From Oscillatoria sp. CS-180 (lineage in GTDB: Bacteria > Cyanobacteriota > Cyanobacteriia > Phormidesmidales > Phormidesmidaceae): a stretch of 38,889 nt of DNA. The DNA lies in assembly GCF_028330965.1 (NCBI RefSeq), contig NZ_JAQMUB010000028.1:1-38889 (forward strand). The letters are read 5' to 3'. Of the stretch, positions 1 to 38,889 are shown piece by piece; positions within the stretch are counted from its first letter, which is position 1; each line of letters starts with the position of its first letter. The notes under the pieces were generated by a model. That model saw nothing but the letters and a program-made list of their open reading frames with translations, made no database searches and had not been told where the DNA came from. A program made the position numbers and the translations under genes.

Positions 1-140
1 CCCCCGATTGCCATGTAGGCGCAGGGGAACAGCAGCAGACCAGACCAGCCGATGAAGACGAATCGGTCGCGCTTTAGCCAGTCATCGAGGACGTCGAACC
101 ATCCTCGCTGGGCTTGCGCTCGTCCCATTGCTATGGTCAT
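1..140 (-). CDS. psbD: photosystem II D2 protein, N-terminal part (runs off the window)
   Basis: Only the first 46 codons are present; the gene continues beyond base 1. The reading begins MTIAMGRAQ and continues with the D2 signature residues [16 protein letters not shown] and then the start of the first membrane helix ([19 protein letters not shown]). D2 forms, with D1, the reaction-centre core of photosystem II in the thylakoid membrane and binds P680 chlorophyll, pheophytin and plastoquinone QA. The start at 140 is supported by a GAGGG ribosome-binding site about 10 bases upstream. It diverges from ycf4, separated by about 235 bp. D2 is so conserved that this short stretch is diagnostic. 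Whether psbC follows, as is usual, cannot be seen. Confidence 0.97.
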
Positions 141-324
141 ATCAAACCCTCTTATCTATAGCTAGAAATCCAGCATGTCTAGCATGCAAGACTTTGCATG
201 TTTATTGCAAAGCTGCGATCGCACCAACAGGGAGCGCATAACTCTGCTTAACTAGAGTTAATCCCTATCGGTACCTCCTAAACAGCGCCCTAAAGCGCAA
301 GCTAGGAAATGCAGGTTTCTAATT

Positions 325-353
325 ATGATAGGGAGAGATCCAAAATTTTACAA
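325..353 (-). promoter_or_regulatory. candidate psbD promoter
   Basis: On the minus strand TTGTAA (348-353) is followed after exactly 17 bases by TATCAT (325-330), an acceptable sigma70-type -35/-10 pair reading towards psbD. It would give a 5' leader of roughly 180 bases. psbD genes often have long leaders, but the start site is an inference. The same 141-376 spacer must also drive ycf4; no equally good pair was found in that direction. Confidence 0.35.
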
Positions 354-376
354 TCTGATACTTAAACTCTCAGGCA

Positions 377-943
377 ATGACTGCATCCATAAAAGCCAAT
401 ATGAACGATGTTCTTCGGTACCCTGTCTTGGGTGCACGACGTCTCAGTAACTACTGGTGGGCAACGGTTGTGACCCTCGGAGCAACAGGTTTCTTTCTGG
501 CGAGTCTCTCAAGTTATCTGCACATCAACCTACTCCCTTTTGCCGATCCGACTTCTTTGATTTTCATCCCTCAGGGGGTAGCCATGGGATTCTATGGAGT
601 CGCTGGCATCCTACTGGCAAGCTACTTGTGGGTGATTATTACCCTAGATGTTGGGGGTGGTTACAACGAATTTAATAAAGAGACGGGCAAAGTCCGTATC
701 TCCCGCTCCGGCTTTTTCGGCAAAAATCGCAAAATTGAAATTGAGCATCCACTCGACAAGGTTCAGGCCGTTCGGGTTGACATTCGTGAAGGCATCAACC
801 CCAAGCGGGCACTGTATCTCCGGATTAAGGGCCGTACTGATATTCCCCTCACCCGCGTAGGGCAACCGCTGCCGCTGTCGGAGTTGGAGAATCAAGGTGC
901 AGAGCTAGCTCGTTTCTTACAGGTGCCCCTTGAGGGGTTGTAG
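377..943 (+). CDS. ycf4: photosystem I assembly protein Ycf4
   Basis: 188 residues, the normal Ycf4 length. The N-terminus has the conserved block VLRYPVLGARRLSNYWWA, then two hydrophobic helices (about residues 27-47 and 65-88) that anchor it in the thylakoid membrane. The C-terminal half is a cytoplasmic domain with VGGGYNEFNKETG, the run of basic residues around FFGKNRKI, and IPLTRVGQPLPLSELE. Ycf4 is a scaffold for photosystem I assembly; it is important but not always essential in cyanobacteria. The start at 377 fits family length better than the internal Met codons. It is followed by the cyclophilin gene on the same strand; the ycf4/cyclophilin pairing also occurs, from memory, in Synechocystis (sll0226/sll0227). 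Confidence 0.96.
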   Translation: MTASIKANMNDVLRYPVLGARRLSNYWWATVVTLGATGFFLASLSSYLHINLLPFADPTSLIFIPQGVAMGFYGVAGILLASYLWVIITLDVGGGYNEFNKETGKVRISRSGFFGKNRKIEIEHPLDKVQAVRVDIREGINPKRALYLRIKGRTDIPLTRVGQPLPLSELENQGAELARFLQVPLEGL

Positions 944-1067
944 GCGTCAGGTTTAGCTCAAGCTAGGCAAATCAGCGGCCTTCTGTTTTTTCTTTCGGCT
1001 ATCACTCTGACACCTGATCTTTAAGAATGTGCCAGAATGAGTAGCCTTTGTGATGAGAGAGAACCTT

Positions 1068-1886
1068 ATGATGATTCAGTTTCGACACTGGAGCTGGATG
1101 CTCTGCTTAGTATTCTTGCTGCTGAGCGCTTCTGCTTGTACAGGCGGCGATACGGCAGGGGATGTTTCACCGGAAGCCGCTCCTGATGAGACAGCAGTGA
1201 TAGAGGAGATGCCAGAAGCAGCCTCTGAGGAAGCAGAGAGTCCTACCGAGTCTGATGCGGTGTCTACTGGCCCCATTACAGGCTTGCCGACACTGGATGG
1301 TACAGCAACCGTCGAGATGCAGATCAATGGGGACGTCGTGGTGATGGAGCTGGATGGCTCGCAAGCTCCTGTGACAGCGGGTAACTTTGTGGATCTTGTG
1401 CAGCGAGGAGTTTATGACGGCGTTCTGTTTCATCGGGTTGAGAAACCGCCTAAATTTCCTTATCCGTTTGTGGTTCAGGGTGGTGATCCCAACAGCACGG
1501 ATCCCGATGTACCGCTAGAACGTCTGGGAACAGGTGGCTTTGTCGATCCAGACACCCAGCAGGAACGTTCAATTCCTCTAGAAATTCAGCCTGCCAACGC
1601 AGATGAGCCCATCTACGGTGAAGTTTTTCAGGAATCGGGAATATTGCAGCCTCCTGCACTGCGCCACACTCGGGGAGCCGTTGCGATGGCGCGATCGCCT
1701 CAACCCAACTCGGCCTCTTCGCAGTTCTACATTGCCCTGTCTGATCTCCCCTCCCTAGACGGTAGCTATGCCGTGTTCGGCTATGTCACTGAAGGCATGG
1801 ATGTTGTGGACAGTATTGAAGCAGGAGACATGATTGAATCGGCAACGGTGGTCTCAGGTATTGAAAATCTGAACCAACCTGAATAG
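1068..1886 (+). CDS. periplasmic cyclophilin-type peptidyl-prolyl isomerase, probable lipoprotein
   Basis: The reading frame opens with GTG at 1050, but the purine-rich AGAGAGAA at 1056-1063 lies just before ATG codons at 1068 and 1071, which also give a signal peptide of normal length. The N-terminus is a basic-hydrophobic segment ending LLLSASAC; the Cys could be lipidated, though Ala rather than Leu is at -3. An acidic linker rich in Glu, Ala and Ser follows, then a cyclophilin domain with VTAGNFVDLVQRGVYDG, LFHRV, FVVQGGDP, NSASSQFYIAL and YAVFGYV. The Arg of FHRV and the SQFYI Phe belong to the proline-binding active site. It probably catalyses cis-trans prolyl isomerisation of exported proteins. 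The stop is only 9 bases before the next start, so it is likely cotranscribed with the ketoacyl synthase gene. Confidence 0.88.
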   Translation: MMIQFRHWSWMLCLVFLLLSASACTGGDTAGDVSPEAAPDETAVIEEMPEAASEEAESPTESDAVSTGPITGLPTLDGTATVEMQINGDVVVMELDGSQAPVTAGNFVDLVQRGVYDGVLFHRVEKPPKFPYPFVVQGGDPNSTDPDVPLERLGTGGFVDPDTQQERSIPLEIQPANADEPIYGEVFQESGILQPPALRHTRGAVAMARSPQPNSASSQFYIALSDLPSLDGSYAVFGYVTEGMDVVDSIEAGDMIESATVVSGIENLNQPE

Positions 1887-1895
1887 AAACTTCGA

Positions 1896-3020
1896 ATGAC
1901 AGTAGTGGTGACTGGCATCGGGCTGGTGTCAGCTTTGGGGACGAACACTGAGAACATTTGGCAGCGATTGCTAGGAGGGGAGAGCGCGATCGCTCTGCGC
2001 CAACCTTTTCAATCGTTGTCGCCTCGTCCGATGGCTATGATTGGCAAACAGCCTAGCCATTTGGACGATTTGCTATTGCAGGCAACTCGCCAAGCCGTTC
2101 AAGATGCTGGCCTGTCGATGAACTTGCCTGAGTGCGGTGTGGTGTTGGGCAGCAGTCGCGGACACCAAGCCCAGTGGGAAAAAGGCCTAGTTGACGGAGC
2201 TATTGAGGGCTGGCTATCGAGTCTACCCCACATGGCAGCGATCGCAATTGCTCGCCAGGTGGGTAGCCAGGGTCCAGTGTTGGCTCCCACAGCTGCCTGT
2301 GCGACGGGACTCTGGGCGATCGCTCAAGGAGCCAGCCTTGTCCGCTCTGGACAATGCGATCAAGTCTTAGTTGGAGCCGGAGAAGCTGCTATTACGCCCC
2401 TAACAATCGCTGGCTTTGAGCAAATGCGGGCACTGGCACAAACGGGCTGTTATCCCTTTGATGAACAGCGAGAGGGCTTAGTGCTCGGAGAGGGGGCAGC
2501 AGTCCTCTTGCTGGAATCTCAAGCCTCTGCTGAAGTGCGATCGGCAAACGTATACGGCGAGGTTCTGGGAGTGGGTCTGACTGCCGATGCCAACCATATC
2601 AGTGCTCCCGATAACGCCAGCTATGAGGGAGGCTTGGCTGCCATTCGCACCTGCCTAGCCCAGAGTGATTTGACGCCAGACGATATTAGCTTCATTCACG
2701 CCCATGGAACTGGAACCCGACTGAATGATGCCTACGAATCGACCCTCATTCAGTCAACGTTTTCCCCTGATATATCGGTAACAGGAACAAAAGGGGCGAC
2801 AGGGCACACCTTGGGAGCCTCAGGCGTGATCGGGGCGGCTGTCTGTCTGCTAGCCCTGAAAAATCAGATTCTTCCGCCCTGTGTCGGCCTCAAAACGCCT
2901 GCCTTTGAGCTGAACTTCGTCAGACAGGCCTACCCATCTCACTTCACCAATGCGCTGTGCTTTGGCTTTGGGTTTGGAGGACAAAACGCAGTGATTGCTT
3001 TTGGCTATACCGAAGTCTGA
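1896..3020 (+). CDS. beta-ketoacyl-ACP synthase, FabF-like (KAS II type) paralogue
   Basis: Thiolase-fold condensing enzyme of fatty acid elongation. The catalytic triad is present: Cys135 in APTAACATG, His270 in HAHGTGTRLND, and His304 with Lys299 in KGATGHTLGASG. The C-terminal glycine-rich loop FGFGFGGQN is also intact. At 374 residues it is about 40 shorter than ordinary FabF (about 410), so it resembles the shorter second KAS II paralogue of cyanobacteria rather than the housekeeping FabF. A second, longer copy would be expected elsewhere in the genome. It would condense malonyl-ACP with an acyl-ACP in the cytoplasm; the natural acyl substrate is unknown. The last 16 bases overlap the 3' end of the antiporter gene on the opposite strand. 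Confidence 0.9.
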   Translation: MTVVVTGIGLVSALGTNTENIWQRLLGGESAIALRQPFQSLSPRPMAMIGKQPSHLDDLLLQATRQAVQDAGLSMNLPECGVVLGSSRGHQAQWEKGLVDGAIEGWLSSLPHMAAIAIARQVGSQGPVLAPTAACATGLWAIAQGASLVRSGQCDQVLVGAGEAAITPLTIAGFEQMRALAQTGCYPFDEQREGLVLGEGAAVLLLESQASAEVRSANVYGEVLGVGLTADANHISAPDNASYEGGLAAIRTCLAQSDLTPDDISFIHAHGTGTRLNDAYESTLIQSTFSPDISVTGTKGATGHTLGASGVIGAAVCLLALKNQILPPCVGLKTPAFELNFVRQAYPSHFTNALCFGFGFGGQNAVIAFGYTEV

Positions 3021-4609
3021 CTTTCCTTTTCACCCCCCTCTCCTTCCAGCAGCGATTCCAGCAGCGGGGTGATCTCCTCTTTCAAATAGCCAGCTCTGAT
3101 GAATTGAGCGTAGGTGTCGGCTTCGATCGCAACTAAACTTTCATTCAAGCGACTAATTAATATTTCTGACAGCTCGGGATTGTCCCGCTGCTGGACTCTC
3201 ATGTCTTCTTGGATCTCTTCCAGCTGGCCTTCTACTAAGGCAATCTGATAGTTGCAGTATTCCTCATCAACCGTTTTGTTGTCCTTCACGTCGTTTAACT
3301 CGTCCAGCACGCGGGATAGCGCAACTCGTCGAGCAATCTGCTGAATAAAATTCTGCCGCAGCGGCTGATCGCCTAATAAATCTAGAGACTGTAAAAGGGG
3401 CTTTGTTGTTAAGCCTTGTACAAGGAGTGTGAACAGCATGACGCCGAAAATAATGGCGATAATGTCCTCTCGTTCTGGCAGCGATTCCGGCACGCTCAAC
3501 GCCAGCGCCACCGATACCGACCCTCGCAGACCGCCCCACCAAAGAACAATCTGATTCTGCCAGGTAATGTCTGAGTCATCCCACCAGTTGCTGATGTTGC
3601 TCAGGCCAAAGATGCTGACAGCCCGAGCCAGACTCATCACTAAAATGGCGATGAGAATGGTACCAATATTGTCGATCAGACCGTCAAAGATGACTTGATC
3701 CCCAATCAATAGGAACACAATTGAGTTCACAAAAAACGCAACGAAGTCCCAGAACTCAGAAACGGAAAGGCGTGTGCGAGGACTCATGCCAATGCGAGAG
3801 CCAAAGTTGCCTAGAATGAGTCCCGTTGTCACCACGGCAATTACACCGGAGCCCCCTAACTGCTCCGCCACCAGATAAGTTCCGTAAGCGGAAACTAGGG
3901 TGAGCGACTGTTCTACCAACGGCAGATCGAAGCGTTGAGTCAAGTAAGAAATGCCGAATCCAATCAGGCTACCAATGCTGACCCCGATCCCCACAAACAC
4001 CAGGAAGCGGGAAACCGTCACAGGAATGTCGAACTGTTCAACCCCTAAAGCAATCCCTAACAGCAAGTTGTAAGCAACAACCGCCACGCCATCATTGAAG
4101 AGACTTTCCCCTTCCATTAACGTCGTTAGCCGTTTGTCAACGCCAAGTTCTCGAAACAGTGCCACCACTGATACCGGATCGGTTGCCGATAGTCCTGCCC
4201 CTACTAATAGCGCGGTTGCTAAGGAAGCTCCAGCAAACTGCTGTAGTCCTAAAAACAAACCTCCGACACAGATGACTACGCCCACTACGGCAAATAGCCC
4301 AATCGGGAGCCAGTCATTCTTCAAATTGGACCACTTGATATTCCATGCCGCTTCGAATAGCAGAGGTGGCAAGAAAATAAAGAGGATCAGCTCTGGAGAA
4401 AGATTGATGAGTCGAACATCAATGGTTGCCAGTCCCAGACCCACCAATAGCAGCAGTAGCGTGTAGGGAATGTTGCGAAGCCAGCTGAGTGCTCTGGAGA
4501 GCGTTGCAACACCGAGGGAGACCGATAATACCAATAAGAACCTGCGTAACCCTTCTTCAATCAAGGGATCTTCGATCGCAGTTTCAGTGAGCAGCAGTGG
4601 AAAGTGCAT
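3005..4609 (-). CDS. Na+/H+ antiporter, CPA1/NhaP family
   Basis: 534-residue membrane protein with about 11-13 hydrophobic segments up to around residue 410 and a charged C-terminal tail of about 110 residues. The CPA1 ion-binding motifs are clear: FLPPLLFEAAW in the fourth helix region, ATDPVSVVALF with the paired Asp, and ESLFNDGVAVV. WWGGLRGSVSVALAL near residue 360 is the conserved helix seen in NhaP and NHE proteins. The family exchanges Na+ or Li+ for protons across the plasma membrane, for salt tolerance and pH control. The long acidic tail resembles cyanobacterial NhaP proteins, where the tail influences ion preference. Convergent and overlapping by 16 bases with the ketoacyl synthase gene. 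Which NhaS paralogue this is cannot be told. Confidence 0.92.
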   Translation of the reverse strand: MHFPLLLTETAIEDPLIEEGLRRFLLVLSVSLGVATLSRALSWLRNIPYTLLLLLVGLGLATIDVRLINLSPELILFIFLPPLLFEAAWNIKWSNLKNDWLPIGLFAVVGVVICVGGLFLGLQQFAGASLATALLVGAGLSATDPVSVVALFRELGVDKRLTTLMEGESLFNDGVAVVAYNLLLGIALGVEQFDIPVTVSRFLVFVGIGVSIGSLIGFGISYLTQRFDLPLVEQSLTLVSAYGTYLVAEQLGGSGVIAVVTTGLILGNFGSRIGMSPRTRLSVSEFWDFVAFFVNSIVFLLIGDQVIFDGLIDNIGTILIAILVMSLARAVSIFGLSNISNWWDDSDITWQNQIVLWWGGLRGSVSVALALSVPESLPEREDIIAIIFGVMLFTLLVQGLTTKPLLQSLDLLGDQPLRQNFIQQIARRVALSRVLDELNDVKDNKTVDEEYCNYQIALVEGQLEEIQEDMRVQQRDNPELSEILISRLNESLVAIEADTYAQFIRAGYLKEEITPLLESLLEGEGGEKESQTSV

Positions 4610-4729
4610 AGGTAACGCAATTCAAGGAAAACGGAGCCATTCAGAACATTACCTTAAAGCTTTTAGGGAAAAATGGGTCAAAGAGCGTATGTTACTTGCG
4701 CTACTGACACACTTCCTAGAGAGCTAGAC

Positions 4730-6493
4730 TTAACTTTGACGAAGTCCTTTAGCTTGTTTCAGAAGAGAATCAGCAAAAGAAAGGGCCTCTTGATGGGTCT
4801 GTCCCCCAGCCAACTGGGCCAACTCATCTCGGCGCATGTCTTCATCTAAGGGCACTACTCGGACAACCGTTCTGACCTGATCGGCTCCATCATGACTGTC
4901 AGCCGGTTTGGGCTTGCGCTTTCTGCCAGACGTCGTTTTGGTCTGTTCAATAACTTCTTTGCCAACTCGGAAGTGGGCATCTGCCATAGCAGCTACCATC
5001 GGCTGGTGAGTAACACACAGGACCTGCTGCGATCGCCCTAGCTGATAGAGCTTTTCTGCGATCGCTTGGGCTACTCGGCCCGACACACCGACATCAACCT
5101 CGTCAAACACGAGTGTGTTCACGATATCCAGCTGAGTCAGGCAAGCCTTGAGCGCCAAGAGAAAGCGGCTCATTTCTCCCCCAGAAGCAGTTTCTGCCAG
5201 GGGCTGCAACGGCTCTCCAGGATTAGGGCTAAAGAGGAACTGAATTTTGTCAGCGCCTGCGGGTGTGGGGGCGATCGGGGTCAAACTGACCTGAAACTGC
5301 ACTCGGTCCATTGCCAAGGGTTTAAGTTCTTTGATCAAACTATCTTCTAGCTGCTTGGCAGCCTGTTTACGCAGATCGGTCAGCGTCTGACAGTCTTTGT
5401 CCAGCTTCGCGACGGCTTTCTCATATTCTGCTTCCAGCACTTCAATAGACTGGCCTTCGCCATTGAGGAGTTCTAGAGAGGCTTGAATTTCTTGAACGTA
5501 GTCGATTAGATCAGCCAGGGACTTGCCATACTTGCGAGTGAGCTGCTTAAGCTGGCTAATCCGCGCTTGCACATCCTGTAATCGTTGGGGATCCGTTTCA
5601 ACATCTTCCCCATAGGCATTCATCTGTCGTCCAGCCTCTTCGACCTGAGCGAGCGCATCGTTCACCATGTCTAAAATGGGCTCAACCGTATTGTCGTACT
5701 GCTGCATATCTTCCAGGGTTTGGACGGCTTTTCCCAGCAAGTCAGCACAGGCTGCATTGTCTTGATCGCTTTCATAGAGCAGCTGATAGGTTTGATAGCT
5801 TTGCTGCTGAAGTTCAACTGCATGACTAAGGCGCTGCTGCTCTTGTTCTAGCTGGGCAAGTTCCTCAGGATCTTCCAGACCTACAGCGCTGAGTTCTTTC
5901 CACTGATAATCGAATAGATCAAGCTGTTCCTGGCGCTGCTGTTCTGCTCGTTTTCGTCGCTCCAGAGCCGTTTTGGCATCCGTCATCGACTGATGCTTTT
6001 CGGCCACAAGCTGTCGCTGTTTGGCTAGGGGCTGTCCTCCAATACCGTCTAGCCAGTAAAGCTGCATTTGGGGATCACCTACTTGTAGTGTCTGTCCCTG
6101 AGCGGTGATTTCAATCAGATGCAGCCGCAAGGCTTCCACCTGAGGCTTATTAACCGAGGCTTCATTTAGGCGAGAGCGACTGCGAACCGTATTTTTACCA
6201 GCGGTCAGTTCACGCACACAGATGAGGCGATCGCCCTCCATAGGAACGTCATGCTCCTTAAGCCAAGTCCGCGTTCGCTCCGTAATCTTGAAGGTTGCCT
6301 CGATCAGGCCGCGCTTTTCTCCAGCTCGAATCATGCGTTGGCTGACTCGCCCGCCCAAGACTACATCTAGCGCATCTAGGAGGATCGATTTTCCAGCGCC
6401 TGTTTCCCCCGTGAGCACATTCAGGCCAGCCTCGAAATCTAGCGTGAGATTGTCGATCAGAGCAAAGTTTTCAATCTTCAGAGCAACCAGCAT
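4730..6493 (-). CDS. recN: DNA repair protein RecN
   Basis: 587 residues, SMC-like ATPase of double-strand break repair. It starts MLVALKIENFALIDNL, typical of RecN. Walker A GETGAGKS is at residues 29-36, the ABC signature SGGEMSRFLLALK comes late, and Walker B LVFDEVDVGVSG follows, then CVTHQPMVAAMADAHF. A long Glu/Gln-rich coiled coil (about residues 160-400) separates the two halves of the ATPase head. RecN holds DNA ends or sister chromatids together and acts with RecA. A basic insert (SGRKRKPKP) lies between the switch His and the C-terminal domain. It lies 120 bp upstream of the antiporter gene on the same strand, with no sign of a terminator between them. Confidence 0.95.
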   Translation of the reverse strand: MLVALKIENFALIDNLTLDFEAGLNVLTGETGAGKSILLDALDVVLGGRVSQRMIRAGEKRGLIEATFKITERTRTWLKEHDVPMEGDRLICVRELTAGKNTVRSRSRLNEASVNKPQVEALRLHLIEITAQGQTLQVGDPQMQLYWLDGIGGQPLAKQRQLVAEKHQSMTDAKTALERRKRAEQQRQEQLDLFDYQWKELSAVGLEDPEELAQLEQEQQRLSHAVELQQQSYQTYQLLYESDQDNAACADLLGKAVQTLEDMQQYDNTVEPILDMVNDALAQVEEAGRQMNAYGEDVETDPQRLQDVQARISQLKQLTRKYGKSLADLIDYVQEIQASLELLNGEGQSIEVLEAEYEKAVAKLDKDCQTLTDLRKQAAKQLEDSLIKELKPLAMDRVQFQVSLTPIAPTPAGADKIQFLFSPNPGEPLQPLAETASGGEMSRFLLALKACLTQLDIVNTLVFDEVDVGVSGRVAQAIAEKLYQLGRSQQVLCVTHQPMVAAMADAHFRVGKEVIEQTKTTSGRKRKPKPADSHDGADQVRTVVRVVPLDEDMRRDELAQLAGGQTHQEALSFADSLLKQAKGLRQS

Positions 6494-6985
6494 AGACAGT
6501 GATTCACGAGTGCATAAAAATCTAACTTGGTAAAACTCTTATTAAAGAGCCAATGACCACGAATCTGCCAAAGAAAGGAATTTTTCTCAGCCTTTCTCTA
6601 TCTTTACAGACTGGGATAGCAACAGAAGCATCGTGAAGTATAGCCGTCACCAGTTCCGTCAGGACCAGACGGCGAGCCATCAGGCTGTGGGCTAAACACT
6701 CGAATGCTGTTGGGTGCAACAGCCTAGATGACCAAAGCTATGAATCACGGGAAAAACGCTCGTCTAGCTGTTTCCAAAAACACTATGACACGAAACGATT
6801 GGGTACCTCACGGCTGATAGAATTTCACTCCTATTTCTCTTTATTGAAACGTTTACTGCACTCCCTTTAAGCTACCGCACAAAAGTACGGATGAACCATC
6901 TTAAAGAAATGACGGGTTTTCCGCCCCATCTTTCTGGCCTAGACTCATTACAATGGTTAAGAAAGGTAAATTCTGACGCGAGGCT
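6494..6985. other. intergenic region holding one dispersed repeat
   Basis: 492 bp between the divergent recN and UbiB-like genes. Apart from the repeat at 6639-6740 I see no open frame with coding character. The short frame on the minus strand reading MARRLVLTEL comes from the repeat itself and is not a gene. Confidence 0.6.
6639..6740 (-). repeat. dispersed ~100-bp structured repeat, copy 1
   Basis: Minus-orientation copy of an element whose plus form starts TAGCTTTAGCC and ends GACGACGGCTATA. Here it reads TATAGCCGTC, then CAGTTCCGTCAGGACCAGAC, GGCGAGCCATC, GGGCTAAACACTCGAATGC and ends CCAAAGCTA. Pairing of GCCGTC with GACGGC, and of the GCCATC-type arm with GATGGC, gives two stem-loops. 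Seven copies occur in this window. Confidence 0.8.
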
Positions 6986-9031
6986 GTGGTGACTCAACTA
7001 ACCCAATCACCTGACCCATTGACTAAACCTGAAGTTGAAACGGTTGATCCGAACGCTAATGCGATCGCTGAAACGGTTGATCCGAACGCTAATGCGATCG
7101 CAGTTGCAGCTGTTCAGAAGGAGTTGAGAAAGCCAGAAGCATCTCGCACCTTTGACCCCTTTGAAGAGTTTGCTTACGATCCCGATGCGATCAACGCCCA
7201 TTACGGACGCAGGCCTTTTAGGGTCGTAGCCCGTTTGGCGATGATTATCTGGCCCTTTATCACTTTCTTCACTAGAGTGCTTTGGAATCGCCGTGGTGTT
7301 GTTTCAGAGCGAACTCAACGACGACAGGCCATTCGGCTACGCAAACTGCTGACAGATTTAGGCCCTGCTTACATCAAGATTGGGCAAGCCCTCTCCACCC
7401 GTCCCGATCTAGTGCCGCCTGTTTACTTAGATGAGTTAACTCGTCTTCAGGATCAGCTCCCGGCCTTTCCTAATGACGTTGCCTTTCGCTATATCGAGGA
7501 GGAACTGGGTGCTTCCCCTACTGACATCTATGCTGATTTGTCCCCAAATCCGGTTGCAGCGGCTTCTTTGGGGCAAGTTTACAAAGGGCGTTTGAAGACA
7601 GGTGAAACGGTTGCCGTCAAGGTTCAGCGTCCTGGACTAGCTCAGCGAATCACGCTAGATATTTACATTCTGCGGCGACTGGCTCAGTGGGCAACTGCCA
7701 ACATCTCTCGCATTCGCAGCGACTTGGTTGCCATCATGGACGAGTTTGGCGCCCGCATTTTTGAAGAGATGGACTACACCCATGAGGCGGCAAATGCAGT
7801 ACGCTTTGCTGAACTGTATGGGCATCTGAAAGATATCTATGTTCCCAGCATCTACCCCAACTACACGGCTCGCCGCGTATTAACGATGGAGTGGATTGAT
7901 GGCACCAAGCTGACTCAACTCAATGAACTGGCCCAGCAGGGGATTGATGCAACTCACCTCATTGATGTAGGTGTGCAGTGTTCCCTCCGTCAGCTCCTGG
8001 AGCATGGTTTCTTCCACGCCGATCCCCATCCGGGTAACCTCTTGGCAACGCCTGATGGCAAGTTAGCCTATCTAGACTTTGGCATGATGAGTCAGGTTAA
8101 ACCCTATCAACGCTACGGACTGATCGAAGCTGTCGTGCATATGGTCAACCGTGACTTCGAGGGGTTAGCCAGTGACTATGTCAAACTTGAGTTTTTGACA
8201 CCAGATACTGACCTGACGCCCATCATCCCTGCCCTTACCGAGGTCTTTAGCAATGCCTTAGGGGCTAGCGTTGCGGAATTGAACTTTAAAAGCATTACGG
8301 ATGAGTTCTCAGCGCTAATGTACGAGTATCCTTTCCGGGTGCCAGCATACTACGCACTAATTATCCGATCGCTGGTCACCCTCGAAGGAATTGCCATCAA
8401 CGTTGATCCCGACTTCAAGGTCTTGAGCAAAGCTTATCCCTATGTCGCCAAGCGACTGCTGACGGATCCCTCACCTCAGCTCCGTTCATCTCTGCAAGAT
8501 CTTCTGTTCAAGGACGGTGATTTTCGTTGGAACCGATTAGAAAACTTGCTCAGAAACGCTAGCGACAGTGACGACTACGACATGGAGAAGGTGATCAATC
8601 AGACGGTTGATTTCTTGTTCTCTGAGCGGGGAGAATTTATCCGCGATCGCATTGCTGACGAGGTGGCTAAAGAACTTGATCGTCTAGGGCAAAACGTTGT
8701 GCAGACGGTTCAGACGACTGTCAGACAGCGTCTAGGCTGGGACGACAGCACAACTTACACCAGTTCACTGTCAACATCAGCAGTTCCAAAAGACAGCAAC
8801 TTAGATCGCATTCTGCGAATTGTTGATATTCTTCGTCAAAACGAAGGGTTTGACGCTTCCGTCTTAGCACGTCGTTTACCGCAAGTGCTAATTAAGCCTG
8901 AGACCCGCGATATGGGTCAGCGTATTGTTGGCAACCTAACGCAGCGAGCCGCAGCCCGGTTTATTCGAGACGTTTTACTGGCGAATTCTCAGCCCACGCC
9001 TGAAATTGCGCCAGCTGCCTATACCCGTTAG
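6986..9031 (+). CDS. ABC1/AarF/UbiB-family atypical kinase-like protein
   Basis: 681 residues. The family motifs are all present: KIGQALSTRPDLVP (KxGQ), the Ala-rich nucleotide loop AAASLGQVYKG, AVKVQRPG, the catalytic-loop analogue HADPHPGN, and LAYLDFGMMS in place of the kinase DFG. UbiB/ABC1 proteins bind ATP and are linked to quinone biosynthesis; cyanobacterial and plastid members affect plastoquinone and tocopherol levels. The C-terminal 150 residues are amphipathic and may associate with membrane. The start is GTG at 6986 with GAGG just upstream (GTG at 6989 is also possible). The N-terminal 50 residues are not conserved family sequence and contain an exact 11-residue duplication. Cyanobacteria have several paralogues, so the precise one is not assigned. 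Confidence 0.92.
   Translation: MVTQLTQSPDPLTKPEVETVDPNANAIAETVDPNANAIAVAAVQKELRKPEASRTFDPFEEFAYDPDAINAHYGRRPFRVVARLAMIIWPFITFFTRVLWNRRGVVSERTQRRQAIRLRKLLTDLGPAYIKIGQALSTRPDLVPPVYLDELTRLQDQLPAFPNDVAFRYIEEELGASPTDIYADLSPNPVAAASLGQVYKGRLKTGETVAVKVQRPGLAQRITLDIYILRRLAQWATANISRIRSDLVAIMDEFGARIFEEMDYTHEAANAVRFAELYGHLKDIYVPSIYPNYTARRVLTMEWIDGTKLTQLNELAQQGIDATHLIDVGVQCSLRQLLEHGFFHADPHPGNLLATPDGKLAYLDFGMMSQVKPYQRYGLIEAVVHMVNRDFEGLASDYVKLEFLTPDTDLTPIIPALTEVFSNALGASVAELNFKSITDEFSALMYEYPFRVPAYYALIIRSLVTLEGIAINVDPDFKVLSKAYPYVAKRLLTDPSPQLRSSLQDLLFKDGDFRWNRLENLLRNASDSDDYDMEKVINQTVDFLFSERGEFIRDRIADEVAKELDRLGQNVVQTVQTTVRQRLGWDDSTTYTSSLSTSAVPKDSNLDRILRIVDILRQNEGFDASVLARRLPQVLIKPETRDMGQRIVGNLTQRAAARFIRDVLLANSQPTPEIAPAAYTR
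7037..7102 (+). repeat. in-frame 33-bp tandem duplication with HIP1 core
   Basis: Two adjacent 33-base units (7037-7069 and 7070-7102) differ only at the last base. Each encodes ETVDPNANAIA and ends in GCGATCGC or GCGATCGCA, a HIP1 octamer. The duplication lies in the variable N-terminus of the UbiB-like protein and keeps the frame. Confidence 0.95.
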
Positions 9032-9089
9032 GGTTTGGAGAGCGATCGCGGAATGACATCACGGAACGAGCAATTCAAGCTCGCTGTGC

Positions 9090-9824
9090 TCATGCCATCA
9101 TGCGCCTTCTTCCTCCTGAAAAAGGACTACAGGCTTCTTCTAGCGATCGCACCCGATGGGTCGATTCAAACACGTTAACTTGGTGAACTAGCTCATTATC
9201 AATATCTACCCCTGTCAGCCAGCCACTTTTGGGATGATAGGCTCCCGTGTCAATGTCAAGCCATCCCGGACCTGACACAATCTGACCCGGTTTGATGTCT
9301 GGAAAGGTGAATGTGATCGTGTGCCCCGTCACGATCAATTTGTCCTGAAAATAAGGCTGAGGAGCGTTGTGAAAGGTATCTCGAATCCAACAGTATTCTT
9401 CAATGCTTTGGTCAGCCAGACTCAGTGATGGATTGATCCCCGCATGAACTAGCCAAATATCGCCGAGGTCTCTATAGAGCGGCAGTGACCTGAGCCACTC
9501 AATGTGAGTCATCAACAAGTCCGCATCGTCGTTATAGCTAGACAAGGTTGACTGCCCACCGCTGTAGAGCCAGGCATGTAGCGCTTGGCCAGATAGCACG
9601 TCATCCGCAAAGGCATCTAAGAGTAACTGCTCGTGGTTGCCTAGTACACAGGGATGCTGATGAGTAATGACATAGTCCACGACTTCTGCACTTTGAGGAC
9701 CCCGATCAATCAAATCCCCTACGAAGTAGAGCTGATCGTCAGTATTGAGTGCAATTTTTTCAAGCAGCGTCATCAGGCCAGCATAATGACCGTGAATATC
9801 GCCAACAAAAATACGTCGGGACAT
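9090..9824 (-). CDS. PPP-family metallophosphatase (bacterial serine/threonine phosphatase or ApaH-like)
   Basis: 244 residues. The three metal-site motifs of the PPP superfamily appear in order: GDIHGHY (residues 8-14), GDLIDRGPQS (about 36-45) and LGNHEQL (about 61-67), followed by LVHAGI and VTGHT, which supply the later metal-binding His residues. These enzymes use two metal ions to hydrolyse phosphoesters. The length fits bacterial PrpA-type protein phosphatases and short ApaH-like proteins; sequence alone does not decide between a phosphoprotein and a dinucleoside polyphosphate substrate. Convergent with the UbiB-like gene, 58 bp apart. The start at 9824 is followed directly by SRRIFVGDIHGH, the usual position. 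Confidence 0.88.
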   Translation of the reverse strand: MSRRIFVGDIHGHYAGLMTLLEKIALNTDDQLYFVGDLIDRGPQSAEVVDYVITHQHPCVLGNHEQLLLDAFADDVLSGQALHAWLYSGGQSTLSSYNDDADLLMTHIEWLRSLPLYRDLGDIWLVHAGINPSLSLADQSIEEYCWIRDTFHNAPQPYFQDKLIVTGHTITFTFPDIKPGQIVSGPGWLDIDTGAYHPKSGWLTGVDIDNELVHQVNVFESTHRVRSLEEACSPFSGGRRRMMA

Positions 9825-9989
9825 GGGGCAAAAAATTTGACAGTTATGAACTACATTGATGAATGACTAAATTAAGCATGGCACCCCTAAAGATTTATCT
9901 ATACAGACTAACAAGATTATCAAAGGTAAGTTTGCCCCTAATAATTAGGGTTGGTTTTTCTTCAGGAATTCCTTAACAAAACCACGCAA

Positions 9990-10277
9990 TTAACCACGGC
10001 GATCGCGCTGAATATCGTAGATAGCTTTCTCAATACACCATCGCTTTGAGCGTTCTGGATGATTAAATTCAACCCGTTCAATTAACCGTTCAGAAACTCG
10101 TCGGTCTTTAGTGAGTCGATCTAAGCGACCCATTAAATGTCCTGGAACAGCTTGTGATGACGCAAATCTACGACCACGACGAGACGATGTTCTTGCTTGA
10201 TAAAGCGGTTTTCGCCTCTGCTTCCACCACCACCCTATGGCGACTAAAACAGTTATTGCTAGCAATAATTCGACCAT
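9990..10277 (-). CDS. small membrane protein of unknown function, conserved in cyanobacteria
   Basis: 95 residues. One N-terminal transmembrane helix (about residues 2-17, MVELLLAITVLVAIGWWW) is followed by a strongly basic, cytoplasmic-looking domain. The C-terminal part, FNHPERSKRWCIEKAIYDIQ, has the look of a conserved family motif that I recall from cyanobacterial proteins without known role. The gene lies 118 bp upstream of nothing else on its strand except the phosphatase; yidD, also a small membrane-associated protein, lies upstream on the same strand. No function is proposed. Confidence 0.7.
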   Translation of the reverse strand: MVELLLAITVLVAIGWWWKQRRKPLYQARTSSRRGRRFASSQAVPGHLMGRLDRLTKDRRVSERLIERVEFNHPERSKRWCIEKAIYDIQRDRRG

Positions 10278-10395
10278 CGCAATCGCACGTTAAAGAGCTT
10301 TGAGAAATTCGTAATGGTGTGGGTAACTAGGAATCCGAGTTCAAGAATGGCTTCATAGGCTGGAATACGAACTAATCGTTTTGATGACCGTAGAC

Positions 10396-10722
10396 CTATT
10401 GTTCCCCAATTTTTTCTGAGGATGTCGTGTTGACATCAGAAGTCACGCCAGGGTTTTCAGGGACAACAGTTGCCTCTTGAGCCGTTGTTTCTGACCTCTT
10501 TTTATCAATAGACTGAGGAACGGGATCGTATCCGCCTGGGTGAAAAGGATGACATCGGGTAATGCGTCGTATCGCCAACGCACTGCCTTTGATCACGCCA
10601 AACCGTTGCACGGCTTCAAGTGCATATTGCGAACAGGTAGGAGTGAAGCGACAAGTTGGAGGAAACAGTGGTGAAACGAGACGGCGATATCCTCGAATTC
10701 CCCAAATCAAAAGCGTTTTCAT
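10396..10722 (-). CDS. yidD: membrane protein insertion efficiency factor YidD
   Basis: Family motifs are complete: [33 protein letters not shown] with the conserved cysteines, and [16 protein letters not shown]. YidD is a small inner-membrane-associated protein that helps YidC/Sec insertion of membrane proteins. The frame can be extended to TTG at 10731, but ATG at 10722 (MKTLLIWG) is the usual family start. The C-terminal 35 residues beyond GGYDPVP are polar and acidic and are not part of the family core. In many bacteria yidD sits with rpmH, rnpA and yidC; those are not next to it here. Confidence 0.94.
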
Positions 10723-10784
10723 AACTGACAAACCTGGCTATAGAGCGATCCTATCTCAGAAGGTTGATCGTTTAGTGCAAGAAG

Positions 10785-10853
10785 ACGGTGCGGTTATTTC
10801 GTAACGGAAGACGAGTTTTCTGGTAAGAGGAAGAGGTGCGATTATTCCGTTAC
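10785..10853. promoter_or_regulatory. repeated/inverted motif between yidD and the ABC-F gene, possible operator
   Basis: The nine bases GTAACGGAA at 10801-10809 reappear inverted as TTCCGTTAC at 10845-10853. The same stretch also carries a near direct repeat, GTGCGGTTATTTCGTAAC and GTGCGATTATTCCGTTAC. It lies in the 253-bp divergent spacer, where a regulator of either gene could bind. No factor is recognised. Confidence 0.35.
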
Positions 10854-10975
10854 ATTTGTTAGGGTGCTTTGTGACGGTTTGGCTACGATTGTCTGTCAAT
10901 TCTGCGTGCTCACTGATGTAGAAGCGCTTCAGAATTTTCTCTGCGCCTATCCAGATACCTACGAGAATTGCCACT

Positions 10976-12703
10976 ATGCTACGCCTGGAAAATATCAGCA
11001 AGATTTATCCGACCGGTGAGGTGCTTAAAGACGTGACCTGGGAGGTCAAGATTGGTGATCGCATCGGTTTGGTGGGGGTGAACGGAGCAGGTAAATCGAC
11101 TCAGCTTAAAATCATTCGAGGCGAAGTCGAACCGACAAGCGGCAACGTCATTCGCCCGTCGAGTTTACGCATTGGCTATCTCAATCAGGAATTTGAGGTT
11201 GAGAATGAGCGCACTGTGCGAGATGAATTTTGGACAGTCTTTAAAGAAGCCAATGCCATTCACCATCGGTTAGTCGAAATTCCGCACCAGATGGAAGCGG
11301 CTGGACCGGATGAATTAGATGCTCTTATCCACGAATTAGATCGCCAACAGCGAAAATTTGAAGCGCTAGATGGCTATGGCTTAGATGCCCGTATCGAAAA
11401 GATTTTGCCCGAAATGGGCTTCGATGCGACGGACGGGGATCGCTTGGTCAGCGAGTTTAGTGGTGGCTGGCAAATGCGCATGGGGTTAGGCAAGGTGCTG
11501 TTACAGGATCCGGATGTGCTGCTGCTGGACGAGCCTACCAACCATCTGGATTTGGAGACTATTGAGTGGCTAGAGAGTTACCTGAAGGGAGTCAACACGC
11601 CGATGGTCATTGTCTCCCATGACCGTGAGTTTCTGGATCGGCTCTGTACCCAAATCATTGAAACTGAACGGGGTGTCTCGACTACGTATCTGGGCAACTA
11701 CAGCCGATATCTGGAGCAGAAGGCGGAAACCCGAGTGGCTCAACAGAGTGCCTACGACCGACAGCAAAAGGAAATCGCTCAGCAGCAGGCTTACATTGAT
11801 CGCTTTCGAGCTAGCGCTACCCGGAGTACTCAAGCCAAAAGTCGGGAAAAACAACTGAACAAAGTCGAGCTAATTGAAGCCCCCGAGACGGATGTACGGA
11901 CGCTGAAGTTTCAGTTTCCACCTGCCCCCAGAAGCGGACAGGATGTTGTTGTCATTGAAGACTTAACGCACTGCTATGAGGACAAGATTCTATTTCTAGG
12001 AGCTAACTTGTCAATTGAGCGAGGCGATCGCGTTGCTTTTCTCGGTCCCAATGGCTGCGGTAAATCAACCCTTTTACGGCTCATTTTAGGCAGAGAGCAG
12101 GCCACTGAGGGCACTGTTCGTTTGGGGCGTCACAATGTCTTGCCCAAATATTTTGAGCAGAACCAAGCTGAGGCGCTCGACCTGAATAAAACCGTTTTTG
12201 ATACCCTACAAGATATTGTGCCCGACTGGAAAGTCGAGCAGGTCCGCACGCTACTAGGGCAATTCTTGTTCAGCGGCGACATGGTGTTCAAAAGAGTCGA
12301 AGCGCTGAGTGGTGGGGAAAAGGCTCGACTGGCAATGGCGGCCATGCTGCTCCAGCCCGCTAATCTACTGATTCTGGACGAGCCCACTAACCATCTGGAC
12401 ATTCCAGCCAAAGAAACGTTGGAAGCAACTCTCAGTCAGTATGATGGAACCGTCCTTTTGGTCTCTCACGATCGCTACTTTATCTCTCAGGTCGCGAATA
12501 AGATTGTCGAGATCCGTGACGGTGAATTGCGGCTTTATCGAGGTGACTATCACTATTATTTAGAGAAGCTTGAGGCTGAGAAAGAAGCAGCCAAACGGAA
12601 AGCTGCTGAGGCTGAACGGTCTGCGAAACAGGCTGCAAAGCGCCAAAAACAGAAAGAGAAGAAGAAAGCGAAGGCAGAATCGCGAAAAGCTGCACGAACC
12701 TAA
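10976..12703 (+). CDS. ABC-F family ATP-binding protein (two ABC domains)
   Basis: 575 residues with two ATPase domains and no membrane domain. Domain 1 has Walker A GVNGAGKS (residues 34-41), signature FSGGWQMRMGLGKVL and Walker B LLLDEPTNHLDL. Domain 2 has GPNGCGKSTLL, LSGGEKARLAMAAML and LLILDEPTNHLDI. A charged linker of about 80 residues joins them, as in proteins that reach the ribosomal P-site. The C-terminus is a Lys/Ala/Glu-rich coiled coil of about 50 residues. ABC-F proteins act on ribosomes in translation (EttA, Uup, YdiF types) or give antibiotic protection. The C-terminal coiled coil favours a Uup/YdiF-like member. ATG at 10976 is the only reasonable start. Confidence 0.93.
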   Translation: MLRLENISKIYPTGEVLKDVTWEVKIGDRIGLVGVNGAGKSTQLKIIRGEVEPTSGNVIRPSSLRIGYLNQEFEVENERTVRDEFWTVFKEANAIHHRLVEIPHQMEAAGPDELDALIHELDRQQRKFEALDGYGLDARIEKILPEMGFDATDGDRLVSEFSGGWQMRMGLGKVLLQDPDVLLLDEPTNHLDLETIEWLESYLKGVNTPMVIVSHDREFLDRLCTQIIETERGVSTTYLGNYSRYLEQKAETRVAQQSAYDRQQKEIAQQQAYIDRFRASATRSTQAKSREKQLNKVELIEAPETDVRTLKFQFPPAPRSGQDVVVIEDLTHCYEDKILFLGANLSIERGDRVAFLGPNGCGKSTLLRLILGREQATEGTVRLGRHNVLPKYFEQNQAEALDLNKTVFDTLQDIVPDWKVEQVRTLLGQFLFSGDMVFKRVEALSGGEKARLAMAAMLLQPANLLILDEPTNHLDIPAKETLEATLSQYDGTVLLVSHDRYFISQVANKIVEIRDGELRLYRGDYHYYLEKLEAEKEAAKRKAAEAERSAKQAAKRQKQKEKKKAKAESRKAART

Positions 12704-13206
12704 AGCTACAGACGCTAGACAATTTCAATCCTAGGTCAACAATTCATTTGAGTTTTAGGAGAAAGTGGTGGACCTCCAAAACATTTGCTGTAATGGAATG
12801 AAATTGAGAAAGATCAATGGGGCTTCGGCCCTCTAGGCTTGTGACCTCAATAGCATCCAGGTGCTTAACGCATGCTTGATGGTTCGTCGCCTTGTCCTAC
12901 GGAACTGGCGATGGCTGTAGCGAATCACTGTAAAAAATACTTGAAGCCACTATTTTTCGAGAGCCAGAGCGACTGATACGGTGCTAGTCTGCGTGGAAAG
13001 TCAAAATTGCAGCGTTGGAAGGTTGCATCCACTTGCAAATGAGGCGATTACTGATAAGCTCTTGAAAAAGCTCGTAGATTCTTAAAAACGTTTCTCAGCA
13101 TTTTCTTTTTGATCAACATTTCTTACGCTAGGGTGCAATTGAAACCAAAAAAATTGATGGTGCGATCGCCCCGGCAATTGTCTAGTTTCAGGAATTCTAA
13201 AAGCCA
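12704..13206. other. intergenic region between ABC-F gene and gpmI
   Basis: About 500 bp without a convincing open frame. It contains repeat copy 2 (12820-12920). The remainder is AT-richer near 13080-13150, where the gpmI promoter probably lies, but no clear -35/-10 pair was found. A HIP1 core is at about 13163. Confidence 0.6.
12820..12920 (+). repeat. dispersed ~100-bp structured repeat, copy 2
   Basis: Plus-orientation copy, the most diverged of the full copies. Recognisable parts are CTCTAGGCTTGTG, CAATAGCATCCAGGTGCTTA, GATGGTTCGTCGCCTTGTCC and GGAACTGGCGATGGCTGTAG. Spacing between the blocks is the same as in the other copies. Confidence 0.75.
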
Positions 13207-14805
13207 ATGACTCAAGCGCCTATCCCGCCAATGGTGCTCATTATCTTGGATGGTTGGGGTTATCGAGCAGACAATGATGGCAATGCAGTAACCGTTGCCA
13301 AGACGCCTGTAATGGATAGTCTCTGGCATGCCTATCCCAAAACCTTAGTCCGCACATCTGGAAAAGACGTAGGTCTACCCGATGGACAGATGGGTAACTC
13401 TGAGGTGGGGCATCTCAATATTGGAGCTGGTCGAGTCGTTCCTCAGGAACTGGTTCGCATCTCGGATGCCATTGAGGACGGCAGCATTCGAGAAAACGAA
13501 GCGATGCTGGACGTTTGTCAAACTGTTCGCTATCGAAAGACGAAGCTCCATCTTGTGGGTCTGTGCTCAGAGGGTGGTGTTCATTCTCACCTGAAGCATC
13601 TCCTGGGTTTACTGGAAATGGCTAAAGCTCAGGACGTTGAAGAGGTTTGCCTGCATGTGATTACGGATGGACGGGATACTAAACCGACAGATGGCTATCG
13701 TTCTGTCCAAGCCATTCAAGATTTTATTGAAGCGCATCAAATTGGCCGCATCGTAACGTTGAGCGGTCGCTATTATGCGATGGACCGGGATCGGCGCTGG
13801 GATCGCGTGCAGAAAGCCTACGACGTTATGGTGAATGATGGTGAGGGGGACGGTCGCACTCCCGTCGAGATCATGCAGGCTGCTTACTCAGCTGAAATTA
13901 CAGATGAATTTATCGAGCCGGTTCGGATTGCTCCAGGCGCAATCGAATCTGGTGATGGGATCATCTTTTTCAATTTCCGTCCTGATCGGGCCAGGCAATT
14001 GACACAAGCCTTTGTTGATCCGAATTTCAGAGGTTTTGAGCGATCTCAGATCAAACCCCTCAAGTTTGCCACGATGACTCAATACGACTCTCATCTGCCT
14101 GTGCAGGTAGCCTTTCCTCCACAAAATTTGAGTAACATTTTGGGTGAAGTGATTGCTCAAAATGGTCTCAAGCAGTTTCGCACAGCAGAGACCGAGAAGT
14201 ATGCCCATGTCACTTACTTCTTTAACGGGGGGTTAGAAGAACCCTTCGATGGCGAAGATCGAGAACTGATCCCCAGTCCTCAGGTGCCAACCTATGACAA
14301 AGCTCCGCCAATGTCGGCCACTCAGGTCACCGATGCTGCGATCGCTGCAATTCAAAAAGGCGTTTATTCGCTGATCGTGATCAACTATGCCAACCCAGAT
14401 ATGGTGGGCCATACGGGCAATATGGACGCGACGGTTTTGGCTCTACAAGCCGTCGATGCAGAAGTTGGACGACTTATCGATGGCATCGGACAAGCGGGAG
14501 GAACGGCTATCATCACTGCTGATCATGGCAATGCTGAATATATGTGGGACGAAAACCACAAGCCGTGGACAGCCCATACGACCAACCCCGTTCCGTTTAT
14601 TCTGATTGAGGGTGAACGACTCAAAATTCCAGGGCAAGCAACAGAGGCCAATCTCCGTTCAGATGGTCGCCTCTCTGACATCGCGCCGACCATTTTAGAT
14701 ATTTTGAATTTAACGCAGCCTCCAGAAATGACTGGACGCTCAATGCTGCTTCCCGCGCCCATGGATGTCAAGCCTAATAGAACGCCCGTTAAACTTAGCG
14801 TGTGA
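13207..14805 (+). CDS. gpmI: 2,3-bisphosphoglycerate-independent phosphoglycerate mutase
   Basis: 532 residues, normal for the cofactor-independent, two-Mn enzyme of the alkaline phosphatase superfamily. It interconverts 3- and 2-phosphoglycerate in glycolysis. The first metal motif is LIILDGWG (Asp15), the phosphoserine nucleophile is Ser65 in GQMGNSEVGHLNIGAGR, and the later metal residues lie in INYANPDMVGHTG and ITADHGNAEYMWD. SGRYYAMDRDRRWDRV is the substrate-binding stretch. The C-terminal HTTNPVPFIL completes the active site. secG follows 111 bp downstream on the same strand, an arrangement I recall as common in cyanobacteria. Confidence 0.97.
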   Translation: MTQAPIPPMVLIILDGWGYRADNDGNAVTVAKTPVMDSLWHAYPKTLVRTSGKDVGLPDGQMGNSEVGHLNIGAGRVVPQELVRISDAIEDGSIRENEAMLDVCQTVRYRKTKLHLVGLCSEGGVHSHLKHLLGLLEMAKAQDVEEVCLHVITDGRDTKPTDGYRSVQAIQDFIEAHQIGRIVTLSGRYYAMDRDRRWDRVQKAYDVMVNDGEGDGRTPVEIMQAAYSAEITDEFIEPVRIAPGAIESGDGIIFFNFRPDRARQLTQAFVDPNFRGFERSQIKPLKFATMTQYDSHLPVQVAFPPQNLSNILGEVIAQNGLKQFRTAETEKYAHVTYFFNGGLEEPFDGEDRELIPSPQVPTYDKAPPMSATQVTDAAIAAIQKGVYSLIVINYANPDMVGHTGNMDATVLALQAVDAEVGRLIDGIGQAGGTAIITADHGNAEYMWDENHKPWTAHTTNPVPFILIEGERLKIPGQATEANLRSDGRLSDIAPTILDILNLTQPPEMTGRSMLLPAPMDVKPNRTPVKLSV

Positions 14806-14916
14806 AAATTTGGCGCTCTAGCCTTTTGCTCTGCTCTGTCCACGCGCTAGGATATCAGAGCGTATCTGGTGGAAGTTTGTGCTTCCTTCTCTCTAAAATT
14901 CTGGACACTGAAAAAG

Positions 14917-15156
14917 ATGACTGTAGTCACCCTCATCAAAATTATTTGGGCTGTTTCCGCTGTTGGACTAACGGTCTTGGTGCTGCTTCACAGCCCTAAA
15001 GGAGACGGTTTGGGTGCTTTGGGGGGACAAGCTCAACTCTTCACCAGCACAAAAAGCGCAGAGACCACTCTAAATCGCGTCACGTGGACATTAACAGCAT
15101 TGTTTATGGGCCTAACGGTCGTTCTTAGTGCCGGTTGGTTAGCGGTTCCTCAATAG
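14917..15156 (+). CDS. secG: preprotein translocase subunit SecG
   Basis: 79 residues from the ATG at 14917; the frame extends upstream to a GTG at 14869 but that adds non-conserved sequence. Two transmembrane helices (about residues 5-24 and 53-73) flank the conserved loop LLHSPKGDGLGALGGQAQLFTS, the cyanobacterial form of the SecG cytosolic loop. SecG is the small non-essential subunit of SecYEG that helps the SecA cycle during export, here in plasma and thylakoid membranes. It lies 111 bp after gpmI and may share its transcript. Confidence 0.93.
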   Translation: MTVVTLIKIIWAVSAVGLTVLVLLHSPKGDGLGALGGQAQLFTSTKSAETTLNRVTWTLTALFMGLTVVLSAGWLAVPQ

Positions 15157-15284
15157 GGCGCTGTAAGGAAGGAATGAATTTTAAGTTCTCACTTTTGAGT
15201 TTTGAATGATTGAGTCATCGGCGAATCCAAAGCTCAAAGTTGATACTTAAATAAGTTCCCGTTCCTAAGGATGTTTTACCGTAG

Positions 15285-15332
15285 AAAAAGGCATTGCTTG
15301 AGGTCTCTTAGCATAGAGACTTTCAAGCAATG
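15285..15332 (-). terminator. Rho-independent terminator of the lipoprotein gene
   Basis: On the minus strand CATTGCTTGA pairs with TCAAGCAATG, and inside it AGTCTCT pairs with AGAGACC, around a short loop; the stem is followed by CCTTTTTC. It lies about 50 bases after the stop of the gene at 15385-16077. Confidence 0.75.
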
Positions 15333-15384
15333 ACAAATTGAGGTAATTGCCCAATTCAGCAACACCTAAGATCCAAAACCAACA

Positions 15385-16077
15385 TCACCAATCGCCAGAG
15401 ACAACAGGCAGTTCGGTTCCCGCTTCTGAAACAACCCTAATCGGTAACGTTTCGTTCGTTTCGAGCCGTTCAAACTGAACGAACTGTAATCCTTCCGACG
15501 CTGAACGGACGGTCACTTCATATTCGCTTCCGGTCCAAGCAATCTCATCGATCTCATTACCGATCAGCCAAACTTCAGCCAACACTCCCTGATTGATGGC
15601 TTCTGGGCGATCGCCTTCATAGCAGGCATCCATTGCATCAATGCTCGTCCAGACACCGCTCAGAAAAATCGGTTCGGTGCGAGCACTGAGACCATAAGTG
15701 GTGAACGTAATCACCGATCCGTTCCAAAACTTATCCGACAGTCCTCTCAAGGGTTCTTCCTCTAGAGCGGCTCCATACCGAGGGTTGTTCAATAATGCAG
15801 TGGTCTGTTCCGAAAAACTGGTGCGCTGCCAACCTGGACTTTCTCCACAAATTTCGTAAGCGACTGGTTGACTGGAGAAATTTGTGATCCCAGTATCAGT
15901 TCCGGTATCAGCGACACCGCCTGATTGTGACTGCACAATAGTAATTGCCTCAGATTTAGCCGAATGAGAGACACCGGCGTCTAGTGCCTGAGGACAGCCA
16001 TAAATTCCAGCAACGCCCAAGGAAAGCGCACCGATTCTAATTAATTGCCAGGAATTTTTTTTCTGCATCTGGCTCAC
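15385..16077 (-). CDS. predicted lipoprotein of unknown function
   Basis: 230 residues. The N-terminus has basic residues (KK, R) and a hydrophobic stretch ending AGIYGC, a usable lipobox with Cys at about residue 28. The mature part is acidic, beta-rich in appearance, with two further cysteines (YEICGESPGW and DACYEGDRP) that could form a disulfide in the periplasm. No known domain was recognised. It stands alone on the minus strand, with a good terminator 3' and a long upstream spacer, so it is probably a single-gene transcript. Some charge patterns (ERLETNETLPIRV) suggest a beta-sandwich, but that is a guess. Confidence 0.7.
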   Translation of the reverse strand: MSQMQKKNSWQLIRIGALSLGVAGIYGCPQALDAGVSHSAKSEAITIVQSQSGGVADTGTDTGITNFSSQPVAYEICGESPGWQRTSFSEQTTALLNNPRYGAALEEEPLRGLSDKFWNGSVITFTTYGLSARTEPIFLSGVWTSIDAMDACYEGDRPEAINQGVLAEVWLIGNEIDEIAWTGSEYEVTVRSASEGLQFVQFERLETNETLPIRVVSEAGTELPVVSGDW

Positions 16078-16600
16078 CCTCTGCCGTAGGACAGCACTAT
16101 TGGAATAATTTCACTGTGTCATTGTTGGCAAGATGCTCGGCGCTACTAGCAGCCAAATAGCTTGCTCAAAAACGCATACCTTCAGGAGTAGTATGCGATC
16201 GCCTACCAGAAACTAGATTTCGAGATCTGATTCCACCCTGTGCGTTCTGAATGGAACAGTGCCGATACTCAGCTACTGATCCATCAAAGGCCATAGCTAT
16301 AGACCATGAAGCTTGGAAGAACGGTTGTGGCGATCTTCAGAGAAGGTTACTCACGTAAACTAACGACAAACATGAGTGATGTGAAATAGATTGAAAATTC
16401 TATTTCTGATGCCTAACTCTCAACAGGCTCCCGTCATTGCTTCATTACGGATGACACTGACAGAACCGTTGAGACCTTTGTTGCCGTTCTTTATCCTGAT
16501 GAACTCAGTCGGCTGTTTGAGAACAGCTCTAACTCAATTCGTCATTTACTTCATGCAAGGCAGACCTGTAGAAATCCGAAAATTCTGTATGGCTTACAGA

Positions 16601-16704
16601 TATAGCTATCGCCAGTTTCGTTAGGACAGTATGGCGAGCCACCTGCCTATGCGCTAAGCACTCGGATGTGACTGGGCGCACTAACTTAGAGGGCTAAAGC
16701 TATA
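16601..16704 (-). repeat. dispersed ~100-bp structured repeat, copy 3
   Basis: Minus orientation: TATAGCTATCGCCAGTTTCG, TTAGGACAGTATGGCGAGCC, CGCTAAGCACTCGGATGTG, then GGGCGCACTAACTTAGAGGG and the end CTAAAGCTATA. Both ends are well kept. Confidence 0.8.
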
Positions 16705-16727
16705 CATCAAGGATTTGAATACGTCTT

Positions 16728-16761
16728 ACTCTTAGCATACCGGAGCATCCGGAATAAGAGT
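16728..16761. terminator. stem-loop, possible terminator
   Basis: ACTCTTA pairs with TAAGAGT and, inside, CCGGA pairs with TCCGG. On the plus strand it is followed by GTTTT. No plus-strand gene is known directly upstream. Confidence 0.4.
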
Positions 16762-16786
16762 GTTTTCTAACAGACTTGAAACAGAT

Positions 16787-16826
16787 AAAAAGCGCATGCG
16801 TTGATCCCCGTACCGCATGCGCTTTT
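16787..16826. terminator. bidirectional terminator-like hairpin downstream of nnr
   Basis: A 13-base arm AAAAGCGCATGCG is repeated inverted as CGCATGCGCTTTT around a 14-base loop. The A and T runs at the two sides let it work in both directions. It lies about 190 bases after the nnr stop on the minus strand. Confidence 0.65.
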
Positions 16827-17011
16827 ATAGTCCTGTGCAGCTTCCTTAAGTACATCTCAGTACCTTAAGGGAGTAGGGAATGGGGAACAGAGAATGAGGT
16901 GTGCTTGATTCAAATGCATGTCACTCTATCATTGGACAACCCATGCTGCTCAGCCCTATTGATGGTGCCAGGTGATCCCTATCTATGGCATCAGGGATTG
17001 ATTCATCTATC

Positions 17012-18610
17012 TCAATGTCCTGGCTTTGGCTGTGTCAGAGCTTCAGCTAAGGCTGGGGACAAAGCCTCCACTAGTTGTCCTGGTGGACAACCGAGAACCG
17101 TCTGCCGTGCTGCCAGCCAGCGACCGGCATGAGCATGCCACCAAACAGCAGCGATCGCGGCTATCAATAGCTGATCCCCGCCTTCAGGATCTCGGCGGTA
17201 GTGCTGCGCTGCCAATCCAGCCACGAGTCCGGTAAGCACATCTCCACTGCCTCCCCGTGCCAAGGCCGCCGTGCTGTTTGGATTGAACCAAAGCTGACCA
17301 TCAAGGTGAGCGATCGCGCTGATGGCCCCTTTGAGAATCACGGTGCAATGGGCAGCTTGAGCGGCTTGCTGTGCCGCCTTTCCTGGGATGGTGGCCTCCT
17401 GCCAGATATCAGGAAAAAGGCGGCGAAATTCACCGGGGTGGGGAGTTAATAGCGTCGGTGCCGAGCGCTGGGTCAGACGCTGCTGGGGATCATTTTGGGA
17501 CAGCCAGTTCAGAGCGTCTGCATCTAGAACTAAGGGGCGATCGCATTCCATGATGGCTTCAATCACCTCAGCTTGTGGGGTCATTCCAGGACCGCAGGCC
17601 ACACCATCATAGTCGTCCCACTCTAAGGCATCGGGAAGCCGTGCGATCGCCCCTGTTTCAGTCTCTGGAGCAGCAATGACTAGGGCTTCGGGGATCTGAC
17701 TCACAACAGTATCTTTCAGCCCTGCCGGGACTATGAGCGTCAACATGCCAATGCCGCTAGCGATCGCGCCCTTGCCGGCTAACAGAGCTGCACCTGCATA
17801 CTGCCGTGATCCTGCAATGAGCAGGAGATGACCTATCGTATATTTGTGAGCAATGGGCGATCTGGGCAGCGGTAGATGGGCGATCGCGGTTTCAGATGTA
17901 ATCCGCTGCACTGAAGGTGAATGTGCTAGAACGGGCTGAATAGCGGCTGTCGGAATATCAAAAGGAATCAAATGAGGTTCGCCGACATAGGGTAATGCCC
18001 TATCTTGCAGCAGCCCCAACTTCCACAATCCCAAACAGAGCGTCTGATCAGCTTGGATTGCGATGCCCAAAACATTGCCTGAATCTGTCTCTAACCCTGA
18101 CGGCAAGTCGATACTGACAACGGGAACCGAGCTGTTATTGATGGACGTGATCCCGGTAGCGATCTCTCCGCTTAAAGGTCTTGTGAGACCAAACCCAAAC
18201 CCGCCGTCCACAATTAAGTCATAGCTGTCGAGATTGTCTTCCAATGGGTCGCAGGAAATACCAAGATATTCCAGATAAGTGCTGTGCTGTCTTGTCAGCG
18301 TTTTGACCTGAGAGAAAGGACACCATAAATGAACTTGATATCCTTGATGATGCAGCTCACGGGCCACTACTAGGGCATCGCCGCCATTGTGACCTGGCCC
18401 GACAATGAAGCCAACTTTGGACGTGCGATCGCGGGGATAGCGTTCAATGATCCAACGCGCTATTCGGCCCGCCACCTTCTCCATGAGGGCAGCCACAGGC
18501 ATTCCTGCATCAAACAGTACCGTTTCGATCCGCTGCATCTGCTCAGCAGTGACTACCGCTAAATCACAGAGATCTGGTGGCGACCCGTCAGTGTAAAACC
18601 TATTCGTCAC
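17012..18610 (-). CDS. nnr: bifunctional NAD(P)H-hydrate epimerase / ADP-dependent NAD(P)H-hydrate dehydratase
   Basis: 532 residues, two-domain repair enzyme. The N-terminal epimerase (about 1-225) has the Rossmann motif VGPGHNGGDALVVARELHHQG and the catalytic region DLIVDGGFGFGLTRPLSG with VSIDLPSGL. The C-terminal dehydratase (about 235-525) has LLIAGSRQYAGAALL, CGPGMT, LDADALNWL, LTPHPGEFRRLFP and the ATP/ADP-site GGSGDVLTGLVAG. Together they turn the damaged hydrates R- and S-NADHX/NADPHX back into NAD(P)H in the cytoplasm. The start is GTG at 18610, preceded by GAGGGG at a good distance. The SPOR-like gene ends 60 bp upstream on the same strand, so the two may share a transcript. Confidence 0.95.
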   Translation of the reverse strand: MTNRFYTDGSPPDLCDLAVVTAEQMQRIETVLFDAGMPVAALMEKVAGRIARWIIERYPRDRTSKVGFIVGPGHNGGDALVVARELHHQGYQVHLWCPFSQVKTLTRQHSTYLEYLGISCDPLEDNLDSYDLIVDGGFGFGLTRPLSGEIATGITSINNSSVPVVSIDLPSGLETDSGNVLGIAIQADQTLCLGLWKLGLLQDRALPYVGEPHLIPFDIPTAAIQPVLAHSPSVQRITSETAIAHLPLPRSPIAHKYTIGHLLLIAGSRQYAGAALLAGKGAIASGIGMLTLIVPAGLKDTVVSQIPEALVIAAPETETGAIARLPDALEWDDYDGVACGPGMTPQAEVIEAIMECDRPLVLDADALNWLSQNDPQQRLTQRSAPTLLTPHPGEFRRLFPDIWQEATIPGKAAQQAAQAAHCTVILKGAISAIAHLDGQLWFNPNSTAALARGGSGDVLTGLVAGLAAQHYRRDPEGGDQLLIAAIAAVWWHAHAGRWLAARQTVLGCPPGQLVEALSPALAEALTQPKPGH

Positions 18611-18670
18611 AACCCCTCTTGAAACTCACTCTCTACTCCATTAAGTGAGTCATACTCGTCTGACGCTTGC

Positions 18671-19603
18671 CTACTCAAAATGTACTCTAGCTCCACCCAC
18701 TCCGGAGTCCCGGAGATAATTGCTCCATTCTTGAGCAATACCGTGATCATCGTAGGGACCCACAGCGACATGGGGACCCCGTGGAGCAGTCCGGGTGCGA
18801 ACCAAGTTGCGGGGGGCGCCCAACGCAACAACCTGATTGACGATATTAGATAAATCAGCCGTACTGCCCGGAATAACCACGTAGTAACCGGATGGGATCG
18901 CCTCATTTTCAATGACTGGGGTGGTCAACGGTGGCGGGCTCATGCTCTCTGGAAAAGCGGTTGTCGGACTCGGCGGCGGCAGTACTGAGTTCCCTGAAGG
19001 AATCGCCGTTTGAAAAGGAGCGACCTGCCCAAACTCAATTGAAGAGGGAGCCGCTGCCACTGCTGTTGCCGGAACTTCGCTCACAGCGACAGTTGATGGG
19101 ACCGACGATAAGTCAAAGTCAGAGGAGGGGGTGACTGCGATGGGAGCACCTGCGTAATCCGTGGCTTGGATTTTGGCTCCAATGCCAAATGTCGCCAGCT
19201 CATCGGCTCGGATTTGCGCGTTCTGAAAAGAGCTGAATCGCCCGGCTTGAATGACGGATTGCCCATCAACGTAGTTGACGAAAGCCTCTGGCTCAATTTG
19301 TCGTATCTGAGCTAACAAGAGATCGCTGCTGCCGTTGACTAAGACGAGATATTGCTCCCCAGTGATCACTGAAGGGGTTCCTCCGGTGGTGCTCGGTAGA
19401 GGCGGGAGGGGGGTAGGCAATGCCTGAGCAATCGGCGGTAGCGTCTGATCGGACTGGGCGATCGCTGGGCTGATCGCCGCTGAAGTGATCGCTCCAACCA
19501 CAAGACAAGCACCGGCGAGGAAATGCCCTCTACGTAGTCGAGACCGCCCAAGATAACTGGACGCAGAAAAAGCAAAATAAGACGACGGGATTGTGAATTT
19601 CAT
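18671..19603 (-). CDS. exported SPOR-like repeat protein
   Basis: 310 residues. A long signal region (RSRLRRGHFLAGACLVVGAI, cleaved probably after PAIAQ near residue 50) sends it out of the cytoplasm. Two similar segments follow: residues about 82-146 (YLVLVNGSSDLLLAQIRQIE to ADELATFGIGAKI) and about 242-310 (YYVVIPGSTADLSNIVNQVV to WSNYLRDSGVGGARV). Both resemble SPOR folds: a beta strand, a helix, then a strand with an 'aGRF' or 'vGPY' turn and a helix. The linker is rich in Pro, Ser and Ala. SPOR domains bind denuded peptidoglycan at septa; whether these do is not shown. It lies 60 bp upstream of nnr on the same strand. Confidence 0.72.
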   Translation of the reverse strand: MKFTIPSSYFAFSASSYLGRSRLRRGHFLAGACLVVGAITSAAISPAIAQSDQTLPPIAQALPTPLPPLPSTTGGTPSVITGEQYLVLVNGSSDLLLAQIRQIEPEAFVNYVDGQSVIQAGRFSSFQNAQIRADELATFGIGAKIQATDYAGAPIAVTPSSDFDLSSVPSTVAVSEVPATAVAAAPSSIEFGQVAPFQTAIPSGNSVLPPPSPTTAFPESMSPPPLTTPVIENEAIPSGYYVVIPGSTADLSNIVNQVVALGAPRNLVRTRTAPRGPHVAVGPYDDHGIAQEWSNYLRDSGVGGARVHFE

Positions 19604-19748
19604 AGACTTTTTCCCAGCTTATAGCTGAAGACGAGAGGGCAATGCACAGTGAATCTATGAGCTGACCTCGGCCTTATCTACGAACAGTCGAGGTGAATGC
19701 TAGCCTAGGATAGTTACATTCATAAAAAAATTCCAGACTTTTTCGAAG

Positions 19749-20876
19749 ATGAGCAAGATTGTTGTGGGTCTTTCCGGAGGAGTCGATAGTTCGGTGGCCG
19801 CTGCAACATTACATCATCAAGGCCATGACGTTATCGGTCTAACCCTCTGGCTAATGAAAGGGAAAGGGCAGTGCTGTTCTGAAGGCATGGTCGATGCTAT
19901 TCGTCTCTGCGATGAACTTGGCATTCCTCACCATGTTGTGGATAGTCGGGATACGTTTCAGGCCAATATTGTGGACTATCTGGTTGAAGGCTATCAGGCT
20001 GGGATCACGCCCCTGCCTTGCTCCCAGTGCAACCGCACGGTGAAGTTCGGTCCAATGTTGCAGTACGCCCGCGAAGAACTCGGCGCGGCAGCGATCGCCA
20101 CTGGACACTATGCCCGTATTCAGTTCAATCCTCAGACTCAGCGCCATGAACTGCTGCGAGCGGTTGATCGCAATAAGGATCAGTCCTATTTTCTGTATGA
20201 CCTTAACCAGGACATGCTGAGCAACCTGCACTTTCCGCTGGGGGAACAAACCAAAGCAGAGACTCGTCGTATGGCTAGCGAGTTGGGTCTGCACACCGCT
20301 GAGAAACCTGAAAGCCAGGATCTTTGCTTGATTGAACACCATGGCTCTATGGGTAGCTTTTTAGACAAATACCTGGCTCCCAAACCGGGCAATATTGTGG
20401 ACACGCAGGGGCGCATTTTAGGACGGCATAACGGCATCCATCACTACACGATTGGTCAGCGTAAGGGGTTAGGCATTGCCGCAGCCCACCCGCTCTATGT
20501 GGTTGCCATTGATGTAGGACGCAATCAGGTCATTGTGGGCGATCGTGCCAGTGTTCACTATCCGGAATGTACCGTCCACCGCGTAAACTGGGTGTCAGTG
20601 ATGTCTCCTGAACAGCCGATGCAGGTGACGGTTCAGATCCGGTATCGGTCCTCGGCTGTGCCCGCAACCATTGTGCCGCTGGCGTTTGATGACTCAGCTG
20701 ACGCGGTTGCTCAACGTGTCAAGGTCGTCTTTGACGAACCTCAGTTCGGCGTGACGCCGGGTCAAGCCGCTGTTTGGTATGACGGGGATAAGGTTTTGGG
20801 AGGCGGCATCATTGAGCCTTTGCCTGTTGAGCAGCGGGTCAAGGCTGCCTTAGCACAAACAGCAGTCTCTGAATAG
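19749..20876 (+). CDS. mnmA: tRNA-specific 2-thiouridylase MnmA
   Basis: 375 residues. PP-loop ATPase motif SGGVDSS at residues 9-15; first catalytic Cys in [13 protein letters not shown]; second in [15 protein letters not shown] and NKDQSYFLY in the tRNA/ATP region; the C-terminal beta-barrel has [13 protein letters not shown] and [16 protein letters not shown]. The enzyme adds sulfur to C2 of the wobble uridine of tRNAs for Lys, Glu and Gln, using an adenylated intermediate and sulfur from IscS-type donors. The insert [18 protein letters not shown] is normal for cyanobacterial MnmA. Start ATG at 19749 just before the PP-loop strand leaves no alternative. Confidence 0.97.
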
Positions 20877-20981
20877 CTGATACTGGAGCGAGTTCGGATT
20901 CTTTCAGTAGAAATGCTGGTTCCGGTGTCAGTTGGGGCATACTGAGCGCGTCAAGTTGTACGTTTACAGAGGATCCTAACC

Positions 20982-22160
20982 TTGACTACAGAACATGACA
21001 TCAATCTCGCTCATGGGGGCAATCTGGTTCACCGGGTTGCCACGCCTGAAGAGCGGGAAAATTTTTTGGAAAAGGGCGAGACGATGCCCAGCATTACCAT
21101 TGACGAGCGAGCCGTCTCTGACCTGGTGATGATTGCGATCGGTGGCTTCAGCCCGCTCGAAGGCTTTATGAGCCAGGCTGACTACGCTACGGTCGTAACT
21201 GATATGCGGATGGCGAATGGTCTTCCTTGGGCAATTCCAGTCACCTTGTCGGTTGATGAGGCAACTGCAGAGCCTTTGAAGGAAGGCATGTTGGTCCGCT
21301 TGGATGATGCCAACGGGCGGTTCGTCGGTGTTCTACAACTTACAGAAAAATATAAATACGACAAGTCCAAAGAAGCTATTAATGTCTATCGCACTGATGA
21401 AGAAAAACATCCAGGCGTAAAAGTTGTATATGAGCAGGGTGAAGTCAACCTAGCAGGTCCCGTCTGGCTATTGCAGCGAGATGACCATCCCTTATTCCCT
21501 AAATACCAAATTGATCCCGCCGTATCTCGGGTGATGTTCCACGAGCGTGGATGGAATACGATTGTCGGATTTCAGACTCGTAACCCGATTCACCGTGCTC
21601 ATGAGTATATTCAAAAGTGTGCTCTGGAGGTTGTGGATGGTCTCTTCCTGCATCCCTTGGTCGGAGCTACCAAGAAGGATGACATTCCGGCAGATGTCCG
21701 AATGCGCTGCTACGAAATCATGATGGAGCATTATTTTCCGCAAAATCGTGTGATTTTAGCGATTAATCCTTCTGCAATGCGGTACGCTGGCCCTAGAGAA
21801 GCGATCTTCCATGCCCTCGTCCGTAAAAATTATGGCTGTACTCACTTCATCGTGGGCCGTGACCATGCTGGAGTCGGTGACTACTATGGCACCTACGATG
21901 CACAGCATATTTTTGACGAATTTGAGCCAGGTGAGTTGGGGATCACGCCCCTGAAGTTTGAGCATGCGTTCTACTGCACTCGAACCAGCACAATGGCGAC
22001 GACGAAGACAAGTCCTAGCAAGCCTGAGGAGAGAGTGCATCTTTCCGGTACTAAAGTCCGTGAGATGCTTCGCCGTGGCGAACTACCCCCACCCGAGTTT
22101 TCTCGACCTGAGGTAGCTGCTGAGTTGGCGCGGGCTATGAAAGTTGCTCAAGAAGTCTAG
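20982..22160 (+). CDS. sat: sulfate adenylyltransferase (ATP sulfurylase)
   Basis: 392 residues, single-chain ATP sulfurylase, the first step of sulfate assimilation (sulfate plus ATP gives APS and pyrophosphate). Conserved sites: [10 protein letters not shown], the nucleotide-binding [14 protein letters not shown] (HxxH), [39 protein letters not shown] and [17 protein letters not shown]. The C-terminus has [24 protein letters not shown]. No APS-kinase domain is attached. The start is TTG at 20982, with AGAGGA about 8 bases upstream. The caspase-like gene begins 18 bases after the stop and may be cotranscribed. The bisphosphate nucleotidase at 33063 acts later in the same pathway. Confidence 0.97.
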
Positions 22161-22178
22161 AAATGGGATAACCCTGCT

Positions 22179-24440
22179 GTGACGCTGGGACGACGAGAGT
22201 TTTTGCAGCGGTTAAGCGCAGCCCTAGCTGCGCTTGGTATGACGGAAACGACCCTAATCGGGTCGTCGAATGCTTACCAACAGGCATTTGCAGCTTCTGC
22301 TCGTTGTCTCGCGTTACTGGTGGGGATCAACAACTATTCGCCTGAAACTTGGCAAGAAGTACCTACTAGTAAGGGCACTTTTTTACAAGGAGCTGTTACT
22401 GATGTCGAACTCCAGCGAGAGCTTCTGGTCAATCGTTTTGGTGTGCCATCCCGAAACATCGTGACATTGGTCAATGCCGAAGCGACCGTTAACACGATTT
22501 TGGAAACTATACAGGGACACCTGATAGCTCAAGCTGAGCCGGGTGACACGGTGATTTTTCACTTCAGTGGTCTGGGCAGTCGCGTTCATCTACGGGGGCA
22601 TCCCGACGGGGAGTATTTGCCCACCCTAGTTGCCGCTGACAGTGCCCTCCCCGCTAACGAAGTCCCTGTTATTCAGGATTTGTTTGAAGAAAGTATCGTT
22701 CAGTTACTGAAGGGTCTTAAAGGGGTCAAAATATTGACCGTCATCGATGCCAGTGCGGCGACTCAGGCTGAGGGATTTAAAGGCAATTTTCGTGTGCGAT
22801 CGCGCCCCACATCCCCTTCAGGCATTTGGCAAACCCCCTTTGATCCCCAGTTGCAAGAGCCTCGAAAGTCTCTGAAACAGCTTTCCAAGAACTGGCCTGG
22901 ATTTTTACTGCGAGCTAACGCGGTCGATTTTCCAGCATTGGAAGGCAACTGGGATAGCTTCAGTGCTGGCCTATTTACCTATGCTCTGACTCAGCAAATT
23001 TGGACCACTCTACCCGCGCAGCGGCAGCAGTGGTTCATCTATCGCATCGATCGCAAAATGTCTGCTTGGACGGGCACCGATAAGGCCCCGCAACTTTTAG
23101 GGCAGCGATCTAGTCAACAAACGGGCTTGCCCTTGCTCACCGGACGTCTGCCTAAACCGGCTGCAGATGGCGTTGTCAAGACGATTGATACCGTCAACAA
23201 AACCGCTACTCTCTGGCTGGGTGGCCTCTCTTCTGAACTCCTGCCATACTGCGAATTAGGCTTGCGACTACAGCCACTGCCCACTTTGCCAGGACTAGCG
23301 GCGATTCCCAAGGGCACATTGACTGTCAAAACGATGAATGGACTGCGGGCCAAGGCAGAGGTCGTCCAAGAGGATCCCCTTGCTGTAGGGACTCCACTTG
23401 TCGAAATCGAACGACGATTTCCGAAAGAAATCACATTAACTGTAGCCCTTGATCCAGATCTAGAGCGTATTGAGCGGGTTGATGCCACTAGCGCACTATC
23501 CAGCATGTCTTACATTTCAACGACAGCACCCGGTGAGCGGCAGGCCGATTGTTTGTTTGGTAAGGGAATGCTGTCATCTCGATCGCTTCAGGGTGCTGGT
23601 GGCCAAACGGAAGGTACGGGCACTCAGCCCGATGTCAATAGTGATCCCCCCGCCGTTCAACTCGGATATGGCTTGTTCACACCGGATCGCTCTCCGATTA
23701 CAGGAACGGCTGCTGAGGATGAAGAAGCCGTCAGAACAGCCATTAGCCGGCTAACCGCACCGCTAAGAAGTTTGTTGGCGGTCAAAATGCTGCGGCTAAC
23801 GACTAATTCAATTTCGTCTCAGCTGCCCGTCAGACTGAGCTTAGAAACGCTGAAACCCAGCCGAAAAATGATCCTAGTTGAAGAAACTCTGCGATCGCGC
23901 CAGATTGCCAGCACGTCCTCCGGTAGCCCTGGCCAAGTTGCGTTCGACAATCTGACAAATTTTAGTGGTGATAAATGTCAAGTTCGGCTGCTGAACTCTG
24001 GACAAGTACCGCTGTATTACCTGTTGGTGAGTATTGTTGAAAAAAATCGGCTGTCGATTTACTGCCCGCTGGTAAATCTGCCAGAAGGGGTTGAGCAAAC
24101 TAGCAGCGAAATTGCTGAGGCTAGTCTTCTATATCCTGGAAAAAGTCGTCGATTTCCTCAGACGGAAGAAACTACTTTTTCACTCCAGCCCTTACAGTCC
24201 ACAGAAATTTTCGCCATTGCTTGCACTCAGCCTCTCTCAGAAACCTGGAAAGCAATTCGGACACCCGAATTTCGCCAGCTCAGCGATCGCTGGTCCACCA
24301 TTTCCGAACCCTTAGCAATGACCAAGGCGCTGTTCCGGGACCTCAACTCTGCCAGTACCCAATCCGGAAATCGAGATTCCTCCATTCCCGAAACGATCAC
24401 TGCCTTGAAGTCCGCCGCGTGGTCAACATTGTCTCTGTAA
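22179..24440 (+). CDS. Tat-exported caspase-fold (orthocaspase-like) protein lacking the His/Cys dyad, with DUF4384-like C-terminus
   Basis: 753 residues. It opens with GRREFLQRLSAALAALGM, a twin-arginine signal. The caspase p20-like fold follows: CLALLVGINNY (residues 43-53), a helix-strand pattern, GDTVIFHFSGLGSRV (122-136) and KILTVIDASAATQAEG (184-199). In active family members these last two read SGHG and DSCHSG. Here Leu132 replaces the catalytic His and Ser192 aligns with the catalytic Cys, so proteolysis is not expected. The C-terminal 170 residues (NLTNFSGDKCQVRLLNSG, YYLLVSIVEKNRLSIYCPL) resemble a DUF4384 domain. GTG start at 22179, 18 bp after sat. Probably a periplasmic binding or regulatory pseudoprotease; inactive variants are known among cyanobacterial orthocaspases. 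Confidence 0.85.
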   Translation: MTLGRREFLQRLSAALAALGMTETTLIGSSNAYQQAFAASARCLALLVGINNYSPETWQEVPTSKGTFLQGAVTDVELQRELLVNRFGVPSRNIVTLVNAEATVNTILETIQGHLIAQAEPGDTVIFHFSGLGSRVHLRGHPDGEYLPTLVAADSALPANEVPVIQDLFEESIVQLLKGLKGVKILTVIDASAATQAEGFKGNFRVRSRPTSPSGIWQTPFDPQLQEPRKSLKQLSKNWPGFLLRANAVDFPALEGNWDSFSAGLFTYALTQQIWTTLPAQRQQWFIYRIDRKMSAWTGTDKAPQLLGQRSSQQTGLPLLTGRLPKPAADGVVKTIDTVNKTATLWLGGLSSELLPYCELGLRLQPLPTLPGLAAIPKGTLTVKTMNGLRAKAEVVQEDPLAVGTPLVEIERRFPKEITLTVALDPDLERIERVDATSALSSMSYISTTAPGERQADCLFGKGMLSSRSLQGAGGQTEGTGTQPDVNSDPPAVQLGYGLFTPDRSPITGTAAEDEEAVRTAISRLTAPLRSLLAVKMLRLTTNSISSQLPVRLSLETLKPSRKMILVEETLRSRQIASTSSGSPGQVAFDNLTNFSGDKCQVRLLNSGQVPLYYLLVSIVEKNRLSIYCPLVNLPEGVEQTSSEIAEASLLYPGKSRRFPQTEETTFSLQPLQSTEIFAIACTQPLSETWKAIRTPEFRQLSDRWSTISEPLAMTKALFRDLNSASTQSGNRDSSIPETITALKSAAWSTLSL

Positions 24441-24444
24441 TGAC

Positions 24445-24530
24445 AGACTTTGGGCTGGCAAACTGTCACACCTGGCCTGTCCCGTCTTGCTACCTTCCGG
24501 CAGGGTAATTGCACGCCAGTTTCACTCTTT
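24445..24530 (-). ncRNA. ffs: signal recognition particle RNA (4.5S type)
   Basis: On the minus strand the stretch CCCTGCCGGAAGGTAGCAAG (at about 24486-24505) is the SRP domain IV: a GGAA tetraloop closed by C-G pairs, with the asymmetric AGCA internal loop that binds Ffh. The flanking ACTGGCGTGCAATTACC and ACGGGACAGGCCAGGTGTG, then GCCAGCCC, pair to extend one long hairpin (GGCTGGC with GCCAGTT at the base). The ends are approximate. It is convergent with, and immediately follows, the caspase-like gene. The RNA works with Ffh to target membrane proteins. Confidence 0.85.
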
Positions 24531-24711
24531 CTACTAAACCGTCCTTGAGGTCAACGATCAGTGTTCGAGAGTAGCTTTCGAATTTCTCTGGTTCTAAATC
24601 AAGTTCAGCAGCGTTTAGGTTAATAAAAAGCTCAAGGGTATCTGACCTATCATTTAGATGTCACTACTCAAAAATTTTGTTTAGGCTCAAGGCAAAGCAA
24701 CCCAGCTGTTT

Positions 24712-24815
24712 GTAGCTTTAGCCATCTAGGCTTGTGCATCCAATAACATCCAGTTCCTTAGCCCATAGCCAGATGGCTCCGCCGTCTTGTCCTAACTGAA
24801 TTGACGACGGCTATA
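24712..24815 (+). repeat. dispersed ~100-bp structured repeat, copy 4
   Basis: Plus orientation and one of the best copies: GTAGCTTTAGCCATCTAGGC, TTGTGCATCCAATAACATCC, CTTAGCCCATAGCCAGATGG, CTCCGCCGTCTTGTCCTAAC and TTGACGACGGCTATA. GCCATCT pairs with AGATGGC and GCCGTC with GACGGC. Confidence 0.85.
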
Positions 24816-24912
24816 ATTCCGAGAGCTAGCATCAAGTAGGAAGGATCTCTTGCCTATAGCGAAGTCTGCTTCGAACCTCCACCACAATCGCAAATCTAAG
24901 CTTCACCATCGT

Positions 24913-25302
24913 ATGAGTACTGAAATTGTGATTACGTTGTCAGATGAAATTTATCAGCGTGCGGAGCGCTTTGCACGACTGGTAAATCGGGATATTGCTA
25001 GTGTTTTAGCAGACACTATCCAGCTTTATATTCCGCCAGTCGAGGCAGACGTTGCTGATATTGCGCCTGTTGCTGATCTGTCGGATGATCGAGTTTTAGC
25101 CTTGACAGAATTGCAAATGGAACCGGAGCAGGACGCTCGATTAAGTAAATTGCTCAATCGTCAGCAGGCAGGTCTTCTCAATGAAGACGAACGTCTAGAC
25201 TTGCAGACCTTGATGCAACTTTACCAAGAGGGGCTATTGCGAAAGGCGACCGCTCTCAATGAGGCGGTTAAACGTGGCTTACTGAAACCACTTAGCCAGT
25301 GA
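24913..25302 (+). CDS. small ribbon-helix-helix-like/antitoxin-like protein upstream of HNH nuclease
   Basis: 129 residues from ATG 24913 (MSTEIVITLSDEIYQRAERF). The frame is open up to a TTG at 24850 that has a better AAGGA site, so a 150-residue form is possible; its extra N-terminus is basic and looks unconserved. The first 45 residues have the strand-helix-helix pattern seen in DNA-binding antitoxins (short beta strand EIVITLS, then helices). The C-terminal half is helical and charged. The stop overlaps the next start by four bases (GTGA), showing translational coupling with the HNH gene. An antitoxin or partner role is inferred only from size, fold pattern and overlap. Pairs like this occur, from memory, in other cyanobacteria. 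Confidence 0.65.
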   Translation: MSTEIVITLSDEIYQRAERFARLVNRDIASVLADTIQLYIPPVEADVADIAPVADLSDDRVLALTELQMEPEQDARLSKLLNRQQAGLLNEDERLDLQTLMQLYQEGLLRKATALNEAVKRGLLKPLSQ

Positions 25303-25727
25303 GTCAAGTATCTGAAGGGGTGCGAGCAAGAGTCAGAGCGGCGGCAAAAGATGAGTGTGGCTATTGTCGCAGTCTGCAGAAATATGTTTTAGGTGTTCTA
25401 GAAATTGAACATATCATTCCTAAAGCAGCAGGGGGATCTGATGATGAAGAAAATTTATGGCTGGCCTGCCGCCTTTGCAATTCATACAAAGGTGTTCAAA
25501 CCCATGCCAAAGATCCAGTGACCAATCGCAATGTGAAATTGTTCAATCCCCGACAACAAAACTGGTCAGCTCATTTTGCCTGGACGAACGAGGGGATTCG
25601 CATATCAGGACTGACAGCTACTGGTCGTGCAACTGTTCTAGCACTGAAATTAAACAACTACTATGCAGTCACAGTCAGACAGGCTTGGGTATCGGCTGGA
25701 TGGCATCCGCCAACTGACAAAGTTTAA
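25299..25727 (+). CDS. HNH endonuclease
   Basis: 142 residues. Zinc-finger type HNH core: CGYC at residues 20-23, LEIEHIIPKAAGGSDDEENLWLAC with the HNH His at about 38 and Asn at 52, then CRLCNSYKG with the second CxxC (57-60). This is a complete beta-beta-alpha metal nuclease. The C-terminal 75 residues (NPRQQNWSAHFAWTNEGIRISGLTATGRATVLALKLN) are the tail typical of stand-alone cyanobacterial HNH proteins and probably support DNA binding or dimerisation. Start GTG at 25299 overlaps the stop of the small upstream gene. It may be a toxin, a homing-type nuclease or a defence nuclease; no neighbour settles this. Confidence 0.88.
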   Translation: MSQVSEGVRARVRAAAKDECGYCRSLQKYVLGVLEIEHIIPKAAGGSDDEENLWLACRLCNSYKGVQTHAKDPVTNRNVKLFNPRQQNWSAHFAWTNEGIRISGLTATGRATVLALKLNNYYAVTVRQAWVSAGWHPPTDKV

Positions 25728-25861
25728 GATGATCGGCTTGTGAATGACATTTTCAGTAGATAGTCTTGTTGGCGTCAATCCAAAATGGCTAATAGAAAAT
25801 CCAAAATCTGGCATTGTTGAGTTTAGGGATGAATTAGCCAGAAGCCAACTGAACATGCCCC

Positions 25862-25892
25862 CTTTAAGTTCCTCAAAATGAGGGACTTAAAG
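25862..25892. terminator. stem-loop, probable terminator of the HNH pair
   Basis: CTTTAAGT pairs with ACTTAAAG and CCTC with GAGG around an AAAAT loop. There is no good T-run on the plus strand, so it could also act as a protein site or mRNA end. Confidence 0.4.
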
Positions 25893-25939
25893 CGGTCACT
25901 TCTCAGTAAGGGCAACCCGATCATTCCGCTATTAGCGAT

Positions 25940-25976
25940 GCCCTATATCTGAAGAGTCTGACTTCAGATATAGGGC
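25940..25976. terminator. perfect 14-bp stem hairpin
   Basis: GCCCTATATCTGAA is repeated inverted as TTCAGATATAGGGC around a 9-base loop. ATTTTT follows 8 bases later on the plus strand. Terminator for the HNH unit or leader element of the DUF2949 gene, which starts 62 bases on. Confidence 0.5.
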
Positions 25977-26037
25977 AGGAAACATTTTTACCGTTACACT
26001 ACGGCAACACAATTCATAGACAGATATCAATAGACCG

Positions 26038-26232
26038 ATGAGCAAACAAGCCCTGTTGGTTGAATACCTGCTAAAAGAAATGTCAGTTTCCCAAGATGCG
26101 ATCGCCCTGGGCCAGCGTTATGCTGGGGCTTTGCCGAACCTATTGCCTATCGCGCTCTGGAAATACGGCTTTGTGACGACTGACCAAGTTGCCGAGATTT
26201 TTGATTGGCTAGAGACGGCGCAGCCAAGCTAG
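26038..26232 (+). CDS. DUF2949-type small protein
   Basis: 64 residues. The pattern LVEYLLKEMSVSQDAIALG followed by LLPIALWKYGFVTTDQVAEIFDWLE matches the short, all-helical DUF2949 family found in cyanobacteria; its function is unknown. ATG at 26038. The last 24 bases overlap the 3' end of the HAD hydrolase gene on the other strand. No signal peptide or membrane segment is seen, so it is likely cytoplasmic. Confidence 0.8.
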   Translation: MSKQALLVEYLLKEMSVSQDAIALGQRYAGALPNLLPIALWKYGFVTTDQVAEIFDWLETAQPS

Positions 26233-26865
26233 AACCTCGTGCAGAGACGAGAAAATGTTGAGGGCGATCGCATGGGATTTTGCGGTTGGTGCCTGTAAGT
26301 CTGGCACCATGACCACGGGGATTCCCGCCGATTGTGCCGCCTGCACGCCCGCGTTCGAGTCTTCCAACACCAAGCAATCAGACGCTGAGATGCCGAGTCG
26401 CTGGACCGCTTCTTGAAAAATATCCGGTTCAGGTTTGCCGGCATTGACTTGATCCACTGTGACTAAGATGGGGAAGCGATCGCGAATGCCGGCGATGGAT
26501 AGGCAAAGCTCAGCTTCTGTGGAATGACTGGACGTTCCTACGGCTTTAGGAATTGCTTTTTGCTCTACCCAATCCAACAGGGGCAACAGTCCCGGCTTCA
26601 GCGTAATTCCCTTCATCTCAATTAAGCTGTGCCAGTGGATGTCCCATCGCTGGTTAAACTCCGTGACTGGAAACTGGGTGCCAAAGATTTTCAAAAATAT
26701 CTTGTCTGCTTCAGCGCTACTGCGACCCACCAAACTCAGGTATAAATCGGTGCTCAACGAATAGCCCAGTTCCTTCGCTGCCGTTTGCCAAGCCTGCTGA
26801 TATAGAGGCTCGCTATCCAACATCAGGCCATCCATATCGAAAATGAAAGCTTTTGGTCGCATCAT
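26209..26865 (-). CDS. HAD-superfamily hydrolase (beta-phosphoglucomutase-like, subfamily IA)
   Basis: 218 residues. Motif I FIFDMDGLMLDSEPLY has the nucleophile Asp10 and acid/base Asp12; motif II Ser is in AVGTSSHST; motif III Lys is in NAGKPEPDIF; motif IV is VLEDSNAGVQAAQSAG. The helical cap is inserted after motif I. These enzymes use an aspartyl-phosphate intermediate on small phosphorylated metabolites, often sugar phosphates or phosphoglycolate. The Asp-x-Asp and Glu-Asp in motif IV fit the beta-phosphoglucomutase/YcjU/Gph group, but the substrate is not predicted. Overlaps the DUF2949 gene by 24 bases, tail to tail. Confidence 0.9.
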   Translation of the reverse strand: MMRPKAFIFDMDGLMLDSEPLYQQAWQTAAKELGYSLSTDLYLSLVGRSSAEADKIFLKIFGTQFPVTEFNQRWDIHWHSLIEMKGITLKPGLLPLLDWVEQKAIPKAVGTSSHSTEAELCLSIAGIRDRFPILVTVDQVNAGKPEPDIFQEAVQRLGISASDCLVLEDSNAGVQAAQSAGIPVVMVPDLQAPTAKSHAIALNIFSSLHEVLAWLRRL

Positions 26866-26930
26866 TCCGCTTCGCTCATCTACAGAGACAGGGGCAGTAT
26901 ATCGGAAGGGTGAAGAGTCAAGATGATTCA

Positions 26931-26973
26931 GATGGTTTGCCGCCTTGTCCTGACGGAACTAGCGACGGCTATA
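26931..26973 (+). repeat. dispersed structured repeat, copy 5 (right half only)
   Basis: GATGGTTTGCCGCCTTGTCC, then TGACGGAACTAGCGACGGC and TATA. Only the 3' half of the element is present; the left half is missing and the upstream sequence is unrelated. Confidence 0.75.
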
Positions 26974-27117
26974 TATACGGCTACATATAGGGAGTGATTG
27001 GTAGGATAATGGAGATTAAGACAGTGGGAATCGGTCGTGTGGGGATGGGGTTTATCGTCCCCACGCGCTAGTTTTCATCACCCATACCGGATATCAGTTG
27101 GAGTGGGGTTGGCAATT

Positions 27118-28173
27118 GTGGGAAATTCTTTATTGGACAAGCAGCAGGAACAGGGCGCTAACTTTGCCGCTGATTCTCAAATACCTCTGAGCTTTGGCAA
27201 TGATGAGGCTGCCCGGATTGCGGTTCAATCTGGTGTGGCGCTGTGCGATCGCTCTCATTGGGGCCGTATCCGAGTTTCTGACGCAGATCGATTGCAGTTT
27301 CTGCACAATCAGACAACGAACCAGATGCAACTCCTCCAATCGGGGCAGGGGTGTGACACGGTTTTTGTCACGTCTACAGGACGGACACTGGATCTTGTAA
27401 CCGCTTATGTGGAAGCCGATTCTGTGCTGCTGTTTGTGTCGCCAGGGCAAGCTTCCGAGCTGATGGATTGGATGGATCGCTACATCTTTTTTGCCGATAA
27501 GGTGAAGCTGACGGATGAGACGGAAAACACAGTTGCCTTTACGCTGCTGGGGACAGACAGTGCTGCTCTCTTGTCCCAACTCGGTGTGCAAGAAATCGAC
27601 AACGCACCTCATGCCAGTCACCAGGTCATCAATATTCAGGGATTGGAGATCTTTCTAGGCGTTGATAGCGGTCTTCCAACGCCGGGATTCACGTTGATTG
27701 CGCCGGTCTCATCGGGGGCAGACCTTTGGCACACTCTGACTCAGGCTGGAGCTGTGCCGATGGGTGAAACTCTGTGGCAGGAGCTCCGCATTAAGCAAGG
27801 GCGACCGATGCCCGGAGCAGAGCTAACGAAAGACTACAATCCCTTAGAAGCAACGCTGTGGCAGGCCGTTTCCTTTGATAAAGGTTGCTACATTGGGCAA
27901 GAAACGATCGCTCGCCTCAACACCTATCAGGGTGTGAAGCAGCAGCTTTGGGGTCTGCACCTTGAGGCCATGGCTGCTGCCGGAACGCCCATCACTTTGG
28001 ATGACGCCAAGGTTGGGGTTCTGACCAGTTGCGTAGAGACTTCTTCGGGTGCTGTTGGTCTAGGGTATATCCGCACTAAGGCTGGCGGCAATGGCCTGAC
28101 GGTGACTGTGGGAGAGACCACTGCCAAGGTTGTCAACGTCCCCTTTGCGACCCGAGGCTATTTGGATGCCTAG
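27118..28173 (+). CDS. ygfZ: YgfZ/GcvT-family folate-binding Fe-S cluster maintenance protein
   Basis: The frame is open from a GTG at 27037, but homologous sequence begins around GNSLLDKQQEQGANF, so the GTG at 27118 is preferred (352 residues rather than 378). GcvT-like fold with FGNDEAARIAVQSGVALCDRSHWGRI, LQFLHNQTTNQM, and the YgfZ signature KGCYIGQETIARLNTYQGVKQQL with its conserved Cys. YgfZ binds tetrahydrofolate and helps repair or assembly of some Fe-S enzymes such as MiaB. It lacks the glycine-cleavage residues of true GcvT. Partial repeat copy 5 lies about 145 bases upstream of this start. Confidence 0.9.
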   Translation: MGNSLLDKQQEQGANFAADSQIPLSFGNDEAARIAVQSGVALCDRSHWGRIRVSDADRLQFLHNQTTNQMQLLQSGQGCDTVFVTSTGRTLDLVTAYVEADSVLLFVSPGQASELMDWMDRYIFFADKVKLTDETENTVAFTLLGTDSAALLSQLGVQEIDNAPHASHQVINIQGLEIFLGVDSGLPTPGFTLIAPVSSGADLWHTLTQAGAVPMGETLWQELRIKQGRPMPGAELTKDYNPLEATLWQAVSFDKGCYIGQETIARLNTYQGVKQQLWGLHLEAMAAAGTPITLDDAKVGVLTSCVETSSGAVGLGYIRTKAGGNGLTVTVGETTAKVVNVPFATRGYLDA

Positions 28174-28418
28174 GGCGCGTCGTCATTTAGTGCTGGAAGT
28201 CTTGTGGAATCAGCATTACCGCGCCCGCCCCAGATTCATAAGCTAGGGGCTCAAATCTTCATTGCTGAGGCATTGCAGATCTCAATGATGACAGCCCCTA
28301 GCGCTGCCAGTTTTGGCGAGTTTTACTACACTACGAAGAGTGAATATTGCCTTGCTGCTCATCGGTATTGAGCAAGGTCAAGGTTTCCTCTCCTGTTGCC
28401 CTTCAACTCCATACCGCT

Positions 28419-29186
28419 ATGAATCCTTTAACTCCTCTTCTCCATTTAGTCGGCTCCGGAGCGATGGCTTACGTTCTGGCTAATCAGATCCGCGATGAAA
28501 AAACTCGCCCTAATGTATTTGCGGGCTTCTACTTTGCTGAATCAGGTTCCGTACCGTTTTTGACGAAACTGCGCGATCGCGCCCAATCTGAAGGCGATTT
28601 GTGGCTAGCAGAACGGCTCACTAAGCACGCGAATGACGAACGCCGTCACGGTCAAATTTTTGCCAACGCTTTGAAACAGAGCGGGAAAGAAGCCATTGAC
28701 TTGAAGGCTCTGGCTGAAACGAATAGCTCGGAACAGGCTGCTGACAAAAAGGAACAAAGCAGTCCTTTCTTTGATGCGTACTATTCCGATTACAGTCAAG
28801 CTGACTTGAAACCCGAAGTAATTGATTGGCGGGTGTTCCTGGGCAGTACTTACATTTTGGAAGCCGATGCCTGCTTTGACTTTCGTCGAATGGCTGGAGC
28901 GCTGGATGGCGTGCCGAATATGGACAAAGTTCAGGCTGGGATCATTAGTGTTGCTGAAGATGAGGCCCGCCACGCGGGTTATCTCAAAGAGGCCATGCAG
29001 CGTCGCTACGGCTATTTTGCGACGGAAAACCTGATCAACGAGTGGCGATCGCGTAAGGTTGACGCTTTGATGGCAATGGTTGGCAACTTGATTGAGCGAC
29101 GAGGCAAAATGCATACCCTGGCTCAAGATAGCGTCGATGGTGAGGTCGAAGCAGACACCTCTTTAGATCTTCCCGTTGCAGCCTAG
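28419..29186 (+). CDS. ferritin-like diiron protein
   Basis: 255 residues from ATG 28419 (MNPLTPLLHLVGSG); an upstream extension to 28347 is possible but unlikely. A four-helix ferritin-like metal site can be read: Glu41 (FAESGS), ExxH in NDERRHGQ (Glu74, His77), a Glu in TYILEADACFDF, and ExxH in EDEARHAGYL. This Glu...ExxH...Glu...ExxH pattern binds two irons. Members act as oxygenases, oxidases or iron-handling proteins; the substrate here is unknown. A conserved cyanobacterial protein of this type is known to me only as 'ferritin-like'. It stands alone between ygfZ and repeat copy 6. Confidence 0.85.
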   Translation: MNPLTPLLHLVGSGAMAYVLANQIRDEKTRPNVFAGFYFAESGSVPFLTKLRDRAQSEGDLWLAERLTKHANDERRHGQIFANALKQSGKEAIDLKALAETNSSEQAADKKEQSSPFFDAYYSDYSQADLKPEVIDWRVFLGSTYILEADACFDFRRMAGALDGVPNMDKVQAGIISVAEDEARHAGYLKEAMQRRYGYFATENLINEWRSRKVDALMAMVGNLIERRGKMHTLAQDSVDGEVEADTSLDLPVAA

Positions 29187-29236
29187 AGCCGCATACTTGA
29201 CGTTTGCACTAGCACAATATCCTGCATTTGCCACTG

Positions 29237-29337
29237 ACAGCCGTTACTCGTTCCATTAGGACAAGACGGCGAGCTGTCTGACTATGGGCTAAGCACTTAG
29301 GTGCTGTTGGGCGCACAAACCTCAATGGCTAGAGCTA
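29237..29337 (-). repeat. dispersed ~100-bp structured repeat, copy 6
   Basis: Minus orientation: ACAGCCGTTACTCGTTCC, ATTAGGACAAGACGGCGAGC, GGGCTAAGCACTTAGGTGC, TGTTGGGCGCACAAACCTCA and the end ATGGCTAGAGCTA. Confidence 0.8.
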
Positions 29338-29467
29338 TGAATTCTCTAGCACTGGGGGACTTCGACCTCAGAATCCCCTAAATTTGCTATTCCTTAGGCA
29401 AAAGTCGGTCAAAGTCTTAGATACTCAGGGCTTCTGGCTGCTGGTTGCAGTGGGTCATCAGACGACT

Positions 29468-29586
29468 CTATCGGCTTCGTTAAAGCGGGCGACTGGGGAC
29501 AATTTCGTTTTGCCCCCAGACCCCCGTCGACCAGGACGAATCTGCCGTCCTGGACCTCGCAGAAAGGGGGTTCGGTGAACCGATAG
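29468..29586. repeat. nested imperfect palindrome (~119 bp)
   Basis: Outer ends CTATCGG and CCGATAG are complementary; inside, CCCCC (about 29521) faces GGGGG (about 29566), and at the centre CCAGGACG pairs with CGTCCTGG around a 7-base loop. GGGGACAATTTCGTTTTGCCCC forms a further small hairpin on the left arm. It is unlike the dispersed repeat. It may be a miniature element or a structured RNA end. Confidence 0.5.
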
Positions 29587-29667
29587 AAATGTGGAGACGG
29601 GGGGCCAAAGCAGTTAGCGTAAGCTCAACTGCGAGAGCTGGCATCAAGGGTGCCCATCCTATCGGTG

Positions 29668-30798
29668 TTAGACGATCGCGTCTACAAAATCAGGAATATC
29701 CGCGATGGGGACAGAGAGAAGCTGACCAAGACTAGCAATCGTTTGCTCAATGTTGAACGGTTCTTCGCCAACGGTTCCTGATCCCGTGACAACACCATCC
29801 GTAATGGCAACACTGCCCTCAACTTGGGAGACTAGCCCGAATGCCTGAGATGTGAAATCAGTGATATCGACCGCTGTTTCAAACGTCTCAGTGCCCGAAG
29901 ACGCAACGAGGTCAACCTGTCCCCCTATCAGACTGGCGTCTACGGCCACTCCAGTGAGCGCATCGGTTACAAAATCGCTAACAATCTCATCGACGGCAAA
30001 GCTAGCCCCTATTGGGCCTATCAGAGTATCGATGGCTATTGTAGCTGTGCCGTCACTGAGTCCGAGTTCTCCAGAAATGGAAGAGAGGGGAATTGGAACA
30101 ATCTGGTCAGCGAATAAAGGGATTTCAATATTACCGCTCTGCAAATTGATGTTGATATCAACTTCGCCTAAAGGGGTTGGCGCGGTGACTGCGTATTGGG
30201 CATCGGCTCCGAACTCAAAATCGAAATCAATGTCTCCAGCAGGGGTATCCAAGAGAACGTTGAAGTCTCCACCTGCAATATCAATGACGCCGCTGATCGG
30301 ACCCAAGCCCGTTTCGAACCCGATGACAAAAGCACCTTGCTGAATGGGAATCGTTGTGTCGATGGACGACAGCAAAAAGTCAAAACCTTCAGCCGCAAAG
30401 GTTGCTAGGTCGAACCCTTCGACTACATAGGCGTTGCCGTCAAAGTTGAGGTTGGCGTTGACGATGCCCTCAACCAAGGATAGAGAACCCGAGGCCTGAT
30501 CAATTAGAACATCTAGGTTGGTCAGGAAGCCCAACACGTCGAAATCGATTGCAGTAACATCGCCCGTCTCTGATGTGAGCGAGATGCCAAGTAAACCATC
30601 TGAGATTGCAGCAGTTCCATCAATCGTCTCAAGCAGTGCAAGACCATCGACTACAAATTCTTCAGCATCCGAGCTAAATGCTGAAACAACATCAAGTACA
30701 GACGTAGTATCCAGGAACTCCGAGTCGAGATCTAAATCCAAATCTAGACCCAGATCCAGATCAGACCAAGTGTCAGAGCTAAATAAAGTTGATAGCAT
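29668..30798 (-). CDS. highly acidic protein without Lys, Arg, His or Cys; candidate type I secretion substrate
   Basis: 376 residues. By direct count it has 64 Asp plus Glu and no Lys, Arg, His or Cys; the only Met is the first and there is one Trp. The N-terminus is an alternating Asp-Leu run (DLDLGLDLDLDLDSEF). The rest is a series of degenerate beta-strand units with recurring patterns such as (A/S)ISDGLLGI, GLSDGTATIAID and AITDGVVTGSG, about 20-40 residues apart, as in a beta-solenoid or beta-sandwich. No N-terminal signal peptide is present. The C-terminus, IPDFVDAIV, ends with an acidic residue followed by hydrophobics, as in several ABC-exported (type I) proteins, which also lack Cys. 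No family recognised. Function unknown; Ca2+ binding or cell-surface role is a guess. Confidence 0.8.
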   Translation of the reverse strand: MLSTLFSSDTWSDLDLGLDLDLDLDSEFLDTTSVLDVVSAFSSDAEEFVVDGLALLETIDGTAAISDGLLGISLTSETGDVTAIDFDVLGFLTNLDVLIDQASGSLSLVEGIVNANLNFDGNAYVVEGFDLATFAAEGFDFLLSSIDTTIPIQQGAFVIGFETGLGPISGVIDIAGGDFNVLLDTPAGDIDFDFEFGADAQYAVTAPTPLGEVDININLQSGNIEIPLFADQIVPIPLSSISGELGLSDGTATIAIDTLIGPIGASFAVDEIVSDFVTDALTGVAVDASLIGGQVDLVASSGTETFETAVDITDFTSQAFGLVSQVEGSVAITDGVVTGSGTVGEEPFNIEQTIASLGQLLSVPIADIPDFVDAIV

Positions 30799-30956
30799 GA
30801 CCCTTTTCTTTCAATGAAGGACAGTGGACATCGGGCGTGTGCTCAACTGGAGCTTAGCCGATTTTTCCCAAAATGTGGGCTATGATACCCTTCCTTTTTC
30901 GGGAATTGAGGAAACACGGTGTATTTGCTTCCCTACGCATCACTGGTCGTGGTGAT

Positions 30957-31060
30957 GTAGCTTTGGCTATCTAGGCCGGTGTACTCAATAGCTTTCGAGT
31001 GCTTAGCGGGATAGCCCAATGGCTCGCCGTCTTGTCCTAACGGAACTGACGACGGCTATA
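30957..31060 (+). repeat. dispersed ~100-bp structured repeat, copy 7 (contains the rsmI stop codon)
   Basis: Plus orientation: GTAGCTTTGGCTATCTAGGC, GTGTACTCAATAGCTTTCGA, GTGCTTAGCGGGATAGCCCA, ATGGCTCGCCGTCTTGTCC, TAACGGAACTGACGACGGC and TATA. The terminal TATA/TATAG overlaps the last codon positions of rsmI on the minus strand, so the element sits exactly at the gene's 3' end. Confidence 0.85.
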
Positions 31061-31910
31061 CATCCGGGAGTTCCACCGCAATCTGATAAATTTCTCGTTT
31101 GGAGTGGCCCGTTTCTTGAGCGAGCTGGCGGCTGGCCTGCGATCGCGACAATCCTGACCGCAAAAGTTCCAAAAGTCGCTGTTCGATCTCTGCTTTTGTT
31201 AAGGTTTGTGCTGGCTCAGACGGCTGTCCTGCAATAACTAGGGTGAATTCGCCTTTAGGGGCGTGGTCGGTGTAGTGGGCGATCGCCTCGTCCAGGGTGC
31301 CTCGCCATGCCTCTTCGAACTGTTTGGTCAATTCTCGGGTGGCAGCAATACGGCGATCGCCCGCCATTTGACTGCGCAGATCCTGAAGCGTTGTCAATAA
31401 GCGATGTGGTGCCTCGTAGAGAACTATCGTGCGGTGTTCAATCGCGATTTGATTGATCAGTTCCCGGCGATCGCGTCCCTTTGTAGGCAAAAATCCTTCA
31501 AAGACGAAGGGCTGCGGCGGCAAACCCGATACACAGAGGGCCGTCACGACTGCCGTGGCACCTGGGATGGCAACCACCGGAATATCCGCCTCTACGCAAG
31601 CCTCTACTAGCTCAAATCCAGGATCGGAAATGCCCGGCATTCCCGCATCGCTAACCAACGCGACCTGTTTGCCCCGCTGGAGCAGGGTCGTCAACTCTGG
31701 CAAGCGCTTGCGCCAATTATGAGCGTGATAACTCATTTGTGGCGTCTGAATCTGAAAGTGATGCAGCAGTTTACCTGTGTGTCGAGTATCTTCAGCAGCA
31801 ATCACATCGGCGTGTTGCAGGGTGTCAATCGCACGAAAGGTCATGTCGCCCAGGTTGCCAATGGGTGTGCCAACAATGTAGAGGGTGCCGTTACCATTGC
31901 TATCCGTCAC
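31056..31910 (-). CDS. rsmI: 16S rRNA (cytidine1402-2'-O)-methyltransferase RsmI
   Basis: 284 residues of the tetrapyrrole-methylase fold. The start region LYIVGTPIGNLGDMTFRAIDTLQHADVIAAEDTR is diagnostic, followed by SYHAHNWRKR, VALVSDAGMPGISDPG, IPGATAVVTALCVSGLP, FVFEGFLPTKGRDR and APHRLLTTLQDL. The C-terminal helices (LRSGLSRSQASRQLAQETGHSKREIYQIA) form the small extra domain common in this family. It methylates the 2'-OH of C1402 in 16S rRNA, near the decoding site, using S-adenosylmethionine. Its stop codon lies within the end of repeat copy 7, so the repeat joined the gene precisely at its 3' boundary and may have replaced a few C-terminal bases. Confidence 0.96.
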   Translation of the reverse strand: MTDSNGNGTLYIVGTPIGNLGDMTFRAIDTLQHADVIAAEDTRHTGKLLHHFQIQTPQMSYHAHNWRKRLPELTTLLQRGKQVALVSDAGMPGISDPGFELVEACVEADIPVVAIPGATAVVTALCVSGLPPQPFVFEGFLPTKGRDRRELINQIAIEHRTIVLYEAPHRLLTTLQDLRSQMAGDRRIAATRELTKQFEEAWRGTLDEAIAHYTDHAPKGEFTLVIAGQPSEPAQTLTKAEIEQRLLELLRSGLSRSQASRQLAQETGHSKREIYQIAVELPDV

Positions 31911-31989
31911 GGGTATCTATATTCTGAGTTCTATACTTCAGTCCTGTGCTTCAGGATAGACCGAGACGCTAACGGGTGGAGGAAAAACC

Positions 31990-32856
31990 GTGAAAACAGG
32001 CGTCTTTGCCGGGCTCATTACATTGGACTGCATTTATCAAACTCGGAAAGGTTTAGCGGCCAACGAAAAACAGGTCGCTGAGGCCATGCTGCTAGCCGCT
32101 GGAGGACCTGCAACGAACGCCGCGATCGCGTTTCAAGCTTTGGGCGGGCGGGCCATCCTCATCGGCGCTTTGGGTCAGCACCCATTGACGACTGTCATTC
32201 AAGAAGATTTGGCTCAATATGGTGTAGAACTGGTTGACATGACTCCAGAAGCGACCGCACCACCGCCCTTTTCGTCCATTGTGGTGAATGTTGAGACGGG
32301 CGATCGCGCTGTTATCTCGCGCAATGTGATTGACCGTCCCCATATCAAGCAGCAACCTGCGGCTCATCTTGTTGCCGCAATGGACTGTCTGCTGGTAGAT
32401 GGTCATCAGATGTGGCTCAGTCAGCAGTTGGCTCAGCAAGCTCGTCAACACAACATCCCCGTGATCGTCGATGCGGGAAGCTGGAAGTCCGGGTTTGAGA
32501 CCGTTTTTGCCCTGGCAACCCAGGTCATTGCCTCAGCCAATTTTGCGCCACCGGATAGAAAAACCGAATGGGATGCGATCGCCTATCTCCAGTCGCTTGA
32601 CGTTCCCTACAGTGCCGTCACACGAGGCGACCAATCTATCCTGTACAGTACGCCCTCTGCGTCCAGTGAACTACCAGTCCCATCCATTCAGCCCGTTGAT
32701 ACCCTGGGCGCTGGAGATGTTTTTCACGGAGCCTTTTGCTACGGCTATGCAGACCGTCTCGATTTCTTAAATGCCCTGAATTTTGGCGCTGAAATCGCCG
32801 CGATCGCCTGCCAGTCTTTCGGTACTCGCCAATGGATTCAGAAACTGCCTCAGTAA
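31990..32856 (+). CDS. PfkB-family carbohydrate kinase
   Basis: 288 residues, ribokinase fold. Substrate side: AGGPATNAAIAFQALGGRA (the GGxxxN motif) and IGALGQHPL; ATP side: the C-terminal PfkB signature DTLGAGDVFHGAFCYGYA with the catalytic Asp. It phosphorylates a sugar or nucleoside with ATP in the cytoplasm; the substrate cannot be told from sequence. The protein is at the short end for the family. Start is GTG at 31990 with GGAGG about 8 bases upstream, divergent from rsmI with only about 80 bp between them, so the two must share a tight promoter region. Confidence 0.9.
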   Translation: MKTGVFAGLITLDCIYQTRKGLAANEKQVAEAMLLAAGGPATNAAIAFQALGGRAILIGALGQHPLTTVIQEDLAQYGVELVDMTPEATAPPPFSSIVVNVETGDRAVISRNVIDRPHIKQQPAAHLVAAMDCLLVDGHQMWLSQQLAQQARQHNIPVIVDAGSWKSGFETVFALATQVIASANFAPPDRKTEWDAIAYLQSLDVPYSAVTRGDQSILYSTPSASSELPVPSIQPVDTLGAGDVFHGAFCYGYADRLDFLNALNFGAEIAAIACQSFGTRQWIQKLPQ

Positions 32857-33062
32857 AAGTACAGATTTTTTTGATTTTTGATGCACGCTTTTTGATGACC
32901 CGGCCAAACACCTGGGTAGACTAGACCTGATCTGTGTCTGAGCCTGCACACATGCCCGAAAACGAGGCGGCCCGTTCTGAGAACCCCGGCCAGCTATCAG
33001 GCAAGTACCATCTGGGTTCCATGCAGACAGAATGAACAAAACATCTTATAGAGGAAATTTTT

Positions 33063-34019
33063 ATGGGGTACGACAAAGAACTCGCCATTGCTAAGGACGC
33101 CGTGATGCAGGCGGCCAAGCTGTGTGAAGCTGTGCGCCGGGACATGGTTCCAGAGGCCATGGAAAAGTCAGATAAAAGTCCAGTCACCGTTGCGGACTAT
33201 GGTTCTCAAGCTATTATCTGTCGGGCCTTGTCTGCCGCATTTCCCAACGATCCCGTTGTCGGTGAAGAAGATGCCGCAGACCTGCGCACCCCCGAGATGA
33301 CTGATCGCTTGAAGCAAGTCGCCGGATTTGTTCAGTCCGTTTTAGGCACAGCGGAACCCGATCAGATCGTGCAGTGGATCGATCATGGCAATGGCTCCCC
33401 TGCCAAACGCTTCTGGACGCTGGATCCTATCGATGGCACCAAAGGCTTTTTGCGCGGCGACCAGTACGCGATCGCCCTAGCCCTGATTGAGGACGGTGAC
33501 CTCAAAGTGGGTCTTTTGGGCTGTCCGGCGTTGTCCTTCGGCGATGGCGAACCCGGTCTGCTGTTCACTGCGGTTCGCGGCGAAGGCACCTACATGCAGC
33601 CCATTTCTGGAGGCGAGGCCAAGCAGGTGCATGTCGTGCAGCCGGGAGACGCTGACCGGCTCCGCTTTGTCGAGAGTGTGGAAGCCAGCCACGGTAATCA
33701 GTCTGAGCAGGAAGCCGTTGCCAAAGCGGTCGGGATCACTCAGTCCTCGGTGCGGATGGATAGCCAAGCTAAGTATGGCGCGGTGGCAGCCGGAGAAGCA
33801 GCCCTGTATTTGCGGCTACCCTCACCGAAGTATCCTGACTATCGCGAGAAGATTTGGGATCACGCTGCAGGGGCGATCGTGGTGGAGGAAGCAGGCGGGC
33901 GAGTGACTGACATGCACGGCAAGCCACTGGACTTCTACACAGCTGCGAAAATGGTGGACAATCGCGGTGTCGTTGTCAGCAACGGCGCGATTCACGATGA
34001 CGTCATGTCAGCGCTGTAG
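33063..34019 (+). CDS. 3'(2'),5'-bisphosphate nucleotidase (HAL2/SAL1/CysQ group)
   Basis: 318 residues of the inositol-monophosphatase superfamily. Metal site residues are in VTVADYGSQA, VVGEEDA, WTLDPIDGTKGFLRGDQYAIALALI and IWDHAAGAIVVEEAGGRVTDMHGKPLDF; all Asp/Glu ligands are present. The loop GFLRGDQYA is typical of the PAP phosphatases (HAL2/SAL1) rather than SuhB. The enzyme turns 3'-phosphoadenosine 5'-phosphate into AMP, clearing a toxic by-product of sulfate assimilation, which links it to sat at 20982. It is Mg-dependent and usually sensitive to Li+ and Na+. ATG at 33063 is preceded by GAGGAA. The CRISPR array begins 155 bp after the stop. Confidence 0.92.
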   Translation: MGYDKELAIAKDAVMQAAKLCEAVRRDMVPEAMEKSDKSPVTVADYGSQAIICRALSAAFPNDPVVGEEDAADLRTPEMTDRLKQVAGFVQSVLGTAEPDQIVQWIDHGNGSPAKRFWTLDPIDGTKGFLRGDQYAIALALIEDGDLKVGLLGCPALSFGDGEPGLLFTAVRGEGTYMQPISGGEAKQVHVVQPGDADRLRFVESVEASHGNQSEQEAVAKAVGITQSSVRMDSQAKYGAVAAGEAALYLRLPSPKYPDYREKIWDHAAGAIVVEEAGGRVTDMHGKPLDFYTAAKMVDNRGVVVSNGAIHDDVMSAL

Positions 34020-34085
34020 CGAGAAGAAACGATGAGGGATGGGGCAGTTGGTGGGGCTCATTGAAATGGGTCTGGGTGTTTGAAA

Positions 34086-34118
34086 GTTAGCCAACTGTGG
34101 CGTTTAGACACAGCTAAC
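34086..34118 (-). terminator. hairpin at the distal end of the CRISPR array
   Basis: GTTAG pairs with CTAAC and CTGTG with CACAG around a 9-base loop, with a small internal bulge; on the minus strand TTTC follows. It lies about 57 bases past the last repeat in the inferred transcription direction, so it may end the pre-crRNA. It could equally serve the nucleotidase gene on the plus strand. Confidence 0.4.
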
Positions 34119-34174
34119 GTCAAAACCTAACACCAGCTGCCACTTCATCCTTTTGCCTTCATCCTTCACGCTCC

Positions 34175-35305
34175 GTTTCAATTCCCTTTCGGGGTATTGG
34201 GTGGTTTCGACGCATAGCGATTGCGGCACAACGCATTGTCGCGCAAGTTTCAATCCCCTTTCGGGGTATTGGGTGGTTTCGACGGGGCATTAGAGATCGG
34301 CTCCAGCTGCGGAAAATGTTTCAATCCCCTTTCGGGGTATTGGGTGGTTTTGACAAGTTTCGCGTGGGCGATCGCATCCTGCAACAAATGTTTCAATCCC
34401 CTTTCGGGGTATTGGGTGGTTTCGACACCGACAACTATCGATATACGGTCTTCGCTCAGCTTAAAGAGTTTCAATCCCCTTTCGGGGTATTGGGTGGTTT
34501 CGACGGTAGCAGGCCCGTTGCCTGTACCCTTCTGCATAGTTTCAATCCCCTTTCGGGGTATTGGGTGGTTTCGACGATCTGAGCTTCTACGGCAAGTTTC
34601 TCAACAAACCTGTTTCAATCCCCTTTCGGGGTATTGGGTGGTTTCGACCATGGGGTCTCAAGGTTGCTCAGTTTAATCTAGGCGTTTCAATCCCCTTTCG
34701 GGGTATTGGGTGGTTTCGACAGTTTGATTTGCCGTTCAGTGGTAGTGGCGTCATCGGGTTTCAATCCCCTTGCGGGGTATTGGGTGGTTTCGACCCAGCC
34801 TAGAAGGGAAAGTCGAAAGGCTACTTGAAAGTTTCAATCCCCTTGCGGGGTATTGGGTGGTTTCGACGGCCGAGCGACTAGGAGCAATCTCAGTTCACGA
34901 AGTTTCAATCCCCTTGCGGGGTATTGGGTGGTTTCGACACTAATGCCACCAGCGAGGGAGACTGGTCGCAAAGAGTTTCAATCCCCTTGCGGGGTATTGG
35001 GTGGTTTCGACGACTGCTGATAGGTGATGAGCACGCACTGATCTCCGTTTCAATCCCCTTGCGGGGTATTGGGTGGTTTCGACTTCGACTGAAAAAACTA
35101 ATCCGGCCATTCAAATATTGAAGAGTTTCAATCCCCTTGCGGGGTATTGGGTGGTTTCGACCCGGTCGCACCGCCTGCCCCGACCCTTCCTTCAGCGTTT
35201 CAATCCCCTTGCGGGGTATTGGGTGGTTTCGACGATTTTGCTGTTTAGGCCAACTCCGATCACACCAAGTTTCAATCCCCTTTCGGGGTATTGGGTGGTT
35301 TCGAC
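34175..35305 (-). CRISPR. CRISPR array, 16 repeats of 37 bp, 15 unique spacers, no cas genes in the window
   Basis: Repeats start at 34175, 34247, 34318, 34390, 34468, 34539, 34612, 34684, 34758, 34831, 34902, 34975, 35047, 35125, 35197 and 35269. Each begins GTTTCAATCCCC on the plus strand and ends GGTGGTTTCGAC; CCCC and GGGG enclose a four-base loop. Repeats 1-8 and 16 have loop TTTC and repeats 9-15 have TTGC. Repeat 1 (C to T at base 9) and repeat 3 (TTTTGAC end) are also altered. Spacers are 34-41 bp. Read on the minus strand the repeat ends GGGGATTGAAAC, the classic 8-base crRNA handle ATTGAAAC, so transcription is inferred as minus, leader to the right. The class fits type III or I-D; the cas locus must be elsewhere. 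Confidence 0.97.
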
Positions 35306-35480
35306 CGCGGGGGTCCAGAATGCTTGTCAGCCCTGAGTTTCAGGACCCGTTTGCGCGGACCACTGATCTGGGTGCTCAAATCCCACTTGTGAGACCCAAC
35401 CCATCTGCACCAGAATCTGCAAAAGCCGCTTCTGGCAAGGCGTTGAGCGTTTGCGCGGACCCCCTTTTGTTGGCCGTCGC
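35306..35480 (-). promoter_or_regulatory. probable CRISPR leader with duplicated motif
   Basis: The region next to repeat 16, upstream of the array in the inferred direction. The 14-mer CGTTTGCGCGGACC occurs at 35348-35361 and again at 35448-35461, exactly 100 bases apart. CCTGAGTTTCAGG at about 35333 is a small palindrome. No promoter is obvious. The region is not AT-rich, unlike many leaders, so the assignment rests on position and repeat orientation. Confidence 0.5.
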
Positions 35481-35515
35481 GTCAAAGCTAGACAGGGAGA
35501 GAGTTTGAGTGCTCT

Positions 35516-35545
35516 GGGCAGCATGTTTTCAAAAAACAGCTGCCC
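35516..35545. other. stem-loop in the leader-side region
   Basis: GGGCAGC and GCTGCCC pair, extended by TGTTTT with AAAACA across a single bulged A, around a CAA loop. No T-run follows on either strand. It could mark an RNA end or a protein site. Confidence 0.5.
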
Positions 35546-35590
35546 ATCCGCGCCCATGAAACGTAGCCGTGATGATAGGCCAGACTGCTA

Positions 35591-35683
35591 CGCAGAATTC
35601 AAAATACCCTTCGGGAAGGGCAGAGCCCTACAAAATTCAAAATTCAAAAGACTCTGCGAGAAGAGCAAAGCTCTACAAAACTA
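35591..35683 (+). repeat. imperfect tandem repeat of ~50 bp with AATTCAAA runs
   Basis: Two related units, CCCTTCGGGAAGGGCAGAGC with CCTACAAAATTC and CTCTGCGAGAAGAGCAAAGC with TCTACAAAACT, are joined by AATTCAAAATTCAAAA. The first contains a CCCTTCGGGAAGGG palindrome. Short AATTCAAA-type repeats are common in cyanobacterial spacers. Confidence 0.6.
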
Positions 35684-35914
35684 AGGCAGATAAGCTTTCC
35701 CAGTGCTTTGCAGGGTAAGCCCATGTCTGCCGTAGTGTACTAGGGTGCCTGACGGCACGATCGCCCATCACCACGGATTGAAACTTTTTGAGTAAAAACT
35801 ATTCAATTATCCAGGTACAAATTTGTTGGCTTAATCCTAACGGAAAACGAATCAACCGTCTCGGACTGCAACACCCGTTTACGATGTTGGATGGGAGCAG
35901 GCGACGGGTCGCGG

Positions 35915-35948
35915 CTTCCCGTCACACGTTTTGAGGTGTGACGGGAAG
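35915..35948 (-). terminator. 13-bp perfect hairpin downstream of the small ORF
   Basis: CTTCCCGTCACAC is repeated inverted as GTGTGACGGGAAG around an 8-base loop. It starts 20 bases after the stop of the small minus-strand gene; no T-run follows, so termination is only probable. Confidence 0.5.
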
Positions 35949-35967
35949 GGAGCTGACTTAGGAGAGG

Positions 35968-36258
35968 TTAGGGCAGGGGCTTTTGCTGATCGCGCCGCAA
36001 CAGACTCAGCACTTCCCCTTGCTCCGGTGTGATCAAGAGGCCGGACTTAGGAATCGTCAGCAACGGACTCCAGGCCGCCTGCTCGGCATAGCCCAAGACG
36101 TGTAGCCGGTGAATGACGGACTGTACCCCTCTCGGTGAGCCAATGAGCAGATGACGCAAGCGATCGCGCTCCGGGGGGAGTTCTGGATGAGCCAGCAGCA
36201 GGGGTGGGGGCGTCTCCGGGGAAGCGGCAGACGCCAGCAAAAAAGGCCAAGACAACAT
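35968..36258 (-). CDS. small conserved cyanobacterial protein of unknown function
   Basis: 96 residues. The core LLIGSPRGVQSVIHRLHVLGYAEQAAWSPLLTIPKSG and the end EQGEVLSLLRRD match, as I recall, a family of 60-100-residue cyanobacterial proteins that share a 'GSPxxVxxxIHxLHxLGYAExxxWSP...GEVxSxL' pattern; no function is known to me. The N-terminal 35 residues are Pro/Leu-rich and not part of the core. ATG at 36258 is preceded by GGAGG at the correct distance. It begins 33 bases after the predicted 3' end of the group II intron, so the intron lies in its 5' untranslated region and splicing could affect its expression. Confidence 0.72.
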   Translation of the reverse strand: MLSWPFLLASAASPETPPPLLLAHPELPPERDRLRHLLIGSPRGVQSVIHRLHVLGYAEQAAWSPLLTIPKSGLLITPEQGEVLSLLRRDQQKPLP

Positions 36259-36331
36259 AATCGGGTTTCCTCCGATGGAACGACGGGTAGGTCGGGTAAG
36301 AAGGTGACGTTACCGTCACCCCCTCCCCTAA

Positions 36332-36365
36332 GAACCCAACGTGACCGTTTCCCGTCATTGGGCTC
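36332..36365 (-). ncRNA. group II intron domain V
   Basis: 34-base hairpin reading GAGCCCAATGAC, GGGAAAC, GGTCACGTTGGGTTC on the minus strand. It has the AGC-type catalytic triad, a GGGAAAC apical turn and the two-base bulge, and matches the length and pattern of domain V. It is the catalytic core for self-splicing. Confidence 0.92.
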
Positions 36366-36404
36366 AAGCTTCGGCAACACCCATCAGAGGATGCGGTCGT
36401 GCGT

Positions 36405-38087
36405 TTAACCGGAACTACGACTATGGAGTTGGCGATGACAATCGGGATGCAGCAGTGCCAGATTGCTGAGATTGTCAGACCCACCCAACGCTTTGGGCAA
36501 GCGGTGGTGGATATGCCACTCCTCATCGAGCGATAACCCGGCTGAACAGTGCCAGCATCGCCCCTGTTGTTGACACCATAGCGTCTTCACCCGACGGGCC
36601 CGCTTGGGATGGCGCAGCAGTTGTTGTGTCCATCGCCGCTCAAAGTACATCTCCCAGTCTGGGTCATAGGGATTAGCCGCTCCTCTAATCTTGGTATGCC
36701 GCTGCCAGCGAAACTGATTCAGCTGCACCAAGGTGTAGAGTTGGCGCTGCCCCTCCACCAAAACAGGAGCCCCAAACACCCAGTGATTGCCGCCAACGGT
36801 AAAGAAGTATTTCTGCTTCACCCACCGTTTCGACTTATTGGGATGACGTCGCTTGGCCCAACGCCAGAGGGCTTGGAAGATGTGATGAGCCACCTTGACA
36901 AAGGTGGCGCGGCTCGGTGCGTGACGGTGGTAGAGTGCCCAACCCCGAATCAAAGGATTGAGCCAGCGAATCAACGCAGCAGCAGGGGCCGTTTTATGGG
37001 CTTTAATCAGGGTTCTGATTTTGGTCAAAAACGCCTTGATATTGCCTTTTGCCGGTCGGATGCGCAGTTTACCGTTGACCTTGCGCAGGTGCTGCCCCAA
37101 GAAATCGAACCCGTCTTGGATAGAGACGATGTGGGTTTTCTGAGGCGATAACCTCAGCCCCCGCTCGGCGAGAAACTGCTCAATGAGCGGTTTGACGTGC
37201 TGCTCAAGCAGAGTCTGAGAGCGCCCCGTCACCACAAAGTCATCACAGTAACGAATCAGATTCACTTGGGGATTGTCATAGGGCGGATGCTTCGATTTTC
37301 GGAAGTGACGGCGCAATAACTCTTGCAAGCCATCGAGAGCCAGATTCGCTAGAACGGGCGAGATGATACCCCCTTGGGGCGTACCCGCAGCGGTCGCATA
37401 CCATTGTCCTTGTGCCATGAATCCGGCTTGCAGCCACTGTCTGAGAATCCCCTTGTCCATTGGGATGTGAGCCATCAGCCAGTCATGACTGATGTGGTCA
37501 AAGCAGCCTTTGATATCGGCATCGAGCACCCACTGGGCTGAGGTTTTCAGCATCAGCACCGTCCGACATTGCTCTATTGCATCGGCGGTGGAGCGTCCTG
37601 GACGAAAGCCATAGGAGTTTCCATCAGCCGTCGTTTCGACAATGGGCTCCAAACTTAACAAGTACAAGGCTTGCATGGCCCTATCTAGCATCGTTGGAAT
37701 CCCCAACGGTCGTTGTTGACCGTTGGCCTTGGCAATGTAGACCCGCCGCAAGGGTTGGGCTCGATACCCCCGTTGTTGCAGACGACCGATAGCCGCTGCC
37801 TTTTGGGGTGGGCTAGACCAGCGCTCTCCATCCACGCCTGGTGTTCGTTTGCCTTGATTCTCGGTGACACGTCTAACGGCTAAGGCTTTGCCGCTAAACG
37901 AGTGACTCAGCAGACGTTGCAAGGCGTTCACCTTGCCCCATCGCTGGGCCTGCACGGCCTTAACGATACGAGCTTGCAGCCGACGCACGGTTCGCTGAAC
38001 CTTAGACCAATCGATGGTCATCCAGTCCACTGAATCGCCGAAAGGCGCACCAGCATTCAGTCTTGTCAGGCAAGTCTGAGCCGTCAT
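36405..38087 (-). CDS. ltrA: group II intron-encoded reverse transcriptase/maturase with HNH domain
   Basis: 560 residues from ATG 38087 (MTAQTCLTRL), with a purine-rich GAAAGGAAAGCAG site upstream; the frame opens at 38171. RT blocks: PLRRVYIAKANGQQRPLGIP (about 112-131), SYGFRPGRSTADAI, LDADIKGCFDHISHDW (catalytic Asp about 191), GTPQGGIISPVLANLAL (about 235-251), RYCDDFVV (280-283 YCDD), and GLRLSPQKTHI. A maturase domain X follows. The C-terminus is an HNH endonuclease: CWHC, EWHIHHRLPKALGGSDNLSNLALLHPDCH. The protein helps splicing and drives retrohoming. The RYCDD motif and HNH end fit the chloroplast-like (CL) class common in cyanobacteria. All catalytic residues are intact. Confidence 0.95.
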   Translation of the reverse strand: MTAQTCLTRLNAGAPFGDSVDWMTIDWSKVQRTVRRLQARIVKAVQAQRWGKVNALQRLLSHSFSGKALAVRRVTENQGKRTPGVDGERWSSPPQKAAAIGRLQQRGYRAQPLRRVYIAKANGQQRPLGIPTMLDRAMQALYLLSLEPIVETTADGNSYGFRPGRSTADAIEQCRTVLMLKTSAQWVLDADIKGCFDHISHDWLMAHIPMDKGILRQWLQAGFMAQGQWYATAAGTPQGGIISPVLANLALDGLQELLRRHFRKSKHPPYDNPQVNLIRYCDDFVVTGRSQTLLEQHVKPLIEQFLAERGLRLSPQKTHIVSIQDGFDFLGQHLRKVNGKLRIRPAKGNIKAFLTKIRTLIKAHKTAPAAALIRWLNPLIRGWALYHRHAPSRATFVKVAHHIFQALWRWAKRRHPNKSKRWVKQKYFFTVGGNHWVFGAPVLVEGQRQLYTLVQLNQFRWQRHTKIRGAANPYDPDWEMYFERRWTQQLLRHPKRARRVKTLWCQQQGRCWHCSAGLSLDEEWHIHHRLPKALGGSDNLSNLALLHPDCHRQLHSRSSG

Positions 38088-38683
38088 CTGCTTTCCTTTC
38101 TCAATCGGTTTCTCAAGCGCTCTCGTCAGCCAAAACCATCGTGGAAGTCTGCTCGCTTTCGCGCCGGTCAACGGACCGTATCTGAGCGATTACCACCCAG
38201 CCTTCGCTTTTTCCACGCTCCTTTACCCACTGCCCTATCAGAGCCCTTTGCAGGTCTCCTGCCCGAATGGGAGGACATTGGGCTTACCACGTTCCGCGTT
38301 CATACCTTGAGGGGGCAGGGGTGACCTCTTCGCCGAGAGCACGTCAACTGCGCTAGGAAGGGATTCAGTTCCCAGTCTTGGCTCCTGTCTGGTTAGACCA
38401 GCCTGACAGCACCTTGGGCTGTTAATTTTTAACGACGTTTATCAGTCATTCACATCTGTTCCCCAATACCCTCACTCCTAGCTCCCGACCGGTTTGGTGC
38501 TACTAGTCCCAGTGTCCTCTCGCAAATTCACTGACATCTTTCGATGAGGCAACATTGTCCCTAGCGCTTCACACCGTCTGATTACTCTGACCGCATGGCT
38601 AGGTAGGAGACTGATGGCAGTACATCAGGTTGTGTCCGGGTATTAATCGGCACAACAGCTATCAACGCGACTTCGTGTCGCAC

Positions 38684-38889
38684 GAAACCCAAAAATTTGG
38701 CCGCCCCAGACAGTTCGCAGTTCGGGACGGCCTTCGGTATCATCACCTTAGCCTCCGAGACTGGGTGTTCAGCCTTGGGGGTTAGCCGCTGGTTGGAGGC
38801 CCTAATCTCCTTCCAGTGGCGTATGACCAAACTTTTGGGAATCAAGCTGCACGCTTACAGCTATAGCTCAGTACGGTAAACGATTCAGG
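38684..38889 (-). other. 5' exon of the group II intron, structured and of unknown identity
   Basis: Upstream flank of the intron. It ends in the hairpin at 38699-38732 and TTTTTGGGTTTC directly before the intron. A frame reads across it (38845 downwards) but continues into the intron with no gene-like features, so I do not call it coding. It could be a small RNA or an mRNA leader. Confidence 0.4.
38690..38732 (-). terminator. Rho-independent terminator-like hairpin next to the intron insertion site
   Basis: GGCCGTCCC and GGGGCGGCC pair around an inner GAACTGCGAACTGTCT, followed by AAATTTTT on the minus strand. The intron starts 7 bases after the T-run. Confidence 0.6.

Follow-up and report, generated by a model that had tools for sequence, protein, structure and literature searches.

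The window analysed here, that is the whole stretch of 38,889 nucleotides from Oscillatoria sp. CS-180 (NZ_JAQMUB010000028.1, positions 1 to 38,889), carries on its minus strand an ORF at 29668..30798, which consists of 376 codons and a stop codon (included, at 29668) and encodes a protein of 376 aa. This protein contains 44 Asp and 20 Glu, 64 acidic residues in all, and not one Lys, Arg, His or Cys (K, R, H, C) over its entire length; its net charge is -64, with no positive charges. An earlier note on this DNA had given the same length, acidic count and absence of the four residues, and on recount these values and the coordinates proved exact. ATG is the sole start codon available in the open frame upstream, and the absence of K/R/H/C is therefore independent of the choice of start. 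For comparison, naive ORF calls of at least 150 aa (n=522) were taken from a 795,654 bp (~0.8 Mb) sample of the same genome, the window included. Given the composition of sampled ORFs of this genome (12.0% K+R+H+C) and assuming independence, the probability of finding none of the four in 376 residues is log10 P ~ -21. The window gene is the only one of the 522 with zero K+R, its product has the lowest K+R+H (median 11.7%), and its longest run free of K/R/H/C, 376 residues, compares with 195 for the runner-up. The gene is present in a single copy in its genome, and a search for sigma-70-like promoters nearby returned 0 matches, with 1.5 expected by chance. A plasmid search gave no match to it and a pattern-based scan of viral contigs revealed no relative; on these grounds the idea of a mobile or plasmid gene was dropped.

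Directly upstream, on the same strand, lies a gene for an RsmI-type methyltransferase (31056..31910, minus strand). An RsmI gene also adjoins the homologous gene in two Halomicronema genomes (L068; L069 = L070) and is found farther off in L072; this adjacency is synteny at the level of the genus. A conserved operon was rejected because the neighbours differ between genera, and those shared neighbours that were examined gave no functional link; they comprise RsmI, PfkB, RadC, CbiM/CbiN, a methyltransferase, one protein resembling beta-lactamases and one resembling Rce1. On the downstream side of the gene, and in the opposite orientation, the window encodes a rubrerythrin/ferritin-like protein (28347-29186, plus strand). 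Further features are a caspase-like (Peptidase_C14) protein of 753 aa (22179-24440, plus strand) and a group II intron reverse transcriptase/maturase with an HNH endonuclease domain (36405-38171, minus strand).

Ninety five related genomes were searched for homologues, of which 28, the genome of the window included, were positive with one match each, at 25-53% identity over most of the length. A family alignment and profile, built from 19 of these 28 proteins, found matches in 46 of 388 Cyanobacteriia genomes (again including the genome of the window). Four taxonomic families are represented, and the matches fall at one place per genome, with up to five candidates scored in each. In a phylum-level draw of 292 genomes the genome of the window was the sole match, and the family is therefore patchy. 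Cyanobacteriia is the only class with members in the collections searched; those named come from Nodosilinea (among them Nodosilinea nodulosa PCC 7104), Tildeniella, Phormidium tenue, Leptolyngbyaceae and uncultured Halomicronema. G001, a genome from the same genus as the window, gave no family match, though a HlyD-like match is present there beside an ORF of HlyB size. A scan of genome contigs with the window protein alone as query gave no match. The counts for 39 proteins given below combine the 28 proteins of the related-genome search with 11 distant members. Extraction left out eight of the 46 positives (G093, G219, G289, G311, G332, G336, G361 and G366), some of which are fragments. Start codons of the 28 closer members were picked by hand; the L084 sequence was trimmed to begin five codons into the frame, a single codon ahead of its Met, and an internal stop shortens it in the genome, and L028 is a frame without a start codon. 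The members from one genus (g2; L020 and L023-L026) carry ~100 additional N-terminal residues, and four of these five have zero Lys, with 2-4 Arg in the whole protein.

Searches of Pfam, NCBIfam, PHROG and PDB sequences with the window protein returned nothing above cut-off (0 families). Scanning of 19 members likewise gave no Pfam match above cut-off and no convincing E-value in NCBIfam or PHROGs. A close match to a cytoplasmic family did not appear, and the suggestion that the family is undescribed is upheld by these profile searches. Moreover, no description of the family was found in the open-licence literature on lysine-, arginine- or basic-residue-free proteins or on secretion in Nodosilinea and Halomicronema. 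A parallel in composition is offered by lysine-desert proteins, which also have long lysine-free stretches; however, in the available part of PMC10665810 such deserts are tied to pupylation or ubiquitin, and the present family avoids Arg, His and Cys too. Judged by sequence, the proteins form a new, unnamed family built of repeats, in which K, R, H and C are almost always avoided.

The 14,779 residues of the 39 members include 39 K and 96 R but a single H and a single C. If the 28 closer members are counted over their whole open frames, codons before any start included, the totals for the 39 become 63 K, 142 R, 3 H and 8 C, ~1.4% of 15,070 residues. Lys is absent from 28/39 members, Cys from 38/39 and His from 38/39, and seven of the 39 lack all four. 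Avoidance is strictest among members from the genus of the window and looser in distant members, where K+R+H reaches 4.4%. Acidity, on the other hand, is not conserved: among the 39 members D+E ranges from 7.5 to 20.1%, and their net charges lie between -93 and -15. What is conserved is that Cys and His are missing and that Lys and Arg are scarce. Twelve pairs compared gave dN/dS of 0.09-0.19, the gene therefore being under purifying selection; dS is saturated (above 2) in both pairs that include the window copy. When the window copy is compared with either of two Halomicronema copies, 180 residues differ, and K, R, H or C stands on neither side of any of these differences. Among one-step replacements, with transitions weighted twofold, 13-14% would be expected to create one of the four, an expectation that ignores burial, and some deficit is expected from buried positions. 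These comparisons show that the avoidance of K, R, H and C is conserved and selected: across several cyanobacterial families, selection has nearly removed four kinds of residue from a repeat protein more than 300 residues long.

The repeats reported in the earlier note are real, since a shift of 43 columns aligns the family profile with itself at a probability of 99.2%, and their strands are predicted. As a rough consensus the unit has G-T-L-x-x-x-N-G-x-L-x-S-D-L-T-T-P-x-G, after which come a strand and a helix. Searching with a profile of the repeat found it at family loci in 40 of 388 genomes; the genome of the window was not above threshold, the repeats being degenerate there. Against the window protein alone the same profile scored 33.2 bits (bias term 54.9), with shuffled sequences scoring at most 9.8 (442 reported of 500). 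The best of five AlphaFold models, from a 14-sequence alignment, has a mean pLDDT of 71.3 and a pTM of 0.37 (other models, pLDDT 56.1-66.9). It contains 24 short strands with short turns, and three strands followed by a helix at five places, many strands alternating hydrophobic with polar or acidic residues. A beta-solenoid, in which parallel coiled strands stack in rungs, had been suggested for structure prediction; with a pTM of 0.37 global confidence is poor and the overall shape of the model unreliable. Disorder throughout was not predicted, the model being strand-rich at a pLDDT of 71. The 141 C-terminal residues modelled alone gave no confident fold (pLDDT 45.9). Fold assignments were discarded both for 16 PDB chains found by Foldseek at E <= 0.001 (TolB, sliding clamps and others; TM ~0.1, rmsd >23) and for VIA-align, where the best Z was 3.9; a viral structure library gave nothing at E <= 0.001.

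Along the chain, whose parts are all encoded on the minus strand, residues 1-24 (30727..30798) make up an Asp-Leu-rich N-terminus of low model confidence, without a positively charged n-region. Two predicted units of three strands and a helix follow, at residues 60-101 (30496..30621) and 103-145 (30364..30492), both supported by the model and the repeat profile. A central stretch, residues 147-237 (30088..30360), has nine predicted strands without helices, by model and alignment, and holds many invariant residues (G155, G166, G170, G177, G188, F196 and G222). Three strands and a helix are again predicted for residues 242-282 (29953..30075; model and repeat profile) and 284-324 (29827..29949; model, with a weak repeat-profile match). 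The last unit, residues 326-360 (29719..29823; model and repeat profile), ends in a short helix and leaves a tail of residues 361-376 (29671..29718) that ends DAIV. Both termini had been singled out in the earlier note, and both traits are present in the window sequence, but neither is a feature of the family. The long Asp-Leu run is absent from relatives, L006 and L012 having shorter acidic/hydrophobic alternations, and the C-terminal end is not conserved.

Because basic residues are absent, the window protein has neither a Sec n-region nor a Tat twin arginine, and because Cys is absent it has no lipobox; a clear membrane segment is also missing. Its peak 19-residue hydropathy is 1.49 and the best 10-residue value near the N-terminus 1.1, and with no K/R and such low hydropathy no cleavable N-terminal signal was found. 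N-terminal hydropathy does not discriminate in all members, some reaching 1.8-2.0 against 1.7 for a Sec-like control. If the protein is exported, Sec and Tat are therefore unlikely and type I secretion remains as the known leaderless route. Type I export signals lie at the C-terminus; one example is a chain that ends in an acidic residue and then hydrophobic ones. The DAIV end of the window copy was considered as such a signal; however, an acidic-then-hydrophobic end is found in 5/39 members and a conserved signal of this kind was rejected. The further proposal that the protein might bind calcium is not supported. RTX nonapeptide (GGxGxD) and EF-hand patterns are absent from the window protein and HemolysinCabind gave no Pfam match, so that identity as an RTX protein, defined by GGxGxDxUx repeats, was rejected. 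A conserved role as a calcium-binding polyanion was rejected on the same patterns together with the variation in D+E (7.5-20%).

No type I exporter gene was found among 20 ORFs scanned in the window, the gene under study among them. Elsewhere in the genome, where the earlier note had proposed looking for ABC exporter genes, contig C59 encodes a type I HlyB (780.5 bits, cut-off 725.55) beside a HlyD that scores just under its cut-off (205.2 against 208.65). This finding is not specific. HlyD-like matches occur in 59/59 genomes, over cut-off in 36 (the genome of the window not among them), and in 13/14 controls, and the presence of HlyD therefore says little. In six of twelve genomes of the Nodosilinea genus a HlyD over cut-off, the only one among the matches listed, lies 6.7-9.9 kb from the gene with other genes between, and it adjoins a type I HlyB in the one genome checked. 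Among the matches listed for the other six, HlyD lies 128 kb away, ~250 kb away or on another contig (n=3), with none over cut-off in one. Outside this genus, G006 and G034 have same-contig HlyD matches over cut-off at least 2.9 Mb away. Support for export from the gene neighbourhood is thus weak and bound to one lineage.

A resemblance is seen in the composition of other proteins of the same genome. Eleven of the 15 ORFs next lowest in K+R+H (of 522) were scanned, and seven match RTX, FG-GAP, choice-of-anchor or phytase-like families; three were without a match, and the eleventh is a permease. Six of the seven matched exoproteins are Cys-free; they come from three contigs, four of them in one cluster, and are not independent. 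Leaderless exoproteins of the RTX and FG-GAP/choice-of-anchor types are type I cargo. Like them, the window protein has little or no Cys and very low basic content, is acidic and is built of repeats; its composition resembles theirs. It differs in lacking GGxGxDxUx nonapeptides, FG-GAP domains and a recognisable C-terminal export region, in a far more extreme charge bias and in an unrelated repeat. Contig C17 encodes five large proteins clustered side by side (L104:138-18227), all Cys-free and low in basic residues: two have choice-of-anchor I domains (one with RTX and nuclease domains, one with a phytase-like domain), two have FG-GAP, and the fifth has a 5'-nucleotidase C-terminal domain. Contig C31 encodes a 437-aa Cys-free orphan (L157:15094-16404, plus strand) with 1 Lys and 8 Arg, which matches neither Pfam nor the family profile.

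Taken together, these data are best read as pointing to a leaderless exported repeat protein of the cell surface or matrix, probably secreted by the type I route, to which we assign a probability of roughly one half. The earlier note had likewise proposed an exported, perhaps type I, protein; that is plausible, on the indirect evidence of the missing signal peptide, the composition and the HlyB/HlyD genes. The gene encodes a chain of ~43-residue repeats predicted to form a long strand meander with helices; the chain may leave through the HlyB/HlyD-type exporter of the cell, its lack of positive charges easing the passage. Once outside, the chain could fold into a rigid, acidic-faced repeat rod and join the cell surface, sheath or matrix. 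In the available part of PMC11031901, positively charged stretches block secretion by ABC exporters and their removal enables it, and in that of PMC3034196, S-layer proteins are acidic and lack cysteine. With this charge rule and this S-layer composition, export is the most economical explanation. The window protein shares acidity and absence of Cys with S-layer proteins, but by Pfam it has no S-layer or RTX domain. Against export stand the absence of RTX repeats and the extent of the repeats that are present, which reach so near the C-terminus that a separate signal of ~60 residues would have little space. The rarity of acidic-plus-hydrophobic ends, the restriction of exporter proximity to half the genomes of a single genus and the relaxed avoidance in distant members also count against it.

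Alternatively, the protein may be cytoplasmic or part of the envelope and hold lipid or pigment in a hydrophobic groove. In that case meanders of an odd number of strands, with a helix that crosses back, would build a single sheet, hydrophobic on one face, like that of repeating-beta-groove lipid carriers. Repeats of three amphipathic strands and a helix mimic that logic, and sub-threshold Pfam matches to T2SSN, which we take to be close to AsmA-like proteins, occur in 2/19 and 3/9 members (one member in both sets; best E 0.00047). Every one of these matches is under cut-off, however, and the window protein has none; nor did Pfam scans give any match to Chorein-N or AsmA. The main text of PMC6791001, in its available part, covers AsmA and TamB and leaves T2SS and GspN unmentioned. 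Repeating-beta-groove domains have five strands and a helix or loop per repeat (PMC7613979, available part), whereas the unit predicted here has three strands, and a membrane anchor is absent. The low pTM and the fold searches lend no credible fold to the comparison, and the absence of K, R, H and C is left unexplained. We therefore regard a groove protein as unlikely.

A very abundant protein might also be purged of nitrogen- and sulphur-rich side chains to save resources. Side-chain nitrogen is indeed the lowest of 248 ORFs from the same genome (0.059 per residue, median 0.354), and sulphur after the start Met is zero, tied lowest with one other ORF. However, Asn+Gln is only moderately low (5.6%, median 8.7%, rank 21 of 248), from which it follows that charge and not nitrogen is avoided, and such economy is in any case compatible with export rather than exclusive of it. 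As the reason for the composition we find it distinctly improbable.

The net charge of -64 with no positive charge could instead suit a negatively charged mimic or inhibitor inside the cell, such as a DNA mimic, an anti-restriction protein or a counter-charge partner. Acidity is not conserved across the 39 members and a mimic is therefore unlikely; the single locus per positive genome among scored candidates and the lack of plasmid matches and viral-contig relatives also speak against it, so that we give it very little weight. A non-coding chance frame, for which only the odd composition and the lack of promoter matches can be cited, is already refuted by homologues aligning over most of the length and by the low dN/dS, and is practically negligible.

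No tryptic peptide of 7-30 residues can be obtained from 23 of the 39 members, the window protein included, and trypsin-based exoproteomics would therefore miss such proteins systematically. It is possible, if doubtful, that the family represents an undescribed class of exported structural proteins in cyanobacteria, with a rule of no positive charge and a new three-strand-plus-helix fold. The negative chain would repel itself and stay unfolded for export, then fold into surface or matrix rods as ions outside the cell screen its charge, and the class may have gone unseen so far, as trypsin is unable to cleave it. Should export prove to be the reason for the avoidance, the family would mirror in nature the rule, known from engineering, that positive stretches are rejected by ABC exporters.
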